Part shown: positions 1 through 64,000 of the stretch, piece after piece | Position numbering within the stretch: position 1 is the first letter of the stretch | How the letters are laid out: each line of letters opens with the position of its first letter | From: Streptomyces sp. V1I1 | GTDB taxonomy: Bacteria; Actinomycetota; Actinomycetes; Streptomycetales; Streptomycetaceae | DNA length: 64,000 nt | Reading direction: 5' to 3' | Assembly: GCF_030817355.1 (NCBI RefSeq) | Contig: NZ_JAUSZH010000001.1 | Location: 6,892,501-6,956,500, forward strand | The notes under the pieces: model-generated | Seen by the model: only the letters and a program-made list of their open reading frames with translations | What the model was told of the DNA's origin: nothing | Databases searched by the model: none | Made by a program: the position numbers and the translations under genes

Positions 1-538
1 AGCCGCGCTCGGCCGGGCCCGATGTTGCGACGGCGAGGCCCTCGTCGGCCTCGATCACCGTGACAAGCTCGCCCGGGTGCAGCGGGTCACTGACGCCCAC
101 CCGCCAGGGGCCGCCGTACAGCTGGATGTCGCCGCCTCCGTTGAGGCAGACCGAATCCGCACCGGACGAGGCGAGCATGCGGACCGCGCACTCCACCGCC
201 CAGCCCTTGACCAGACCGGTCGGATCCAGCTCGCCGGCGTACCGGGCGGTGAACCAGCCGTCGCTCTCGCGCTCCGCGTCCGCGCACAGATCGAGCACTT
301 CGGCGACCTCGGAGACACAGTCTCCGAGCGAGAGTTCGCCGCGGGCGAGCCGGCTGAGCTGGCTGCCCGGACGGTACGTCGAGAAGGTCTCGTCCACGCG
401 GTGCAGACCGGCCACGGCGGCGGCGAGTCCGGCGCGCACCCTGGGAGAGTCGCTGCTGTCGGCGATACGGATGTCGAACGAGAAGACCGTGCCCATGGAG
501 TGCTCGACATGGCGCAGGCGCTCTGGGCCGCCGGGCAT
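1..538 (-). CDS. apbE: FAD:protein FMN transferase (ApbE), 3' part missing
   Basis: Enzyme that covalently attaches FMN from FAD to a Thr of exported FMN-binding domains. The reading frame starts with ATG at 538 and runs off the left window edge, so about 179 N-terminal residues of a roughly 250-350-residue family are visible. Early residues read MGTVFSFDI; the last visible stretch ATSGPAERG resembles the ApbE ATSGxxERG region that binds FAD. Its ATG overlaps the TGA of the upstream FMN-binding-domain gene, which implies translational coupling, and that neighbour carries two ApbE-type acceptor motifs. Identification rests on motif plus context. The catalytic C-terminal half cannot be checked here. 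Confidence 0.85.
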   Translation of the reverse strand, partial: MPGGPERLRHVEHSMGTVFSFDIRIADSSDSPRVRAGLAAAVAGLHRVDETFSTYRPGSQLSRLARGELSLGDCVSEVAEVLDLCADAERESDGWFTARYAGELDPTGLVKGWAVECAVRMLASSGADSVCLNGGGDIQLYGGPWRVGVSDPLHPGELVTVIEADEGLAVATSGPAERG

Positions 539-1449
539 CACAGGCCCGCCTTGTCGAGCGCGCTCTGCAGGGACTTGATGTAGCCCTCGCTCGTGTAGCT
601 GGCGCCGGAGACCGCGTCGATCTGCGCGCTCTGTGCCTTGACCGCTGCCTGGTTCAGTTTGGGCACAGCGCCCGCCGCGATCTGTCGGCTGTTGGCGTCG
701 GAGTCGGGTGCCTTGACGGCGTCGGCCGCGGTGACCTTGCCGCCACTGACCGTGATCCGGACCTGCACCGGGCCGTACTGGGTGTCGGCCACGTCGCCGA
801 GGACGGTCTTCGCCGCCGGGGCGCCACCGGAGCCGGAACCCGAGCCGGAGCCGGAGTCCGAGTCCGAGCCGGAGCCCGACGCCGCACCCGAACCCGAGTC
901 CCCTGCCCCGGGCTGTGCCCCGGCCTGCGCGCCGGACCCGTCGCTGCCGGAATCCCCGGCACCGGAGCCCACCGCCCCCGCGGCCCCGGCCTTGTCGAGC
1001 GCGCTCTGCAGGGACTTGATGTAGCCCTCGCTGGTGTAACTGGCCCCGGAGACCGCGTCGATCTGTGCGCTCTGCGCCGTCATCACGGCCTGGTTGAGCT
1101 TGGGGATCGCGCCCGCGGCGATCTGCCGGCTCTTGGCGTCGGCGCTGGGCGCCTTCACCGCCTGCGCCCCGGTGATTCTGCCGCCGCTGAGGGTGAGTTG
1201 GACCTGGACGTCGCCGTACTGCGTGGCGGCCACGTCACCGAGCACTGTCTCTCCCCCCGCGGCCACGGCCCCGTTCCCGGCGGACGCCGAGCCGGCGGGC
1301 GGAACCTGGGAGCCTGCCTGCGACGACGCCTCGGCCACGGTGTTCCCCGGCTGCTTCAGTGCGAGCAGCAGGACGACACTGGACGCGGTGGCGGCGACGC
1401 CGATCATGATCCGGCGAAGCGGATGTTTCCTCTTCAAGGACGGCCTCAC
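538..1449 (-). CDS. Membrane-anchored protein with two tandem FMN-binding domains
   Basis: Likely extracytoplasmic electron carrier of 303 aa. A basic N-terminus (residues 1-13) precedes one membrane segment (about 14-32). FMN-binding domain 1 spans about 68-155 and domain 2 about 216-303, joined by a Gly/Ser/Asp-rich linker (about 156-212). Each domain has the ApbE acceptor motif DAVSGASYTS; by family knowledge Thr139 and Thr286 would carry covalent FMN. The C-terminal about 28 residues of the two domains are nearly identical, and so is the DNA, which indicates internal duplication. It overlaps the reductase stop-start by four bases and apbE by one base. The gene set suggests electrons pass from the reductase through the membrane to these flavins. 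Confidence 0.88.
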   Translation of the reverse strand: MRPSLKRKHPLRRIMIGVAATASSVVLLLALKQPGNTVAEASSQAGSQVPPAGSASAGNGAVAAGGETVLGDVAATQYGDVQVQLTLSGGRITGAQAVKAPSADAKSRQIAAGAIPKLNQAVMTAQSAQIDAVSGASYTSEGYIKSLQSALDKAGAAGAVGSGAGDSGSDGSGAQAGAQPGAGDSGSGAASGSGSDSDSGSGSGSGSGGAPAAKTVLGDVADTQYGPVQVRITVSGGKVTAADAVKAPDSDANSRQIAAGAVPKLNQAAVKAQSAQIDAVSGASYTSEGYIKSLQSALDKAGL

Positions 1450-2819
1450 ATCTCGAAGGACTCGTGGTGGATCCGGCGGGACGGCACTCCTGCTTCGCGC
1501 AGTGCCTGGTACGACTCCTCGGCGAGACCGGGCGGCCCGCAGAGATAGACGTCGTGCGCGTCGATGTCGGGCAGCACTTCCTTCAGCCGCTCGGCGGTGA
1601 TCTCGGGCCGTGCCCCGTCAGGACCGTTCACGGCGTACATCAGCTGTGCGTCCCGGCGCTCGGCGATCTGCTGGAGCTCGTCCCAGAGCGCAAGGTCCTG
1701 CTTCTTGCTGGCCCGGTAGAGCAGCGTCAGGTCGCCGGGGCCGCCGGGCAGCGTCTCGAACAGTGCCCGCAGCGGGGTGATTCCGGCGCCGCCCGCGATC
1801 AGCAGTACCTTGTTGCGGCTCCGACGGCCGGCGGTCATGGCTCCGTACGGGCCCTCCGCCCAGATCCGCGTCCCCGGCTCCAGCCGGGAGAGGGCCGTGC
1901 TGTGCTTGCCGACCGCCTTGACGGTGATACGCATCAGATTGGGCCGCGGCGGGGCGGAGAGCGAGTACGGATTGGCACTCCAGCGCAGCCCCTTGGTGAG
2001 GAACCGCCAGCGGAAGAACTGACCAGCCTCGGCGCCGAGCCGGTGCAGCCGTCGCCCGCTGATCAGCACGGAGACCACACCGGGTGCCTCGTCCACGGTC
2101 GACTCGACCCGCATCCGGTGCCAGAGGTTGAGCCGCACGGGGGAGAGGACGCGGTACCAGAGCAGCAGCGCGCCGACCGCTCCGTACAGCACGTACCAGA
2201 CAGTGCGCACCGTCGGGTTCGCCACGAACTCGGCACCCGTCGCCAGCTGGTGCCAGAAGGTCAGATACACCGCGACATAGGTGAGAAGGTGCAGGTAGTA
2301 CCACGTCTCGTAGGCCATCCGTCGGCGTACGACCCCGGCCGAGACGAAGCCGATGAGCAGCAGGAGCCCGGTGCCGATCGCCGCCTTGATCATTTCGGGG
2401 AAGTCGACGACGACGGTGACGGTCTGCTCCACGAGGCCGGTACGGGCCTGGACGGCGTACCCCCAGACGGTCAGCACGACATGCGCGACGATCAGACTGA
2501 TCGCATAGCGGCCGCTCATCGCGTGCCAGCGCGTCACCCGGTCGGAACCCACCCGCCGTTCCAGCGCCGGGACGCGTGCCATCAGCAGCACCACCAGCGC
2601 GATCATGTATCCGCCCAGCAGACCGGTGATCCTGCCGGCACCGATCAGCCACTCGGCTGTGGTCATGTGCACCACCGCCGTGTTCTGCCACCACAGGGAC
2701 AGCACGGCCACCGCCCCCGCCCAGGCGACGGCCAGCAGCGCCACCGCCGGGTCACGCCGGGGGCGGATCGCCCGCATGGTCTGGCGTCTTGCGGCCCGAC
2801 CGCTCTGCAACATCGCCAC
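1446..2819 (-). CDS. Ferric-reductase-like transmembrane flavoprotein (ferredoxin reductase family)
   Basis: Predicted membrane oxidoreductase. About six N-terminal membrane helices with the ferric reductase fold (for example around AISLIVAHVVLTVWGY and the YLHLLTYVAVYLTFWHQ helix, with His residues suited to haem) are followed by an FAD-binding domain (RWRFLTKG, NPYSLSAPP) and an NAD(P)H-binding domain (LLIAGGAGITPLRAL, and YLCGPPGL near the C-terminus). I chose GTG at 2819 because GAGGAG lies six bases before it; an in-frame ATG at 2864 would add 15 residues without a visible ribosome site. Expected length is 457 aa. It is the first gene of a coupled operon with the FMN-binding protein and apbE, so it probably supplies electrons to covalent flavins outside the membrane. 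Confidence 0.85.
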   Translation of the reverse strand: MAMLQSGRAARRQTMRAIRPRRDPAVALLAVAWAGAVAVLSLWWQNTAVVHMTTAEWLIGAGRITGLLGGYMIALVVLLMARVPALERRVGSDRVTRWHAMSGRYAISLIVAHVVLTVWGYAVQARTGLVEQTVTVVVDFPEMIKAAIGTGLLLLIGFVSAGVVRRRMAYETWYYLHLLTYVAVYLTFWHQLATGAEFVANPTVRTVWYVLYGAVGALLLWYRVLSPVRLNLWHRMRVESTVDEAPGVVSVLISGRRLHRLGAEAGQFFRWRFLTKGLRWSANPYSLSAPPRPNLMRITVKAVGKHSTALSRLEPGTRIWAEGPYGAMTAGRRSRNKVLLIAGGAGITPLRALFETLPGGPGDLTLLYRASKKQDLALWDELQQIAERRDAQLMYAVNGPDGARPEITAERLKEVLPDIDAHDVYLCGPPGLAEESYQALREAGVPSRRIHHESFEM

Positions 2820-2944
2820 GACTAGCTCCTCGGCTGTACCACTTTCGCGTACGGGGATACGCATGCGAGGCGCGTGGAGTTCAACTCGAGGGACGCTTGT
2901 GCAATCTGTGAGTCGCCGGCCCGGTCAGTAACGGGTGATACGGC

Positions 2945-3529
2945 TCAGGGCGTCGGCGGCAGCGGAAGCGGCAGCCCCGGGAGCCCGTCGATGCTGCTGG
3001 CGATGTGCTCCTTCTTGTGGAAGTAGCTGTCGAGACTCTCGTCGTCCTCGCGCTCGAACCGCCTGGCGTGCAGATCCCGGTCCTCGTCGTACGTCATGAA
3101 GGGCACTGCGTATCCGCAGGTGTCGCGGACGAGTTCGGCTGTCACCACGATGATCGCGCGCAGCCCGTGCCTGGTCGGATCGATGTCGGGGAAGCTGGCG
3201 AGGAGTTCCTTGAAGCGCGGGTCGTCTCGGAAGACGGGCTCACCGCGGCCGTGCACGCGCACGATGTTCGGCGGCCCCTGGAAGGCGCACCACATCAGGG
3301 TGATGCGGCCGTTCTCCCGGAGGTGGGCGATGGTCTCGGCGTTGCTGCCGGCGAAGTCGAGGTAGGCCACGGTCTGCTCGTCGAGGACCGCGAAGGAGCC
3401 GGTGAGGCCCTTGGGGGAGAGGTTGATCGTGCCGTCACCGCCGAGTGGTGCGGTGGCGGTGAAGAACATCTGCTGCTCTTCGATGAAGGTGCGCAGTCGG
3501 CCGTCTATCCGCTCATAGATCTTTCCCAT
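2945..3529 (-). CDS. Pyridoxamine 5'-phosphate oxidase-fold (PPOX) protein
   Basis: A 194-aa flavin- or F420-binding split-barrel protein. Recognisable parts are an N-terminal FFTATAPLGGDGTINLSPKG segment, DLVYLDFxGS-like text (AYLDFAGSNAETIAHLREN) and RITLMWCAFQGPPNIVRVHG, all typical of the PPOX family annotated as pyridoxamine oxidase-like. The substrate is unknown; such proteins rarely make PLP. The start is the ATG at 3529; upstream codons in the same frame are not coding-like. It lies 80-125 bases upstream of the ferric-reductase operon on the same strand and could be cotranscribed with it, but the gap leaves this open. Confidence 0.85.
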   Translation of the reverse strand: MGKIYERIDGRLRTFIEEQQMFFTATAPLGGDGTINLSPKGLTGSFAVLDEQTVAYLDFAGSNAETIAHLRENGRITLMWCAFQGPPNIVRVHGRGEPVFRDDPRFKELLASFPDIDPTRHGLRAIIVVTAELVRDTCGYAVPFMTYDEDRDLHARRFEREDDESLDSYFHKKEHIASSIDGLPGLPLPLPPTP

Positions 3530-3572
3530 GCCATGGATTATTGGTGATCGGGGACGTCCGCCGCGTTCGATT

Positions 3573-3771
3573 TCACCCGGTGATACCCAACTCCCGCCGC
3601 AGCCGTGCCAGTACGTAGTCGCTGAACAGATGCGTGCAGCGGTCCAGGAGCGCGGCCACCTCGGCGTCGCCGCGCGGCACTCCGGCCGGCGGCACCACCC
3701 ACAGCTGGATCGCCGGACCGGCCAGCGCCTTAAGCGGCCATCGCCCACCTGGTCCGAAAGTCCCTGATCAC
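3573..3771 (-). pseudogene. Small broken or frameshifted gene between PPOX gene and argG
   Basis: The frame ending at TGA 3573-3575 reads ALAGPAIQLWVVPPAG, then VPRGDAEVAALLDRCTHLFS, then DYVLARLRRELGITG. Third codon positions are strongly G/C, so this looks like real coding sequence of about 50 codons, but no plausible start lies ahead of it in the same frame. Just upstream another frame starts at GTG 3771 and reads [13 protein letters not shown] before a TAA at about 3731-3733. Removing one T around 3733 would join both parts into one 66-residue protein. I do not recognise the family. A sequencing error or a true one-base insertion are both possible. Confidence 0.4.
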
Positions 3772-3863
3772 TGCCGCTCCCCCCGGTCGTGCCCGCGAAG
3801 CGCCAATCGTAGGCGCGGTGCATGGCCCGACGCCGCCGAATATGTGCACGCCCACAGAGCGCG

Positions 3864-3902
3864 TTGACAAAACATACGGAGGTCTGCATAGTTATACCCA
3901 TC
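3864..3902 (+). promoter_or_regulatory. argG promoter with possible ArgR operator
   Basis: A consensus -35 hexamer TTGACA (3864-3869) is followed after 17 bases by CATAGT (3887-3892) as -10. The AT-rich stretch TGCATAGTTATACCCATCA overlaps the -10 region and is the only AT-rich block nearby, as expected for an ARG box bound by ArgR in a repressible arginine gene. The promoter is clear; the operator is inference because the palindrome is imperfect. Confidence 0.6.
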
Positions 3903-3928
3903 ACCGACTGTACCGTAAGGAGAAACCA

Positions 3929-6627
<2,699 letters not shown>

Positions 6628-6800
6628 CCTTCGTACGCGAATCGCAGCCGCACCGGCCGGGGCGTACGTCCTGGCCGGTGTGACATTTGCGGACGGCGCG
6701 AGTCTTGACGTGTCAGTAACTTGGAGGCAAATATTCCGTAACCCGGTCGGCATTGCCGAACGCTTCCGCGTCGACCGGTGCACGGAAAGGCCCCCACGTC

Positions 6801-7634
6801 ATGCGTCTGCGCACCCTCATCCGCCCGCTGGTCTCCGCCGTCGCGGTGGCGGTTCTCGGCGCCGCGGGGCTCGCCGCATCCGGATCCGCCTCGGCCGCGG
6901 ACACCGCCGTCGCCCCGCCCGGTGCGAACGACTGGTCCTGCAAGCCGGACGCGGCACATCCGCAGCCGGTCATCCTGGTCAACGGCACGTTCAAGTCGAT
7001 GGCCGAGAACTGGGCCGTGCTCTCCTCGCGGTTGGCCGCCGAGGGCTACTGCGTCTTCGCGTTCGACTACGGGGACATGGCCACTGCCCCGATCCCCGAC
7101 TCGGCGGCACAGTTGCGCGACTTCGTCGACACCGTGCGCAGCCGAACGGGCGCCAAGAGGGTCGACCTCGTCGGCCACAGCCAGGGCGGCATGATGCCGC
7201 GCTACTACGTGAAGTTCCTCGGTGGCGCGACAAAGGTCGACGATCTGGTCGGCATCGTGCCGTCCAACCACGGCACCAGCAACCCGCTGGCGATCGCAGC
7301 CGGTGCCACCGTCTGCCCGGCCTGTGTGGACCAGACTGCGGGCTCCCCGCTGCTGACGAAGCTCAACGCCGACCCCGAGGCTCCGGCCGGCCCCGACTAC
7401 ACCCAGATCGCGACTCGGTACGACGAGGTCGTGGTGCCGTACACCAGCGCGTATCTCACGGGCTCTGACCGGTACGTCACCAATGTGCTGCTCCAGGACG
7501 CCTGTCCGGTCAACACCTCGGAGCACGACCAGGCACCCAAGGATGCGGTCGTCGCCCAGTGGGTGCTCAATGCCCTGGGGCGGTCCGGCCCCGCCGACCC
7601 GGGCTTCCGGCCCGACTGCCTGCCCGTCGGCTGA
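6801..7634 (+). CDS. Secreted lipase / alpha-beta hydrolase (lipase class 2-like)
   Basis: Extracellular esterase or triacylglycerol lipase, 277 aa. An export signal with Arg residues, a hydrophobic core (LVSAVAVAVLGAAGLAA) and a likely cleavage after ASA (about residue 32) precede the mature enzyme. The nucleophile elbow GHSQGG places the catalytic Ser at residue 127; the VILVNGT oxyanion strand and a late SEHDQAP His complete a plausible triad. Cys residues in the mature part could form disulfides. ATG 6801 follows GGAAAGG. A possible promoter (TTGACG at 6705-6710, AT-rich -10 near 6729-6736) lies upstream, and a clear terminator lies downstream, so it is monocistronic. The substrate is not predictable. 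Confidence 0.88.
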   Translation: MRLRTLIRPLVSAVAVAVLGAAGLAASGSASAADTAVAPPGANDWSCKPDAAHPQPVILVNGTFKSMAENWAVLSSRLAAEGYCVFAFDYGDMATAPIPDSAAQLRDFVDTVRSRTGAKRVDLVGHSQGGMMPRYYVKFLGGATKVDDLVGIVPSNHGTSNPLAIAAGATVCPACVDQTAGSPLLTKLNADPEAPAGPDYTQIATRYDEVVVPYTSAYLTGSDRYVTNVLLQDACPVNTSEHDQAPKDAVVAQWVLNALGRSGPADPGFRPDCLPVG

Positions 7635-7650
7635 TCTTCGGCTGACCTTC

Positions 7651-7691
7651 AGCCGCCTGACCGGAGGAGCCTTGTCGCCGGTCAGGCGGCT
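7651..7691 (+). terminator. Rho-independent-type terminator after lipase gene
   Basis: AGCCGCCTGACCGG (7651-7664) pairs perfectly with CCGGTCAGGCGGCT (7678-7691), a 14-bp stem with a 13-base loop followed by TTTC. It separates the lipase gene from the tetR promoter region. Confidence 0.85.
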
Positions 7692-7717
7692 TTCGGCGTT
7701 CCTGGGCGAACGCTGTC

Positions 7718-7775
7718 GTGAGACAGTGCAGCCCCTCATGAGACAAAGATGTCTCACGAGGGGTATAGTTGTCTC
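7718..7775 (+). promoter_or_regulatory. tetR promoter with palindromic operator, leaderless start
   Basis: CCCCTCATGAGACA (7732-7745) and TGTCTCACGAGGGG (7750-7763) form a 14-bp inverted repeat with one mismatch around AAGA; its core TGAGACAAAGATGTCTCA is perfect. Extra half-sites GAGACA at 7720-7725 and TGTCTC at 7770-7775 flank it. TATAGT (7764-7769) fits a -10 only six bases before the ATG, so the mRNA is probably leaderless and the repressor would cover its own promoter. Confidence 0.8.
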
Positions 7776-8327
7776 ATGCCTGTTGACCGGACACACGTGC
7801 TGCACGAAGCCGCTGCCCTGCTCGCCCGTAAGTCCACCGCCACCATGGACGAGGTCGCCCGTGCCGCCGGTATCGGCCGTGCCACCCTGCACCGGCACTT
7901 CGCCGGGCGGAACGCGCTGGTCAAGGCGCTGGAGCAGCTCGGCATCCAGGAGTTCGAGGCCGCGCTCGACCGGGCGCGGCTCGAGGTGGGTGGGGCCGGT
8001 GACGGGCTGCGGCGGCTCATCGCCGAGATGGAGCCCGCAGCCGATCTGCTGGCCTTTCTCGTCACCGAGAACCAGCTCTTCGAGGGCGACCAGGTCAACG
8101 AAGGCTGGGCCAGGCTCGATGCCCGGGTGTCCGCGCTCTTCCGGCGTGGCCAGGATCAGGGCGAGTTCCGGATCGACCTGACGCCCGCATGGCTGACCGA
8201 GGCTCTCTACGGCCTCATCGGCAGCTGCGCCTGGGCCGTCATGGACGGCCGGGTCGCCAAGAACGACTTCCAGTACATGATCGCCGAGCTGCTGCTCGGC
8301 GGAGCACGACGGAGTGTGGAGAAATGA
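7776..8327 (+). CDS. TetR-family transcriptional regulator
   Basis: A 183-aa repressor with an N-terminal helix-turn-helix (about residues 22-46, containing TMDEVARAAGIGRATLHRHF) and a helical ligand-binding C-terminal domain. ATG 7776 was chosen because a -10 element (TATAGT) ends six bases ahead of it, consistent with leaderless translation; an ATG at 7749 lies inside the operator palindrome. Its stop overlaps the start of the MFS efflux gene (ATGA), so regulator and pump form one coupled operon, probably autorepressed and induced by a pump substrate. The ligand is unknown. Confidence 0.92.
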   Translation: MPVDRTHVLHEAAALLARKSTATMDEVARAAGIGRATLHRHFAGRNALVKALEQLGIQEFEAALDRARLEVGGAGDGLRRLIAEMEPAADLLAFLVTENQLFEGDQVNEGWARLDARVSALFRRGQDQGEFRIDLTPAWLTEALYGLIGSCAWAVMDGRVAKNDFQYMIAELLLGGARRSVEK

Positions 8328-9871
8328 GCAGCACCCTCCAGCGCACGAGCGGGACGGACGAAACCGTATACCGCCGCGGGCGCTGGCTCGCGCTCGCGGT
8401 ACTCGTCCTGGCCGTCCTCCTGGTGGCCGTCGACGCCACCGTCCTCGGCCTCGCCACCCCCTTCCTCAGCGAGGACCTCAAGCCCTCGGGCACCCAGCTG
8501 CTGTGGATCGGTGACGTCTACTCATTCGTCATCGCGGGCCTGCTCGTCTCCATGGGCAGCCTCGGTGACCGCATCGGCCGCAAGAAGCTGCTGCTGCTCG
8601 GGTCCGTCGCGTTCGGCGCGGTCTCCGTCCTCAACGCGTACGCCACCAGCCCCGAGATGATGATTCTCGCCAGGGCGCTGCTCGGCGTCGCCGGCGCGAC
8701 TCTGATGCCCTCCACCCTCGCGCTGATCCGCAACATCTTCCACGACCCCAAGGAGCGCAGCCTCGCCATCGGCATCTGGGGTGCGACGGCCTCGGCCGGC
8801 GCGGCCGTCGGGCCGGTCGTCGGCGGCTTCCTGCTGGAGCACTTCTGGTGGGGCTCGGTCTTCCTGATCAACCTGCCCGTCATGGCCGTCCTGGTGCTCG
8901 TCGGCGTCAAGCTGCTGCCCGAGTCGAAGAACCCGGTGGCCGGCCCCTGGGACCTGATCAGCGTCGTACTGTCCCTCGTCGGCATGGTCGGTGTGGTCTA
9001 CGCCGTCAAGGAGGCGGCGACACACGGAGCGAGCTGGGAGGCCGGCGGCGCGGCGGTGATCGGTCTCGCTGCGCTGTACGGCTTCGTACGCAGGCAGTTG
9101 ACGCTGCCGACACCGCTTCTCGACATGCGGCTGTTCCGGCACCGCGGCTTCTCCGCCGCCGTTCTCGCCGATCTGCTCACCATCCTCGGCCTGTCCGGAC
9201 TGGTCTTCTTCCTCTCCCAGTTCCTGCAACTGGTCCAGGGCCGGGAGCCGTTGGAGGCGGGTCTTGCCGAACTGCCCGCGGCGATCGGCGCGGTGGCCAC
9301 CGGTCTGATCGCGGGCACCTTCGCCCGCCGGTTCTCCGTACGGTCCGTGGTGGCCGGCGGTCTCGCCGCCGTCGGACTCGCCCTCGCCGTGCTGACCCTG
9401 CTCGACCAGTCCACCGGCTATCCACTGCTCGGCGCGGCCCTGCTGGTCGTCGGTGTCGGCGCCGGATTCTCCTTCACCGTCACCGCGGACGTCATTTTGT
9501 CGAGCGTTCCGAAGGAGCAGGCGGGCGCCGCGTCCGCGGTCTCGGAGACGGCGTACGAACTGGGCGCGGCGCTCGGTATCGCGCTGCTCGGCTCCATCGT
9601 CACCGGCGTGTACCGCGGGTTCACGGCCCCGGCGGGTGTCCCGGCCGGTACGGTGTCGGCGGCCCACGAGTCGCTCGGCGGCGCCGTCGAGGCGGCGACG
9701 ACGCTGCCGCGCCAGCAGGCCGCCGATCTGATGGCCGCCGCACAGGAGGCGTTCACGGACGGCCTGCGCCTCGCGTCCGGCATCGGCGCGGCGGTACTCC
9801 TGGCCACCGCGGTGGCGGCGTGGTTCCTGCTGCGCGGTCAGCAACTCGAGGACGGCCTCGAACACCCGTAA
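8324..9871 (+). CDS. MFS drug efflux transporter, DHA2 (14-helix) type
   Basis: Inner-membrane proton-coupled exporter of 515 aa. It shows MFS motif A GSLGDRIGRKK (residues 78-88), an early acidic residue in VDATVLGLATPFLS typical of DHA2 pumps, motif C-like GAAVGPVVGGFLLE, and about 14 hydrophobic helices. It ends with a soluble-looking stretch before the last helix. Start ATG 8324 overlaps the tetR stop and GGAG lies just upstream. Co-operonic with the TetR regulator, it is expected to confer resistance to an antiseptic, dye or self-made compound; substrate is not visible. Confidence 0.92.
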   Translation: MSSTLQRTSGTDETVYRRGRWLALAVLVLAVLLVAVDATVLGLATPFLSEDLKPSGTQLLWIGDVYSFVIAGLLVSMGSLGDRIGRKKLLLLGSVAFGAVSVLNAYATSPEMMILARALLGVAGATLMPSTLALIRNIFHDPKERSLAIGIWGATASAGAAVGPVVGGFLLEHFWWGSVFLINLPVMAVLVLVGVKLLPESKNPVAGPWDLISVVLSLVGMVGVVYAVKEAATHGASWEAGGAAVIGLAALYGFVRRQLTLPTPLLDMRLFRHRGFSAAVLADLLTILGLSGLVFFLSQFLQLVQGREPLEAGLAELPAAIGAVATGLIAGTFARRFSVRSVVAGGLAAVGLALAVLTLLDQSTGYPLLGAALLVVGVGAGFSFTVTADVILSSVPKEQAGAASAVSETAYELGAALGIALLGSIVTGVYRGFTAPAGVPAGTVSAAHESLGGAVEAATTLPRQQAADLMAAAQEAFTDGLRLASGIGAAVLLATAVAAWFLLRGQQLEDGLEHP

Positions 9872-9898
9872 GGCCGAAAGTCCTCGCACCGCACACGA

Positions 9899-9928
9899 AA
9901 GGGCGGGCCCCGACCGGGGCCCGCCCTT
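9899..9928. terminator. Bidirectional terminator between MFS and acyltransferase genes
   Basis: AAGGGCGGGCCCC and GGGGCCCGCCCTT form a perfect 13-bp stem with loop GACC. The A/T ends make it symmetric, which suits its place between converging genes. Confidence 0.85.
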
Positions 9929-9953
9929 CACGCCGACAACACCCCCGCGGCGG

Positions 9954-10625
9954 TCAGGCCGCCTTCGCCTTGGTCGCGTACATGTCCACGTACTCCTGCC
10001 CCGACAGCTCCATGACCTCCGCCATCACCGAGTCCGTGACCGCCCGCAGCACATAGCGGTCGCGGTCCATCCCCTCGTAGCGCGAGAACTCCATCGGCTC
10101 GCCGAAGCGGACCGTCACCCGGCCCGGCCGCGGCAGTCCCGCTCCGCCCGGCTGGAGCTTGTCCGTGCCGATCACCGCGAACGGGACCACCGGCGCGCCG
10201 GTCATCAGCGTCAGCCGGGCGATGCCCGTACGGCCTCGGTAGAGCCGGCCGTCGGGGGAGCGGGTGCCCTCCGGGTAGATGCCGAAGATCTTGCCCTCCT
10301 CCAGCACCCGGCGGCCCGTCATCAGCGCGGCCACACCGCCGTTGGCGCCGTCGCGGTCCACCGGGATCATGCCGCAGCCGGTGAAGAACCAGGCCATCAG
10401 CCGGCCCTTGAAGCCCTTGCCCGTGACGTACTCGTCCTTGCCGATGAAGTAGACCGGACGGGCGCACACGAGCGGCATGATCATTGAGTCGATGAACGTC
10501 AGGTGGTTTCCGGCGAGGATGACTGGACCGGTCCCGGGAATGTTCTCGGCACCTTCCACGCGGGGGCGGAACATCAGGCGCAGGATCGGGCCGAGCACTG
10601 CCTTGATGAGCGACAAGCGGGACAA
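9954..10625 (-). CDS. 1-acyl-sn-glycerol-3-phosphate acyltransferase (PlsC family)
   Basis: Transfers an acyl chain to lysophosphatidate to form phosphatidate in phospholipid synthesis, at the inner membrane face. The 223-aa protein has the HX4D catalytic motif (NHLTFID, His41 and Asp46), the YPEGTRSPDG substrate-binding block and a GTG..PVVPFAV region. I chose TTG 10625 because GGAGG lies five bases ahead; ATGs at 10655 and 10715 would give longer versions. An N-terminal hydrophobic segment may anchor it. It converges with the MFS gene and is divergent from the GlpQ-type phosphodiesterase gene, another glycerophospholipid enzyme. Confidence 0.92.
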   Translation of the reverse strand: MSRLSLIKAVLGPILRLMFRPRVEGAENIPGTGPVILAGNHLTFIDSMIMPLVCARPVYFIGKDEYVTGKGFKGRLMAWFFTGCGMIPVDRDGANGGVAALMTGRRVLEEGKIFGIYPEGTRSPDGRLYRGRTGIARLTLMTGAPVVPFAVIGTDKLQPGGAGLPRPGRVTVRFGEPMEFSRYEGMDRDRYVLRAVTDSVMAEVMELSGQEYVDMYATKAKAA

Positions 10626-10874
10626 CGGGTCCTCCGGTGTCATGGACGGTGTCGTGGGGGCGGACGGTGGCGGCAGGCTAAGTCTCTGCAGGTGAGGACG
10701 ATACTCGTGGGTCAACCTGATCGCACATCGGGTTCACGGAGCGGATACGCAGTGTTGACGTGTGTTTTCGCTGAGTTCGCCCAGGGTCTGCCGTAGGTAA
10801 GGCGTTGCCGCCTAGCATCAGGCGTCGCTCGACAGGTGCGGGACATCACACGCGGGACAGACGGAGGAAAGTCG

Positions 10875-12032
10875 ATGACACAGGGTGCTGACACAAGTCC
10901 GGGGCGCCGGACGGTACTAGGAGCGGCGGTGCTCGGCACGGCCGCTCTCGGCGTCGGCGGCGCCACCGCGGCGCGCGCAGAGGCCGGCGAGCGCCAGGGC
11001 GGCCATGGATCCTCGTACCGGGATCTGCCCCGTCCGACCGTCATCGCCCACCGCGGCGCCAGCGGCTACCGGCCCGAGCACACCATCGGCTCCTACCAGC
11101 TGGCCCTCGACATGGGCGCGCACGTCATCGAGCAGGACCTGGTGCCCACCAAGGACGGCCATCTCGTATGCCGTCACGAGAACGACATCACGGGTACCAC
11201 GGATGTCGCCGCGCACCCGGAGTTCGCCTCCCGCAAGACCACCAAGTCCGTCGACGGCGTCAGCCTCACGGGCTGGTTCACCGAGGACTTCACGCTCGCC
11301 GAGCTGAAGACGCTGCGCGCCAAGGAGCGGATACCCGGCACCCGTCAGGAGAACACCCTTTACGACGGCCGCTGGGCCGTGCCCACCTTCGAGGAGGTGC
11401 TGCGCTGGGCGGAGAAGGAAGGCCGCCGGCGCGGCCGTCCCGTCTGGCTCCATGTCGAGACCAAGCACCCCACGTACTTCCGCAAGCTGGGGCTCGGTCT
11501 TGAGGAGCGGCTGGCCAAGCTGCTGCGCCGGTACGGACGCGACCGCCACGACTCCCCGGTCTTCCTCCAGTCGTTCGAGCCGAGCAGCATGGAGCGGATG
11601 GCCAAGCTCGTCTCCTCGCCGCGTGTCGTCCTGCTCTGGACCGCGGACGACCGCCCATGGGACTTCCGCGAGGCCGGTGACCCGCGCACGGTCGCCGATC
11701 TGGTCAAGCCCGAGGGCCTGAAGTGGATCGCGGGCTTCGCCCAGGGCATCGGGCCTGTCCTCGACCTGATCATCCCCAAGGACGCGAGCGGCAAGCTCGG
11801 CACGCCGACGACGCTGGTACGGGACGCGCACGCCAAGGGCCTGATCCTGCACCCGTACACGATGCGCAACGAGAACAGCTTCCTGCCCGCCGACTTCCGG
11901 CGCGGCACCGACCCGAACGCGTACGGCGACGCTTTCGGCGCGTTCAAGGTCTATTTCGAGACCGGCATCGACGGCATCTTCACCGACAACGCCGACACCG
12001 GGCTGCTCGCCGCAGCCGACTTCCGCGGCTGA
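10875..12032 (+). CDS. glpQ: Tat-exported glycerophosphodiester phosphodiesterase
   Basis: Hydrolyses glycerophosphodiesters to glycerol-3-phosphate and an alcohol outside the cell. The 385-aa precursor has a twin-arginine signal (GRRTVLGAAVLG) ending near ARA-EAG. GDPD motifs are HRGASGYRPEHT (His59, Arg60, Glu68), EQDLVPTKDG and the second catalytic His in CRHEND; SFEPSSMERM and FTDNAD close the barrel. ATG 10875 follows GGAGG. In Streptomyces glpQ genes belong to the PhoP regulon; GTTCACGGAGC at 10732-10742 resembles one PHO-box half repeat, but a second clean repeat is not visible. Confidence 0.93.
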   Translation: MTQGADTSPGRRTVLGAAVLGTAALGVGGATAARAEAGERQGGHGSSYRDLPRPTVIAHRGASGYRPEHTIGSYQLALDMGAHVIEQDLVPTKDGHLVCRHENDITGTTDVAAHPEFASRKTTKSVDGVSLTGWFTEDFTLAELKTLRAKERIPGTRQENTLYDGRWAVPTFEEVLRWAEKEGRRRGRPVWLHVETKHPTYFRKLGLGLEERLAKLLRRYGRDRHDSPVFLQSFEPSSMERMAKLVSSPRVVLLWTADDRPWDFREAGDPRTVADLVKPEGLKWIAGFAQGIGPVLDLIIPKDASGKLGTPTTLVRDAHAKGLILHPYTMRNENSFLPADFRRGTDPNAYGDAFGAFKVYFETGIDGIFTDNADTGLLAAADFRG

Positions 12033-12074
12033 CGGCTGACGGCTGACGGAGCCCATCCGTCCGTACGGGTGAGT

Positions 12075-12111
12075 GTGCTGTCGCGCGGCAACCGCCGCCG
12101 CGCGACAGCAC
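12075..12111. terminator. Strong hairpin after glpQ
   Basis: GTGCTGTCGCGCGGC (12075-12089) pairs perfectly with GCCGCGCGACAGCAC (12097-12111) around a seven-base loop. It lies 12 bases before the next start codon, so it could also affect that gene's translation. Confidence 0.8.
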
Positions 12112-12123
12112 GTCCCGCAGGGC

Positions 12124-12654
12124 ATGACCCTTCGCCACGAAACCGCCGTCCATGTGGTCAGCGCGCTGCGCTCGCTGGTGAGCGCCGAGGCGAGGGCGGA
12201 GGCGCCGGCCGCCGCGATGGAGGCCCGTGACCTCGAACAGGCCGTCTGGGTACGGCTCCTCGAGCGGCTCGGCGGGGACGGTCTGCCGCCGGACGCCGCC
12301 CGCTGGGTCAAGTCGGCCGTACGCGCGGAAGCCCGCCGCGCCCGTCGCACAGCCGCCCGGGAACTCCCCTACGGCCATGACCCTTCGGACCCGGCAGGCA
12401 GCCCCGAACGGGCCGCCCTGAGGTCCGAGCGGCGCCGCGTCATTCGGGCAGCGGTCGCCCGCACCCCGGGGAACTGCCCCCGGCTGCTGACCGCGATGCT
12501 GTCCCCCGACGACCCCACCTACCGCGAAATCGCAGGAGAGTTGGGAATCTCACAAGGGAGTCTGGGGCCGATGCGTTCCCGTTGCCTGGGATGCCTGCGC
12601 AGAATGCTGACGGCAGAGGTTGCGGCTCCTGAACTCGGGGGAAAGGAGCGGTAG
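12124..12654 (+). CDS. Small sigma-70-like factor (region 4 at C-terminus)
   Basis: A 176-aa protein with Arg-rich central helices and a C-terminal helix-turn-helix resembling sigma region 4 (TYREIAGELGISQGSLGPMR followed by SRCLGCLRRML). The N-terminal half contains a region-2-like segment (AMEARDLEQAVWVRLLERL and AARWVKSAVRAEARRARR). It is probably a divergent ECF-like factor or a sigma-related regulator. ATG 12124 lies shortly after a strong terminator hairpin, so the promoter is unclear and transcription may be low or read through. No anti-sigma gene is adjacent. The GNAT gene follows after 36 bases. Confidence 0.75.
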   Translation: MTLRHETAVHVVSALRSLVSAEARAEAPAAAMEARDLEQAVWVRLLERLGGDGLPPDAARWVKSAVRAEARRARRTAARELPYGHDPSDPAGSPERAALRSERRRVIRAAVARTPGNCPRLLTAMLSPDDPTYREIAGELGISQGSLGPMRSRCLGCLRRMLTAEVAAPELGGKER

Positions 12655-12690
12655 ACAACCGGCGGACAGGTGAGCGGGAGGCATGCGCAC

Positions 12691-13194
12691 ATGGGCATGA
12701 GCGTGACCATCTCAGCGGCAAGAGCACAGGACGCGGAGCACATCTTCAAGCTGCAGTATCTGTGCTACCAGACCGAGGCCGAGCTCTACGGCGACTACGG
12801 AATCGAGCCCCTCACCCAGTCACTCGAGGATCTGCGGGCCGAAATAGCCCAGGGCCACGCCCTGGTGGCCAGGCTCGGCGACGAGGTGGTCGCCTCCGTG
12901 CGCGGCAGGGTCGACGAGGGCGGCACGGCCCGGATCGCCAAGCTGATCGTGCATCCGCGGATGCAGCGCCATGGCCTGGGCGGACGGTTGCTCGACGCGA
13001 TCGAGGAGCGCTTCGCGGGGGAGCCGGGCGCCAAGCGGTTCCAGCTCTTCACCGGCCACCGCAGCGAGAGCAATCTGCGGCTGTACCGCAGCCGCGGCTA
13101 TGTGCCGGTGGCCAGCGAGCAGGTCGGCCCGAAGCTCACACTGGTCACGCTGGAGAAGGAGGCGTCGGCGCGGGCATACGTCGCCAGCGCCTAG
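12691..13194 (+). CDS. GNAT-family N-acetyltransferase
   Basis: Acetyl-CoA-dependent acetyltransferase of 167 aa. The fold is visible as a beta-rich N-terminus (SVTISAARAQDAEHIF), motif A region AKLIVHPRMQRHGLGGRLLDAIE (Q/RxxGxG/A as QRHGLGG) and a C-terminal LYRSRGYVPV segment typical of GNATs. The acceptor substrate is unknown. ATG 12691 follows GGGAGG by nine bases. It starts 36 bases after the sigma-like gene on the same strand and its 3' end overlaps the end of the convergent membrane-protein gene by four bases. Confidence 0.88.
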   Translation: MGMSVTISAARAQDAEHIFKLQYLCYQTEAELYGDYGIEPLTQSLEDLRAEIAQGHALVARLGDEVVASVRGRVDEGGTARIAKLIVHPRMQRHGLGGRLLDAIEERFAGEPGAKRFQLFTGHRSESNLRLYRSRGYVPVASEQVGPKLTLVTLEKEASARAYVASA

Positions 13195-13628
13195 GTTCCT
13201 TGGCCCTGCCGGGACCTGCGCAGCCAGAGCATTCCGGTGACCGGCAGCAGCACCGGGATGAAGATGTAGCCCATCCCGTACTCCGACCAGACCGTCGAGT
13301 CGGGGAAGGCGGACGGCTCGACAACCGTCCAGGTCCCGATGATCAGTACGCCCGCGAGCTCGGCGGCGCAGCACACCAGCGCCGCCCTGCGGGCCGTCTC
13401 CCCGCCGCGTACGAGGGTGTACGTGATGAACGCGTACACCACGGCCGCCACAGCGGAGAGTGTGTGGGCCAGCGGCGCCGAGCCGTAGTCGGTGAGGATC
13501 TGGTAGACCGAGCGGGAGACGGCGCCGACGGACATCACTCCGTACAGCCAGACCAGCAGGAGTCCGGGTCCCTGCACCAGCTCGGTCCGGTGCTTGTGGT
13601 CCTGCTCCTCGGTGGCGGACTCGGCCAT
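13191..13628 (-). CDS. Small integral membrane protein, unknown function
   Basis: A 145-aa protein with four likely membrane helices (for example LLLVWLYGVMSVGAVS, LSAVAAVVYAFITYTLV, AALVCCAAELAGVLIIGTW, MGYIFIPVLLPVTGMLWL). It starts at ATG 13628, two bases after the stop of another membrane-protein gene, so the two probably form a unit and may associate. I recognise it only as a conserved streptomycete membrane protein; the YIFIPVLLPVTGMLWLRR C-terminus is a typical feature of those. No function can be assigned. Confidence 0.8.
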   Translation of the reverse strand: MAESATEEQDHKHRTELVQGPGLLLVWLYGVMSVGAVSRSVYQILTDYGSAPLAHTLSAVAAVVYAFITYTLVRGGETARRAALVCCAAELAGVLIIGTWTVVEPSAFPDSTVWSEYGMGYIFIPVLLPVTGMLWLRRSRQGQGT

Positions 13629-13630
13629 CG

Positions 13631-13990
13631 TCAGCCTCCCCAGATGTCGTAGAGCCGCACTTCGAGCACGGCGAGAACCACGGCGCCCGCTGCGACCGTT
13701 GCGGACCCCCAGCGGGTCCGCTCGGCCAGCGACAGAAAGCCGGCCGCCGGGACCGCCGCGAACGAGCCGATCAGATACGCGATGAAGATCGCGGTGCCCT
13801 CGTGTGCCTTCTCACCGCGCGCCAGTTGCACGATCCCGACCACCAGCTGCGCAAGCGCCAGCACCGACACCACGGCCATGCCGATGAAGTGCCAGTCCTT
13901 GGTGGGCTGGTCGCGGTAGGCGGCAAAGCCGCACCAGGCGGCGAGGGCGAGCGCGGTCACGGCGACCGCGACCGTCAGGGCGTCAAGCAT
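13631..13990 (-). CDS. Small integral membrane protein, unknown function
   Basis: A 119-aa protein with about four hydrophobic helices covering most of its length (ALTVAVAVTALALAAWCGFA, FIGMAVVSVLALAQLVVGIV, AIFIAYLIGSFAAVPAAGFL, ATVAAGAVVLAVLEVRLYDI). Start ATG 13990; divergent from the HAD phosphatase gene with 70 bases between. It precedes the 145-aa membrane-protein gene by two bases, suggesting cotranslation and perhaps a complex. Not recognised beyond being a membrane protein. Confidence 0.8.
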   Translation of the reverse strand: MLDALTVAVAVTALALAAWCGFAAYRDQPTKDWHFIGMAVVSVLALAQLVVGIVQLARGEKAHEGTAIFIAYLIGSFAAVPAAGFLSLAERTRWGSATVAAGAVVLAVLEVRLYDIWGG

Positions 13991-14060
13991 GGCCCCGAGC
14001 GTATTACGGGCCAAAAGGCCTGATGCGCGCGGCCCCGTGCGGCCCGTAGGGTCGACGACC

Positions 14061-14708
14061 ATGAAGATCCACGCCGACGCGCTGCTGTTCGACAACGACG
14101 GAACCCTCATCTCCTCGCTGGAGTCCGTCCACCGCTGCTGGACCAGGTGGGCGCAGGAGTACGGAATCGCGGCGGAGGACTTCGCCCGTGTCGAGCTGCA
14201 CGGCCGCCCCGCCGCCGAGATAGCCGCCGATCTGCTGCCCGCGGACGTGGTGCCCGAGGCGGTGGCCCGTATCGAACAGCTCGAGGTCGAGGACGTGCCC
14301 GGGGGAGTCGTCCTGCTGCCGGGCACCGCCGAACTGCTGGCGCAGCTGCCCGCCGACCGCTGGGCCGTGGTCACCTCCGCGACCCGGCGGCTGGCCGAGG
14401 CCCGGCTCGAAGAGGTCGGCATCCGGCCCAAGAATCTGATCGCCGCCGACGACATCACGCGCGGCAAGCCCGACCCTGAGCCCTTCCTGCTCGGGGCGCG
14501 GACGCTCGGCGTGGACCCGGCGCGCTGTGTGGTCTTCGAGGACGCCCCGGCGGGGCTGGCCGCAGGACGCGCCGCGGGCATGCGAACCGTGGCCTTGGCC
14601 ACAACTCACGAGCCCTCCGAGCTGCTCGCCGATGTGGTCGTACATGACCTCTCGGCCGTGTCCGTGCAGGCCACGGGCGCGGGGGTGGAGATCGTCACGG
14701 TCGGCTGA
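14061..14708 (+). CDS. HAD-superfamily hydrolase (sugar-phosphatase-like)
   Basis: Cytosolic Mg-dependent phosphatase of 215 aa. HAD motif I FDNDGTLI (residues about 10-17), motif II VTSATR, motif III Lys in RGKPDPEPF and motif IV VVFEDAPAGLAAGRAAGM match the beta-phosphoglucomutase/sugar-phosphatase subgroup with a helical cap. Substrate likely a small sugar phosphate, not certain. TAGGGT (14047-14052) ends eight bases before ATG 14061 and no ribosome site is present, so the mRNA is probably leaderless. It is divergent from two membrane-protein genes and stands upstream of the metNIQ leader. Confidence 0.9.
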   Translation: MKIHADALLFDNDGTLISSLESVHRCWTRWAQEYGIAAEDFARVELHGRPAAEIAADLLPADVVPEAVARIEQLEVEDVPGGVVLLPGTAELLAQLPADRWAVVTSATRRLAEARLEEVGIRPKNLIAADDITRGKPDPEPFLLGARTLGVDPARCVVFEDAPAGLAAGRAAGMRTVALATTHEPSELLADVVVHDLSAVSVQATGAGVEIVTVG

Positions 14709-14791
14709 GCCTGTCCACATGTCGTGTCAGAGACGTCCGCTATTCGGACAGTCCTGCTTGCTCCCTACACCTGTCTGCTTTACTTGCCGAC

Positions 14792-14878
14792 ATGACCAGG
14801 ACGAGCAGCCGCACCCTTGCGACCGAGGCGATCACGACGCCCGGTGCTCGTTGTATGTGTCGAATGTGCGCCTTCTGA
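14792..14878 (+). CDS. Cys/Met-rich leader peptide of the methionine transporter operon (candidate)
   Basis: A 28-codon frame, ATG 14792 to TGA 14878, begins MTRTSSRTLATEAITTPG and ends ARCMCRMCAF, with three Cys and two internal Met codons clustered just before the stop. Such an end is what ribosome-stalling attenuator peptides for sulfur amino acids look like. TTTACT (14779-14784) ends seven bases ahead of the ATG, so it may be a leaderless first codon of the metNIQ mRNA. A strong hairpin (14900-14920) starts 21 bases after the stop. The function is inference: low charged tRNA-Cys or tRNA-Met would stall ribosomes here and change downstream folding. It lies 243 bases before metN. Confidence 0.6.
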   Translation: MTRTSSRTLATEAITTPGARCMCRMCAF

Positions 14879-15121
14879 GGGCCCCTGCCTGTGGGGGCAC
14901 CCCCGGCCGAAGGTTGGGGGACTCGCGCCCCGAAGCGAGACCCGACAGCCGAGCCGAATCCGATGCACCGCCAAGACCGCATTGGAACAAGGCTGCCCCG
15001 CGCACGCGCTGCCCACCGGCCACCAGCCGAATCAGCCGTGCCGCGCCTGACTGTCCGAACCTGAAATGCCCCGTGCCCGGCGGACACCGCGCCGTGCACT
15101 CGACAGTGACGGAAACCCCCT
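14879..15121 (+). promoter_or_regulatory. metNIQ leader RNA region with hairpins
   Basis: Between the leader-peptide stop and metN there is no further gene. It holds GCCCC/GGGGC pairing (14881-14897), the 9-3-9 hairpin CCCCCGGCC-GAA-GGTTGGGGG (14900-14920), and a smaller CTCGC/GCGAG hairpin right after it. The overlapping G-rich and C-rich arms allow alternative folds. No SAM-I-type or other known riboswitch core was seen. Confidence 0.45.
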
Positions 15122-16204
15122 GTGATCACCACTACGGGCCTTACCAAGGTCTATGAGCCGCGAGGCCGCCAGGTCACCGCTCTGGACGGCGTCGACCTGC
15201 ACGTCCGTGAGGGCGAGGTCTTCGGAGTCATCGGCCAGAGCGGCGCCGGAAAGTCCTCGCTCATCCGCTGCGTCAATCTGCTGGAGCGCCCCACCTCCGG
15301 CACCGTGACCGTGGCCGGCCAGGACCTCACCGCGCTGGCCGGCCGTGGCCCGGGCGCCACCAAGGAACTGCGCGAGGCGCGCAGCCGCATCGGCATGGTC
15401 TTCCAGCACTTCAACCTGCTGTCCTCGCGCACCGTCAAGGACAACGTCGAACTGCCCCTGGAGATCCTCGGGATCCCGGGCGCCGAGCGCTCGCGCAGGG
15501 CCCTGGAACTCCTCGACCTGGTGGGCCTCGCCGACAAGGCCAAGGCGTACCCCGGGCAGCTCTCCGGCGGCCAGAAGCAGCGCGTCGGCATCGCCCGGGC
15601 GCTCGCCGGCGACCCCAAGGTGCTGCTCTCCGACGAGGCGACCAGTGCCCTGGACCCCGAGACCACCCGCTCGATCCTCCAGCTGCTCCGCGACCTCAAC
15701 CAGCAGCTCGGACTGACCGTTCTGCTGATCACGCACGAGATGGACGTCGTCAAGACGATCTGCGACTCGGCAGCCCTGATGAAGAAAGGGAAGATCATCG
15801 AATCCGGCACGGTGAGCGAGCTGCTCGCGACCCCCGGCTCCGAACTGGCACGGGAGCTGTTCCCGGTGGACGGCGAGGCCTCAGGACCCGAGAGCACGGT
15901 CATCGACGTCACCTTCCACGGCGAGGCCGCCACCCAGCCGGTGATCTCCCAGCTCTCGCGTACGTACAACATCGACATCTCGATCCTGGGCGCCGCGATG
16001 GACACCGTCGCCGGCAAGCAGTTCGGCCGGATGCGCATTGAACTCCCGGGCCGGTACGAGGACAACGTCGTCCCGGTCGGCTTCCTGCGAGAGCAGGGCC
16101 TCCAGGTCGACGTCGTGGACCCCGATGAGCCTGCCGCCCCCGCCGAACCGGTCGCCCTCCCCGCGCAGGGCGGCCCCGCACTGGTCAAGGGAGGTGCCAA
16201 GTGA
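15122..16204 (+). CDS. metN: Methionine ABC importer ATP-binding protein
   Basis: ATPase that powers methionine uptake. The 360-aa protein has Walker A GQSGAGKSS (residues 38-46), Q-loop FQHFNLL, signature LSGGQKQR (from residue 147), Walker B VLLSDEATSALD and the switch His in ITHEMDV. The C-terminal NIL domain (about 265-345, VIDVTFHGEAATQPVISQL onward) is the allosteric methionine-binding domain typical of MetN. Start GTG 15122; the ribosome site is weak. Its stop overlaps metI by four bases. A 410-base leader with a Cys/Met peptide precedes it. Confidence 0.96.
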   Translation: MITTTGLTKVYEPRGRQVTALDGVDLHVREGEVFGVIGQSGAGKSSLIRCVNLLERPTSGTVTVAGQDLTALAGRGPGATKELREARSRIGMVFQHFNLLSSRTVKDNVELPLEILGIPGAERSRRALELLDLVGLADKAKAYPGQLSGGQKQRVGIARALAGDPKVLLSDEATSALDPETTRSILQLLRDLNQQLGLTVLLITHEMDVVKTICDSAALMKKGKIIESGTVSELLATPGSELARELFPVDGEASGPESTVIDVTFHGEAATQPVISQLSRTYNIDISILGAAMDTVAGKQFGRMRIELPGRYEDNVVPVGFLREQGLQVDVVDPDEPAAPAEPVALPAQGGPALVKGGAK

Positions 16205-16872
16205 CCTGGTCGGAGATGCAGCCACTGCTGAGCCAGGGCACCGTCGACACCCTCTACATGGTGTTGTGGTCCACCCTCGTCACCGTCGCCGGCGGACTCC
16301 CGCTCGGTGTGCTGCTCGTCCTCACCGACAAGGGCGGACTGCTGCAGAACACCCCGGTGAACAAGGTCGTCGGCGTGATCGTGAACATCGGACGCTCGCT
16401 GCCGTTCATCATCCTGCTGATCGCGCTGATCCCCTTCACCACGCTGGTCGTCGGCACCTTCATCGGTCCCACCGCGATGATCGTGCCGCTGGCCGTGGGC
16501 GCCATTCCCTTCTTCGCGCGACTCGTCGAGACGGCGATCCGCGAGGTCGACCACGGACTGGTAGAGGCCGTCCAGTCGATGGGCGGCTCCATCCCGACGA
16601 TCGTCCGCAAGGTGCTGCTGCCGCAGGCCCTGCCCTCGCTCGTCTCCGCCGTCACCACCACCGTGATCGTGCTCGTCGGCTACTCGGCGATGGCCGGCGC
16701 GGTCGGCGGCGAGGGGCTCGGATCCAAGGCCGTCACCTACGGATTCCAGCGCTTCGAGACCCAGTTCATGCTCATCACGGTCGTCATCCTGATCGCCCTC
16801 GTCACCGCCGTGCAGCTCATCGGTGACGGCGCCGTACGACTCCTGGCGCGCCGGGGCCGTACCGCTTCCTGA
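16201..16872 (+). CDS. metI: Methionine ABC importer permease
   Basis: Membrane subunit of the D/L-methionine importer, 223 aa, about five helices. The coupling-helix EAA motif reads EAVQSMGGS followed by LLPQALPSLVSA, as expected for MetI. Begins with GTG 16201 inside the metN stop region (four-base overlap), so translation is coupled. The N-terminal helix (VDTLYMVLWSTLVTVAGGLP) and the GYSAMAGAVGGEGLGSKAV loop are family hallmarks. The binding-protein gene metQ follows after 68 bases. Confidence 0.95.
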   Translation: MTWSEMQPLLSQGTVDTLYMVLWSTLVTVAGGLPLGVLLVLTDKGGLLQNTPVNKVVGVIVNIGRSLPFIILLIALIPFTTLVVGTFIGPTAMIVPLAVGAIPFFARLVETAIREVDHGLVEAVQSMGGSIPTIVRKVLLPQALPSLVSAVTTTVIVLVGYSAMAGAVGGEGLGSKAVTYGFQRFETQFMLITVVILIALVTAVQLIGDGAVRLLARRGRTAS

Positions 16873-16940
16873 CCTCATCCCGCACAGCCCGCACTCCTTG
16901 TCCGGGCGCCGTTCCGCTCCACCAGAAAGAGGCACTCTTC

Positions 16941-17801
16941 GTGCGTAAGAACATCAAGCTCCCCGCTGTCGTCGCCGCAGCCGCCGCTCTCTCCCTCGGC
17001 CTCACCGCCTGCGGCACCGCGTCCGACCCGGCTGCCAAGTCCGACTCCGGCGCCAAGGCCGACGAGTCCAAGGCGCTGGTCGTCGCCGCGTCCCCGACGC
17101 CGCACGCCGACATCCTCAACTACATCAAGGACAACCTGGCGAAGAAGGCCGGACTGAACCTCGAGGTCAAGGAGTTCACGGACTACGTCCTGCCGAACAC
17201 CGCCACCGAGAGCGGCCAGGTCGACGCCAACTTCTTCCAGCACAAGCCGTACCTCGACGACTTCAACAAGAAGAACAAGACCCACATCGTCCCGGTCGTC
17301 AACGTCCACCTGGAGCCCCTGGGCCTCTACTCCAAGAAGTCCAAGGACATCAAGGAGATCAAGGCCGGCCAGACCATCGCCGTCCCGAACGACACCACCA
17401 ACGAGGGCCGCGCGCTCAAGCTGCTCGCCGACAACGGCCTGATCACCCTCAAGGCCGGCGCCGGTACCGACGCCAAGCTCTCCGACATCAAGGACAGCAA
17501 GGGCCTGAAGTTCAAGGAGTTGGAGGCCGCCACGCTGCCCCGCGCCCTGAACGACGTCGACGCCGCAGTCATCAACGGCAACTACGCCATCGAGGCCGAC
17601 CTCAAGCCCGCCCAGGACTCCCTGGCGCTGGAGAAGGCCGACGGCAACCCGTACGCCAACTTCCTCGCCGTCAAGGAGGGCAACGAGAAGGACGCCCGCG
17701 TGGAGAAGCTCGCGAAGCTCCTCAACTCCCCCGAGGTGAAGAAGTTCATCGACGACAAGTACGCCGGCTCCATCGTCGCGGCCTTCGGCGCCGTCAAGTA
17801 G
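16941..17801 (+). CDS. metQ: Methionine-binding lipoprotein
   Basis: Substrate-binding subunit of the methionine importer, anchored outside the membrane by lipid. The 286-aa precursor has a lipobox LTAC with Cys24, then NLPA/MetQ-family sequence: VAASPTPHADIL, FTDYVLPNTATESGQVDANFFQHKPYL, IAVPNDTTNEGRAL and DAAVINGNYA. GTG 16941 was taken as start; AGAAAGAGG lies upstream. It ends with a canonical terminator 20 bases downstream, closing the metNIQ operon. Lys-rich composition differs from neighbours, as usual for secreted binding proteins. Confidence 0.96.
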   Translation: MRKNIKLPAVVAAAAALSLGLTACGTASDPAAKSDSGAKADESKALVVAASPTPHADILNYIKDNLAKKAGLNLEVKEFTDYVLPNTATESGQVDANFFQHKPYLDDFNKKNKTHIVPVVNVHLEPLGLYSKKSKDIKEIKAGQTIAVPNDTTNEGRALKLLADNGLITLKAGAGTDAKLSDIKDSKGLKFKELEAATLPRALNDVDAAVINGNYAIEADLKPAQDSLALEKADGNPYANFLAVKEGNEKDARVEKLAKLLNSPEVKKFIDDKYAGSIVAAFGAVK

Positions 17802-17821
17802 CGCTCGCCGCAAGGCCCTTG

Positions 17822-17864
17822 GACGAGGCCCCGCGCACCGCGTTCCGGTGCGCGGGGCCTCGTC
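17822..17864 (+). terminator. metNIQ operon terminator
   Basis: GACGAGGCCCCGCGCACCG (17822-17840) pairs perfectly over 19 bp with 17846-17864, loop CGTTC. One of the strongest hairpins in the window. Confidence 0.92.
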
Positions 17865-17960
17865 GCGGGCCCACCCGGCCATGCACATCCCCCACCCGAT
17901 GCTGCATGCTGTGCCTTTACGGCTACGACCCTTACGACGGTCTTCGGCATGGAGCTGCGC

Positions 17961-18596
17961 ATGACTACCACCTTCCCGGACGTGTCCATCAGCACGGAGC
18001 GGTTGGTGCTGCGCCCCTTCGAAGAAGCCGACATCCCGGCGCACACCGAGATGATGAACGACGAACAGGTGACCGCCTGGACCTCGGTGCCGCACCCGTA
18101 CACAGCCGCCGACGCCGCCGAATGGGTCCGCAGGATCGCTCCTGCAGAGCGCGCCGAAGGCCGTGGAATCGTTCTGGCCGTCACTGAGTTCCTCACCCAG
18201 CGGCTCGTCGGCACCGTCCATCTGCAGAACACCAACTGGCGCACGCTCGCCACCGAGGTCGCGTACGTCACCGCCCCCTGGGCGCGCGGCGAGGGCTACG
18301 CCACCGAATCGGTGCTGGCCGTGGCCCAGTGGCTGTTCCGCGACCAGAGGTTCGAGCGCCTGGAACTGCGCACGGCCGCCGACAACACCGCCTCCCAGCA
18401 GGTCGCGCAGAAGATCGGCTGCATCAGCGAGGGCGTGCTGCGCAACGCCTGGATAGCGCGCACGCAGACGGAGGACGGCGGGTGGGCCGACATCCGCACC
18501 GATCTGATCGTCTGGAGCCTGCTGCCCGAGGACCTAGAGGGCGTCGCCGACCAGATGGCGGACGCGGGCTACGCCTCCTTCACCGACTGGAACTGA
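17961..18596 (+). CDS. GNAT acetyltransferase, RimJ/RimL type
   Basis: A 211-aa acetyl-CoA-dependent transferase of the RimJ/RimL/SpeG-like branch: ISTERLVLRPFEEADIPA at the N-terminus, AYVTAPWARGEGYATESVLAVAQW as the acetyl-CoA loop and LRTAADNTASQQVAQKIG followed by CISEGVLRNA near the end. It probably acetylates a protein N-terminus or a small amine; substrate unknown. ATG 17961 is preferred to ATG 17949 because GGAG lies six bases before it. It stands alone after the metNIQ terminator. Confidence 0.9.
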   Translation: MTTTFPDVSISTERLVLRPFEEADIPAHTEMMNDEQVTAWTSVPHPYTAADAAEWVRRIAPAERAEGRGIVLAVTEFLTQRLVGTVHLQNTNWRTLATEVAYVTAPWARGEGYATESVLAVAQWLFRDQRFERLELRTAADNTASQQVAQKIGCISEGVLRNAWIARTQTEDGGWADIRTDLIVWSLLPEDLEGVADQMADAGYASFTDWN

Positions 18597-18699
18597 CGGC
18601 AGCCGGTCAGGACCGGCCACCACCGAGCCAGGTACTCTCACCCTGCCTGCACCCGTGCGGGCTGCCCCGACCTGCAACGACACCAAGGGACTGACGACG

Positions 18700-19944
18700 A
18701 TGGCCGACCGGGTCACGGTGATCGGCTGGGACGGATCGCCGCTCACCGCTGCGGCCAGGTCCGCCCTGTCCGCCGCCACCCTGGTGGCAGGAGCGGCCCA
18801 CCACCTGGCCCTCCCCGAGGTGCCCAAGGGCGCCGAGCGCATCCGGCTCGGCAGCGTCGACCTCGCCGCCCGGCGGATCGCGAGCCACCGCGGCAGCGCC
18901 GTCGTCCTCGCCGACGGCGACCCCGGCTTCTTCGGCGTCGTACGCACCCTGCGCGCCCCGGAGCACGGCCTGGAGGTCGAGGTCGTGCCCGCCGTCTCGT
19001 CCGTCGCCACCGCCTTCGCCAGGGCGGCCATGCCGTGGGACGACGCCCAGATCGTCGTCGCCCACCGCCGTACGCTGCGCCGCGCCGTCAATGTGTGCCG
19101 GGCGCACCCCAAGGTCGCCGTCCTCACCTCCCCGGGCGCCGGCCCCGCCGAGCTCGCCCTGCTTCTTGAAGGCGTGCACCGCACCTTCGTCATCTGTGAG
19201 GAACTCGGCACCGACCGTGAGCAGGTCACAGTCATCACCTCCGACAAGGCCGCCGACCACGCCTGGCGCGACCCGAATGTCGTCATCGTCATCGGCGGCG
19301 CGGGGACCCCTGCGGTGCCCGGCGGGGGATGGATCGCGGGCCACGAACCCGGCTTCCCGCCGGCGGTGCGCGGCTGGGCGCTGCCCTCCCAGGAGTACGG
19401 ACAGGCGTACGGACAGTCGTACGGCCAAGGCCTCGGCGAGGGGGAGTCGGTGCAGCTGCGCGCCGCCCAACTGGCCCGTCTCGGCCCCCGCATCGGCGAC
19501 CTGGTGTGGGACATCGGCTCCGGCAGCGGCGCACTCGCGGCGGAGGCGGCCCGCTTCGGCGCCGCGGTCATCGCAGTCGACGCCGAACCGGCCGCCTGCG
19601 CTCGCACCGACGCCACGGCCCGGCACTCGGGAGTCCAGCTCCAAGTCGTCCAGGGCCGGGCGCCGCATGTGCTGGAGCGGCTGCCCGAACCCGATGTCGT
19701 ACGGATCGGGGGCGGGGGAGTGCCCGTGGTGACCGCCTGCGCCGACCGGCGCCCGCAGCGCATCGTGACCCATGCCTCGACCCGGGACGAGGCCGAGGCG
19801 ATCGGCGCGGCACTGGCCGCGGGCGGATACGCGGTGGAGTGCGCACTGCTGCAGTCCGTCGAACTGGACACCGCGGACTGGGCGGAGCGGGAGCGTTCCG
19901 TCGTCTTTCTGCTCTCCGGCAGGCGCTTGGACCGCGCCCCCTGA
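18700..19944 (+). CDS. cobL: Precorrin-6Y C5,15-methyltransferase (decarboxylating)
   Basis: Bifunctional corrin-ring enzyme that methylates C5 and C15 and decarboxylates the acetate chain during cobalamin synthesis. The 414-aa protein joins a CbiE-like tetrapyrrole methylase domain (about 1-195: VTVIGWDGSPLT, VVLADGDPGFFGVVRTL, VEVVPAVSSVATAFAR) to a CbiT-like SAM methyltransferase domain (about 225-414: VWDIGSGSGALAAEAARFGA). The linker has a QEYGQAYGQSYGQG repeat. ATG 18700 follows AAGGGA. It precedes the BluB-CobT gene by 333 bases and cysG lies beyond, a corrin/siroheme cluster. Confidence 0.93.
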   Translation: MADRVTVIGWDGSPLTAAARSALSAATLVAGAAHHLALPEVPKGAERIRLGSVDLAARRIASHRGSAVVLADGDPGFFGVVRTLRAPEHGLEVEVVPAVSSVATAFARAAMPWDDAQIVVAHRRTLRRAVNVCRAHPKVAVLTSPGAGPAELALLLEGVHRTFVICEELGTDREQVTVITSDKAADHAWRDPNVVIVIGGAGTPAVPGGGWIAGHEPGFPPAVRGWALPSQEYGQAYGQSYGQGLGEGESVQLRAAQLARLGPRIGDLVWDIGSGSGALAAEAARFGAAVIAVDAEPAACARTDATARHSGVQLQVVQGRAPHVLERLPEPDVVRIGGGGVPVVTACADRRPQRIVTHASTRDEAEAIGAALAAGGYAVECALLQSVELDTADWAERERSVVFLLSGRRLDRAP

Positions 19945-20277
19945 CCCTGCCGCCGCGCGGCGCGGGGTAGGCTGGCCGATCGTTGTACCGCACCCGGTCG
20001 TTCGTCGCTTCGTTCGTCAATGTCCGGAAAAAGGGGGCGCTTTGGCTCCCATATGTGGTACGTCGGAACCGGGGGAAGCGCAACGTGGCGCAGCCCACAG
20101 CGGACCGTGGCGGATCTCCCTGCCGCGGCGGCGAACGGCCGCGAGAATGCTTGGGGTCCGTGGGTCATCGTGCCGCTCGGCGCACACGCTCGTTCTTGTT
20201 GACGGGCGTCAGGTGTGCCGCGATCGGATGTCCCGGGCGATGGGCGAAGGAGCACAAGCGATGGGCGAGGGGTACGC
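19945..20277 (+). other. 333-base gap before bluB-cobT, no clear gene
   Basis: No convincing gene and no cobalamin-riboswitch core were found. A short frame MSRAMGEGAQAMGEGYA ends with TGA overlapping the ATG of the next gene (ATGA), which would allow coupling if translated. GTTGACGG near 20199 could be part of a promoter. Confidence 0.4.
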
Positions 20278-23200
20278 ATGACTGACACCGGCCAGATCCC
20301 GGGCGAGGGGCTGCCGGAGAACGCAGGCATGGTGGAGCAGCCGGGCATCCCCGCTCCGGGCGCGTACACCTTCCTCGAACCCTCCGAGAACGGTCCGGAA
20401 GAAGACGATCTGCTCCTGATGCCGGGGGCGCAGGGGGCGTGGAGCGACCCGCAGTCGGCGCAGCCCGTACAGCCTGTCCAGCAGGGCCCGGTGGGGCTGG
20501 GGGCCGGCGGTCAGGCTCCGGTGGCGATGCCGGTGCCGGTGGCTCAGACGCCCGGTCCGGAGTACGTCGCAGCTGAGCACCTCGTTCCTCAGCATCTCGT
20601 TTCGGAGCACGCCGTTTCTGAGCACCACGGGTCCGGATCCTTTGTCTCCGAGCCTCATGTCGAGGTGCCCGTGCAGGTGCCCGCGCAGGTACAGGTCCAG
20701 GCGCCCGTTGCCCCGGAGTTCGCGGCTCCGGATCTCGCCGCACCCGCCTTCGCGCAGGAGCAGTTCGCTCCGGCGCAAGAGCCCGTCGTCGAGCCGGTCG
20801 TGCCCGTCCACGACGCGAACGAGTCCGGCGCGAACGAGTCCGGCGCGCACGAAGCCGGGGGCCGTGACTCCGGCTCCGTGGACCTCAGCGCCGCACGCGT
20901 CCCGCCCTCATCGGCCACGCCGACGCCTCCGCCCGCGCGACGCCCGCTGCACATGGGCCCGCCGATGCCCGACAGCACGGGCGGCGTGGTGCGCTCTCTC
21001 GCCGACCGCGGTCCGGCGGGGACGCCACCGCACGCCATGCCCGTACACACTCCCGGGCCGCCCACGGCCGGCCTGGAGTACCTCGACATTCCGCGCGACG
21101 AGGCGGGCGCGGTGCTGCCGGGGCCGCAGCTGGGCGAGATCCCGCCGCAGGCCGGGGCCCCCTGGGACCCGCAGCCTCCGCAGTCCCACACGCCGCAGCC
21201 GGCACCAGCAGAAACGGTCGTCCCAGAGCACACGCCGGTCGCTCCAGTCACACCTGCCGCGCCAGCCACTCCGGAGGTCGCCGAGGCCCATGCCCCGGCA
21301 CCCGAGCCGCAGCCGGAACCAGAGCCGGAGCCGCAGCCGACGCCGGAGCCTTCGGCTGCCGGGCAGTTCGTACCCGTCGAGGGATCGCTCCCCGCCGCGC
21401 CTCACCTGGCGCCGACGCCGGTCGCCGTGATGGTTGAGCCCGCGCCCGAGCCGGAAGCCCAGCCGGAGCCCGAAGCGGTGCCCGAGCCCGAGCCCGTACA
21501 GGAACAGGCGGAAGCGGTCGCCGAGCCCGAGCCCGAGGCGGTCGCGCCCGAGCCCGAGCCCGAGGCCTTCGCGCCCGAGCCCGTGCCCGTGCCCGAGGCG
21601 GTCGTGCCCGTGTCCCTGCCCGCGCCACGCGACGGCGGTGCGGAACTGCTCGCGGAGCCCACCGCCGAGCCCACCGCCGAGCCCGCTGCTGAGGCCGAGC
21701 CTGTCGCGGACCCCGAAATCGTCGAGGTCGTCGAGGTCGTCGCCGAGGTCGTTGAGGTCGCCGAGGAGGTCGTCGTGGCCGAAGAGTCAGTTCCGGCACC
21801 CGAACCGGAGCCCGCACCCGAGCCGCGCGCGGTCGACGGCGCGCCCGCACCCGGGTACGACGACGCCGAGCGCGAGGCCGTACTCCGCGTCATGCGCGAG
21901 CGCCGGGACATCCGCAACGGCTTCCGCAGCGACCCCATCCCGCACGACGTGCTGCTCCGCGTCCTTGAGGCCGCCCACACCGCGCCCAGCGTCGGCCACT
22001 CGCAGCCCTGGGACTTCGTCGTCATCCGCTCCGCCGAGACCCGGCGCACGATGCACGAGCTCGCGCAGCGTCAGCGCGAGGCGTACGCCAAGTCGTTGCC
22101 GAAGGGCCGGGCGAAGCAGTTCAAGGAACTGAAAATCGAGGCGATCCTCGACACCCCGGTGAACATCGTGGTCACCGCCGACCCGACGCGGGGCGGCCGC
22201 CACACGCTGGGTCGGCACACCCAGCCGCAGATGGCCCCGTACTCCTCCGCACTCGCCGTCGAGAACCTGTGGCTCGCCGCCCGCGCCGAAGGCCTCGGCG
22301 TCGGCTGGGTCAGCTTCTTCGACGAGCGCGAGATGGTGCGTGCGCTGGGGCTGCCGGAGCACCTCGAGGCCGTGGCGTATCTCTGCGTGGGTTACGTCGA
22401 CGAGTTCCCGGAGGAGCCCGAGCTGATGCAGGCGGGCTGGTCCAAGCGCCGTCCGCTGTCGTGGGTCGTCCACGAGGAGACGTACGGCCGGCGCGCGCTG
22501 CCCGGCGAGGAGCCGCACGATCTGCTCCAGGAGACCGTCTCCAACATCCGCCCGCTGGACGCGAAGGCGCTCGGCGAGGCGTGGGAGCGGCAGAAGCGGA
22601 TGACCAAGCCGGCGGGCGCGCTCGGCATGCTGGAGATTATCTCCGCGCAGCTGAGCGGCCTGTCCCGGCTGTGCCCGCCGCCGATCCCCGAGCCCGCCGC
22701 GGTCGCGATCTTCGCGGGCGATCACGGGGTGCACGCGCAGGGGGTCACGGCGTGGCCGCAGGAGGTGACGGCCCAGATGGTGGCCAACTTCCTCGGCGGG
22801 GGTGCTGTCTGCAACGCGTTCGCCACGCAGGTGGGCGCGGAGGTCTGCGTGATCGACGTGGGCGTGGCCGGGGACCTGCCCGCCACGCCGGGTCTGCTGC
22901 CGCGCAAGGTCCGGCCGGGTACGGCGGACTTCACGACCGGCCCCGCGCTGACCCGCGAGGAGGTCCTCTCGGCGGTCGAGGTCGGCATCGAGACTGCGCG
23001 GGACCTGGTGGCGGCGGGCAACAAGGCGCTGCTCACCGGCGAGATGGGCATCGCGAACACGACGGTCTCGGCGGCGCTGATCTCCGTCTACACGGGCATC
23101 GACCCGGGTGAGATCACCGGTCGCGGCACGGGCATCAACGACGAGATGCACGCGCGCAAGGTCGACGTGGTACGCCGCGCACTGCAGCTGCACGCGCCGG

Positions 23201-23571
23201 ACCCGGCGGACCCGGTCGGCGTCCTGTCCGCGGTCGGCGGCCTGGAGCACGCGGCGCTGGTCGGCTTCATCCTCGGTGGCGCGTCGCTGCGTACGCCGGT
23301 GGTGCTGGACGGCGTTTCGGCGGGTGCGGCCGCGCTGGTCGCCCGTGCGATCGCCCCCGAGGCGCTGGCGGCCTGCATCGCGGGCCACCGCAGCGCCGAG
23401 CCCGGCCATGTGGCAGCCCTCAACAAGCTGGGCCTGCGCCCGCTGGTCGACCTGGACCTGCGTCTGGGCGAGGGCACGGGTGCGCTGCTGGCGCTGCCGG
23501 TGGTGCAGAGCGCGGCGAGAGCGATGCACGAGGTGGCGACGTTCGACTCGGCGGGCGTGACGGAGAAGTAG
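20278..23571 (+). CDS. BluB-CobT fusion with long low-complexity N-terminus
   Basis: A 1097-aa protein. Residues 1 to about 525 are Pro/Ala/Glu/Val-rich with many PEPEPE-type repeats and look disordered. About 527-735 is a nitroreductase-fold BluB domain (ERRDIRNGFRSDPIPHDVLL, APSVGHSQPWDFVVIRS), which in homologues converts FMNH2 to dimethylbenzimidazole. About 755-1090 is CobT (AGDHGVHAQGVTAWPQEVT, GEMGIANTT, LRLGEGTGA with the catalytic Glu), which joins that base to nicotinate mononucleotide. The fusion would channel the lower ligand of cobalamin. ATG 20278 follows CGAGGGG by six bases. The N-terminus has no family match that I know. Confidence 0.92.
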   Translation: MTDTGQIPGEGLPENAGMVEQPGIPAPGAYTFLEPSENGPEEDDLLLMPGAQGAWSDPQSAQPVQPVQQGPVGLGAGGQAPVAMPVPVAQTPGPEYVAAEHLVPQHLVSEHAVSEHHGSGSFVSEPHVEVPVQVPAQVQVQAPVAPEFAAPDLAAPAFAQEQFAPAQEPVVEPVVPVHDANESGANESGAHEAGGRDSGSVDLSAARVPPSSATPTPPPARRPLHMGPPMPDSTGGVVRSLADRGPAGTPPHAMPVHTPGPPTAGLEYLDIPRDEAGAVLPGPQLGEIPPQAGAPWDPQPPQSHTPQPAPAETVVPEHTPVAPVTPAAPATPEVAEAHAPAPEPQPEPEPEPQPTPEPSAAGQFVPVEGSLPAAPHLAPTPVAVMVEPAPEPEAQPEPEAVPEPEPVQEQAEAVAEPEPEAVAPEPEPEAFAPEPVPVPEAVVPVSLPAPRDGGAELLAEPTAEPTAEPAAEAEPVADPEIVEVVEVVAEVVEVAEEVVVAEESVPAPEPEPAPEPRAVDGAPAPGYDDAEREAVLRVMRERRDIRNGFRSDPIPHDVLLRVLEAAHTAPSVGHSQPWDFVVIRSAETRRTMHELAQRQREAYAKSLPKGRAKQFKELKIEAILDTPVNIVVTADPTRGGRHTLGRHTQPQMAPYSSALAVENLWLAARAEGLGVGWVSFFDEREMVRALGLPEHLEAVAYLCVGYVDEFPEEPELMQAGWSKRRPLSWVVHEETYGRRALPGEEPHDLLQETVSNIRPLDAKALGEAWERQKRMTKPAGALGMLEIISAQLSGLSRLCPPPIPEPAAVAIFAGDHGVHAQGVTAWPQEVTAQMVANFLGGGAVCNAFATQVGAEVCVIDVGVAGDLPATPGLLPRKVRPGTADFTTGPALTREEVLSAVEVGIETARDLVAAGNKALLTGEMGIANTTVSAALISVYTGIDPGEITGRGTGINDEMHARKVDVVRRALQLHAPDPADPVGVLSAVGGLEHAALVGFILGGASLRTPVVLDGVSAGAAALVARAIAPEALAACIAGHRSAEPGHVAALNKLGLRPLVDLDLRLGEGTGALLALPVVQSAARAMHEVATFDSAGVTEK

Positions 23572-23590
23572 CGCGGCGGGGGTGGGGGCA

Positions 23591-23607
23591 GGGGGCACCG
23601 TGCCCCC
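23591..23607 (+). terminator. Possible terminator after bluB-cobT
   Basis: GGGGGCAC and GTGCCCCC form an 8-bp inverted repeat around one base. It is short and loopless in this register, so termination is uncertain. Confidence 0.4.
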
Positions 23608-23721
23608 AACGCCCCCGGCCCGTAAGGTGGGCGCCGGGACTTCACACCCCGCCCCACCAGCCGCTTCATCGCCGCAGCGGCTCCGTACACGCACCACCCC
23701 GCCCGAGGAGCCCGCACCGTC

Positions 23722-24960
23722 ATGGCCGAGCATGCCGAGCACCCTGCCTATCCCGTCGGACTCCGCCTGACCGGACGCCGCGTCGTCGTTCTCGGCGGCG
23801 GCCAGGTCGCCCAGCGCCGGCTCCCCGCGCTCATCGCGGCCGGCGCCGAGATCGTCCTCGTGTCACCGGACGCGACCCCCTCCGTCGAGGCAATGGCCTC
23901 GGCCGGCGAGATCCGCTGGGAGCGGCGTCCGTACGCCGAGGGCGACCTCGCCGACGCCTGGTACGCCCTCATCGCCACCCCCGACGCCGAGGCGAACGAG
24001 CGCGCCTCCGCCGAGGCCGAGCGCACCCGCACCTGGTGCGTACGCTCCGACGACGCGAGCGCCGCCACCGCCTGGACCCCGGCCACCGGGCGGTCCGAGG
24101 GCGTGACCGTCGCGGTGCTGACCGGGCGCGACCCCCGCCGTTCCGCCGCCGTGCGCGACGCCATCGTCGAGGGCCTGCGCGACGGCACGCTCAAGGCCCC
24201 CCACCACCGCACCAGGACCCCCGGCGTCGCCCTCGTCGGCGGCGGTCCCGGCGATCCGGACCTGATCACCGTCCGCGGCCGCCGTCTCCTCGCCGAGGCG
24301 GACGTCGTCATCGCCGACCGCCTCGGCCCGCGCGACCTCCTCGACGAACTCCCGCCTCACGTCGAGGTGATCGACGCCGCGAAGATCCCGTACGGCCGTT
24401 ACATGGCCCAGGAGGCCATCAACAACGCCCTGATCGAGCACGCGAGGGCGGGCAAGGCGGTCGTACGCCTCAAGGGCGGCGACCCCTTCGTCTTCGGCCG
24501 TGGCATGGAGGAGGCCGAAGCCCTCGCCGAGGCCGGCATTCCGTGCACGGTCGTCCCCGGCATCTCCAGTTCCATCAGCGTCCCCGGCGCTGTCGGCATC
24601 CCGGTCACCCACCGCGGTGTCGCGCATGAGTTCACGGTGGTCAGCGGCCATGTCGCCCCCGACGACGAGCGTTCGCTGGTCGACTGGGCATCCCTCGCGC
24701 GGCTCCGCGGCACGCTCGTCGTCCTGATGGGAGTCGACAAGATCGGCGCGATCGCGCAGACCCTCGTCGCCCACGGCAAGAGCCCCGAGACCCCGGTGGC
24801 CCTGGTCCAGGAGGGCACCACGGCGGCCCAGCGCCGCGTCGACGCGACCCTGGCGACCGTGGCCGAGACAGTGCGGGCCGAGGACGTACGCCCGCCGGCG
24901 GTCATTGTGATCGGCGAAGTCGTCACCGTCGGCCCGCAGTCTGCACGGCGCAACGCGTAG
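23722..24960 (+). CDS. cysG: Siroheme synthase / uroporphyrinogen-III C-methyltransferase
   Basis: Two-domain enzyme of 412 aa feeding siroheme and cobalamin. The N-terminal precorrin-2 dehydrogenase part (about 1-160) has an NAD motif VVVLGGGQVAQRRL. The C-terminal SUMT domain (about 165-405) has VALVGGGPGDPDLITVRG, VIADRLGPRDLL, VVRLKGGDPFVFGRG and VVPGISSSISVPGAVGIPVT. The ferrochelatase step may rest in the N-terminal part as in CysG. ATG 23722 follows GAGGAGCCCGCACCGTC. It sits downstream of bluB-cobT with the rest of the corrin genes. Confidence 0.95.
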   Translation: MAEHAEHPAYPVGLRLTGRRVVVLGGGQVAQRRLPALIAAGAEIVLVSPDATPSVEAMASAGEIRWERRPYAEGDLADAWYALIATPDAEANERASAEAERTRTWCVRSDDASAATAWTPATGRSEGVTVAVLTGRDPRRSAAVRDAIVEGLRDGTLKAPHHRTRTPGVALVGGGPGDPDLITVRGRRLLAEADVVIADRLGPRDLLDELPPHVEVIDAAKIPYGRYMAQEAINNALIEHARAGKAVVRLKGGDPFVFGRGMEEAEALAEAGIPCTVVPGISSSISVPGAVGIPVTHRGVAHEFTVVSGHVAPDDERSLVDWASLARLRGTLVVLMGVDKIGAIAQTLVAHGKSPETPVALVQEGTTAAQRRVDATLATVAETVRAEDVRPPAVIVIGEVVTVGPQSARRNA

Positions 24961-25030
24961 CGCGTAACCGCCAGTAACAGACCTGCGCCCAGCCGTTGGC
25001 ACCGCACCCCGGAGAAGGCAGTATCGCCCT

Positions 25031-25849
25031 GTGGCTGATCTCATCACTGTCGAGGACCCCGACGACCCGCGCCTGCGCGACTACACGGGCCTGACCGACG
25101 TCGAGCTGCGGCGCAAGCGCGAGCCCGCGGAAGGCCTGTTCATCGCCGAGGGCGAAAAGGTCATCCGACGGGCCAAGGACGCCGGTTACGCGATGCGGTC
25201 GATGCTGCTCTCCGCCAAGTGGGTCGACGTCATGCGCGACGTCATCGACGAGCTCCCGGCCCCCGTGTACGCGGTGAGCCCCGAGCTCGCCGAACGCGTC
25301 ACCGGCTACCACGTGCACCGCGGCGCGCTCGCCTCCATGCAGCGCAAACCCCTCCCGACGGCTGACGATCTCCTCCAGTCGGCCCGTCGCGTGGTCGTCA
25401 TGGAGGCGGTCAACGACCACACCAACATCGGCGCGATCTTCCGCAGCGCCGCCGCCCTCGGCATGGACGCGGTGCTGCTCTCGCCGGACTGCGCGGACCC
25501 GCTCTACCGCCGGTCCGTAAAGGTCTCCATGGGCGCGGTCTTCTCCGTCCCGTACGCCCGCCTCGAATCGTGGCCGAGGGGCCTGGAATCCGTACGGGAA
25601 GCGGGCTTCAAGCTGCTCGCCCTCACCCCCGACGAGAAGGCGGCCGCGATCGACGAGGCGGCCCCGCACCGGCTCGACCGGGTCGCGCTGATGCTCGGCG
25701 CGGAGGGCGACGGGCTCTCCACCCAGGCGCTCGTCGCCGCCGACGAGTGGGTGCGCATCCCGATGGCGCACGGAGTGGACTCGCTCAATGTGGGCGCCGC
25801 GGCGGCGGTCGCCTTCTACGCGGTGGCGACCGGCCGCCCGCAGTCCTGA
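25031..25849 (+). CDS. SpoU/TrmH-family RNA 2'-O-methyltransferase
   Basis: SAM-dependent methylation of ribose in rRNA or tRNA by a SPOUT knot enzyme, 272 aa. An N-terminal substrate-binding domain (about 1-110, EGLFIAEGEKVIRRA) precedes the catalytic knot: motif 1 EAVNDHTNIGAIFRSAAALG, motif 2 LMLGAEGDGLS and motif 3 IPMAHGVDSLNVGAAAAVAF. Target nucleotide cannot be told. Start GTG 25031. It follows cysG by 70 bases and converges with the kinase gene, ten bases apart. Confidence 0.93.
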   Translation: MADLITVEDPDDPRLRDYTGLTDVELRRKREPAEGLFIAEGEKVIRRAKDAGYAMRSMLLSAKWVDVMRDVIDELPAPVYAVSPELAERVTGYHVHRGALASMQRKPLPTADDLLQSARRVVVMEAVNDHTNIGAIFRSAAALGMDAVLLSPDCADPLYRRSVKVSMGAVFSVPYARLESWPRGLESVREAGFKLLALTPDEKAAAIDEAAPHRLDRVALMLGAEGDGLSTQALVAADEWVRIPMAHGVDSLNVGAAAAVAFYAVATGRPQS

Positions 25850-25859
25850 GCCCGGCCGA

Positions 25860-27056
25860 CTACAGCTGCTGGGCCGCCGCGATCCCCAGGGCTACGATCA
25901 GCGTCACCACGAAGAAGACGATGATGCGCTGCCGCAGCAGCCGCGGGTTGGCGGGCCGTCGGCCGGTCGAAGTCGTGCGGACGCCGGGCCTGGTGCCCTG
26001 ACGGCCGTTCGTACGCGAGGTGTTGCGGGAGGTGTTGCGGGAGGTGTTGCGCGGCGCCTGGGGGCGGGTGCCACCGGTGCGCGACGGCTGCGGGCGCGGC
26101 GCGGACGTGCCCGCCGTACGCCGCTCCGTGCGTTCCGTCCGCGCCGCGCGTTCCGTCCGCTCCGTATAGCGCGAGGTCGGACGGTCCTGCTCGATGCGCT
26201 CACGCTGGGCCGGCGGCCGGGCCTCAGACAGCCCCTGGGCCTCCCGTGCCGCGATCTCCTTGAGCCGCATTGACAGTTGCAGCGTGCTCGGGCGCTCCTC
26301 GGGGTCCTTCGCCAGACAGGCCCGGACGAGCGGAGCGAGCGCGTCCGGGACTCCGTACAGCTGCGGCTCCTCGTGCACCACCCGGTACAGCATGACCTCC
26401 GAACTGCCGTGTCCGAAGGGCGAGTCGGCAGTCGCAGCGTACGCGAGCGTCGCGCCCAGCGCGAAGACGTCCGTGGCCGGGGTGACCGCAGCGCCGCGCA
26501 CCTGCTCCGGCGCGAGGAAACCGGGCGAGCCCACCGCAGTGCCGACATGTGTCAGCGTGCTCGCGCCCGTCGCCCAGGCGATGCCGAAGTCGATGATCCG
26601 GGGGCCCTTGGGGGAGAGCAGGATGTTCGACGGCTTCAGATCCCGGTGCACGACACCGGCCTCGTGCACCGCGACCAGGCCCTCGGCGAGCGCAGCGCCG
26701 ATCGCGGCCACCTCGGCGGCCAGCAGGGTGCCGTCCTCGGCGACCTTGTCGTGCAGGGAGGGACCGGGGACGTACTGGGTGGCGAACCACGGGCGGTCCG
26801 CCTCGAGATCGGCGGCCACCAGCCGTGCCGTACAGCCGCCGCGGATCCGCCGAGCGGCGGACACCTCGCGCGCGAACCGCGACCTGAACTCCTGGTCCTC
26901 CGCCAGATCCGGCCGGATCACCTTCAGCGCGACGCGCTGCCCGCGGCGGTCGGAGCCCAGGTAGACGACGCCCATGCCACCCGCACCGAGCCGCCGGTGA
27001 AGCCTGAACGAGCCGACGACACGCGGATCCTCGCGCCGGAGCCGCATCATCGCCAT
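25860..27056 (-). CDS. Tail-anchored Ser/Thr protein kinase (Hanks type)
   Basis: Signalling kinase of 398 aa. The kinase domain fills residues 15-275: Gly-loop GAGGMG with Lys45, HRDLKPSN (catalytic Asp139), DFG at 156-158 and activation segment GTAVGSPGFLAPEQ. A basic, low-complexity linker (about 290-370) contains ERTERAARTERTERR and three tandem RNTS units. A single membrane helix (about 376-394, IIVFFVVTLIVALGIAAA) ends the protein, so no extracellular sensor exists and it is tail-anchored. Substrates unknown. It is divergent from a small conserved gene. Confidence 0.93.
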   Translation of the reverse strand: MAMMRLRREDPRVVGSFRLHRRLGAGGMGVVYLGSDRRGQRVALKVIRPDLAEDQEFRSRFAREVSAARRIRGGCTARLVAADLEADRPWFATQYVPGPSLHDKVAEDGTLLAAEVAAIGAALAEGLVAVHEAGVVHRDLKPSNILLSPKGPRIIDFGIAWATGASTLTHVGTAVGSPGFLAPEQVRGAAVTPATDVFALGATLAYAATADSPFGHGSSEVMLYRVVHEEPQLYGVPDALAPLVRACLAKDPEERPSTLQLSMRLKEIAAREAQGLSEARPPAQRERIEQDRPTSRYTERTERAARTERTERRTAGTSAPRPQPSRTGGTRPQAPRNTSRNTSRNTSRTNGRQGTRPGVRTTSTGRRPANPRLLRQRIIVFFVVTLIVALGIAAAQQL

Positions 27057-27288
27057 GTCCGTCCCCTACCTACGGTGGGGAGACCCCACCCCCGCTGCCA
27101 CGGTCGTCCGTTTGACGTGGCACAGCTTACGTACCCCTGCCCCGGTGTGCTCATAGGCCGCGCCCTCACGGCCCGATCGATTGTCAGTGCCGGGTGGGAA
27201 ACTTGAAGAGTGGTCAGGGGATGGCAGATCCGTCGCCCCGGGCCCGTGCGAGATCTCAAAGGTCCGTCGCAGAAGGGGGATTGGATCA

Positions 27289-27546
27289 GTGAAGGGTGAC
27301 CGCGTGGAGATAGTCGTGGACGCTGGAGACACGACTCGTACGTACGAAGTGGTGGCAAGCCGGGCGGGTCGCAGGGTCGAGACGGCGGTGCGCAGGGGGG
27401 TGGTGGAAGTGAGCGAAGTCACCCGCAGCGGCGGGGTGGTGCGGACGGCCCGCTTCATGGCCACCCGGGTGCTGGCGCTGGTCGAGCAGCCGGTACCGCG
27501 TGAGGACTCCTCGGAGCGTCCCCTCCGGGAAGACCCCAAGGCCTAG
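27289..27546 (+). CDS. Small conserved hypothetical protein, beta-rich
   Basis: An 85-aa protein beginning VKGDRVEIVVDAGDTTRTYE, rich in Val, Thr and Arg with alternating hydrophobic residues that suggest a beta-barrel, for example RVETAVRRGVVEVSEVTRSG. Start GTG 27289 is preceded by AGAAGGGGGA. The basic charge would allow nucleic-acid binding but nothing proves it. It is divergent from the kinase gene, and could share a regulatory region with it. I recognise only that such small proteins are common in streptomycetes. Confidence 0.7.
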   Translation: MKGDRVEIVVDAGDTTRTYEVVASRAGRRVETAVRRGVVEVSEVTRSGGVVRTARFMATRVLALVEQPVPREDSSERPLREDPKA

Positions 27547-27734
27547 GCCGACGTCTCCACCCAGGGGAGTACGTCGCTGGGTGGTGGCTCATCCTCCGGG
27601 AGGCCCGGCAATCGGTACGCGGGCATGACGACCGGGCCTTGTCGCTTCCCTAATCTTGAAGTCAAGCGGCGGGTGCAGCACTCGTCCCCCGAGGTCAGAC
27701 ACCCGCCGCTGCCCATACGAACAGGAGAGGGACC

Positions 27735-27941
27735 ATGGCGGACACGGTATCGCGGACCATCATCCGCACGCAGGGACGCAAGGCATTCGCCGCGTTCGGC
27801 GGCCGTCCGTCAGGCAGGCGCCACCCGTTGGTGGCGACGGCCATGGTCCTTCCTCTGGCGGCACTGCTTGTGGTCGCCTTCGGCGGCTGGGAAGCGGTGG
27901 TCACACAAGCGTCGTCCGTGGGCGTGATGCTGGGGCGCTGA
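27735..27941 (+). CDS. Small single-helix membrane protein
   Basis: A 68-aa protein: a basic N-terminal part (RTIIRTQGRKAFAAFGGRPS then GRRHP) followed by one membrane helix (LVATAMVLPLAALLVVAFGG) and a short C-terminus. ATG 27735 follows AGGAGAGGG, a strong ribosome site, which with codon bias supports reality. No family recognised. Followed by a terminator hairpin at 28031-28060. Confidence 0.7.
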   Translation: MADTVSRTIIRTQGRKAFAAFGGRPSGRRHPLVATAMVLPLAALLVVAFGGWEAVVTQASSVGVMLGR

Positions 27942-28030
27942 GCGGCGCTCCGGGCCCGGAAGAGCGGTCCGGGACGGGGACATCCGGCCAACAACCCCGT
28001 GGGGACGGGGGTGCGGCGGACGGCAGCGTT

Positions 28031-28060
28031 TGGCCGGTCAGCTGGGGAGCTGACCGGCCA
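28031..28060 (+). terminator. Terminator after small membrane protein gene
   Basis: TGGCCGGTCAGCT (28031-28043) pairs perfectly with AGCTGACCGGCCA (28048-28060), loop GGGG. No T-tract follows, as is common in this organism group. Confidence 0.85.
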
Positions 28061-28067
28061 TCGCGCT

Positions 28068-28398
28068 GCCCAGCGCCGCGAAGCCGACGCCTTCGGGGTC
28101 GGGGCATCAGCCCCCACGTAATCCCTCCACGCCCTCGGGAGGGGCGGTGCTCTGCGCCGCGAAGCGGGCGCCTTGGGGGTGAAAGGGCGTCAGCCCCCGC
28201 GTATCCCTTCACGCCCTGGGGGCGGTGCCCTGCGCCGCGAGGCCGGCGCCTTGGGGGGGTGCCAGCCCCCGCGTAGCCCCTCACGCTCTGGGGGCGGTCC
28301 CCTGCGCCGCGAAGCGGGCGCCTTGGGGGTGTGGGGGCGTCAGCCCCCACGTAACCTTCCCCCCCACCGGGGGGTCTGGGGGCGTCAGCCCACAGTTT
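28068..28398. repeat. Four degenerate tandem copies of a ~78-base intergenic unit
   Basis: The block GCGCCGCGAAGC recurs at 28073, 28154, 28232 and 28304 (spacings 81, 78, 72). Each unit continues with GCGCCTTGGGGGTG, then GTCAGCCCCC, then CACGCCCTGGGGGCGGTG-like text. G-rich and C-rich segments within one unit can pair. No frame across it is convincingly coding; the stretch 27942-28479 otherwise holds only the terminator at 28031. Confidence 0.8.
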
Positions 28399-28479
28399 CG
28401 GGAAGGGGCGGGTAGGGGAAACAGCCCCCCGCCCCACCGCGTACGCTCCCAGCCGGACCGCACCACCCCGGGGGACACC

Positions 28480-29445
28480 ATGACCGCATCCGTCGTACGC
28501 GCGCTCGCCGACGCCGCCCGCGACGCCGCGCATCTGCCAGGTCCGCGCCCCGCCTGCCGGGCCTGTGGGCGGGACGAGGCCGTGCTCGCGGACCGGGACG
28601 ACGGCGCCGTCGTACGGCACGGGGGCGCCGTCGCCAAGGCGCACGCACCCGGCACCGACCCGGACGGACACCGCGCCCGCATCGCCGTCGCCGCGCACCC
28701 GCGCCTCGCCGGGATCCTGCTTCCACCCCTCCCGCTCCGGGCACGGGATGTGCGCGGCCGGCCCGTCACGGCCTGGCCGTACGGCGTGCCCGTGGACCCC
28801 ACGGCCCCCGACGCCGCCCCCTGGGAGGACGCCGGGGTTCTGCTCGCCCGGCTCCACCGCGTCGACCTCGCCGAACTCCCCGGCCCCCTCCCGCCCATGC
28901 GCGGCCCCGCCAAGGCCGCCAGGGCCCTCGCGCGGATGCGCGCGACGGCGGGGGACCACCCCGCGGCCGCCACCGTCCAGCGGGCCTGGGAGCGGCTCCC
29001 CGCCTGGGCACGCGACGAGGCCCCATCGCCCCGCAACAGCACCCTCTGCCACGGAGACCTCCACCTGGGCCAGCTCGTCCGCCACCCCGCCCCCGCCGGC
29101 CCCTGGCTGCTGATCGACGTCGACGATCTCGGCCTCGGCGACCCCGCCTGGGACCTGGCCCGCCCCGCCGCCTGGTACGCCGCCGGTCTGCTGCCCCCGG
29201 AGATCTGGCAGCGGTTCCTCGGGGCGTACACAGCCGCAGCCGGCCCGGCGGTCCACGCAGACGCCGACCCCTGGCCCCAACTCGACGTCCCCGCCCGCGC
29301 ACTGACCATCCAGACCGCCGCTCTCGCCCTGGCGAAATCCGCCGCGGAACACCGCGATCCGGACGACGTCGAGGAGGCCGTGATCGACGCCTGTGCCCGA
29401 ATCGCGGCCCTCCCAGCCGAGTTGGAGTTCGAGCCCGGGTCGTAG
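28480..29445 (+). CDS. APH-family phosphotransferase-like protein
   Basis: A 321-aa protein of the aminoglycoside/choline kinase fold. The catalytic loop reads CHGDLHLGQL (His191, Asp193) and the metal-binding block LLIDVDDLGLGDPAWDLARP. In typical APH proteins the loop is HGDxxxxN; here the Asn position is Gln, a modest departure. The N-terminus has CRACGRDEAVLADRDD, with a CxxC. No resistance function should be assumed; the substrate may be a small-molecule alcohol. ATG 28480 follows GGGGG. It lies right after the tandem-repeat region and 68 bases before a zinc-ribbon gene. Confidence 0.82.
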   Translation: MTASVVRALADAARDAAHLPGPRPACRACGRDEAVLADRDDGAVVRHGGAVAKAHAPGTDPDGHRARIAVAAHPRLAGILLPPLPLRARDVRGRPVTAWPYGVPVDPTAPDAAPWEDAGVLLARLHRVDLAELPGPLPPMRGPAKAARALARMRATAGDHPAAATVQRAWERLPAWARDEAPSPRNSTLCHGDLHLGQLVRHPAPAGPWLLIDVDDLGLGDPAWDLARPAAWYAAGLLPPEIWQRFLGAYTAAAGPAVHADADPWPQLDVPARALTIQTAALALAKSAAEHRDPDDVEEAVIDACARIAALPAELEFEPGS

Positions 29446-29513
29446 TCTGAACTCCTCGTCACCGGGCATGCATCCCGGCGACGTCGACCGAACGGCGAGG
29501 AGCTGAGCAGACC

Positions 29514-29804
29514 ATGCAGTGTCCCAAGTGCCATGCAGCGATGCACACCTACAACCGCAACGGCGTCCAGATCGAGCAGTGCAGCGGCTGCCGGGGGATA
29601 TTCCTCGACTACGGCGAGCTGGAGTCTCTGACCCGCCTCGAGTCGCAGTGGACCCAGGCCCCGCCCCCGCCGCCCGCCCCGCAGGCCTATCCGGCCGCCC
29701 CCGCGCCCGCCTGGGGCGCCCCGCAGCACGGCGGACACCACGGCGGACACCACGGCGGGCACCACCGCCAGAAGGGCTTCGGCCGGATGCTCTTCTCCTC
29801 CTGA
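29514..29804 (+). CDS. TFIIB-type zinc-ribbon protein with His-rich tail
   Basis: A 96-aa protein. An N-terminal zinc ribbon (Cys3, Cys6, Cys23, Cys26; QCSGCRGIFLDYGELE is characteristic of the zf-TFIIB family) is followed by a Pro/Ala linker and a tail with GGHHGGHHGGHH repeats that could also bind metal. Function unknown. ATG 29514 follows a GAGGAG-rich stretch. A perfect terminator follows 54 bases after the stop. Confidence 0.85.
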   Translation: MQCPKCHAAMHTYNRNGVQIEQCSGCRGIFLDYGELESLTRLESQWTQAPPPPPAPQAYPAAPAPAWGAPQHGGHHGGHHGGHHRQKGFGRMLFSS

Positions 29805-29858
29805 ACCACCCTTGCACGGCCACCTGAACCACCGCCTGTACCACCCCTGAAACCGCGC

Positions 29859-29889
29859 TGCGGGCCCGGGCACTCCACCCGGGCCCGCA
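29859..29889. terminator. Terminator after zinc-ribbon gene
   Basis: TGCGGGCCCGGG (29859-29870) and CCCGGGCCCGCA (29878-29889) pair perfectly around CACTCCA. Confidence 0.88.
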
Positions 29890-29935
29890 TTGCATACCGT
29901 CGACGAGATTTCGTCCGCGATCTAGTCATGGACAT

Positions 29936-30570
29936 GGGGTGGTCCTCTGCATGAACGTCACGGCGGGCATCGGCATTCTGGAGAAGGCCGCCCCGATGAT
30001 CACGGACTTCTTCGCCGACACCTCCGCCGCGGTGACCGCCTCCGCCGCAGCCGGGTTCGTCGCCCTGCTATAGCTCGCGAACATGACCGGCCGCATCCTG
30101 TGGTCCTCCACCTCGGACCTGATCGGACGCAAGAACATCTACCGCGTCTACCTCGGCGTCGGCGCGCTGATGTACCTGCGATCGCCCAGCTCGGCAATGA
30201 CTCCAAACCGCTGTTCGTCGTCTGCGCGCTGGTGATCCTGTCCTTCTACGGCGGCGGATTCGCGACCATCCCGGCCTATCTGAAGGACCTCTTCGGCACG
30301 CACCAGGTCGGGGCCATCCACGGCCGGCTGCTCACCGCCTGGTCCACCGCCGGCGTCCTCGGACCGCTGATCGTCAACTGGGTCGCGGACACCCAGGAGT
30401 CGGCCGGCCGCACCGGCCCCAGCCTCTACGCCGCCTCGCTGTACATCATGATCGGACTGCTGGCAGTGGGCTTCGTCGCCAACGAGCTCGTACGCCCCGT
30501 CCACCCCCGCTTCCACGAGCCACAGCAGGAGGAGACGCTCCATGAGCAGCCCCAGCACCAGGAGTCGTAG
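29936..30570 (+). pseudogene. Decayed OFA-family (oxalate/formate antiporter-like) MFS transporter
   Basis: Only the C-terminal half of an about 440-aa transporter remains. Frame one reads VVLCMNVTAGIGILEKAAPM then ITDFF and stops at an in-frame TAG (about 30071), after which the same frame continues LANMTGRILWSSTSDLIGRK with the MFS loop. Around 30172-30180 the frame shifts: homology continues as AIAQLGNDSKPLFVVCALVI, then LSFYGGGFATIPAYLKDLFG, to TGA at 30570. So there is an N-terminal truncation, a nonsense codon and a frameshift. The matching small-subunit gene directly follows and overlaps the end. Confidence 0.85.
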
Positions 30571-30667
30571 GGCGCTCGGCGCCGCGGTCTGGCTCTGGGT
30601 CGCCGTGCCGTTCGGCTACGGCCTGTACGAGCTGATCCATAAAGCCGGCCAGCTCTTCACGGGGTGA
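30542..30667 (+). CDS. MFS transporter small subunit (intact, orphaned)
   Basis: A 41-aa protein, MSSPSTRSRRALGAAVWLWV followed by AVPFGYGLYELIHKAGQLF: a basic start, one membrane helix and an LYELxxKAxxLF end. In streptomycetes such tiny proteins follow OFA-type MFS transporter genes and are annotated as their small subunit. ATG 30542 overlaps the 3' end of the transporter frame and follows AGGAGGAG. The transporter is a pseudogene here, so this product probably has no partner from this locus. Confidence 0.72.
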   Translation: MSSPSTRSRRALGAAVWLWVAVPFGYGLYELIHKAGQLFTG

Positions 30668-30690
30668 GGGGGCGGGCCCCCGGCAACGAC

Positions 30691-30724
30691 AGAACCCCCG
30701 GCCGTCGATGCGGCCGGGGGTTCT
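30691..30724. terminator. Terminator at the end of the tRNA operon
   Basis: AGAACCCCCGGCCG (30691-30704) pairs perfectly with CGGCCGGGGGTTCT (30711-30724), loop TCGATG. It lies four bases past the last tRNA-Val and also ends the converging MFS small-subunit transcript. Confidence 0.88.
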
Positions 30725-30727
30725 GGC

Positions 30728-30802
30728 TGGTGCGCGATACTGGGATTGAACCAGTGACCTCTTCCGTGTCAGGGAAGCGCTCTCCCGCTGAGCTAATCGC
30801 GC
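30728..30802 (-). tRNA. tRNA-Val (anticodon GAC), CCA encoded
   Basis: Seven-bp acceptor stem GCGCGAT/ATCGCGC, D-arm GCTCAGCGGGAGAGC, anticodon stem CTTCC/GGAAG with loop CTGACAC (anticodon GAC), T-arm ACTGG-TTCAATC-CCAGT, discriminator A followed by genomic CCA. First of three near-identical copies by coordinate, last in transcription. Confidence 0.96.
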
Positions 30803-30835
30803 GGGACGATCTTGCGTGTCTTGCGTTGTGCTGCG

Positions 30836-30907
30836 TGCGCGATACTGGGATTGAACCAGTGACCTCTTCCGTGTCAGGGAAGCGCTCTCCCGCTGAGCTA
30901 ATCGCGC
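30836..30907 (-). tRNA. tRNA-Val (anticodon GAC), second copy
   Basis: Body identical to the copy at 30728-30802, including acceptor stem GCGCGAT. The CCA is not encoded (A is followed by CGC). Confidence 0.96.
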
Positions 30908-30927
30908 GCGAATCCTCGCGGATCCAG

Positions 30928-30999
30928 TGGACGATACTGGGATTGAACCAGTGACCTCTTCCGTGTCAGGGAAGCGCTCTCCCGCTGAGCTAATCGTCC
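30928..30999 (-). tRNA. tRNA-Val (anticodon GAC), third copy
   Basis: Same arms and loop CTGACAC as the other two, but acceptor stem GGACGAT/ATCGTCC, with both strands changed so pairing is kept. No encoded CCA. Confidence 0.96.
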
Positions 31000-31003
31000 T
31001 TGG

Positions 31004-31074
31004 AGGTGGAGACGGGATTTGAACCCGTGTAGACGGCTTTGCAGGCCGTTGCCTCGCCTCTCGGCCACTCCACC
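31004..31074 (-). tRNA. tRNA-Cys (anticodon GCA)
   Basis: Acceptor GGTGGAG/CTCCACC, anticodon stem ACGGC/GCCGT with loop CTGCAAA (anticodon GCA), T-arm ACGGG-TTCAAAT-CCCGT and discriminator U, which is the identity base for tRNA-Cys. Confidence 0.96.
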
Positions 31075-31107
31075 CTGAGTGCAGGGGTTCGGGAAGCTCC
31101 CCCTTCG

Positions 31108-31180
31108 AGCGGACGACGAGATTCGAACTCGCGACCCTCACCTTGGCAAGGTGATGCTCTACCAACTGAGCCACGTCCGC
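31108..31180 (-). tRNA. tRNA-Gly (anticodon GCC)
   Basis: Acceptor GCGGACG/CGTCCGC, anticodon stem TCACC/GGTGA with loop TTGCCAA (anticodon GCC), T-arm GCGAG-TTCGAAT-CTCGT. First gene transcribed of the minus-strand Gly-Cys-Val-Val-Val cluster. Confidence 0.96.
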
Positions 31181-31325
31181 TTGTCGGTTCCGGCCCGCTT
31201 CCGCGGCCCGGCGACGTGTTGAACTCTAGCGGATTCCTGGGCCAGCACAAAAACGCGTTTCCGCAGCGTGCTGAGGTGTGTTCACGCCGCAGCGGCACAT
31301 CGGCGCCCGCCATAGACTCACAGAC

Positions 31326-32381
31326 GTGCATGACCTCGCTCCTTTGGCCCGCTTCGGCAGCCTCCTCGCAACAGACCTCCGGGATGTCACCAGCGACCCC
31401 GAAGCACTCGACTCCGCAGGCTTCTGGGCCGTCGCCGCAGACTTCGAGGGCGGTCTGACCTGCGCCCGCTTCGGCGATGTGCGTACGGAGCCGGTCCCTG
31501 AGCCCGTGCCGGGGCGGTGGCGGGGCCCGGCGGCGGGCGACTGGACGTCCTCGCTGGACCGCGCCGCCTACTCCGCCGGCGTCCGGCGCATCCGCGAGCA
31601 CATCGCGGAGGGCGAGGTCTACCAGGCGAACCTCTGCCGAATTCTCTCCGCGCCGCTACCCGACCCGGACGCCGCCGACGTCGACGCGCTGACCGCCCTG
31701 CTGGCGCGCGGCAACCCCGCTCCGTATGCCGGAACCATGCGGCTGCCCGCGCACGGCGTGGAGATCGCCACCGCGTCGCCCGAGCTGTATCTGCGCCGGA
31801 ACGGGCAGACCGTCGAGTCCGGGCCGATCAAGGGCACCGGACGCACCGTCGATGATCTGCTGGAGAAGGATTACGCGGAGAACGTGATGATCGTGGACCT
31901 GGTCCGCAACGACCTGGGGCGGGTCAGTGCCACGGGCACGGTGACCGTCCCTGCGCTTTGCGCCGTCGAGTCGCATCCTGGTCTTGTGCACCTCGTCTCC
32001 ACCGTGCGCGCGGAGCTGGGGCCCAAGGCGGGCTGGCAGGAACTCCTGACAGCCACCTTCCCGCCGGGCTCGGTGACCGGCGCGCCCAAGTCCAGTGCTC
32101 TGAAGATCATCGAGGCGCTGGAGACGGCGCCCCGCGGACCGTACTGCGGAGGCATCGGCTGGGTCGACGCCGACCGCGGCACCGGCGAGCTCGCCGTCGG
32201 CATACGCACCTTCTGGATCGACCGCTCCCCGGTCGGCGGGCCGGTACTCCGCTTCGGCACCGGCGCCGGGATCACCTGGGGCTCCGACCCCGAGCGCGAG
32301 TGGGAGGAGACCGAGCTGAAGGCTTCCCGGCTGCTCACGGTAGCGTCGGGAGCGTACGAGGCGAGCGGAAGGACCAGCTAG
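31326..32381 (+). CDS. pabB: Aminodeoxychorismate synthase component I-like (chorismate-binding)
   Basis: Converts chorismate with ammonia to aminodeoxychorismate for p-aminobenzoate and folate. The 351-aa protein consists mainly of the chorismate-binding domain: YQANLCRILSAPLP, SGPIKGTGR (Lys169), AENVMIVDLVRNDLGRVS, VESHPGLVHLVSTV, PPGSVTGAPKSSALKIIEAL and RFGTGAGITWGSDPEREWEE. It is shorter than a two-domain PabAB. TAGACT (31313-31318) ends seven bases before GTG 31326, suggesting a leaderless start. The next gene, an aminodeoxychorismate-lyase-like aminotransferase, starts at the very next base. Confidence 0.9.
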   Translation: MHDLAPLARFGSLLATDLRDVTSDPEALDSAGFWAVAADFEGGLTCARFGDVRTEPVPEPVPGRWRGPAAGDWTSSLDRAAYSAGVRRIREHIAEGEVYQANLCRILSAPLPDPDAADVDALTALLARGNPAPYAGTMRLPAHGVEIATASPELYLRRNGQTVESGPIKGTGRTVDDLLEKDYAENVMIVDLVRNDLGRVSATGTVTVPALCAVESHPGLVHLVSTVRAELGPKAGWQELLTATFPPGSVTGAPKSSALKIIEALETAPRGPYCGGIGWVDADRGTGELAVGIRTFWIDRSPVGGPVLRFGTGAGITWGSDPEREWEETELKASRLLTVASGAYEASGRTS

Positions 32382-33212
32382 ATGAAGCTCTGGGTCAATG
32401 GCGCACTCACGGAGGCCGACGACGCCCGGGTGTCCGTGTTCGACCACGGTCTGACCGTGGGCGACGGCATCTTCGAGACGGTCAAGGCCGTCCACGGGCA
32501 GCCCTTTGCCCTCACTCAGCACCTCGACCGGCTGACCCGCTCGGCCCGCGGCCTCGGCTTGCCGGACCCGGACCACGACGAGGTGGGGCACGCCTGCGCG
32601 GCTGTGCTGGAAGCCAACCCCATGGCTCTTGGCCGGCTGCGCATCACGTACACCGGCGGTACCTCGCCCCTCGGCTCCGACCGCGGCACCGAGGGTCCGA
32701 CCCTCGTCGTCGCGCTGGGCGAGACCGAGCGGCGCCCCGACACCACGGCCGTGATCACCGTTCCCTGGACGCGCAATGAGCGTGGCGCACTGGCCGGGCT
32801 GAAGACGACGTCGTACGGGGAGAACGTCGTCGCACTCGCCAGGGCGAGTGAGCAGGGGGCGTCCGAGGCGCTCTTCGCCAACACCGTCGGACAGCTCTGC
32901 GAGGGCACCGGCTCCAACGTCTTCGTCGTCCTCGACGGTGAGTTGTACACCCCGCCCCTCTCCTCCGGCTGCCTGGCGGGCATCACTCGCGCGCTGACCG
33001 TGGAATGGGCGGGGGCCAGGGAGACCGACATGCCGTTCGACGTGCTGGACCGGGCCGATGAGGTCTTCCTGACGTCCACCCTCCGCGACGTACAGGCGGT
33101 TGGGCGGATCGACGGGCGGGAACTCGCGCACGCGCCGGGACCGGTGACCGCCAAGGCGATGCGGATCTTCGAGGAGCGCGCGGCCGCCGACAGCGATCCG
33201 AAGGCTCCGTAA
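32382..33212 (+). CDS. pabC: Class IV aminotransferase, probably aminodeoxychorismate lyase
   Basis: PLP enzyme of 276 aa. Fold type IV signatures: WVNGALTEADDARVSVFDHG, VGDGIFETVKA, catalytic Lys141 in LAGLKTTSYGENVVALARA, and EGTGSNVFVVLDGELYTPPL with GCLAGITRAL. D-amino-acid and branched-chain aminotransferases share this fold, but its position directly behind a pabB-type gene (stop TAG, then ATG with no gap) favours release of pyruvate from aminodeoxychorismate to give p-aminobenzoate. Confidence 0.9.
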   Translation: MKLWVNGALTEADDARVSVFDHGLTVGDGIFETVKAVHGQPFALTQHLDRLTRSARGLGLPDPDHDEVGHACAAVLEANPMALGRLRITYTGGTSPLGSDRGTEGPTLVVALGETERRPDTTAVITVPWTRNERGALAGLKTTSYGENVVALARASEQGASEALFANTVGQLCEGTGSNVFVVLDGELYTPPLSSGCLAGITRALTVEWAGARETDMPFDVLDRADEVFLTSTLRDVQAVGRIDGRELAHAPGPVTAKAMRIFEERAAADSDPKAP

Positions 33213-33255
33213 AACTTCGTGACGGGTGGCCTCGGAGGCGGGTAGAACACCCCTG

Positions 33256-34095
33256 ATGACCACCACCCTGCGGCCGACCGGGCCGATTCGGCACGAGGCC
33301 GACGGCGCGAAGTCACGCGCGTACGAGGTCTGCGTGAACGGCCGTCCTGTCGGCAGGATCGAGATCGCCACTTTCCCGGCGCTCAGCGCCAAGGCCGGTG
33401 CCATACGCTCGCTGCGGATCGACGAGGCTGACCGGCGGCGCGGACGCGGGACCGTCGCCGCCCTCGCCGCCGAAGAGGTGCTGCGCGGCTGGGGGTGCAC
33501 CCAGGTACTGACATCCGTACCGCCCGCCGCCACCGCCGCGCGGCGGCTGGCGAGCGCACTCGGCTACATCGAACGCAGCCGCAGCATGCGCAAGGCGCTT
33601 CCCGCGGAGCCGCCCGCTCTGCCCGCGCATGTCGAAGGCCGTCCGATGAGCGAGGGGGAGTTCGCGCAGTGGCGGGCTCAGGCCGTCGAGAGCTACGCAC
33701 AGAGCTGGATCGACCGCGGCGTTCCGGCCGAGGAGGCGCGCGCCAAGTCGGAGGCCGACCACCTCGAGAGCCTGCCCGACGGCCTTGCCACCCCAGGGGC
33801 CTCGCTGCGCTTCCTGGTCCATGACGGCGTGATCGTGGGCCACCTCTTCGTCGGGCGGCGCGAGGCGTGCTCCGGCGAGCAGGCGTCGTTCGTGTACGAC
33901 GTCCAAGTCGTCGACGGACATCGGGGACAGGGCCACGGGCGTTCCCTGATGCTGCTCGCCGAGCGGGTCTCGCTCGACGCCGGGATGCGCCTGCTCGCAC
34001 TGCACGTCTTCTCCGGCAACACACCGGCGATCAGCCTCTACGAGTCGCTCGGCTACGAAACGACCGCCGTCAACCTCTTCAAGCCTCTGCTCTAG
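33256..34095 (+). CDS. Two-domain GNAT acetyltransferase
   Basis: A 279-aa protein with two GNAT-like halves. The first (about 1-115) has SLRIDEADRRRGRGTVAALA followed by AEE and ALGYIERSRSMRKALP; the second (about 125-279) has VYDVQVVDGHRGQGHGRSLM and NTPAISLYESLGYETTAVNL. Only the second keeps a full RGQGHG acetyl-CoA loop plus NxxAxxLYExLGF-type end. Substrate unknown. ATG 33256 lies seven bases after TAGAAC, so it may be leaderless. Its end overlaps the convergent DsbA-like gene by four bases. Confidence 0.85.
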   Translation: MTTTLRPTGPIRHEADGAKSRAYEVCVNGRPVGRIEIATFPALSAKAGAIRSLRIDEADRRRGRGTVAALAAEEVLRGWGCTQVLTSVPPAATAARRLASALGYIERSRSMRKALPAEPPALPAHVEGRPMSEGEFAQWRAQAVESYAQSWIDRGVPAEEARAKSEADHLESLPDGLATPGASLRFLVHDGVIVGHLFVGRREACSGEQASFVYDVQVVDGHRGQGHGRSLMLLAERVSLDAGMRLLALHVFSGNTPAISLYESLGYETTAVNLFKPLL

Positions 34096-34616
34096 GAGTC
34101 GGACCCGGAGCCGGCGAGCAGCCGGTCGGTGATCTCCTCGATGCGCGCCCGCAGCCCCTCCTGGCTCTTGCCGCCGTCCAGGCGCTCGCCGTCGATGACG
34201 TACGTCGGAGTGCCGGTGACGCCGATCGCCTTGCCCTCGGCGTGGTCGGCGTCGACGATCAGGATGTGCCGCCCGTCGATCAGGGCGGTGTCGAACTCCT
34301 CGGCGTCCAGGCCCAGTTCACGCGCGACCTCCAGCAGGACCGGCTCGCCCTTCGCTGCCAGCTCCTCGGTACGCGCGAGTACGGCCTCCACATACGGCCA
34401 GCCCTTGCCCTGTTCGGCAGCCTCTTCGGCGGCCTGGGCGGCGGTGAAGGCGTGCTTGTGCTTGTCGAGGGGGAAGTGGCGCAGCCGCAGCTCCAGCCGG
34501 TCGCCGTAGCGCTCGCGCAGGGCCCGCAGATCATCCAGGGCGCTGCGGCAGTCGGGGCACTGGAGCTCGCACCAGACATCGAGTACGACGGGGCGGGCAG
34601 TGGTGGAGTCGCTCAT
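34092..34616 (-). CDS. DsbA-family / thioredoxin-fold oxidoreductase
   Basis: A 174-aa cytosolic protein (no signal peptide). VLDVWCELQCPDCRSALDDL contains the active-site CPDC (Cys20-Cys23), a helical insertion follows and the cis-Pro loop is VTGTPTYVIDGERL. This matches DsbA/FrnE-like dithiol-disulfide isomerases. It could handle redox of small molecules or metals. Start ATG 34616. It overlaps convergently with the GNAT gene, and is divergent from a small membrane protein gene. Confidence 0.87.
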   Translation of the reverse strand: MSDSTTARPVVLDVWCELQCPDCRSALDDLRALRERYGDRLELRLRHFPLDKHKHAFTAAQAAEEAAEQGKGWPYVEAVLARTEELAAKGEPVLLEVARELGLDAEEFDTALIDGRHILIVDADHAEGKAIGVTGTPTYVIDGERLDGGKSQEGLRARIEEITDRLLAGSGSDS

Positions 34617-34783
34617 GGGACCAGTCTCCCAGCCCTGCGGCGTGTCCCCCGACCGGGACCTGGGGAGGAGGCTGTCCCGGAGATCTCCCTGAGGTCGTAC
34701 GGGACCGTGGCCCCCACACCGCCGGACGGTGCACGATGGATAGGGACGTACCCGCCCATGCCCGCCGAAGCCTGGAGGACCGG

Positions 34784-35227
34784 ATGATTGCCGAGACCAT
34801 TTTCTCCGCGGTGTCCGCGGCGGGCCTGGGCATCGCCGCGATCACGGCCTACCGCAAGCGTTTCCTGGCCGCGACCCGGATAGCCGCCTACTCCCTGGTC
34901 CCGATCGGCCTGGTGCTGACCGGCGCCGTCGAATGGGCCGTCGACACGGCCTTCAGCCCGTCCGCGTGGATCGGCTTCGGCCTGCTGGGTGGCGCGTGGC
35001 TGCTCTTCATGACGACCCGGCCCGTCGAACGGCGCGGCGTCGGCACCCGCAAGGAGCGCAAGGCCGCGAAGTCGGCGCAGCGCGAGGCGCTCGCGCCCGA
35101 GGCGTCCGCGCCCTCACTGGGGCAGGCGGGCCGTCCGGCCGCGCAGCCCGTGGCGAAGCGGAAGGCCGCCGGTTCCGGCGACGACTTCAGCGACATCGAG
35201 GCGATCCTGAAGAAGCACGGCATCTAG
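34784..35227 (+). CDS. Membrane protein with conserved basic/acidic C-terminus
   Basis: A 147-aa protein: three membrane helices (about 5-20, 32-52, 60-80) and a charged Ala-rich tail ending DDFSDIEAILKKHGI. The conserved tail may bind a partner. ATG 34784 follows GGAGG at proper distance. Just after the stop the DNA repeats CACGGCATC(T/C)AG three times (about 35218-35255), which looks like slippage of the gene end. I know it only as a streptomycete membrane protein of unknown function. Confidence 0.78.
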   Translation: MIAETIFSAVSAAGLGIAAITAYRKRFLAATRIAAYSLVPIGLVLTGAVEWAVDTAFSPSAWIGFGLLGGAWLLFMTTRPVERRGVGTRKERKAAKSAQREALAPEASAPSLGQAGRPAAQPVAKRKAAGSGDDFSDIEAILKKHGI

Positions 35228-35333
35228 CACGGCATCTAGCACGGCATCCAGCACGGGATCTGAATGAACTCCCGCAGTCGCGGGGCGTGTTGGTCGATCA
35301 TGAGGGGCCTGGCTGCGACATCATCACCCCGAG

Positions 35334-35486
35334 ATGCTCGATACCTCCCGGGGCCAGGCCCCCGCACCGACCGAAGAGCCCCGTGGCTGCCTCTTCGCGC
35401 TCTCCCAACCACCCCTGATGATCTTCCTCGCGGTGATCGGCTTCTTGCTGCTCATGGCCGCGGTACACGATCTGTTTCTGCTGTGA
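35334..35486 (+). CDS. Very small membrane protein (50 aa)
   Basis: Frame ATG 35334 to TGA 35486. The first 28 residues are polar with PTEEPRGCLFALSQPP; the rest is one helix, LMIFLAVIGFLLLMAAVHDL, ending FLL. Third-position G/C bias agrees with real coding. No ribosome site is visible, so it is either leaderless or weakly expressed. It ends three bases before the stop of the convergent CGNR gene. Not recognised. Confidence 0.55.
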   Translation: MLDTSRGQAPAPTEEPRGCLFALSQPPLMIFLAVIGFLLLMAAVHDLFLL

Positions 35487-35489
35487 GCC

Positions 35490-36050
35490 TCAGCCGGCCG
35501 CTTCCTTGCGGCGCGCGCGGTACGCGGCGACATGCAGGCGATTGCCGCAGGTGCGGCTGTCGCAGTAGCGGCGGGAGCGGTTGCGCGACAGATCGACGAA
35601 CGCGCGCCCGCAGTCCGGCGCCTCGCACCGCCGCAGCCGCTCCTGCTCGCCCGCGACAACGATGAAGGCCAGCGCCATCCCGCAGTCCGCGGCGAGATGG
35701 TCGGCAACCGACGCGCCCGGCGCGAAGTAGTGCACATGCCAGTCGTAGCCGTCGTGGTCGGTGAGCTGAGGGGTGGTCCCCGCGGCCGCCACCAGCTCAT
35801 TGACCAGCTCGGCCGCGGTGCGGCCGTCGCGCGCCGCGAAGATCTCCGCGAACTGGGTCCGTACGCCGTGCACCGCCTTGAGGTCCCGCTGGTTCAGTTC
35901 GCCCACGCCGCTGACGTCGTGGCTGCGCACGAAGCCGTACAGCGCGGCGACGTCCGCGAGCCCGTCGCCCTGCTGCTCGCTCTCCGGTGCGGTGTTCACC
36001 AGATCGACGACGGTGTTGAGGGCGATCCGGGTGTCATGGGGAATCAGCAC
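35490..36050 (-). CDS. CGNR zinc-finger (ABATE-type) regulator
   Basis: A 186-aa protein with a helical N-terminal stress-sensor-like (ABATE) domain and a C-terminal CGNR zinc finger: RRCEAPDCGRAFVDLSRNRS then RRYCDSRTCGNRLHVAAYRA with four Cys ligands and the CGNR box. Family members are thought to be DNA-binding regulators. Start is GTG 36050 (LIPHDTRIALNTVVDLVNT). It lies downstream of ssgB on the same strand, separated by two hairpins, so it has its own promoter. Confidence 0.92.
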   Translation of the reverse strand: MLIPHDTRIALNTVVDLVNTAPESEQQGDGLADVAALYGFVRSHDVSGVGELNQRDLKAVHGVRTQFAEIFAARDGRTAAELVNELVAAAGTTPQLTDHDGYDWHVHYFAPGASVADHLAADCGMALAFIVVAGEQERLRRCEAPDCGRAFVDLSRNRSRRYCDSRTCGNRLHVAAYRARRKEAAG

Positions 36051-36121
36051 GATTCGCTCCCTGGCCTGCTGCGGGCCGGTGCCCGCCGAATTGCGCTGAC
36101 TCTAGCGGTTCGCGCCGAGCG

Positions 36122-36221
36122 CACCGGCGCCGTCGCCGCGATGGAATCCGCGGTGACGGCGCCGGTGTGTTCCGTATGTGGTTGTCCGCGCGGCGCCGTC
36201 TCCCCGAGTAGGACGGCGCCG
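36122..36221 (-). terminator. Double hairpin downstream of ssgB
   Basis: Hairpin one: CACCGGCGCCGTCGCCGCG (36122-36140) against 36149-36167 with one G-T pair, loop ATGGAATC. Hairpin two: CGGCGCCGTC (36191-36200) against GACGGCGCCG (36212-36221). GGCGCCGTC or its complement occurs four times, so alternative pairings exist. Confidence 0.75.
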
Positions 36222-36239
36222 TGCAGCTCGCTGCCTGGC

Positions 36240-36653
36240 TCAGCTTTCGGCCAGGATGTGCGAAAGCTCCGTGTCGAGATCGAAGTGACGATGCTCGGTG
36301 CCCGGTGGCACCGCGGCGTCGGTCCGCTTCAGGAACGACTCCAGGGCCCGCGCCGGGGCCTCGAGCAGGGCTTCGCCCTCCGGGGAGCTCAGCGCGATGC
36401 AGACAACGCCCTGGCCGTGGCTGCGGGACGGCCAGACTCGGACGTCGCCCGTGCCGGTGGGCCGGTGCAGACCCTCAGCGAGAAGGTCGCGGGCGAAGAC
36501 CCACTCGACCGTCTCTTCGGCTCCGGTGTGGAAGGTGGCGTGCACGGCATAGGGATCGGCCGTGTCATACCGCAGGCCCGCGGGTACAGGCAGTGAAGAC
36601 TCGCTCGATACAACGAGGCGCAGGTGCAGCTCGCAGCTGACCGTGGTGTTCAT
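36240..36653 (-). CDS. ssgB: Sporulation-specific cell division protein SsgB
   Basis: Streptomycete-type SsgA-like protein that directs FtsZ to future septum sites in aerial hyphae. It is 137 aa, exactly the length expected of SsgB, beginning NTTVSCELHLRLVVSSESSL and containing YAVHATFHTGAEETVEWVFA, GDVRVWPSRSHG and ALSSPEGEALLEAPARALES. ATG 36653 is the start. SsgB orthologues are almost invariant, which fits this sequence. Its upstream region has GGTTTAC on the coding strand (about 36734-36740), which could be a -35 for a SigH/SigB-type promoter, but a matching -10 is weak. Confidence 0.95.
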   Translation of the reverse strand: MNTTVSCELHLRLVVSSESSLPVPAGLRYDTADPYAVHATFHTGAEETVEWVFARDLLAEGLHRPTGTGDVRVWPSRSHGQGVVCIALSSPEGEALLEAPARALESFLKRTDAAVPPGTEHRHFDLDTELSHILAES

Positions 36654-36843
36654 AAGCGCCAGGGCCTTTCGCTCAGTGTGCGCTCGGGGGTTCGCACGTC
36701 GGCGAAATCGACATGCCACCTACGGTGCCGTTGTAAACCCCTCTGACCGTTTTGTGATCCTTCATGTCGCTCGTACGGCGGTGCCTCACTTTGTGTTATA
36801 CGGCCATTCCAGTGATCGGGTTCAATCCGGTAGGTTTGAGTCC

Positions 36844-37323
36844 ATGAATGCGGAGAGTGACGAGCGGGGGGAGGCCGTCGCGGCGACGGACCCGAAGCCC
36901 GCGACGGGGGACGGGACGGGCGACGTGGTGGACGTGGTGGCCGCGGAAGAGCCGGAGCTCGGCTCGAAGGCGCCCCACTTCATCAAGCGGTCCAAGCCGC
37001 TGCACCTGAGCTGGCAGGTCGGCGTTTTCATCGTCGGCCTCGCGGTGGTCGCCGGCGGCATCGTGATGCTGCCGCTGCCGGGTCCCGGCTGGCTGGTGAT
37101 CTTCGGCGGCATCGCGATCTGGGCGACCGAGTTCGTCTGGGCGCAATTGGTGCTGCGCTGGACCAAGCGCAAGGTGACCGAGGCGGCACAGCGAGCGCTC
37201 GATCCCAAGGTGCGACAACGGAACATCATCCTCACCACAATCGGTCTCGTGATCATCGTGGTGCTGGTCGGAATCTACGTCTGGAAGTTCGGGATCGTGA
37301 TGCCCTGGAAGATCAAGGAGTGA
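36844..37323 (+). CDS. PGPGW-type transmembrane protein (TIGR02611-like)
   Basis: A 159-aa protein with an acidic N-terminal region (1-45), then two helices around the LPLPGPGWLVIFGGIAIWATEF motif (about 75-105), the signature of the TIGR02611/PGPGW family, a basic cytosolic loop and a last helix (IILTTIGLVIIVVLVGIYVW). Function unknown. ATG 36844 is the start; it is divergent from ssgB with 190 bases between. It precedes a tRNA gene by 54 bases. The spacing is normal for a single gene. Confidence 0.85.
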   Translation: MNAESDERGEAVAATDPKPATGDGTGDVVDVVAAEEPELGSKAPHFIKRSKPLHLSWQVGVFIVGLAVVAGGIVMLPLPGPGWLVIFGGIAIWATEFVWAQLVLRWTKRKVTEAAQRALDPKVRQRNIILTTIGLVIIVVLVGIYVWKFGIVMPWKIKE

Positions 37324-37377
37324 CCGGAAAATGGTCAGGGGGACCCGCTGACATCGGGTAATGTTTGCGGTGCGCCC

Positions 37378-37449
37378 GGGCGATTAGCTCAGTGGGAGAG
37401 CGCTTCGTTCACACCGAAGAGGTCACTGGTTCGAACCCAGTATCGCCCA
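37378..37449 (+). tRNA. tRNA-Val (anticodon CAC), copy 1
   Basis: Acceptor GGGCGAT/ATCGCCC, anticodon stem CTTCG/CGAAG with loop TTCACAC (anticodon CAC), T-arm ACTGG-TTCGAAC-CCAGT, discriminator A, no encoded CCA. A 16-bp terminator follows. Confidence 0.97.
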
Positions 37450-37455
37450 CCCGGA

Positions 37456-37492
37456 CCGAAGGCCCGGAGACTTGACGTCTCCGGGCCTTCGG
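37456..37492. terminator. tRNA-Val terminator
   Basis: CCGAAGGCCCGGAGAC (37456-37471) pairs perfectly with GTCTCCGGGCCTTCGG (37477-37492), loop TTGAC, then CGTTTTCG. It also serves the converging membrane-protein gene. Confidence 0.93.
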
Positions 37493-37506
37493 CGTTTTCG
37501 CGGCCC

Positions 37507-40233
37507 TCAGCGCATGCGGCCGAGGGTGTCGCGCAGCTTGCGGGCGTCGCGCAGCCGCTGCTCGTAGGTCGCGCCGACGCCGAGCAGCAGCAGTCCGGCG
37601 AGCGCCGGCGGCAGCCAGCGGGGGAGCGCGCCGACGACCTGGACGACGTACGGCGCGAGCTCGTGCAGCGCGTCGAGGGCGAGCACCGCGCCGCCGAGCA
37701 CCAGCAGCGCCTGGAGGCGCAGCCGGGCGCCGGTGAGCGTGACGGCCAGGGCCGCGGCGCCGAGCAGCAGCGGGCGCAGCCAGTGCCCGTCGCCCCAGGC
37801 CGCGAAGAGGCTCGGCAGCAGCGTCGCGGCGAGACCGGGGCCGTACGCCGTCCAGGACGACGCCTCCGGGTCGCGGCGGCGGCGCAGCACACCGACGGCG
37901 AGCGCGGGGACGGTCACCGGGAGGGTGTACGCCTCGGGGCTCGCGACGTCCGAGGCGTACAGCCGTACCCAGGTGGCCAGCACGAACAGCACCGCCGCGA
38001 GATACCCGGCCGCGCGGCGGCGCTCGGCCCGCACCGCCGTCCCCGCGGCGATCACGCCGCAGAGCGCCAGCACCAGAGCGAGCCACGGGCGGTCCCCGGC
38101 GGCTAGGCCGACCGCGAGCAGGCCCGCGGCGGCACCGGTGAGCTCCATCGGGAGTGCGACAGGGTGCCGGCCGAGCCGGGCGGCGAGGAGAGCCACGGCG
38201 GCGGGGATGGTGAGGAGCACCAACGCGGCCTGGTGGGGCGGGAGTTCGGCGGTCCCGGCGACAGCACCGACGAGGGCGGTCGCGAAGCCGGTGGCGGCGC
38301 AGGCGAGGACGGCCTGCACTGCGCGCCCGGCGCGTGTCGCGACCGCGGCGGCGGTGAGGACGGAGGCCAGGGTGCCAAGCACCGCGAACGTGGCCGGGCG
38401 GGTGGCCAGGGACAGCAGCGCGACGCTGACGCCGCCTCCGAGGGCGCAGCCGAGGCCGACGACGGGGCCGGCCGGGGCGTGCCGGGCGATCCACGCGGGC
38501 CGCACGGTGAGGGCCGACGCCGCGACGGTCAGGAGCACGTGGAGCGCCACGGTCGCGGCGTACCCGAGATCCAGCGCGGGCGGCACAACGAGCAGGGCGG
38601 CCCATACGAGCCCGAGGGCCACGGGAACGGCGAGGCTTCGCAGCCCGGGGCCGGGGGCCACCAGGCCGGGAGTCGCCCCCCAGGCGGGCTGTGCGGCTGG
38701 GTCCGGGGCGGGCGCGCCGACCGGGCCGGTTGGCGTGGGCGAGGGTCCGGCGGGCGGGCCGGGGTGGCCCTCCGGCGCGGGCGCGCCCGAGGGGCGCGGG
38801 GCGTCGCTTGCCGGGCCGTTGGGCGTGGGTCGTGTTCCGGCGACGTGGCCGGGGTGGCCCTCCGGGGGTCCGGCGGCGGTGCCGGAGGGGGCTCCGGCCG
38901 TGCCGGGGGTTGCGGCAGGCGGGGCAGCCCCCGCGGCCGCTCCGAGACCCCCGGCGGGCGGGCCCTCCATGGCGGGTGACCAGCGGGAGGCCGTCGTCAG
39001 GGTCGCTGCCACGATCAGCAGGACCAGCGGTGTCGCCGTCAGGCCCGATTCCGGGAGATCCAGGCCCAGCGCCCCGCGGGCGTCCGTCGGCGTGCCCGAC
39101 CAGATGGTGTCCAGGACCGTCAGCGGGCCCGCCAGGGTGAGGGCGACCAGGGGCAGTGCCGAGAGCGCCGCCGCGGCGTGGACCGCGGCCGACGCGCTCG
39201 CCAGGCCCGGGCGCAGCCGCCGCGGTACTCCCATCCGTACAAGGCCCAGCAGAGCCACCGCGCACAGCAGATACCCCAGGACCGACCACCCCTCCGGCAC
39301 CCCTGCCCGAGCCACGCCGCCGACCGCCGCGATCGCGGCGAGGCCCGCCACAACGGACGCGGCGGTAGCAGCCGCAGGCGACCGCAAGGCCGCGAACAGC
39401 GCCACACCCGCCGCCACGAGCAGCAGCACGGCCGGGGCGACCGCGGCCGACGGGCCGGCCGCCGTCACCGACTGCCAGGCGCCGATCAGCAGCGCCCAGC
39501 CGCCCGTCGCCGCGGCAGCGGTGGTGGCGATTCCCCGGACACCCGCCCGCTTCGCCGACAGCGCGACCACGACATCGAGCGCGGCGGTCGCCAGCAGGGC
39601 CCACTCCATCGGCGGCGCGCCCGCAAAAGCGGTCAGCGCCCAGAGCGGAAGCGGGAGTTGAGCGGTCAGCACGGCCACCGGCAGGGGAGTGCGCAGCCGG
39701 TCCAGCGAGAGACCGTACGCGGACCAGAGCGCGGCGAGCGCTGCCGAGGCGAAGGCCGCGTATCCCAGCCCGCCGGTGTCCGGAAGCGCCACCCGGTGCA
39801 GGGCGTACGCGTCGAGCACCATCAGGACCAGGCCGAGACCGGCCACCGCTTCCGCCGTCGAGGCGAGCCCCCGGCGCAGCAGCGCGATCGGCGCGGCGAG
39901 TGCCGCGACCGTCACCGCGCCGAGCACCGCGGAGCGCCCGCCGATACCCAGGTGTCCCCAGCTGACCAGCGTGAATGCGATCGCCGCGATGGTCAGCAGA
40001 ATCCCGCCGAGGGTGAGCAGCAGATTCTGCACGCTTGGCGGGGACGTCTCGGGCGGCGGCGGCGCGCCGAAGGGCCGCGCCGCCGATACCGGCGGGGCGG
40101 CGGGCTGCGACTGCCGTATCGCGGTGAGCAGCCAGGCTCTGCGGGCCAGCAACTGGGCGCGGCGAGCGTCCAGTTGGACCAGCTCGCGGTCGAGGATCGC
40201 CAGTTCCTCGGCGGGTGGCGGAACGTTCTCCAT
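37507..40233 (-). CDS. Large polytopic membrane protein, unknown function
   Basis: A 908-aa protein with a short coiled-coil-like head (AEELAILDRELVQLDARRAQ), a Pro-rich segment and more than 20 hydrophobic helices, split by a disordered Gly/Pro/Ala/Thr-rich loop (about residues 410-520, rich in GHPG and PTPTGP). Streptomycete homologues are annotated as SCO7613-C-terminal-domain membrane proteins. Codon bias is strong. Start ATG 40233 (MENVPPPAEE) is favoured; an ATG at 40263 would add ten residues. The two hydrophobic halves suggest a transporter or flippase-like role, but no motif proves this. It lies between two tRNA-Val(CAC) genes. Confidence 0.85.
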   Translation of the reverse strand: MENVPPPAEELAILDRELVQLDARRAQLLARRAWLLTAIRQSQPAAPPVSAARPFGAPPPPETSPPSVQNLLLTLGGILLTIAAIAFTLVSWGHLGIGGRSAVLGAVTVAALAAPIALLRRGLASTAEAVAGLGLVLMVLDAYALHRVALPDTGGLGYAAFASAALAALWSAYGLSLDRLRTPLPVAVLTAQLPLPLWALTAFAGAPPMEWALLATAALDVVVALSAKRAGVRGIATTAAAATGGWALLIGAWQSVTAAGPSAAVAPAVLLLVAAGVALFAALRSPAAATAASVVAGLAAIAAVGGVARAGVPEGWSVLGYLLCAVALLGLVRMGVPRRLRPGLASASAAVHAAAALSALPLVALTLAGPLTVLDTIWSGTPTDARGALGLDLPESGLTATPLVLLIVAATLTTASRWSPAMEGPPAGGLGAAAGAAPPAATPGTAGAPSGTAAGPPEGHPGHVAGTRPTPNGPASDAPRPSGAPAPEGHPGPPAGPSPTPTGPVGAPAPDPAAQPAWGATPGLVAPGPGLRSLAVPVALGLVWAALLVVPPALDLGYAATVALHVLLTVAASALTVRPAWIARHAPAGPVVGLGCALGGGVSVALLSLATRPATFAVLGTLASVLTAAAVATRAGRAVQAVLACAATGFATALVGAVAGTAELPPHQAALVLLTIPAAVALLAARLGRHPVALPMELTGAAAGLLAVGLAAGDRPWLALVLALCGVIAAGTAVRAERRRAAGYLAAVLFVLATWVRLYASDVASPEAYTLPVTVPALAVGVLRRRRDPEASSWTAYGPGLAATLLPSLFAAWGDGHWLRPLLLGAAALAVTLTGARLRLQALLVLGGAVLALDALHELAPYVVQVVGALPRWLPPALAGLLLLGVGATYEQRLRDARKLRDTLGRMR

Positions 40234-40324
40234 GGTCGGAGTGTGGCCCGCGCCACACCGCATGGCATGGGTGCGGATACTCAGGTCGCGGGTGAGTACG
40301 CCCCCGCAGGCGCAGACTTGGAGT

Positions 40325-40771
40325 ATGGACTGGTGTCGCTACCGCTTCCGCAGCGTCTGGGATCTGACCGCAGGACCCGCGGCCGTGTACGAGGTGCTGG
40401 AACGGGCCGAGGAGTACCCCCGCTGGTGGCCACAGGTCCGCGAGGTCACCGCGCTCGACGAGATCACCGGCACCGCGCGCTTCCGCTCCTTCCTTCCGTA
40501 CGAACTGCTCGTCACCGCCCGCGCTCAGCGGCTCGACCCGGCGGCGGGGGTGCTCGAAGTAGGGATGGCCGGGGACCTGAAGGGCTGGGCGCGGTGGACG
40601 CTCACGGCGCGCGGCAGCGGCACCCGGGCGCTGTACGAACAGGAGGTGGAGGTGTGCAAGCCGCTGATGAGGCGGCTGGCGCTGCCCTGCCGGCCGGTCT
40701 TTCGCGCCAATCACGCGGCGATGATGCGCGGCGGGCGGCGCGGTCTTGCGGCGTACCTCGGGGGAGTTTGA
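40325..40771 (+). CDS. SRPBCC-superfamily protein
   Basis: A 148-aa START-like protein: FRSVWDLTAGPAAVYEVLER, AEEYPRWWPQVREVTALDE and WARWTLTARGSGTRALYEQE match polyketide-cyclase/dehydrase-like SRPBCC proteins that bind hydrophobic ligands. ATG 40325 is the start. It is divergent from the 908-aa membrane protein and followed 39 bases later by a tRNA-Val. A ligand cannot be named. Confidence 0.85.
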   Translation: MDWCRYRFRSVWDLTAGPAAVYEVLERAEEYPRWWPQVREVTALDEITGTARFRSFLPYELLVTARAQRLDPAAGVLEVGMAGDLKGWARWTLTARGSGTRALYEQEVEVCKPLMRRLALPCRPVFRANHAAMMRGGRRGLAAYLGGV

Positions 40772-40810
40772 AGGAAGCCCGCGGGGGCCTGTATGGTTCA
40801 GTCCGTTCCC

Positions 40811-40882
40811 GGGCGATTAGCTCAGTGGGAGAGCGCTTCGTTCACACCGAAGAGGTCACTGGTTCGAAACCAGTATCGCCCA
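40811..40882 (+). tRNA. tRNA-Val (anticodon CAC), copy 2
   Basis: Differs from the copy at 37378-37449 by one base in the T-loop (TTCGAAA instead of TTCGAAC). Acceptor GGGCGAT/ATCGCCC, loop TTCACAC. No encoded CCA. Confidence 0.97.
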
Positions 40883-40888
40883 CCGGGA

Positions 40889-40919
40889 GAGGCCGGTCCG
40901 TCATCGACGGACCGGCCTC
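40889..40919. terminator. Terminator between tRNA-Val and chitinase gene
   Basis: GAGGCCGGTCCGTC (40889-40902) pairs with GACGGACCGGCCTC (40906-40919), loop ATC, then a T-run (GACGCTTTT) on the plus strand. Confidence 0.92.
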
Positions 40920-40949
40920 GACGCTTTTCGGGCGCCGGTGTTGGCGGTG

Positions 40950-43259
40950 TTACTGGAGCCCGCTGTGCAGGGCACTGAGCAGGGCTCCGCCCGGAGTGTC
41001 ACCGGACATCTCCCAGATCATCCCGCCCAGCAGCCCCTTCGACTTGATGTACGCCGCCTTCTGGCCGATGGACCAGGTGTCGTCGAAGGACCACCACTGG
41101 CCTCCCGCGCCCTGATAGCCGTAGGTGGCCACCGACTGGGTGTCGTGGACGACCGTGAGATTCGGGACGCTGGTGACGAGGTTCTGGTACCCGCGCGTAC
41201 CGGCCTCCTCCGCGAACTGGCCGGGGGCCGCGCCGTTGGCGCTCTGCCATTCGCCGTTGACGCCGCCGGCGGCGACCTCCTTCCAGCCGCGGCCGTAGAA
41301 GGGGAAGCCGATGGTCAGCTTCCGCGGACTCACTCCGGCGGTGGTGTACGCCTTCACCGCGCCGTCGATGCTGAAGTCGTTGGCGTACGGAGACTGGGCG
41401 TCGGGGTAGAGGTTGGCCTGGTGGCCGTTGCGGTTCGGCTCCCAGGAGTTGTCGCTGCCCGCGCCGTGGAAGTCATAGCCCTGGACATTGGCGATGTCCA
41501 GATCGCCGAAGATCTTCGACAGGTCCCAGCCCGCGTCGATCTTCTCCGGATCGGCCGGGGTGAATGCGGTCAGCAGCTTGTGCTCGCCGCCCAGGGCGTC
41601 GAGCTGCTTGCGGAACTCCGCGATCAGGGCGGTGTTGTTGGCCTTGTCCGCGGTGCTCCAGTGGTTGCCGGGATGGCCGTCGGGTGAGCCGGGCCACTCC
41701 CAGTCCAGGTCGATGCCGTCGAAGATCCCTGCGGCGACGCCCGCTCCGCCGGCGCCGTTGTACGTGGGTAGGTCTCCGTTGATGTACAGGTCGATGCAGG
41801 ACTTCACGAACTTCTTCCGCGAGGCGTCGGTGGCGGCGACGTCTGAGAAGTACTTCGAGTAGGTCCAGCCGCCCAGCGAGATGACGACCTTGAGGTGCGG
41901 GTGCTTGGCCTTGAGCTTCTTCAGCTGGTTGAAGTTGCCGCGCAGTTTGCCCCAGCCGTCGTCGGCCACCCCGTCCACCGACTGCGACGCGGCGAAGGCA
42001 CGGCCGTAGTCCGCCTCGGCGTCACCGGCCCCGTCGCCCTCATTGGGGTCCTGCGGATTGCCCGAGACACCCTTGGTGACACCGCTCAGGCAGGTGAGGT
42101 TGACCGGATCGACGTTGCCGAAGGCGTAGTTGACGACATCGAGCTTGGCCGCGGCTCCGGAGGTGTCGAGGTTCTTGACGAAGTACTGGCGGCCGTAGAT
42201 GCCCCACTGGACGAAGTATCCGACGGTCGCGTGCCCGCCGTCGCCGACCGGGTCGGCGGTGGTGACGGTCAGGGTGTTGCTCGCCGGGGATGCGTTGTCG
42301 GCCGCGTCCCGGGCCCTGACGGTGAAGTCGTATCGGGTGGCGGGCGCCAGGCCGGTGATCGTCGCGCTGAGGGAGGTTGCCGGGACGCCCGCGACCAGGG
42401 CCGTGCCCCGGTAGACGTCGTACGCGGCGATTCGGTTGTTGTCGGTGGAGGCGTTCCACGACAGGGCGACGGTGCTGGAAGTCACCGCTGTGCTGCGCAG
42501 GTTGGCGGGGGCGGTGGGCGGGACGGTGTCGCTCGCCGGGTCGACGGTGGTCGCGGTGACCGAGGCGCCGACCGGTCCGAGATTGCCTCGGGTGTCCTTG
42601 GCACGGACGGTGAAGCTGTAGGCCGTGGCCGGGGTCAGGTCCCGGACGGTGGCCGATGAGGTGGCGGTGGCGGCGACCACGGTGGTGCCTCTCAGCACCT
42701 CGTAGGAGGCGACGGGGAAGTCGCCGGGGGTCGCGGCGTTCCACTTCAGACTCACAGTGCGGGCCGTGGTGTCGGTGACGGCCAGGCCGCCCGGTGCGGA
42801 CGGCGGTCTGGCGGGGCTTCCGTCGCACTTGTCGCCGTTGACGAGGCAGCCGGACGGTGCGGTGATCGGTCCGGCGGCGACGAACCAGTAGCTGTACGGC
42901 TCGGTGGTGCCGTTCGCCGGGACGGTGGTGTTGTAGTAGGCGGGCGTCACGGTCACGTGCGAGCCGCTGACCGTCGCCGTCCCGTTGTAGTGCTGGCTGA
43001 TCGTCACCCCGGGCGGCAGATCGAATTCGAGGGTCCAGCCGGTGACCGGGGTCCCGGCGCTGTTCTTGACGATGTAGGTGCCCTTCCACCAGGAGCCGTT
43101 GTCGGCACCGGTGAACGAGGCGGTGAGCGGGCCCGCGGCCTGTGCAGGGGTGGCCGCCAGCCCGGTGAGCCCGGCAAGTGCGAGCACGAGTGCGGTGAGT
43201 ACGGCGAGGAGGCGGCGGCGGGGCGGCGGCAGGGATCTTGATCCGATTGCAGTGGACAC
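40950..43259 (-). CDS. Secreted GH18 chitinase with CBM2 and two FnIII domains
   Basis: Extracellular chitinase of 769 aa. Signal peptide (RRRLLAVLTALVLALAGLTG to AQA, about 1-42), a cellulose/chitin-binding CBM2 (about 43-150, with WWKGTYIVKN and WTLEFDLPPG), two fibronectin-III modules (about 155-240 and 245-340), then the catalytic barrel (about 345-769). Catalytic motif DGIDLDWEW places the acid Glu at residue 521; SLGGWTYSK and MIWEMSGDTPGG are typical of bacterial ChiA/ChiC-like class A enzymes. GTG 43259 follows AGGAGAG. It is divergent from a second chitinase gene and the space between holds DasR-like sites. Confidence 0.95.
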   Translation of the reverse strand: MSTAIGSRSLPPPRRRLLAVLTALVLALAGLTGLAATPAQAAGPLTASFTGADNGSWWKGTYIVKNSAGTPVTGWTLEFDLPPGVTISQHYNGTATVSGSHVTVTPAYYNTTVPANGTTEPYSYWFVAAGPITAPSGCLVNGDKCDGSPARPPSAPGGLAVTDTTARTVSLKWNAATPGDFPVASYEVLRGTTVVAATATSSATVRDLTPATAYSFTVRAKDTRGNLGPVGASVTATTVDPASDTVPPTAPANLRSTAVTSSTVALSWNASTDNNRIAAYDVYRGTALVAGVPATSLSATITGLAPATRYDFTVRARDAADNASPASNTLTVTTADPVGDGGHATVGYFVQWGIYGRQYFVKNLDTSGAAAKLDVVNYAFGNVDPVNLTCLSGVTKGVSGNPQDPNEGDGAGDAEADYGRAFAASQSVDGVADDGWGKLRGNFNQLKKLKAKHPHLKVVISLGGWTYSKYFSDVAATDASRKKFVKSCIDLYINGDLPTYNGAGGAGVAAGIFDGIDLDWEWPGSPDGHPGNHWSTADKANNTALIAEFRKQLDALGGEHKLLTAFTPADPEKIDAGWDLSKIFGDLDIANVQGYDFHGAGSDNSWEPNRNGHQANLYPDAQSPYANDFSIDGAVKAYTTAGVSPRKLTIGFPFYGRGWKEVAAGGVNGEWQSANGAAPGQFAEEAGTRGYQNLVTSVPNLTVVHDTQSVATYGYQGAGGQWWSFDDTWSIGQKAAYIKSKGLLGGMIWEMSGDTPGGALLSALHSGLQ

Positions 43260-43425
43260 GGCTCTCCTAGGTGTGGGGTGGGGCCCAGGTGCGGGGTGGG
43301 GAGGGACGTCCCGTGTCTCTGCTTCTCAAGAAACTTAAGTGTCACGACCGCGTCAACGGCCCCGCGGGCGGGAGCGCTGTACCAATGGCCTGCCGGGAAG
43401 GGATTCGCCGCGCTCCTGCCCCCGG

Positions 43426-43441
43426 AAAGGCCTAGACCAAT
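43426..43441. promoter_or_regulatory. DasR-like operator (dre), chitinase 1 side
   Basis: AAAGGCCTAGACCAAT agrees with the dre consensus ACTGGTCTAGACCACT at 12 of 16 positions, with the palindromic core CTAGACC intact. Location between two chitinase genes supports a GlcNAc-responsive DasR site. Confidence 0.62.
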
Positions 43442-43517
43442 CTCCGACGATTTTGCCTCCCCTTGACCTGGCGGTGCAACTCCCTGGCGTGTGGCGGCGG
43501 TTGTCTCGTCACTTCTC

Positions 43518-43546
43518 TTGACGGGGGTGTGGCACTCCGCTTCAAT
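43518..43546 (+). promoter_or_regulatory. Promoter of chitinase 2
   Basis: TTGACG (43518-43523), a 17-base spacer and TTCAAT (43541-43546). Predicted start near 43553, directly beside the dre-like site at 43554. Confidence 0.6.
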
Positions 43547-43553
43547 CCGCCTC

Positions 43554-43569
43554 GCAGGTCCAGACCAAT
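43554..43569. promoter_or_regulatory. DasR-like operator (dre), chitinase 2 side
   Basis: GCAGGTCCAGACCAAT matches the dre consensus at 12 of 16 positions and shares AGACCAAT with the other site. It overlaps the predicted transcription start of chitinase 2, where a repressor would act. Confidence 0.65.
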
Positions 43570-43623
43570 CGTGGCGCCGCGTCAGGTCCGTCGACCCGCA
43601 CCCGCCCCTCACTGGGAGGTCAC

Positions 43624-45294
43624 GTGCGTATCCGAAATCGACTACTGGCCGGCCTCGGCGCGGCACTGCTCGCCGCAGCCGCCTCTCTCGCCGTGCCCGG
43701 CACGGCCCAGGCCGCCAACCTGCTCAGCAATCCCGGCTTCGAAACAGGTTCCTTGTCCGGCTGGTCCTGCACCGGCGGACTCGGCTCGGTGGTGAGCAGC
43801 CCCGTGCGCAGCGGTACGAAGGCGCTGGCCGGCGCCGCGAGCGCGAGCGACAACGCCAAGTGCACCCAGACCGTCGCCGTGCAGCCCAACACCGCCTACA
43901 CGCTCTCGGGTTGGGTGCGCGGCAACTATGTGTACCTCGGCGTGACCGGCGGGCCGTCGACCTGGACCCCGTCCGCCACCGCCTACACCCAGTTGTCGGT
44001 CTCCTTCACCACCGGCGCGGCCCAGACCACCGCCGAGATCTATCTCAACGGCTGGTACGCGCAGGGCACTTACTACGCCGACGACATCAGCCTCGACGGT
44101 CCTGGCGGTGGAGGCGGCGGCGACACCCAGGCACCCACGACGCCCACGAATCTGCGCTCCACCGGCAAGACGTCCTCAAGTGTCTCGCTGGCCTGGAACG
44201 CGTCGTCCGACAATGTCGGCGTCACCGGCTACGACGTGTACCGCGGAACCACCAACGTGACCACGGTGACCGGCACCAGCGCCACCGTCAGCGGCCTTGC
44301 GGCCAGCACCTCGTACAGCTTCACCGTCCGCGCCCGTGACGCGGCCGGAAATCTCTCCCCGGCCTCGTCCGCCGTCAGTGTGACGACCGACGCGGGAGGT
44401 GGCGGCGGCCCCGGCTTCAAGCAGGCGGCTCCGTACCTCTATCTGGGCTGGGGCGACCCGCCAAGTGCCACCTCGGTGATGAGCGCCACCGGCATCAAGT
44501 GGTTCACCATGGCCTTCATCCTCTCCTCCGGTGGCTGCAACCCCGCCTGGGACGGCACGCGTCCGCTCGCCGGTGGCACCGATCAGTCCACCATCAACGC
44601 GATCCGCGGCGCGGGCGGTGACATCGTCCCGTCCATCGGCGGGTGGAGCGGCAACAAGCTCGGCCCGAACTGCTCCACGCCCGAGGCCCTGGCCGGCGCC
44701 TATCAAAAGGTGATCAACGCCTATGGGCTGAAGGCGATCGACGTCGACATCGAGAACAGCGACGAGTTCGAGAACGAGGTCGTCCAGGACCGGATTCTCG
44801 GCGCACTGAAGATCGTCAAGCAGAACAACCCCGGCCTGCGGACGATCCTCACCTTCGGCACGAGCACCACCGGGCCGACCTGGTGGGGCAACCGGCTCAT
44901 AGAGCGGGCGGGCGCACTCCAAGCGGACATCGACGCCTTCACCATCATGCCCTTCGACTTCGGCGGCGGCGCCGACATGTACGGCAACACCGTGAACGCC
45001 ACCGAGGGGCTCAAGACCAAGCTGAAGAGCACCTTCGGCTGGTCGGACGCCACCGCCTACGCCCATATCGGCATCTCGGGCATGAACGGTCTCAGCGACC
45101 AGCAGGAACTCACCAGCCCGGCGACCTGGACCCAGATCAAGGACTGGGCCAACTCCCACCACATCGCCCGCCTCGCGTACTGGTCGGTCAACCGTGACCG
45201 TCCCTGCCCCGGCGGCGGAGTGGTGAGCAACTGCTCCGGCATCAGCCAGAGCAACTGGCAGTTCACCTCCATCACCGCGGGATTCACCGGCTGA
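43624..45294 (+). CDS. Secreted GH18 chitinase with CBM and FnIII domain
   Basis: Extracellular chitinase of 556 aa. Signal peptide ([20 protein letters not shown] to AQA, about 1-30), a jelly-roll carbohydrate-binding module (about 31-160, [20 protein letters not shown]), a Gly linker, one FnIII (about 170-258), a Gly linker and a compact GH18 barrel (about 265-556). The motif is KAIDVDIE with Glu377 as acid, unlike DxxDxDWEW of the divergent neighbour, so it belongs to a different GH18 subclass. The two enzymes probably act together on chitin. GTG 43624 follows GGGAGG by five bases. Confidence 0.94.
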
Positions 45295-45329
45295 CGCCGA
45301 CCGGACCGGCGGCCCTTCCGGCGGTCCTG

Positions 45330-45362
45330 CCGGGTGGCGCCCTTCAGCGGGGCGCCACCCGG
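45330..45362. terminator. Bidirectional terminator after chitinase 2
   Basis: CCGGGTGGCGCCC (45330-45342) pairs perfectly with GGGCGCCACCCGG (45350-45362), loop TTCAGCG. It lies between converging genes. Confidence 0.88.
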
Positions 45363-45364
45363 AG

Positions 45365-46090
45365 TCAGGCCGCGGCGGGCAGTTCGGGCCGCAGCGGCCA
45401 CGCGGGGTCCACCACCTCGGGAGTGCCGCTGCGGGCGAACCATGCCTGCAGGCCGCGCGCCTGAGCCGCGTGCCACACCGCCTGCAGGGTGTGCAGCTCC
45501 GCCGGCGAAAGACGCTCCATCCGGGAGGCGAAACGGCGCCCCACCGCCCGGGTGACCTCCAGTGCCGCCGTCGCGTCCGCGGCCGCGTCATGAGCTCCGT
45601 CCAGTACGACCTCGTACTGCGCGCACAGATCGGTGAGCGTGCGGCGGCCCTTGCGGTACCGGTCCAGATGCTTGTCCAGGACCCTCGGGTCCAGCACGCA
45701 CAGCGGGACGTTCTCCAGATAGCGGCCGAGCGACGCGGCGCGGTGGCGGCGCAGTTCGCGGTCGAGGATGGTCAGGTCGAAGGGCGCGTTCATCACGACG
45801 AGCGGGCGGGCGGCGCCGCACTGCTCGGCCAGCGCCCTCGCTATCTCCTCCATCACCGGCGCGGGCCAGCGGCCGTTGCGCTGCAGATGTTCGTCGGTCA
45901 GCCCGTGCACCTCGGTGGCGCCCGGCGGCACGGGCACCCCCGGATTGATCAGCCAGCGGGTGACGCGCGGCCGGCCGCCCGTCATGTCCTGGACGACGAC
46001 GGCGGCCGAAACGATCCGGTCCTCCTCGACGTCGACTCCTGTGGTCTCTGTGTCAAATGCGGCCAGGGGGCCGTCATACCAGCGCGTCAT
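45365..46090 (-). CDS. DnaQ-like 3'-5' exonuclease (DEDDh)
   Basis: A 241-aa exonuclease of the DNA polymerase III epsilon family. Motif I FDTETTGVD (Asp13, Glu15), motif II NAPFDLTILDREL, motif III with His-Asp in GAHDAAADATAALEVTRAVG. The C-terminal about 50 residues (LHTLQAVWHAAQARGLQAWF) form a separate helical segment. The replicative subunit DnaQ is shorter and often elsewhere, so this is probably a proofreading- or repair-type nuclease. ATG 46090 starts it. The DUF4365 gene lies divergent, 172 bases away. Confidence 0.92.
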   Translation of the reverse strand: MTRWYDGPLAAFDTETTGVDVEEDRIVSAAVVVQDMTGGRPRVTRWLINPGVPVPPGATEVHGLTDEHLQRNGRWPAPVMEEIARALAEQCGAARPLVVMNAPFDLTILDRELRRHRAASLGRYLENVPLCVLDPRVLDKHLDRYRKGRRTLTDLCAQYEVVLDGAHDAAADATAALEVTRAVGRRFASRMERLSPAELHTLQAVWHAAQARGLQAWFARSGTPEVVDPAWPLRPELPAAA

Positions 46091-46262
46091 CCCCGAACTC
46101 CTCGCACATGCCTGGCAGATGGCGTTGTCCCCCTGCCCGAATCGGTGATACCCGGGCTGTTTGCGCTGTACGCAGGGCGGTGACAACACAGATGGGGTGC
46201 CGGGAAGTTGACGCCCCGTCGTGGGGACACTCATCGGTACAGCCCGGAAGGCACGAGGAGCC

Positions 46263-46829
46263 ATGGCGCTCGCGCAGCCCGAATCGGGCGGGCTGCTGCC
46301 GCAGCGGACAGCACCGCTGCGCGGCGCACTCGCCACCACCGCCTGCATGGAAACACTCCAAGTGGGCTACCTGCACGCGGTCGCCGCCGCGGCCGGCTGC
46401 TCGTTGTCGCAGCCGTTTCCGGACAACGGCATCGACTGGCATGTCAGTCACAGCTCGGCCGGTCACGCCGTCGACGACGAGGTGACCATCAAGGTGCAGC
46501 TCAAGTGCACGTACCAGATCCCCCCGCACCCACCGGGTCCGGCCTTCTCCTTCACGCTCGACAACGACCACTTGGTGAAGCTGGCCCGTACCCCGGTCTC
46601 CGTGCACAAGATCCTGGTCGTGATGCTCGTCCCCCGGACACAGGACGAGTGGCTGCGGGCCAGTCACGACCGGCTCGATCTGCGGCACTGCTGCTACTGG
46701 ACCAACCTGGCCGGCCACCCGGTGACGGGCAGGCGCAGGACCACTGTGCGGATCCCGACCTCGCGGATCTTCGACGACCGGGCGCTCTGCGAGATCATGA
46801 CCCGGGTCGGGGTGGGAGGGAGACCCTGA
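46263..46829 (+). CDS. DUF4365 domain protein
   Basis: A 188-aa protein recognisable as DUF4365 from SQPFPDNGIDWHVSHSSAG, VTIKVQLKCTYQ and RASHDRLDLRHCCYWTNLAG. The D-x20-QxKxT arrangement (GIDWHV ... VQLKCT) resembles restriction-endonuclease-like (PD-(D/E)xK) cores, so a nuclease role is possible but unproven. ATG 46263 was taken as the start; GTG 46221 in frame is an alternative because GAGGAG is only two bases from the ATG. Its stop overlaps the start of the next gene (TGATG). Confidence 0.8.
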   Translation: MALAQPESGGLLPQRTAPLRGALATTACMETLQVGYLHAVAAAAGCSLSQPFPDNGIDWHVSHSSAGHAVDDEVTIKVQLKCTYQIPPHPPGPAFSFTLDNDHLVKLARTPVSVHKILVVMLVPRTQDEWLRASHDRLDLRHCCYWTNLAGHPVTGRRRTTVRIPTSRIFDDRALCEIMTRVGVGGRP

Positions 46830-48049
46830 TGCACCGGCCTTTCGACGAGTCAGTACGACCACACCCGACCGGTGATGTGCCAGGTCCCTGGTACGGAGGC
46901 GGCGAGCTGGACCCCGCCCAGGTCGACCCCGTAGTCCTGGGCGCGCTGCTCGACCGGCACGGGTGGCGGCGGCGCGGGGGAACGACGGGGCGCTATGCGC
47001 GCTGGACGCCGCCGGGGCATGCGGCGGGCGGGACGAGTCTGCTCGTCCCTGAGAGCCGGTCCTTTCCCGACTGCGAGGATCTGCTGGGCGAGGCGCTGAC
47101 CGCGCTGGCGCGCAGCGCCGCGCCGTCGGCCCGCGAGGTGCTGGTCGGGCTGACGGTGCCGAGCGACGAGATCCGGTGGTGGCGCGATGTGCCGCAGGGG
47201 CCTTCGGGCGCGGTTTCGTGGACCGTACAGGAACAACTGCGGGCGGCCGCCCGGCAGATGCTGATGGCCGGAGCGCTCGCGGCGCGCGGCCGATCGGGCT
47301 ACTACGGCGCGCGGCATCGGCGGCAGGCCCAGGCCTCGCTGGAAGGAGTCCTGGTGGGACCCGCTCCTGGCGGGCGCAGCCTCACCGCGTTCGTGCCGGT
47401 GCAGAGCGGCCGCGCGGTCGTGGTCCGGCTCTACCACGCGCTCCAGGCGACCCGGGAGGCCGCCGACTACCAGCGGGCGACCGGCGGGATGGATGCCTTC
47501 GACGCGGCCGTCGAGGCGGGCGTGAGCCGGGAGCTGACTGAGGCGGTCATCGCGCTGGTGCGCGGGGCGGAGGGGGCGCGGATCGCGCTGGAGTGGTCGC
47601 CAGCGGCGGGGGTGCCGGAGGGGTGCGCGCCGCGGAACGAACCGGTGGAGTTCTCGCCCGGTGACCTGCCCGCGCTGCGCGAGGCGGGCGCGCGCTATCT
47701 GACGGACGAGCCCTCGGTGCCGGTCCGGATCACGGGCACGGTGGTCCGCATGCGCCGCTCGGGCCCGCGGGGCGCGGGGACGGTCCGGCTGCGGGTGCTG
47801 GCGGGGGCGGAGGTGCCACACGTACGGGTGGCGCTGGACGAGGACTCGTACCGCACGGCGGGCCATGCGCACCTGGTCGGACTGCCGATCCGGGTGGTGG
47901 GCCGACTGGAGAGCCGCGGCGGCTTCCGGCGGCTGACGGACGCGTCGAATGTGGTGCCGGTGCAGGTGGATGAGGCGGAGCGGGACAGGCTGATGAAGTC
48001 GCTACAGGAGAATTTGGACTTCTTTGAGGAGGCATGCCAGGAGGAGTGA
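46829..48049 (+). CDS. Conserved hypothetical protein coupled to DUF4365 gene
   Basis: A 406-aa protein with no family that I recognise. Residues about 50-250 contain a mixed alpha-beta domain (VPESRSFPDCEDLLGEALTA and LRAAARQMLMAGALAARGRS), and about 290-385 a beta-rich domain resembling an OB-fold (VPVRITGTVVRMRRSGPRGA followed by VRLRVLAGAEVPHVRVALDE). It ends EENLDFFEEACQ-like acidic text. It overlaps the DUF4365 stop, so both are made together and may form a complex. GGAGGGAGA precedes the ATG. Confidence 0.75.
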   Translation: MHRPFDESVRPHPTGDVPGPWYGGGELDPAQVDPVVLGALLDRHGWRRRGGTTGRYARWTPPGHAAGGTSLLVPESRSFPDCEDLLGEALTALARSAAPSAREVLVGLTVPSDEIRWWRDVPQGPSGAVSWTVQEQLRAAARQMLMAGALAARGRSGYYGARHRRQAQASLEGVLVGPAPGGRSLTAFVPVQSGRAVVVRLYHALQATREAADYQRATGGMDAFDAAVEAGVSRELTEAVIALVRGAEGARIALEWSPAAGVPEGCAPRNEPVEFSPGDLPALREAGARYLTDEPSVPVRITGTVVRMRRSGPRGAGTVRLRVLAGAEVPHVRVALDEDSYRTAGHAHLVGLPIRVVGRLESRGGFRRLTDASNVVPVQVDEAERDRLMKSLQENLDFFEEACQEE

Positions 48050-48099
48050 CGGGGCGCGGGGGCGCGCGGTGCGGGGTTGCCCTCCCCGCAGCCGGGGCT

Positions 48100-48412
48100 C
48101 GGCCCCGGGCCCTGCGCCTCAATCTCCCCCAGACTTCGTCCGGGGGGACCCCCACGGGGCTTGGTTTCGGGGCTCGGCCCCGGACCCCGCGCCTCAATCG
48201 CCGGCGAGGCTTAATTTCGCGGCCGGGACGGCGCCTCAATCGCCGGCGGGGCTTAATTTCGCGGCCGGGACCGCGCCTCAAACGCCGGCGGGGCTGGATT
48301 CGGGGCTCCGGCCCGCGCCCCGCGCCTCAGCCGCCAGCGAGGCTTGATTTCCGCCGGTCGGCCTGAAGATTCAGGCCGACCGGCGGGAAAATCAAGCCCG
48401 TCCGGCGATTGA
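48100..48412. repeat. Direct repeats closing in a long inverted repeat, before thrS
   Basis: The unit GCGCCTCAATCGCCGGCGAG with a GGCTTRATTT tail recurs at about 48188, 48231, 48272 and 48321, and reappears inverted at 48380-48412. The last direct and the inverted copy form an imperfect hairpin: GGCTTGATTT...CGGTCGGCCTGAA at 48341-48365 against 48370-48388. A 9-3-9 hairpin (CCCCCAGAC-TTC-GTCCGGGGG, 48126-48146) lies at the front. No gene is seen in 48050-48575. A related module follows at 48409-48485. Confidence 0.8.
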
Positions 48413-48575
48413 GGACAACGCCCGAAGGACGTACCGGGGTCTGGGGGCTTGCCCCCAGTTACGGGAAGGGGCGGGATGGGGGAACAAACCGTTTCGCGAC
48501 GGACCCCAGCCGCTCGGTACGATTCGTAGCGCGCGCAGTACGAATGCGGCGTACCCCTTCAGTCAGGAGAGACCG

Positions 48576-50552
48576 GTGTCAGACGTCCGTGTGATCATCC
48601 AACGCGATTCCGAGCGGGAAGAGCGCGTGGTGACCACGGGCACCACGGCAGCCGAGCTCTTCACCGGCGAGCGCACCGTCATCGCGGCCCGCGTCGCCGG
48701 TGAGCTGAAGGATCTCGCGCACGAGATCAAGGACGGCGAAGAGGTCGAGCCCGTCGAGATCTCCTCCGAGGACGGGCTGAACATCCTGCGCCACTCCACC
48801 GCGCACGTCATGGCGCAGGCCGTGCAGGAGCTCTTCCCCGAGGCCAAGCTCGGCATCGGCCCTCCGGTCAAGGACGGCTTCTACTACGACTTCGATGTCG
48901 AGAAGCCCTTCCACCCCGATGACCTCAAGGCCATCGAGAAGAAGATGCAGGAGATCCAGAAGCGCGGCCAGCGCTTCTCGCGGCGCGTCGTCACCGACGA
49001 GGCCGCCCGTGAGGAGCTGGCGGACGAGCCGTACAAGCTGGAGCTGATCGGGCTCAAGGGCTCCGCGTCCTCCGACGACGGCGCGGACGTCGAGGTCGGC
49101 GCGGGCGAGCTGACCATGTACGACAACCTTGACGCCAAGACCGGCGACCTGTGCTGGAAGGACCTCTGCCGCGGTCCGCACCTGCCCACCACCCGCAACA
49201 TCCCGGCGTTCAAGCTGATGCGCAACGCCGCCGCGTACTGGCGCGGCAGCGAGAAGAACCCCATGCTGCAGCGCATCTACGGCACCGCCTGGCCCTCCAA
49301 GGAAGAGCTCAAGGCGCACCTCGAATTCCTCGCCGAGGCCGAGAAGCGCGACCACCGCAAGCTCGGCAACGAGCTGGACCTCTTCTCCATCCCGGAACAG
49401 ATCGGCTCCGGCCTCGCCGTCTTCCACCCCAAGGGCGGCGTCGTCCGCCGCGTCATGGAGGACTACTCCCGCAAGCGGCACGAGGAAGAGGGGTACGAGT
49501 TCGTCTACACCCCGCACGCCACCAAGGGGAAGCTCTTCGAGACCTCCGGCCACCTGGACTGGTACTCCGAGGGCATGTACCCGCCCATGCAGCTCGACGA
49601 GGGCACGGACTACTACCTCAAGCCCATGAACTGCCCGATGCACAACCTGATCTTCGACGCGCGCGGCCGGTCCTACCGTGAACTGCCGCTGCGCCTCTTC
49701 GAGTTCGGGACCGTGTACCGGTACGAGAAGTCGGGCGTCGTGCACGGCCTGACCCGGGCCCGCGGCTTCACCCAGGACGACGCGCACATCTACTGCACCA
49801 AGGAGCAGATGGCGGACGAGCTCGACTCGACGCTCACCTTCGTGCTGAACCTGCTGCGCGACTACGGCCTCACCGACTTCTATCTGGAGCTGTCCACCAA
49901 GGACCCGGAGAAGTTCGTCGGTTCGGACGAGATCTGGGAGGAGGCCACCGAGACCCTGCGCAAGGTGGCCGAGAAGCAGGGCCTGCCGCTTGTCCCGGAC
50001 CCGGGCGGCGCGGCGTTCTACGGGCCGAAGATCTCCGTCCAGGCGAAGGACGCCATCGGCCGCACCTGGCAGATGTCCACCGTCCAGCTGGACTTCAACC
50101 TGCCGGAGCGCTTCAACCTGGAGTACACCGGTCCGGACGGCAGCAAGCAGCGCCCTGTCATGATCCACCGCGCGCTGTTCGGCTCGATCGAGCGGTTCTT
50201 CGCGGTGCTGCTCGAGCACTACGCGGGTGCGTTCCCGGCCTGGCTCTCGCCGGTGCAGGCGGTCGGCATTCCGGTCGGAGACGCCCACGTTCCGTATCTG
50301 CAGGAGTTCGCCGCCGAGGCGAAGAAGAAGGGCCTGCGGGTCGAGGTCGACGCCTCCTCGGACCGGATGCAGAAGAAGATCAGGAACCAGCAGAAGATGA
50401 AGGTCCCGTTCATGATCATCGTCGGCGACGACGACATGAACGCGGGCACGGTGTCGTTCCGCTACCGCGATGGTTCGCAGGAGAACGGCATTCCCCGCGA
50501 CCTCGCCTTGGCGAAGCTCGTTGATGTGGTGGAGCGCCGGGCCCAGGTGTGA
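48576..50552 (+). CDS. thrS: Threonyl-tRNA synthetase
   Basis: Charges tRNA-Thr with threonine and edits Ser. The 658-aa protein has a TGS domain (1-65, [17 protein letters not shown]), editing/SAD domain (70-230, [20 protein letters not shown]), class II catalytic core (about 265-540, [20 protein letters not shown] with zinc/active Cys, [15 protein letters not shown] motif 2 and [17 protein letters not shown]) and an anticodon-binding end (about 555-655). GTG 48576 begins it. No T-box leader was found. It is the first gene of a block whose order continues to HIT, pgsA, patA and pimA. Confidence 0.97.
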
Positions 50553-50553
50553 C

Positions 50554-50644
50554 GTGCGCCCTGCGTATGCGGGGATGACCCCGGCATTCCGCGGGGCGAC
50601 GGGCTAGCGAGTCTCTGCTCCCTGTGCACGCGGGGATCGGTTCC
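50554..50644. CRISPR. Possible two-repeat type I-E CRISPR relic
   Basis: Repeat 1 (50554-50582) contains CCCTGCGTATGCGGGGAT and repeat 2 (50615-50644) contains CCCTGTGCACGCGGGGAT. They start 61 bases apart with a 32-base spacer (50583-50614), as in type I-E arrays. Both keep a CCCTGY/GCGGGG stem with substitutions that still pair. No cas gene is near and there are only two degenerate repeats, so it could also be a thrS terminator pair. Confidence 0.5.
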
Positions 50645-50669
50645 CGGGGACATCAGTTCCCCGGGGACC
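50639..50669. terminator. Hairpin between thrS and potassium-channel gene
   Basis: GGTTCCCGGGGAC (50639-50651) and GTTCCCCGGGGACC (50656-50669) form a nearly perfect stem. It overlaps the channel gene's last codons and would end both converging transcripts. Confidence 0.65.
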
Positions 50670-51318
50670 GCTTCTCGTCCTCCCGCGCGAATGTCTGCAG
50701 CAGCCAGGACGAGAACGACCCGGTCACCGCGCCCAGCAGTGCCAGCCCGCAGGCCATCAGCACCACCGCGATCACCCGGCCGAGAGCGGTCACCGGTGCC
50801 ACATCTCCGTAACCCACCGTGGTCAATGTCGAGCAGGCCCACCACAGTGAGTCACCGAATGTACGGATGGTCGCGCCCGGGGCGGAGCGCTCCTCCTGAT
50901 ACACGGCGAGGGCGCCCGAGAAGCCGAGCAGTGCCGCCGACATGCTCGCGTAGGTGATCACGCGCGCGTGCAGGCTCAGCCGCGGCTCGCCGCGGCGCCG
51001 CTGCACCGCCGTGTAGACCCGCACCATGCGCAGCGGTCGCAGCAGCGGCAGCACGAGCACGAGGGTGTCCAGCCAGTGGGTGCGTACGAAGCGAGGTCCC
51101 TCTCCGCTCAGCTTCAGCCGCACCGCGTAGTCGAGCGCGAACATCAGCCAGGTGAGCAGCATCAGCGCGAGCGCCAGATCCCACAACACCGGGGCGGCGT
51201 CGTACGCCAGCACGACTGCCGTGTATCCGCCGAGGAAGAGCAGCGAGGCCACGAAGAGGGGCAGCTCGGTGCGCTGCTCCCAGCGCCGCTCCCGGCCGGT
51301 GGCATCGTCGACGTCCAT
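50653..51318 (-). CDS. Voltage-gated-like potassium channel
   Basis: A 221-aa integral membrane channel. Six-helix layout: S1-S3 (LPLFVASLLFLGGYTAVVLA, LWDLALALMLLTWLMFALDY), an S4-like Arg pattern (LLRPLRMVRVYTAVQRRR), S5, a pore loop with selectivity filter TLTTVGYGDVAP and S6 (VIAVVLMACGLALLGAVTGS). K+ selectivity follows from TVGYGD. Gating charge is only moderate. ATG 51318 starts it. It converges with thrS and is divergent from the HIT-family gene. Confidence 0.93.
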   Translation of the reverse strand: MDVDDATGRERRWEQRTELPLFVASLLFLGGYTAVVLAYDAAPVLWDLALALMLLTWLMFALDYAVRLKLSGEGPRFVRTHWLDTLVLVLPLLRPLRMVRVYTAVQRRRGEPRLSLHARVITYASMSAALLGFSGALAVYQEERSAPGATIRTFGDSLWWACSTLTTVGYGDVAPVTALGRVIAVVLMACGLALLGAVTGSFSSWLLQTFAREDEKRSPGN

Positions 51319-51397
51319 CGGCCCAGCATCGCCGCCCGGCGGCCGGGCTCAACCCCGACGACACGCCGCGTACGGGCGAAGTCATATGCTGCACAAC

Positions 51398-51943
51398 ATG
51401 ACGCTTGAGCCGGAGCAGCAGATCGGAGTGGGGACGCAGGACGCGTTCCAGCGCCTGTGGACGCCCCACCGCATGGCTTACATCCAGGGGGAGAACAAGC
51501 CGACCGGTCCGGGGGCCGGCGACGGCTGTCCCTTCTGCGCCATCCCCGCCAAGTCGGACGAGGACGGGCTCGTCATCGCCCGCGGCTCACGCGTCTACGC
51601 GGTGCTCAACCTCTACCCGTACAACGGCGGGCATCTGATGGTGGTGCCCTTCCGTCATGTCGCCGACTACACCGAGCTGGACGACGCGGAGACCGCCGAA
51701 CTCGCGACGTTCACCAAGCACGCGATGACCGCGCTGCGGAACGCCGCCGGGGCGCACGGCTTCAACATCGGCATGAACCAGGGCACGGTCGCCGGGGCCG
51801 GCATCGCCGCGCATCTGCACCAGCACGTGGTGCCGAGGTGGGGCGGGGACACCAACTTCATGCCGGTCGTCGGACACACCAAGGTGCTGCCCCAGCTCCT
51901 GGCCGATACGCGCAAGATGCTGGCGGAGGCCTGGCCCGCCTGA
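51398..51943 (+). CDS. HIT-family hydrolase, Ap4A phosphorylase-like
   Basis: A 181-aa nucleotide-binding enzyme. Motifs: CPFC near residue 43, VYAVLNLYPYNGGHLMVVP, HGFNIGMNQGTVAGAGIAAH and the HIT triad HLHQHVVPRWGGDTNFMP. The WGGD/N extension matches mycobacterial Ap4A phosphorylase, the neighbour of thrS and pgsA there too. ATG 51398 is preferred: TATGCT (51385-51390) ends seven bases before it, indicating a leaderless start; ATG 51386 would overlap that element. It probably degrades Ap4A made by aminoacyl-tRNA synthetases such as ThrS. Confidence 0.9.
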   Translation: MTLEPEQQIGVGTQDAFQRLWTPHRMAYIQGENKPTGPGAGDGCPFCAIPAKSDEDGLVIARGSRVYAVLNLYPYNGGHLMVVPFRHVADYTELDDAETAELATFTKHAMTALRNAAGAHGFNIGMNQGTVAGAGIAAHLHQHVVPRWGGDTNFMPVVGHTKVLPQLLADTRKMLAEAWPA

Positions 51944-51965
51944 GGCGACGGGCCAGACGTCGCGC

Positions 51966-53651
51966 TCACGCGTCGTAGACGTCGGCGTTGCGCGGTGCCG
52001 GGTCCTGCACGAAGCTGCTGACGACCATGGAGCGGTTCCCGAAGCGCTCGGTGTCCACGCCGTTCTCCTCGAGCACCTTCATGGCCGCGGCGTGCGTCAC
52101 GCGCAGCACCGGCGTGGCCGCGCGCATCGCGTCGTCCGCCATGAACCGGTGCCGCCAGGGCTTCTCCGCCCAGGCATGGCGCAGTCCGAAGGGCTCGGGC
52201 AGGACCAGCTTGCCGCCGAGGAAGTCCAGCAGCGCCGGGTACCAGGTGAAGGGCGCGCGCACCGCGAGGCGTACCACCTCGGGTGTCTCCACCAGCGGGA
52301 GCTGCCGGTCGACGGTCTCCCAGAAGCGGATCGTCTTGTTCACCGTCACGGTCTTGGGCGCGGGCTTGGTGGTGAACAGGGAGTGCACCGGGCCGAGGGC
52401 GTGCCCGGTCACCTCGACGCGCAGCGTCTCGTGCAGCACGGTGACGGTGATCATCATGGTGATCACCAACTGGCCGTCCCAGAGGGTGAACTGGACGCCC
52501 AGATAGTGGCGGTTGCCGCCTCCGAACTGCTGGTGGTTGCAGATCCGCTGTATCTCGTGGCCCTTGACCTGGAAGGCTTCCACGTCCTGGCCGTCCGGCC
52601 GGGCCACCTCCCCGGCGTTCTCGCCGACCGGAGCCACGATCCAGTGCTTGACGGACGGGGTGGGGAAGCCGCCGGAGTTCAGCGGGCCGCGCTCCAGCAT
52701 CTTCAGCTTGTCGTGGACCACCCGTATCACGTCCCAGCTGCGGAACTGGTTGATGTCCTTGCCCGGCTCCTTGGAGACCAGTTCCTCGGCCATCTGCCAG
52801 CTGCCCCAGCGGGTGCCCATCCCGAGTATGCCCTTGGGCCCCGCGTAGAAGACCGAGTTGGACTGCTGCTCGGCGGTGAGCTTCTCCAGGCCCTGGCGCA
52901 GCTGCTCGCGCGCGGTCTCATTGGGGTGCCCAGGCACCGCCTCGGGCACCTTGGCGCCGATGCCGCCGCCGGAGAGCAGGGAATCCCAACTGGCACGCAT
53001 GTCCTTCGCCGTGGACTCGCAGATCCGCTTGGCCAGCAGCCAGCCTACGACCGGGGCGACGATCATGCCGCGTATGTAGTACGCCCAGATTCCGCCCAGC
53101 GGCAGCTTGATCAGGAAGATCACGGCAAGGCCGCCGATGCCGACGAGCAGCAGTGTGCCGAGCGCCCCGGCGCCCTTGTTCTGCGCGCCCGCGATTGTCC
53201 GGCGCAGCTGGAAGACGGCCAGCCAGAGCAGCAGCCCGGGCAGGAACAGCAGCCCGAACACCGCCATCACGGCGGTGAGCCTGGTGTCCCGCTCCTTGCG
53301 GATACGGTTGGCGGCCAGGCAGTGCTCGACCACCGACTGCGGCTCGGTGCCGAAGGACTGGATCAGCGCCTTGCGCGCTCCGCCGAGCATCCGCACCTGC
53401 ACGGCCCGCGAGAAGGCCTCGCCCAGATTCGGCTCGAAGAGCGAGAACTTGCCCTTCTTCACCTCGGTCTTGTGCCACTCGCTGTTGGCTTTGAGTATCT
53501 CGTCGAGGGGGCTGTCGCGGTACGCGGCGGAAGCGAGCGCATGCGTCGCAGCCGTCTGCCCGGCCGAGCCCAGGAGCGGAACCTGAGCCCCCGGAGTGAA
53601 GTCGAAAACGTTGTTCGCCACTACCGCCCCCATCGCCACAAGCATCCGCAC
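51966..53651 (-). CDS. Conserved membrane protein, unknown function
   Basis: A 561-aa protein. A soluble N-terminal region (1-125), three membrane helices (about 127-145, 165-184 and 193-210: LTAVMAVFGLLFLPGLLLWL, LGTLLLVGIGGLAVIFLIKL and YYIRGMIVAPVVGWLLAKRI), and a long soluble part. Within it VKHWIVAPVGENAGEVARPD and NHQQFGGGNRHYLGVQFTLW look like a beta-rich domain. Starts are uncertain: GTG 53651, ATG 53645 or ATG 53633. I do not recognise the family. It converges with the HIT gene and follows EF-G2 on the minus strand by 137 bases. Confidence 0.8.
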   Translation of the reverse strand: MRMLVAMGAVVANNVFDFTPGAQVPLLGSAGQTAATHALASAAYRDSPLDEILKANSEWHKTEVKKGKFSLFEPNLGEAFSRAVQVRMLGGARKALIQSFGTEPQSVVEHCLAANRIRKERDTRLTAVMAVFGLLFLPGLLLWLAVFQLRRTIAGAQNKGAGALGTLLLVGIGGLAVIFLIKLPLGGIWAYYIRGMIVAPVVGWLLAKRICESTAKDMRASWDSLLSGGGIGAKVPEAVPGHPNETAREQLRQGLEKLTAEQQSNSVFYAGPKGILGMGTRWGSWQMAEELVSKEPGKDINQFRSWDVIRVVHDKLKMLERGPLNSGGFPTPSVKHWIVAPVGENAGEVARPDGQDVEAFQVKGHEIQRICNHQQFGGGNRHYLGVQFTLWDGQLVITMMITVTVLHETLRVEVTGHALGPVHSLFTTKPAPKTVTVNKTIRFWETVDRQLPLVETPEVVRLAVRAPFTWYPALLDFLGGKLVLPEPFGLRHAWAEKPWRHRFMADDAMRAATPVLRVTHAAAMKVLEENGVDTERFGNRSMVVSSFVQDPAPRNADVYDA

Positions 53652-53787
53652 TGCGGCCTGTTCCCAACTACCGCGCCCCGCACACCTTCTGAGCTGGGCA
53701 CCACAGCGTATCGGGGGCGAGCCGCCTGCGTCAGTGGGCGTTGAAACGCCGCCCGCCGTAGGGCGATCGGGCGGGCGGCATCCTCAA

Positions 53788-55995
53788 CTACGAGCCGTTC
53801 TCGGCCTGTTCGCGGAGCTTTTCGGCCAGTTGTGGCGGCATCGCCTCATGGCGTGCGTACGAGCGGCTGAACTGCCCGGTCCCGTGCGAGATCGACCGCA
53901 GATCGACCGCGTACCGCCCGATCTCGATCTCCGGTACCTCGGCCCGTACGAGCGTGCGCGAGCCTCCTGCCTGCTCGGTGCCGACCACCCGGCCGCGCCG
54001 CCCCGACAGATCGCTCATCACCGGACCCACATACTCGTCCGACACCAGCACCCGCACTTCGGCCACCGGCTCCAGCAGATGGATACGCGCGTCCGCGGCG
54101 GCCTCGCGCAGCGCCAGCGCGCCCGCCGTCTGGAAGGCCGCGTCGGAGGAGTCCACCGAGTGCGCCCTGCCGTCCAGCAGCGTGATCCGTACGTCGACGA
54201 GGGGGTAGCCGGCCGCGACGCCGCGCGCCGCCTGGGCGCGTACGCCCTTCTCCACCGACGGGATGAACTGCCGCGGCACCGCACCGCCCACGACCTTGTC
54301 GACGAACTCGATGCCGGACCCCGCGGGCAGCGGATCCACCTCGATCTCGCAGATCGCGTACTGGCCGTGGCCGCCGGACTGCTTCACATGCCGGCCGCGG
54401 CCCGCCGACGCCTCGCCGAAGGTCTCCCGCAGCGAGACCTTGTACGGTACGACGTCGACCTGGACGCCGTACCGGCTGCGCAGCCGCTCCAGCGCGACGT
54501 CGGCGTGCGCCTCGCCCAGGCACCACAGCACCACCTGGTGCGTGGCCTGGTTCTGCTCGAGCCGCATCGTCGGATCCTCGGCGACCAGCCGCGAAAGTCC
54601 CTGGGAGAGCTTGTCCTCGTCCGCCTTGCTGTGCGCCTGGATCGCGAGCGGCAGCAGCGGATCGGGCATCGTCCAGGGCTCCATCAGCAGCGGGTCGTCC
54701 TTCGCGGAGAGCGTGTCTCCGGTCTCGGCGCGGGCCAGCTTCGCGACACAGGCGAGGTCTCCGGCGATGACCTGGCCCAGCGGCCGCTGCTGCTTGCCGA
54801 AGGGCGCGGAGAGCGCGCCGATCCTTTCGTCGACGTCATGGTCCTCGTGACCGCGGTCGGCGAGGCCGTGCCCCGACACATGCACGGTCTCGTCGGGTCG
54901 CAGGGTGCCGGAGAAGACCCGGACGAGAGAGATCCGGCCGACATAGGGGTCGGACGCGGTCTTGACCACCTCGGCCACCAGCGGCCCGTCCGGGTCGCAG
55001 GTGATCTGCGGGCGCGCCGCGCCCTGCGGGGTGGTGACGACAGGTGCCGTCGGCTCCAGCGGGGTCGGGAAGCCGCGGGTGATCAGTTCGAGGAGTTCGA
55101 CCGTGCCGAGCCCCTGCTTGGCGCCCTCGGGCGCGGGGGCGGCCGCCAGCACCGGATGGAAGATGCCGCGCGCGACGGCCTTCTCCAGGTCCTCGATCAG
55201 CGTGTCGAGGTCGATCTCCGCGCCGCTGAGATAGCGGTCCATGAGCGTCTCGTCCTCGCTCTCGGAGATGATCCCCTCGATCAGCCGGCTGCGGGCCTCC
55301 TCGATCTGCGCCGTCTGCTCGGGATCGGGCGGGATCTCCTTCCGCTCGCCGGAGGAGTAGTCGAAGATCTTCTGCGAGAGCAGTCCGACCAGACCGGTGA
55401 CCGGCGCATGGCCGTCAGGATTCTGCGCCCCGTACTGCGGCAGATACAGCGGCAGTACGGCATCGGGGTCGTCACCGCCGAAAATGCCTCCGCAGACCCG
55501 GGTCAGCTCCTCGAAATCGGTGCGCGCGGTCTCCAGATGCGTGACGACGATCGCGCGCGGCATTCCGACCGCCGCGCACTCCTCCCACACCATGCGGGTC
55601 GTACTCGCGACCGCATCGGCCTCCTGCGCCGCCGACACAACGAAAAGGGCCGCGTCCGCGGCTCGCAGACCGGCCCTGAGCTCCCCGACGAAGTCGGCAT
55701 ATCCGGGAGTGTCCAGCAGATTGATTTTGTACCCGCCCCATTCGACGGGGACCAGCGAGAGCTGTACGGAACGTTGCTGCCGGTGCTCGATCTCGTCGTA
55801 GTCGGAGACCGTACCGCCGTCCTCGACCCGGCCCGCCCGGTTGACCGCTCCCGCGGTCAGCGCGAGGGCCTCGATCAACGTCGTCTTTCCCGATCCGCTG
55901 TGGCCGACCAGCACCACGTTCCGTACGGATGAGGGCTGGTCGGCCGTAGTTGCCCTGCCGGCGGCTCCGGGGTGTGCGTTCGCCTTGTCGCCCAT
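53788..55995 (-). CDS. EF-G-like GTPase (EF-G2 type)
   Basis: A 735-aa translational-GTPase-family protein resembling actinobacterial EF-G2. G1 is GHSGSGKTT (31-39) in place of the GHVDAGKTT of true EF-G, G3 is DTPGYADF, and the G4 position reads VVTHLETARTDF rather than NKxD, so base recognition may be altered. Domains II-V follow (for example VFSGTLRPDETVHVSG and LREAAADARIHLLEPVAEVR). Mycobacterial EF-G2 is reported to bind GTP but lack ribosome-dependent GTPase activity; the role here is not known. ATG 55995 starts it. Confidence 0.88.
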   Translation of the reverse strand: MGDKANAHPGAAGRATTADQPSSVRNVVLVGHSGSGKTTLIEALALTAGAVNRAGRVEDGGTVSDYDEIEHRQQRSVQLSLVPVEWGGYKINLLDTPGYADFVGELRAGLRAADAALFVVSAAQEADAVASTTRMVWEECAAVGMPRAIVVTHLETARTDFEELTRVCGGIFGGDDPDAVLPLYLPQYGAQNPDGHAPVTGLVGLLSQKIFDYSSGERKEIPPDPEQTAQIEEARSRLIEGIISESEDETLMDRYLSGAEIDLDTLIEDLEKAVARGIFHPVLAAAPAPEGAKQGLGTVELLELITRGFPTPLEPTAPVVTTPQGAARPQITCDPDGPLVAEVVKTASDPYVGRISLVRVFSGTLRPDETVHVSGHGLADRGHEDHDVDERIGALSAPFGKQQRPLGQVIAGDLACVAKLARAETGDTLSAKDDPLLMEPWTMPDPLLPLAIQAHSKADEDKLSQGLSRLVAEDPTMRLEQNQATHQVVLWCLGEAHADVALERLRSRYGVQVDVVPYKVSLRETFGEASAGRGRHVKQSGGHGQYAICEIEVDPLPAGSGIEFVDKVVGGAVPRQFIPSVEKGVRAQAARGVAAGYPLVDVRITLLDGRAHSVDSSDAAFQTAGALALREAAADARIHLLEPVAEVRVLVSDEYVGPVMSDLSGRRGRVVGTEQAGGSRTLVRAEVPEIEIGRYAVDLRSISHGTGQFSRSYARHEAMPPQLAEKLREQAENGS

Positions 55996-56259
55996 GATCT
56001 TGCCTCCCGATCGATTGCCCGGTGAGGAGAGAGGCCGCGGGCGCGGGGAGCCATGAGGGAGGTCCCGGACAGCGTCCGGGGGCAGCTCCGGCGATGCCCG
56101 CGGTCGTCTTTCGAGCTTTCCACTCCCGTCACGGTGCGTCCATACGTCGTGCGCGACGGCGGGAGTCGGGTGCGCGGCGCTGGACCCCGTGGGTCCTGGC
56201 TACGATGGGCCAGCCGGTGGCCGATGGGGCCATGCGGCCCACCGACCCTCGGGAAGGCC

Positions 56260-56925
56260 ATGCTGAACAAGTACGCGCGTGCATTCTTCACGCGTGTCCT
56301 CACACCGTTCGCCGCTTTTCTGCTCCGCCGCGGGGTGAGTCCCGACGCGGTCACCCTCGTGGGCACGGCCGGAGTGATGGCGGGTGCGCTGGTCTTCTTC
56401 CCCCGGGGAGAGTTCTTCTGGGGCACGATCGTCATCACGTTGTTCGTTTTCTCGGACCTTGTCGACGGCAATATGGCGCGGCAGGCGGGGATTTCGAGCC
56501 GCTGGGGCGCATTCTTGGACTCGACCCTCGACCGGGTCGCCGACGGCGCGATCTTCGCCGGTTTCGCCCTCTGGTACGCGGGCACCGGAAACGACAACGT
56601 GTTGTGCGCCGTCGCCATTTTCTGTCTGGCGAGCGGCCAGGTCGTGTCGTACACCAAGGCACGTGGCGAATCGATTGGCCTGCCGGTCGCGGTGAGCGGT
56701 CTCATCGAGCGGGCCGAGCGACTGGTGATCTCCCTCGTCGCCGCCGGACTCGCTGGACTGCATGATTTCGGGGTGCCCGGGATCGACGTTCTGCTGCCGA
56801 TCGCGCTGTGGGTCGTTGCCGTCGGCAGCCTGGTGACACTTGGACAGCGGGTCGTGACGGTACGACGGGAGTCCGCGGAGGCCGATGCCGCCGCGGGGCA
56901 CGGGAACGAGGCTGAGGCGACGTGA
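56260..56925 (+). CDS. pgsA: Phosphatidylinositol phosphate synthase
   Basis: Membrane enzyme that joins CDP-diacylglycerol to inositol phosphate, the first step to phosphatidylinositol. The 221-aa protein shows the CDP-alcohol phosphotransferase motif DLVDGNMAR followed by GAFLDSTLDRVAD (D-x2-D-G-x2-A-R-x8-G-x3-D-x3-D) and six helices. ATG 56260 is preceded by GGGAAGG; TACGAT at 56201-56206 fits a -10. The patA-type gene overlaps its end by four bases. With patA and pimA it forms the PIM operon. EF-G2 lies divergent upstream. Confidence 0.94.
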   Translation: MLNKYARAFFTRVLTPFAAFLLRRGVSPDAVTLVGTAGVMAGALVFFPRGEFFWGTIVITLFVFSDLVDGNMARQAGISSRWGAFLDSTLDRVADGAIFAGFALWYAGTGNDNVLCAVAIFCLASGQVVSYTKARGESIGLPVAVSGLIERAERLVISLVAAGLAGLHDFGVPGIDVLLPIALWVVAVGSLVTLGQRVVTVRRESAEADAAAGHGNEAEAT

Positions 56926-57821
56926 TGCGGGACCGGCTGACCGACGGGCTGTACGGACTCGGCTGGAGCACGGTCAAGAAGCTGCCGGAGCCGGTGGCCA
57001 CCGCGCTCGGCCGGTCCATCGCGGACATCGCGTGGAAGCGGCGCGGCAAGAGCGTGCTGCGGCTGGAGTCCAACCTCGCCCGGGTGGTGCCCGACGCGAG
57101 CCCGGAGCGTCTCGCCGAGCTGTCGAAGGCCGGCATGCGCTCGTACATGCGGTACTGGATGGAGTCCTTCCGGCTGCCCACATGGAGCGCCGAGCGCGTC
57201 GAGCAGAACGTGCAGATCAAGGGCGCCCACTATCTGAAGGACGGGCTCGCGGCGGGGCGCGGCGTGGTTCTCGCGCTGCCGCACCTGGCGAACTGGGACC
57301 TCGCGGGCGTCTGGTCCACCCGGATCCTGGGCATCCCTTTCACCACCGTCGCCGAACGCCTCAAGCCCGAAACGCTCTACGACCGGTTCGTGGCCTACCG
57401 CGAGAGCCTCGGCATGGAGGTGCTGCCGCACAGCGGCGGCGAGGCCTTCGGCACGCTGGCCCGGCGGCTGCGCTCCGGCGGCCTGGTCTGCCTGGTCGCC
57501 GACCGTGATCTGTCGGCCTCGGGCGTCGAGGTGAAGTACTTCGGGGAGACGGCCCGGATGCCGGCCGGACCGGCGCTGCTGGCCCAGCAGACCGGCGCGC
57601 TGCTGATGCCGGTGACGCTCTGGTACGACAAGGCTCCGCTCATGCGCGGGCAGATCCACCCACCGGTCGAGGTACCCGAGACAGGTACCCGGGCCGAGAA
57701 GGCGTCCTCCATGACACAGGCGCTGGCCGATGCCTTCGCCACTGGAATCACCGAGCACCCGGAGGACTGGCACATGCTGCAGCGGCTGTGGCTCGCCGAC
57801 CTTGAGGAGCGGCCGCTGTGA
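56922..57821 (+). CDS. patA: Phosphatidylinositol mannoside acyltransferase
   Basis: Transfers an acyl chain to the mannose of PIM at the inner membrane face. The 299-aa protein belongs to the LpxL/LABP family: LPHLANWDLAG has the HX4D catalytic pair, VCLVADRDLSASGVEVKYFG and GPALLAQQTGALLMPVTLWY are the conserved blocks. Start GTG 56922 (then ATG 56925) overlaps pgsA; pimA overlaps its own stop by four bases, so translation is coupled along the operon. Confidence 0.93.
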   Translation: MMRDRLTDGLYGLGWSTVKKLPEPVATALGRSIADIAWKRRGKSVLRLESNLARVVPDASPERLAELSKAGMRSYMRYWMESFRLPTWSAERVEQNVQIKGAHYLKDGLAAGRGVVLALPHLANWDLAGVWSTRILGIPFTTVAERLKPETLYDRFVAYRESLGMEVLPHSGGEAFGTLARRLRSGGLVCLVADRDLSASGVEVKYFGETARMPAGPALLAQQTGALLMPVTLWYDKAPLMRGQIHPPVEVPETGTRAEKASSMTQALADAFATGITEHPEDWHMLQRLWLADLEERPL

Positions 57822-58978
57822 AGATCGGCATCGTCTGCCCGTACTCCTGGGATGTACCGGGCGGCGTCCAATTCCACATCAGAGACCTTGCGGAGCATTT
57901 GATCCGGCTCGGCCACGAGGTGTCGGTCCTTGCGCCGGCGGACGACGAGACGCCGCTGCCGCCGTACGTCGTCTCGGCGGGCCGGGCGGTTCCGGTCCCG
58001 TACAACGGCTCGGTCGCCCGGCTCAACTTCGGCTTCCTGTCGGCCGCGCGGGTGCGGCGCTGGCTGCACGACGGCACGTTCGACGTGATCCACATCCATG
58101 AGCCGACCTCGCCGTCGCTGGGGTTGCTGGCCTGCTGGGCGGCGCAGGGGCCGATCGTCGCGACGTTCCACACGTCGAATCCGCGCTCGCGCGCGATGAT
58201 CGCCGCGTATCCGATCCTGCAGCCCGCGCTGGAGAAGATCAGCGCCCGGATCGCGGTCAGCGAATACGCCCGCCGGACGCTCGTCGAGCACCTGGGCGGC
58301 GACGCGGTCGTCATCCCGAACGGTGTCGACGTCGGCTTCTTCGACAAGGCCGAGCCGAAGGCGGAGTGGCAGGGCAACACGATCGGCTTCATAGGGCGCA
58401 TCGACGAGCCCCGCAAGGGTCTTCCGGTGCTGATGGCAGCCTTCCCGAAGATTGTCGAAGCCTGCCCGGACGTGCGGCTGCTGGTCGCGGGCCGCGGCGA
58501 CGCGGTGGAGGCGGTCGGCTCGCTGCCGAAGGAGATGCGCTCGCGGGTCGAGTTCCTCGGCATGGTCAGCGACGAGGACAAGGCGCGGCTGCTGCGCAGC
58601 GTCGAGGTGTACGTCGCACCCAACACCGGGGGTGAGAGCTTCGGCATCATCCTGGTCGAGGCGATGTCGGCGGGCGCGCCGGTGCTCGCCTCCGACCTGG
58701 ACGCGTTCGCGCAGGTCCTGGACCAGGGCGCGGCGGGCGAGCTGTTCGCGAACGAGGACGCGGACGCGCTGGCGGCGGCGGCTGTGCGGCTGCTGGGGGA
58801 CCCGGAGAGGCGGGCGGAGCTGCGGGCGCGGGGGAGCGCGCATGTGCGGCGCTTCGACTGGTCGACGGTGGGGGCGGACATCCTGGCGGTGTACGAAACG
58901 GTGACGCACGGCGCGGCTGTGGTGGCGGCGGACGAGAGATCGGGGTTCCGCTCGAGGTTCGGCCTGGCGCGCGACTGA
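57818..58978 (+). CDS. pimA: Phosphatidylinositol alpha-mannosyltransferase
   Basis: GDP-mannose-dependent GT4 glycosyltransferase that puts the first mannose on phosphatidylinositol. The 386-aa protein opens MKIGIVCPYSWDVPGGVQFH, has FDVIHIHEPTSPSLGLLACW, the donor-domain GFIGRIDEPRKGLPVLMAAF and the ExxxE-type block ESFGIILVEAMSAGAPVLAS. GTG 57818 overlaps the patA stop. It is the last of pgsA-patA-pimA, the order that mycobacteria keep; a repeat-rich gap follows before pdxS. Confidence 0.95.
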   Translation: MKIGIVCPYSWDVPGGVQFHIRDLAEHLIRLGHEVSVLAPADDETPLPPYVVSAGRAVPVPYNGSVARLNFGFLSAARVRRWLHDGTFDVIHIHEPTSPSLGLLACWAAQGPIVATFHTSNPRSRAMIAAYPILQPALEKISARIAVSEYARRTLVEHLGGDAVVIPNGVDVGFFDKAEPKAEWQGNTIGFIGRIDEPRKGLPVLMAAFPKIVEACPDVRLLVAGRGDAVEAVGSLPKEMRSRVEFLGMVSDEDKARLLRSVEVYVAPNTGGESFGIILVEAMSAGAPVLASDLDAFAQVLDQGAAGELFANEDADALAAAAVRLLGDPERRAELRARGSAHVRRFDWSTVGADILAVYETVTHGAAVVAADERSGFRSRFGLARD

Positions 58979-59035
58979 GCGCGCGCCTCGGGGCCGGGGC
59001 GCGCGCCTGACGCCTGCGGTGCCTGTTCCCCACCC

Positions 59036-59245
59036 CGCCCCTTCCCGTAGCCCGGGCTCCGCACCGGACCCCGCGCCTCAGTCGCCGGCGGGGCTCCGAT
59101 GGAGCCCGTTGGGGGTCCCCCCGGACGAAGTCTGGGGGATATTGAGGACAACGCCCGAAGGGCGTATGGGGTCTGGGGCTTGCCCCAGTTCGGGAAGTGG
59201 GGGTCCCCCCACGCCCGCCAGGGCGTAGGGGGAGGGCAGGGGAAC
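59036..59245. repeat. Dispersed-repeat block after pimA
   Basis: Contains CGCGCCTCAGTCGCCGGCG (about 59072), a GGGCTCC-GAT-GGAGCCC hairpin (59091-59107), the 9-3-9 hairpin CCCCCGGAC-GAA-GTCTGGGGG (59118-59138) and, from about 59142, the same ATTGAGGACAACGCCCGAAG module found at 48409 onward. No gene is visible between 58979 and 59306. Confidence 0.8.
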
Positions 59246-59306
59246 AAGCCCGCCGCAGGCCAGGCTCCCGTCGGGCGCCGCCCCGCCCCCGGTAGCCTTG
59301 CCGCCC

Positions 59307-59852
59307 GTGACCGAAACCCTCATCTGGATCGTCATCGCCCTCGTCGCGATCGGCCTGTATCTCAGCTGGACCGCCGGCCGGCTCGACCGGCTGCACGTCC
59401 GTATCGACGCCGCCCGCGCCGCGCTCGACGCCCAACTTCTGCGCCGCGCCTCGGTCACCCAGGAACTAGCCACCTCCGGCGTGCTCGATCCGGCCGCTTC
59501 GATCGTGTTGTACGAAGCCGCCCACGCCGCCCGCCAGGCGGAGGAGGAGCAGCGCGAGGTTGCCGAGAGCGAGCTCAGCGCGGCGCTGCGGGCCGTCTTC
59601 GGGGAGCCGGCGCAGGTGGAGGCCGTACGGGAGGTGCCGGGCGGCGAGGAGGCCGCGGGTGAGCTCGCGCAGGCGGTGCGCCGGGTCCCGATGGCGCGCC
59701 GGTTCCACAACGACTCGGTGCGCGCGGCCCGCGCCCTGCGCCGCCACCGCAAGGTCCGCTGGTTCCGGCTGGCGGGGCACGCGCCCTTCCCGCTGGCCTT
59801 CGAGATGGACGACGAGCCGCCGACCGCCCTCGCCGACCGCCCCGGCACCTGA
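59307..59852 (+). CDS. LemA-like membrane protein
   Basis: A 181-aa protein with one N-terminal helix (LIWIVIALVAIGLYLSWTAG), then alpha-helical coiled sequence (LDAQLLRRASVTQELATSGV, EAAHAARQAEEEQREVAESE) and a C-terminal block RRFHNDSVRAARALRRHRKV that resembles the LemA signature, ending LAGHAPFPLAFEMDDEPP. LemA function is unresolved. GTG 59307 is chosen; TAGCCT (59293-59298) ends eight bases ahead, so the start is probably leaderless. It lies between pimA and pdxS. Confidence 0.75.
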   Translation: MTETLIWIVIALVAIGLYLSWTAGRLDRLHVRIDAARAALDAQLLRRASVTQELATSGVLDPAASIVLYEAAHAARQAEEEQREVAESELSAALRAVFGEPAQVEAVREVPGGEEAAGELAQAVRRVPMARRFHNDSVRAARALRRHRKVRWFRLAGHAPFPLAFEMDDEPPTALADRPGT

Positions 59853-60013
59853 CCTTCGGTTCCTGACGCCCGGCACCTGACCTTCGGCACTGACCTTCGG
59901 CACCTGAGGGTTCAAAACGATCCACCGGCTGTTCATTGGCCCTTGCAGTGGACTGGTCCCCGGCTGTTCCATCGGGAACGCATCACAACGTCGTCATCGA
60001 GTGAGGTCCCTCC

Positions 60014-60928
60014 GTGTCCAGCACGCTCCCCACCACCCCGCAGGCCCCCGAGACCGGCACCGCACGCGTCAAGCGCGGCATGGCCGAGCAGCTCAAGGGC
60101 GGTGTGATCATGGATGTGGTCAACGCCGAGCAGGCGAAGATCGCCGAGGACGCGGGCGCCGTGGCCGTCATGGCTCTGGAGCGGGTCCCCGCCGACATCC
60201 GCAAGGACGGCGGCGTGGCCCGGATGTCCGACCCGAACATGATCGAAGAGATCATCGACGCCGTCTCCATCCCGGTCATGGCCAAGTCCCGTATCGGCCA
60301 CTTCGTGGAGGCCCAGGTCCTCCAGTCGCTGGGTGTCGACTACATCGACGAGTCCGAGGTGCTGACCCCGGCCGACGAGGTCAACCATAGCGACAAGTGG
60401 GCTTTCACGACTCCTTTCGTGTGCGGTGCCACCAACCTCGGTGAGGCGCTGCGCCGTATCGCCGAGGGCGCGGCCATGATCCGCTCCAAGGGCGAGGCCG
60501 GCACCGGCAACGTCGTCGAGGCCGTCCGTCACCTGCGCCAGATCAAGAACGAGATCGCCAAGCTGCGCGGCTTCGACAACAACGAGCTGTACGCCGCCGC
60601 CAAGGAGCTCCGCGCCCCGTACGAGATCGTCAAGGAGGTCTCCGAGCTCGGCAAGCTGCCGGTCGTGCTGTTCTCCGCCGGTGGTGTGGCCACCCCGGCC
60701 GACGCGGCGCTGATGCGCCAGCTCGGCGCCGAGGGCGTCTTCGTCGGCTCCGGAATCTTCAAGTCGGGCGACCCGGCCAAGCGCGCCGCGGCCATCGTGA
60801 AGGCCACCACCTTCTACGACGACCCCAAGATCATCGCGGACGCTTCCCGCAACCTCGGCGAGGCCATGGTCGGCATCAACTGCGACACCCTCCCCGAGAC
60901 CGAGCGCTACGCGAACCGGGGCTGGTAA
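60014..60928 (+). CDS. pdxS: PLP synthase synthase subunit
   Basis: Makes pyridoxal 5'-phosphate from ribose 5-phosphate, glyceraldehyde 3-phosphate and ammonia as the barrel subunit of the PdxS-PdxT complex. The 304-aa protein is highly conserved: [66 protein letters not shown] and [23 protein letters not shown] 60014 starts it. Its TAA overlaps the ATG of pdxT by one base. The upstream stretch has GGCACCTGACCTTCGG-like tandem text (about 59840-59908) and AGTGGACT (59947-59954). Confidence 0.97.
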
Positions 60929-61527
60929 TGACCACTCCCGGCACCCCTGTCATCGGGGTTCTCGCCCTGCAGGGCGATGTACGGGAGCACCTGATCGCCC
61001 TGGCTGCGGCTGACGCCGTGGCCAGGCCGGTCCGGCGCCCCGAGGAGCTCGCCGAGGTCGACGGCCTCGTCATCCCCGGCGGCGAGTCCACCACCATGTC
61101 CAAACTCGCGGTGCTGTTCGGCATGATGGAGCCGCTGCGCGAGCGGATCGCTGCGGGCCTGCCCGTCTACGGAACCTGCGCCGGCCTGATCATGCTCGCC
61201 GACAAGATCCTCGACCCGCGCTCGGGCCAGGAGACGCTCGGCGGCATCGACATGATCGTCCGCCGCAATGCCTTCGGCCGGCAGAACGAGTCCTTCGAGG
61301 CGGCCGTCGAGGTCGCCGGCGTGACCGATGGACCGGTCGACGGCGTCTTCATCCGGGCCCCCTGGGTGGAGTCGGTGGGCGCCGAGGTCGAGGTGCTCGC
61401 CGAGCACGATGGCCACATCGTCGCCGTACGCCAGGGCAATGCCCTGGCGACGTCCTTCCACCCGGAACTCACCGGTGACCACCGGGTGCACGGCCTCTTC
61501 GTGGACATGGTGCGCGCGGCCGGGTGA
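60928..61527 (+). CDS. pdxT: PLP synthase glutaminase subunit
   Basis: Releases ammonia from glutamine and passes it to PdxS. The 199-aa class I amidotransferase has [14 protein letters not shown], the nucleophile Cys in [10 protein letters not shown], and the [19 protein letters not shown] end with the His/Glu of the triad. ATG 60928 overlaps the last base of the pdxS stop. The yebC gene follows after 63 bases with its own -10 (TAGGAT at 61539-61544). Confidence 0.96.
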
Positions 61528-61590
61528 CGTGATCCCGGTAGGATCTCTGCCGAACGCAGCAGTAGTGGGTTACGCGAAGGAGACAGGCAG

Positions 61591-62343
61591 ATGTCCGGCC
61601 ACTCTAAATGGGCTACGACGAAGCACAAGAAGGCCGTGATCGATGCCAAGCGCGGCAAGCTCTTCGCGAAGCTGATCAAGAACATCGAGGTCGCGGCCCG
61701 CACCGGCGGCGCCGACCCCGAGGGTAACCCGACGCTCGTCGACGCCATCCAGAAGGCGAAGAAGAGCTCCGTCCCCAACAAGAACATCGACTCCGCGGTC
61801 AAGCGCGGCGCCGGTCTTGAAGCGGGCGGCGTCGACTACCAGACGATCATGTACGAGGGTTACGGCCCGAACGGCGTCGCGGTGCTCATCGAGTGCCTCA
61901 CCGACAACCGCAACCGCGCCGCCTCCGACGTACGTGTCGCGATGACCCGCAACGGCGGCTCGATGGCCGACCCGGGCTCCGTCTCGTACCTCTTCAACCG
62001 CAAGGGCGTCGTGATCGTCCCCAAGGGCGAGCTGACCGAGGACGACGTCCTCGGGGCTGTCCTTGACGCGGGTGCCGAAGAGGTCAACGACCTGGGTGAG
62101 TCGTACGAGGTCGTCAGCGAGGCCACCGACATGGTCGCGGTCCGCACCGCGCTCCAGGAAGCGGGCATCGACTACGACTCGGCCGAGGCCAACTTCCTTC
62201 CGACCATGCAGGTCGAGCTCGACGAAGAGGGCGCGCGCAAGATCTTCAAGCTGATCGACGTGCTGGAGGACAGCGACGACGTGCAGAACGTCTTCGCCAA
62301 CTTCGACGTCTCGGACGAGGTCATGGAAAAGGTCGACGCCTGA
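61591..62343 (+). CDS. yebC: YebC/PmpR-family regulatory protein
   Basis: A 250-aa YebC protein: it begins [20 protein letters not shown], then [40 protein letters not shown] and a C-terminal acidic domain. Members have been described as transcriptional regulators and more recently as translation factors acting on proline stretches; which applies here cannot be told. AAGGAG precedes ATG 61591. The position between pdxT and ruvC is conserved in actinobacteria. Confidence 0.95.
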
Positions 62344-62358
62344 CCCTCGATGCGTGAA

Positions 62359-62388
62359 CGGGCCGACGGGACACACCCCGTCGGCCCG
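62359..62388 (+). terminator. Terminator between yebC and ruvC
   Basis: CGGGCCGACGGG (62359-62370) pairs with CCCGTCGGCCCG (62377-62388), loop ACACAC; a T-containing CGTTGTC follows. The ruvCAB genes then start a new transcript. Confidence 0.85.
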
Positions 62389-62511
62389 CCGTCGTTGTCA
62401 GAGGCGCCGGTTAGCCTGAGGGCCGAAACCATCAATTGAGAAACCACGATGGCGAGCAGCCCCCTCCGCGAGAGCGGTGGCGGTTTAGCCGCAAAGGGGG
62501 GAGGGGGCACG

Positions 62512-63042
62512 ATGCGGGTGCTGGGCGTGGACCCAGGGCTGACGCGATGCGGCGTCGGCGTGGTCGAGGGCATCGCGGGCCGTCCCCTGACCATGCTCGG
62601 CGTAGGTGTCGTACGGACCCCGGCGGACGCGGAGTTGGGCCTCCGGCTGGTCGCCATCGAGCAGGGCATGGAGCAGTGGCTGGACGAGCACCGGCCCGAA
62701 GTCGTCGCGGTGGAGCGGGTGTTCAGCCAGCACAATGTGCGTACGGTCATGGGCACCGCCCAGGCCAGCGCGGTCGCCATGCTCTGCGCCTCCCGCCGGG
62801 GCATCCCCGTAGCCCTGCACACCCCGAGCGAGGTCAAGGCCGCCGTCACCGGCAGCGGCCGGGCCGACAAGGCACAGGTCGGGGCGATGGTGACCAGGCT
62901 GCTGCGGCTGGATGCCCCGCCCAAGCCGGCCGACGCGGCGGACGCCCTCGCCCTCGCCATCTGTCACATCTGGCGCGCCCCCGCGCAAAACCGCCTCCAG
63001 CAAGCCGTCGCCCTGCACGCATCGAAAGGCCGTACCGCATGA
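62512..63042 (+). CDS. ruvC: Holliday junction resolvase
   Basis: Endonuclease that cuts Holliday junctions after RuvAB branch migration. The 176-aa protein has catalytic acidic residues in [10 protein letters not shown] (Asp7), [11 protein letters not shown] (Glu about 66-68) and [10 protein letters not shown] (C-terminal Asp pair). ATG 62512 is preferred because a G-rich GGGGGGAGGGGG precedes it; an ATG at 62449 would add 21 residues that look uncoded. Its stop overlaps the ruvA start (ATGA). Confidence 0.95.
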
Positions 63043-63662
63043 TCGCCTTTGTGAGCGGCCCGGTCGCCGCCCTCGCCCCCACCACCGCGGTCATCGAGGT
63101 CGGCGGCGTCGGTATGGCCGTCCAGTGCACGCCGAACACCCTCTCCGAGCTCCGCATCGGCAAGGAGGCCAAGCTCGCCACCTCGCTGGTCGTACGGGAG
63201 GACTCGCTCACGCTCTACGGCTTCGCGGACGACGACGAGCGCCAGATCTTCGAGCTGCTGCAGACCGCGAGCGGCGTCGGGCCCCGGCTGGCCCAGGCCA
63301 TGCTCGCCGTACACACCCCGGACGCCCTTCGCGTCGCCATCGCGACCGGCGACGAGAAGGCGCTGACCGCGGTCCCGGGCATCGGCAAGAAGGGCGCGCA
63401 GAAGCTGCTGCTCGAGCTGAAGGACCGGCTCGGTGAACCGGTCGGCGCGCACATCGGCAGGCAGGGCATCGCCACCGCCGCCGCAGCCCCGATGGCCTGG
63501 CGCGATCAGCTGCATGCCGCGCTGATCGGCCTCGGCTATGCCACCCGTGAGGCAGACGAGGCGGTCGCCGCGGTCGCGCCGCAGGCCGAGGCCGCCGAGA
63601 GCACACCGCATGTGGGCCAGCTCCTCAAGGCCGCCCTCCAGACCCTGAACCGCACCCGCTGA
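63039..63662 (+). CDS. ruvA: Holliday junction DNA helicase subunit RuvA
   Basis: Binds the four-way junction and loads RuvB. The 207-aa protein shows the OB-fold ([20 protein letters not shown]), two helix-hairpin-helix motifs ([15 protein letters not shown] and [20 protein letters not shown]) and a RuvB-binding C-terminal domain ([20 protein letters not shown]). ATG 63039 overlaps the ruvC stop by four bases. ruvB follows 31 bases after the stop. Confidence 0.96.
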
Positions 63663-63693
63663 TTAACCAGCCGACCCCGCGAGGCAATCCACT

Positions 63694-64000
63694 GTGAACT
63701 GGGACGACACCGCACCGCCGACCGACGACATCGCCGCCGAGCGGCTCGTCGGCGGGTCAGCCGACGGCGAGGACCAGGCCGTCGAGGCGGCGCTGCGGCC
63801 GAAGTCGCTGGACGAGTTCGTCGGCCAGGAGCGGGTCCGCGAGCAGCTGGACCTTGTCCTGAAAGCGGCCCTCGCGCGCGGCGCCACCGCCGACCACGTC
63901 CTGCTCTCCGGCGCCCCCGGCCTCGGCAAGACCACCCTCTCCATGATCATCGCTGCGGAGATGAACGCCCCGATCCGCATCACCTCGGGTCCCGCCATCC
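63694..64000 (+). CDS. ruvB: Holliday junction DNA helicase RuvB, N-terminal part
   Basis: Hexameric AAA+ motor of branch migration. The first 102 residues are present; the window ends inside the ATPase domain. [19 protein letters not shown] is the family opening and [18 protein letters not shown] is the Walker A region. Start GTG 63694. It is the third gene of ruvCAB. The sensor and winged-helix parts are outside the window. Confidence 0.96.

Follow-up and report, generated by a model that had tools for sequence, protein, structure and literature searches.

A conserved small open reading frame ending in cysteine and methionine codons within a folded leader RNA upstream of metNIQ in Streptomyces, a probable translation-driven switch for sulfur amino acid uptake

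The window analyzed here is a stretch of 64,000 nucleotides from the 8.3 Mb genome of Streptomyces sp. V1I1, and it contains on the forward strand a methionine ABC transporter operon in the order metN, metI, metQ. Compared by MetN, the closest named relatives belong to Streptomyces. The gene metN (15122..16204), with a GTG start codon at 15122, encodes the ATP-binding protein and had its best match with TIGR02314 (380.6 bits; equivalog cut-off 499.7). The permease gene, metI (16201..16872), best matched NF008049 (202.7 bits; cut-off 212), and metQ (16941..17801), encoding the substrate-binding lipoprotein, best matched NF008285 (177.1 bits; cut-off 374) and TIGR00363 (176.4 bits; cut-off 228.85). 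Because all three products scored below the curated cut-offs, these names rest on the best matches and the operon order. Upstream, on the same strand, lies a small open reading frame of 28 codons (uORF; 14792..14878), with its ATG at 14792 and its TGA at 14876-14878, encoding a metL-type leader peptide, MTRTSSRTLATEAITTPGARCMCRMCAF. The sequence TTTACT, resembling a -10 box (14779..14784, forward strand), lies seven bases 5' of the ATG, 243 bases separate the uORF stop from the metN start, and hairpins follow the frame. An initial annotation had listed these same features, all of which were confirmed, and had proposed that the peptide and the hairpins control metNIQ.

A single frame of 28 codons could be due to chance, because 17 of the listed open reading frames that overlap positions 14600-15200 have 20 residues or more. 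Conservation was assessed in two sets of metN leaders. The first comprised 17 named Streptomyces and Kitasatospora loci out of 80 MetN loci. The second came from 150 genomes of the genus, with MetN in 143 genomes at 144 places, of which 141 were examined, including the window; three (G008, G050, and G082) were left out, their MetN match being without the N-terminus or at a contig start. Together the sets gave 158 loci, the same genome possibly being present in both, and a homologous frame was found 5' of metN in 157 of them, including the window; the miss, L217, whose leader is cut by the end of its contig, was dropped. The 157 frames represented 122 distinct sequences and were 27 to 37 codons long, with 28 codons in 123 of them, 91 of which were distinct; one leader (L154) was counted as 27 codons from a start nine bases too far downstream, and its frame was unaffected. 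Since the homologous frames had been chosen by likeness to the window's peptide, the frame was retested separately with nucleotide landmarks. The counts over 196 leaders given here and below joined the 157 leaders of the genus sets with 39 from other genera; for the latter, matches to a structure model (see below) pointed to 62 genomes outside the genus, 40 of these were taken, and one match without metN (L306) was dropped before counting. The distance from the ATG to a CGA-ATG landmark was divisible by three in 195 of the 196 leaders; the in-frame distances took 10 different values, ranging from 66 to 96 bases. The exception, L219, had a variant landmark with no Arg-Met. This frame test supports that the uORF is real, conserved, and translated, as far as leader comparisons can indicate, and a conserved small frame between promoter and operon, as in a leader-peptide attenuator, was found at the locus. 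An origin of the frame by chance in this GC-rich leader, for which the number of overlapping frames could be taken to speak, was judged refuted by the conservation in 157 of 158 leaders and by the frame test, and the conserved end of the frame also stands against it; we give this explanation practically no weight.

The position of the TTTACT box would put the transcript start at or beside the ATG. In 194 of 196 leaders, a TT(T/A/C)A(C/A)T box was present, its end lying 6-7 bases 5' of the ATG, and the start of metL, the frame 5' of metNIQ in S. lividans, was reported to be leaderless by RNA-seq (PMC8079986). A transcript that begins with the AUG, the mark of the leaderless uORFs of mycobacteria, is thus indicated here by both observations. 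The leaderless nature of the window's uORF is supported by the conserved box and by the S. lividans RNA-seq of others, and the start in V1I1 is a predicted one. Farther 5', a palindrome, CGTCCGCTATTCGGACA (14734..14750, assigned to neither strand), was noted. The sequence TGTCCGNNATNCGGACA, allowing up to two mismatches, was found at 144 of 157 loci, where it usually preceded the ATG by 57-59 bases, and at 14 of 39 loci from other genera, and it was found at none of 157 loci in a control stretch 5' of metN. The palindrome is thus a probable operator upstream of the leader promoter.

The frame ends in a stretch rich in Cys and Met (14849..14869, forward strand), which reads CGT TGT ATG TGT CGA ATG TGC, i.e., R-C-M-C-R-M-C. 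The last nine codons contained Cys in all 196 uORFs and Met in 195, with means of 2.59 Cys and 1.80 Met in the coding frame. When the same bases were read in the other frames, frame 1 gave 1.85 Cys and 0.00 Met, and frame 2 gave 0.14 Cys and 0.00 Met; because frame 1 is also rich in Cys and has no Met, it is Met more than Cys that marks the coding frame. Codons of the regulated amino acids close to the end of the frame, the other hallmark of a leader-peptide attenuator, were hence present. CGA-ATG was kept in 192 of 196 leaders, and among the 195 with Arg-ATG, the following codon was Cys in 149 and Arg in 44. Judged from the alignment of metN leaders, this end (CGA-AUG and then mostly Cys, just before the stop) is the deepest-conserved part of the uORF, in agreement with what the initial annotation had anticipated. 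The end is borne largely by rare codons, namely TGT and the CGA before the last Met: the Cys codons among the last nine were TGT in 359 cases and TGC in 149, whereas a reference set of 39 long open frames from the window, chosen for their length and their GC content by codon position and not taken from annotated genes, had 11 TGT and 93 TGC, and CGA made up 34 of their 999 Arg codons. The contiguous run of cysteines of mycobacterial polycysteine uORFs was not seen in the window, where R-C-M-C-R-M-C alternates; two or three adjacent Cys codons occurred in some leaders of other genera (e.g., L304), and most alternate.

A peptide with such an end might act as an arrest peptide, with the nascent R-C-M-C-R-M-C stalling the ribosome on a small molecule (Met or SAM) and not on tRNA shortage. 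The C, R, and M residues of the end are indeed kept, and at codons 21 and 26 either TGT or TGC is used, as expected if the residues matter. However, the residue after the last Met was Cys in some leaders and Arg in others (149 and 44 of the 196), the uORF varied from 27 to 37 codons, and the N-terminal residues of the peptide differed among genera; moreover, the preference for CGA over other Arg codons (192 of 196) is unexplained by a constraint on residues only. We therefore regard an arrest peptide as very unlikely.

Next, we analyzed the synonymous and nonsynonymous differences in the 91 distinct frames of 28 codons. The initial annotation had expected synonymous drift outside the Cys/Met end, and this was not seen: the codons before the end were mostly fixed, wobble positions included, and pS was 0.124 against a pN of 0.155 over the whole frame. 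In codons 10-13, the values were as low as 0.039 and 0.025, respectively, and the usual order was found in codons 21-28 (pS 0.208, pN 0.157). If only the peptide were constrained, pS would exceed pN; selection therefore appears to act on the RNA itself, and the fixed wobble positions before the end are explained by a three-way junction formed by codons 4-20. The junction was examined in an alignment of 62 of the 146 distinct leader starts, selected visually to cover diverse sequences (41 from the genus set and 21 from other genera). Its closing stem, P1, pairs ACGAGC (14801..14806) with GCTCGT (14846..14851), all strands here being on the forward strand; 90.1% of the P1 cells were paired in the 62 leaders, and the 3' strand, which falls in codons 19-20, is partly complementary to the Shine-Dalgarno (SD) region of metN as well. 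One P1 pair was G-C in 38 and A-U in 18 of the 62 sequences, a switch that changes two residues of the peptide (AGC to AAC, GCT to GTT). The hairpin P2, CGCA-CCCT-TGCG (14810..14821, forward strand), is part of the minimum free energy structure of the window and had 85.9% of its cells paired, with the innermost pair unpaired in 25 of the 62. The hairpin P3, ACCGaGGCG/CGCCCGGT (14822..14845, forward strand), has the variable codons 14-15 in its loop, and it had 98.8% of its cells paired, with changes on both sides in three of its eight pairs. Codons 6, 8, 9, 14, and 15, which are variable, all fall in the junction and the loops.

Downstream of the stop, the sequence GGGC (14879..14882, forward strand) adjoins the TGA and is a candidate pseudoknot partner for the loop of a conserved hairpin, H2, CTCGC-GCCCCGAA-GCGAG (14922..14939, forward strand). 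The loop motif CCCCGAAGYG was found in 149 of 157 leaders, and the stem showed a compensatory change from CTCGC/GCGAG to CCCGC/GCGGG in 6 of 196. Comparing a strict H2 pattern with GGGY in the 196 leaders, 167 had both, 14 had neither, and 15 were discordant; among those scored discordant, the strict pattern misses H2-like hairpins in seven (L016, L091, L141, L148, L174, L194, and L219). A pseudoknot joining GGGC to the loop would call for such concordance, seen in 181 of 196 leaders, a figure that relatedness of the leaders inflates. The tail could pair with the 5' arm of H2 in 98.4% of the cells, a proportion no higher than in shuffles, and this pairing showed no covariation.

The hairpin that the initial annotation had cast as the switch, at 14900-14920, is a different one. 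It belongs to a dispersed-repeat hairpin (14893..14921, forward strand) inserted between GGGC and H2 in V1I1 only: by pattern it was present in one of 157 leaders, it was found in none of the 195 other leaders, where the best alignment score was 13 of 29, and the conserved hairpin of the leader is the one at 14922-14939. Similar copies of the inserted hairpin were found at nine other places in the genome. As a switch, the 14893-14921 hairpin was rejected, being an insertion of a dispersed repeat in one strain, and it seems to be an insertion that the leader tolerates. A different insertion was observed at the same place in another leader (L102).

The junction and H2 were evaluated together in an alignment of 46 of 48 non-redundant leaders, from which L014 and L015 were excluded as too divergent. 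In these, 95.0% of the cells were paired, compared with 27-40% in slid controls, and 7 of 23 pairs had changed on both sides; one H2 pair was U-A in 38 and C-G in 3 of the 46. Of five measures compared with shuffles, kinship being ignored, the observed values of four were reached by none of 500, and that of the remaining one, further pair types, by 321 of 500. Similar results were obtained with the junction in the 62 leaders, where, with kinship again ignored, 36 cells had changed on both sides as compared with 11.4 in shuffles, and none of 500 shuffles reached the observed values on four of the five measures and 337 of 500 did so on the fifth. Folding energy was less distinctive: the uORF RNA of the window alone had a z of -0.70 relative to shuffles, eight leaders ranged from -2.18 to +1.07, and the z of -2.41 for the whole leader of the window says little because this stretch contains the inserted hairpin.

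To establish how far the leader reaches, a structure model was built from the three-way junction and H2. In the window's genome it gave one strong match, the next best having an E value of 0.28. It matched 99 of 150 genomes of the family, the match without metN (L306) among the 40 taken being judged false, and there was no match in the 14 genomes listed for the order's other families, nor in one more. MetN was then searched in 28 genomes negative for the model (20 of the 51 in the family and 8 of the 14 listed from other families); 15 had no MetN match at E values up to 1e-80, and 13 had MetN. Twelve of these 13 loci, including two from another family (L322 and L323), had a small frame with R-M-C and two further residues at its end. 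In L314, the end was kept as R-M-C-R-M-C-A, and neither the junction nor a nearby start was present. Since CGA-ATG-TGY was present at all 13 loci that the model misses, the Cys/Met end reaches further than the junction. Some of them, such as L315, are Kitasatospora-like leaders keeping a P3-like hairpin, and an alignment of 15 of the remaining leader starts, Kitasatospora-like or otherwise divergent, retained a P3-like hairpin only. At seven metN loci of other actinobacteria, where some matches begin inside the protein, no Cys/Met-rich frame passed the filter. Among 14 loci at the class level (L342-L355), five (L342-L346) passed a looser filter and nine had no such frame; L342 and L344, from a further family, had long Met/Cys-rich frames of their own. 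The searches over many genomes used strict filters, and misses in them do not prove absence.

These data allowed us to weigh the possibility that the leader is a riboswitch or a protein-binding RNA, with a junction whose ligand is Met, SAM, Cys, or a protein and with an open frame that is either incidental or of secondary importance. Wobble positions that are mostly fixed before the end, a pS below pN, a covarying junction, and a hairpin with an almost invariant loop are all features that such an RNA could show. Nonetheless, the frame survives length changes in 195 of 196 leaders, and the Cys/Met end persists in several genera and in another family where the junction model finds nothing. Moreover, no Rfam family matched 14700-15150 at E values up to 1, in line with the earlier remark that the operon has no SAM riboswitch, and at gathering scores the whole window gave only seven tRNAs. 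A riboswitch with an incidental frame as the sole explanation was rejected on the frame test and the wider reach of the end, and we consider the broader form of this reading unlikely. It is also conceivable, albeit in our estimation improbable, that the leader is a sulfur sensor with two inputs, in which the junction, formed by the first 20 codons, is a regulatory RNA of its own, binding a metabolite or a protein or setting when ribosomes enter at the 5' AUG, and in which charged tRNA-Cys and tRNA-Met are read out by the last codons. If this were so, the same bases would be both a coding sequence and a folded switch.

We favor, with moderate confidence, the reading that this leaderless uORF in a conserved RNA fold is a ribosome-mediated attenuator of metNIQ. 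Transcription would start at the AUG of the uORF, and the ribosome would unwind the junction (codons 4-20) and then, shortly before the stop, come upon several Cys codons (TGT, which is rare, in most cases) together with one or two Met codons, the last Met being preceded by the rare CGA. With tRNA-Cys, and probably tRNA-Met too, charged, the ribosome would terminate and depart, the leader would fold, and metNIQ expression would be low. Under shortage of Cys or Met, the ribosome would stall at the end of the frame and cover it along with the first bases after the stop; the stalled ribosome would keep P1, the tail, and the post-stop GGGC unpaired, and metNIQ would be expressed. The sensor side, a conserved and translated reader of Cys and Met, appears well supported by the leader comparisons. 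Likewise, the leaderless start, the translated conserved frame, its Cys/Met end, the junction, and H2 rest on computed or published evidence, while ribosome stalling, the direction of its effect, and the output of the attenuator are all three what we infer. The ilvB leader of S. coelicolor, according to PMC1262725, is an example that a plausible leader peptide can be irrelevant.

As the output of the attenuator, we favored the translation of metN, because codons 18-21 complement the SD-like region and the surroundings of the SD are strongly conserved. The metN-proximal block (15073..15113, forward strand) consists of a GTGCCCGGCG..CGCCGTGCAC hairpin followed by TCGACAGTGACGGA with an SD-like GGA, and the consensus CGTGC-CCGG..GCACTCGACAGTGACGGAA was strongly conserved over 151 distinct leaders. 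A mean of 7.49 of 10 positions could pair between codons 18-21 and the SD-like region in 78 of 91 non-redundant leaders, the random expectation being about 4.1; the complementarity was low in L290-L292, L304, and L305. It showed no covariation when anchored, with 3369 of 5000 permutations as good as the observed data. The duplex between the uORF end and the metN-proximal block was scarcely stronger than in shuffles, its z averaging -0.38 and falling below -1 in 20 of 91 leaders, and own pairs did not clearly surpass crossed ones, the observed mean being reached by 111 of 2000 permutations, compared with 222 of 2000 for a control region; L281, with no usable distance to metN, was omitted from this test. 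With a ribosome modeled on the first Cys codon of the tail, SD accessibility changed little, by a mean of +0.022, rising by more than 0.05 in 24 of 90 leaders and falling in 13 of 90; the shift had a p of 0.004 relative to a ribosome in mid-spacer and of 0.14 relative to one at the stop. The conserved block could also be protein-bound DNA, because a SenR DNA site is predicted 31 bases before the metN start codon in S. coelicolor (PMC4991794).

An output of almost equal likelihood is termination by Rho within the C-rich spacer. In that case, which we regard as possible on the whole and tentative, the sensor would be the same, release of the ribosome would let Rho load on the C-rich, G-poor spacer and stop transcription 5' of metN, and a stalled ribosome would cover the start of the spacer. 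Such a mechanism is consistent with the failure to find any intrinsic terminator-like site in 14600-15200, and with a spacer in which C exceeded G in all 157 leaders (mean C 0.448, G 0.286). The account of S. lividans metL likewise describes no typical terminator after it (PMC8079986), and Rho has been proposed for the cys leaders of mycobacteria, where the prediction was termed rather weak (PMC1262725). Nevertheless, when the C/G ratio of the spacer was ranked among the 240-base stretches of the window, the window's own spacer reached only the 91st percentile, the mean for its relatives being the 98th, and the strong conservation at the ribosome-binding region of metN points to translation.

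Collectively, the leader-peptide idea of the initial annotation was right in its observation and largely right as an idea, and the peptide itself was already published as metL (PMC8079986). What is new is the double constraint: the Cys/Met reader is translated and also lies within a conserved RNA fold, the codons of the uORF being held as RNA as well as protein. The element annotated as metL in one species thus emerges as conserved in the Streptomyces family, with parts that lend themselves to testing; its likely signal is Cys and Met, in place of Thr, and a misleading hairpin is removed from the model of the leader. The control of methionine uptake at an operon with no recognizable SAM riboswitch is now directly testable, and the leader element is probably a translation-driven switch for the uptake of sulfur amino acids. 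In S. coelicolor, metNIQ and cysM are in the same table of up-regulated genes in a study of HbpS-SenS-SenR (PMC4991794), which would fit a common sulfur signal.

Among known systems, the closest is metL (SLIV_29928) of S. lividans TK24, reported in 2021 as a 29-residue peptide, MSTTSDRTPATEATTTPGARCMCRRMCAF, encoded 5' of metNIQ (PMC8079986). It shares with the frame described here the gene position, a homologous peptide, the leaderless start, and downstream hairpins with no typical terminator. It was described from one species as holding several methionines and threonines, whereas the conserved Thr codons sit in the structured part of the leaders compared here; the accessible text of that account makes no mention of conservation, Cys codons, a three-way junction, or H2. 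A full-text literature search, with most subscription papers outside its scope, retrieved no further paper on the metNIQ leader and no structural description of it. The SAM riboswitches and the metH and metK RNAs of Streptomyces (PMC8079986) are alike in the upstream RNA control of Met/SAM genes, in contrast to which the metNIQ leader is without an Rfam match. The structured uORF motifs of ilvB (uORFC-75-1) and fthC (PMC11109978) similarly combine an RNA motif with an open frame 5' of a metabolic gene; they have an intrinsic-terminator-like stem, and none was found in the metNIQ leader. The candidate actinobacterial cys leader peptides, as far as described in PMC1262725, have Cys codons near the stop and no obvious terminator, as here, and differ in preceding cys/cbs genes of Mycobacterium, Propionibacterium, and Bifidobacterium and in being without conserved terminator hairpins. 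Finally, the polycysteine uORFs of mycobacteria, which are leaderless, lie 5' of cysteine biosynthesis genes, and are described as translation attenuators (Canestrari et al. 2020, as cited in PMC9031893 and PMC13236596), are likewise small, leaderless frames with Cys codons in an actinobacterium. In the metNIQ leader, however, Cys mostly alternates with Met and Arg, the target is methionine import, and the frame lies inside a conserved fold.

Upstream of the leader promoter, the palindrome TGTCCGNNATNCGGACA was found at 14734-14750, about 58 bases 5' of the start of the leader peptide frame (uORF). When up to two mismatches were allowed, this palindrome was detected in 144 of the 157 loci, against 0 of 157 in the control. 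The -35 box of the leader promoter of the uORF showed no strong conservation, and the conserved palindrome was read as a probable operator for some regulator. Three further places in the genome (L229, L230, and L231) carried the palindrome, each with one mismatch. The L230 copy lay close to a bioY-like gene, and that of L231 was located within an amino acid ABC transporter region, these being putative names read from the translations.

The dispersed hairpin is rich in GC and follows the scheme GGGGGCACCYCC..GGGGGA; it was located at 14893-14921 and at nine other places in the same genome. With at most one mismatch, its pattern was detected at 7 places, and the control gave 0; a separate search returned six other partial matches, three of which were shared with the 7-place set. 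An insertion at the same site, between the uORF stop and the conserved hairpin H2 (14922-14939), was also observed in the metN leader L102, with a different sequence.

The uORFs of the leaders L218 and L220 were 37 codons long each, and the additional codons were placed after the first Cys-Met and ahead of the final R-M-C, keeping the reading frame. The conserved metN-proximal block (15073-15113) was likewise changed in both. The leader L314 retained the Cys/Met end and the stop codon, with neither the start nor the three-way junction; either a deletion or an assembly error would account for this loss.

In another family of the same class, small Met/Cys-rich frames were observed 5' of metN at L342, L344, and L346, as exemplified by that of L342, MTPQGRVMCRGMRRCGTSRMCAMGGMPSMR.
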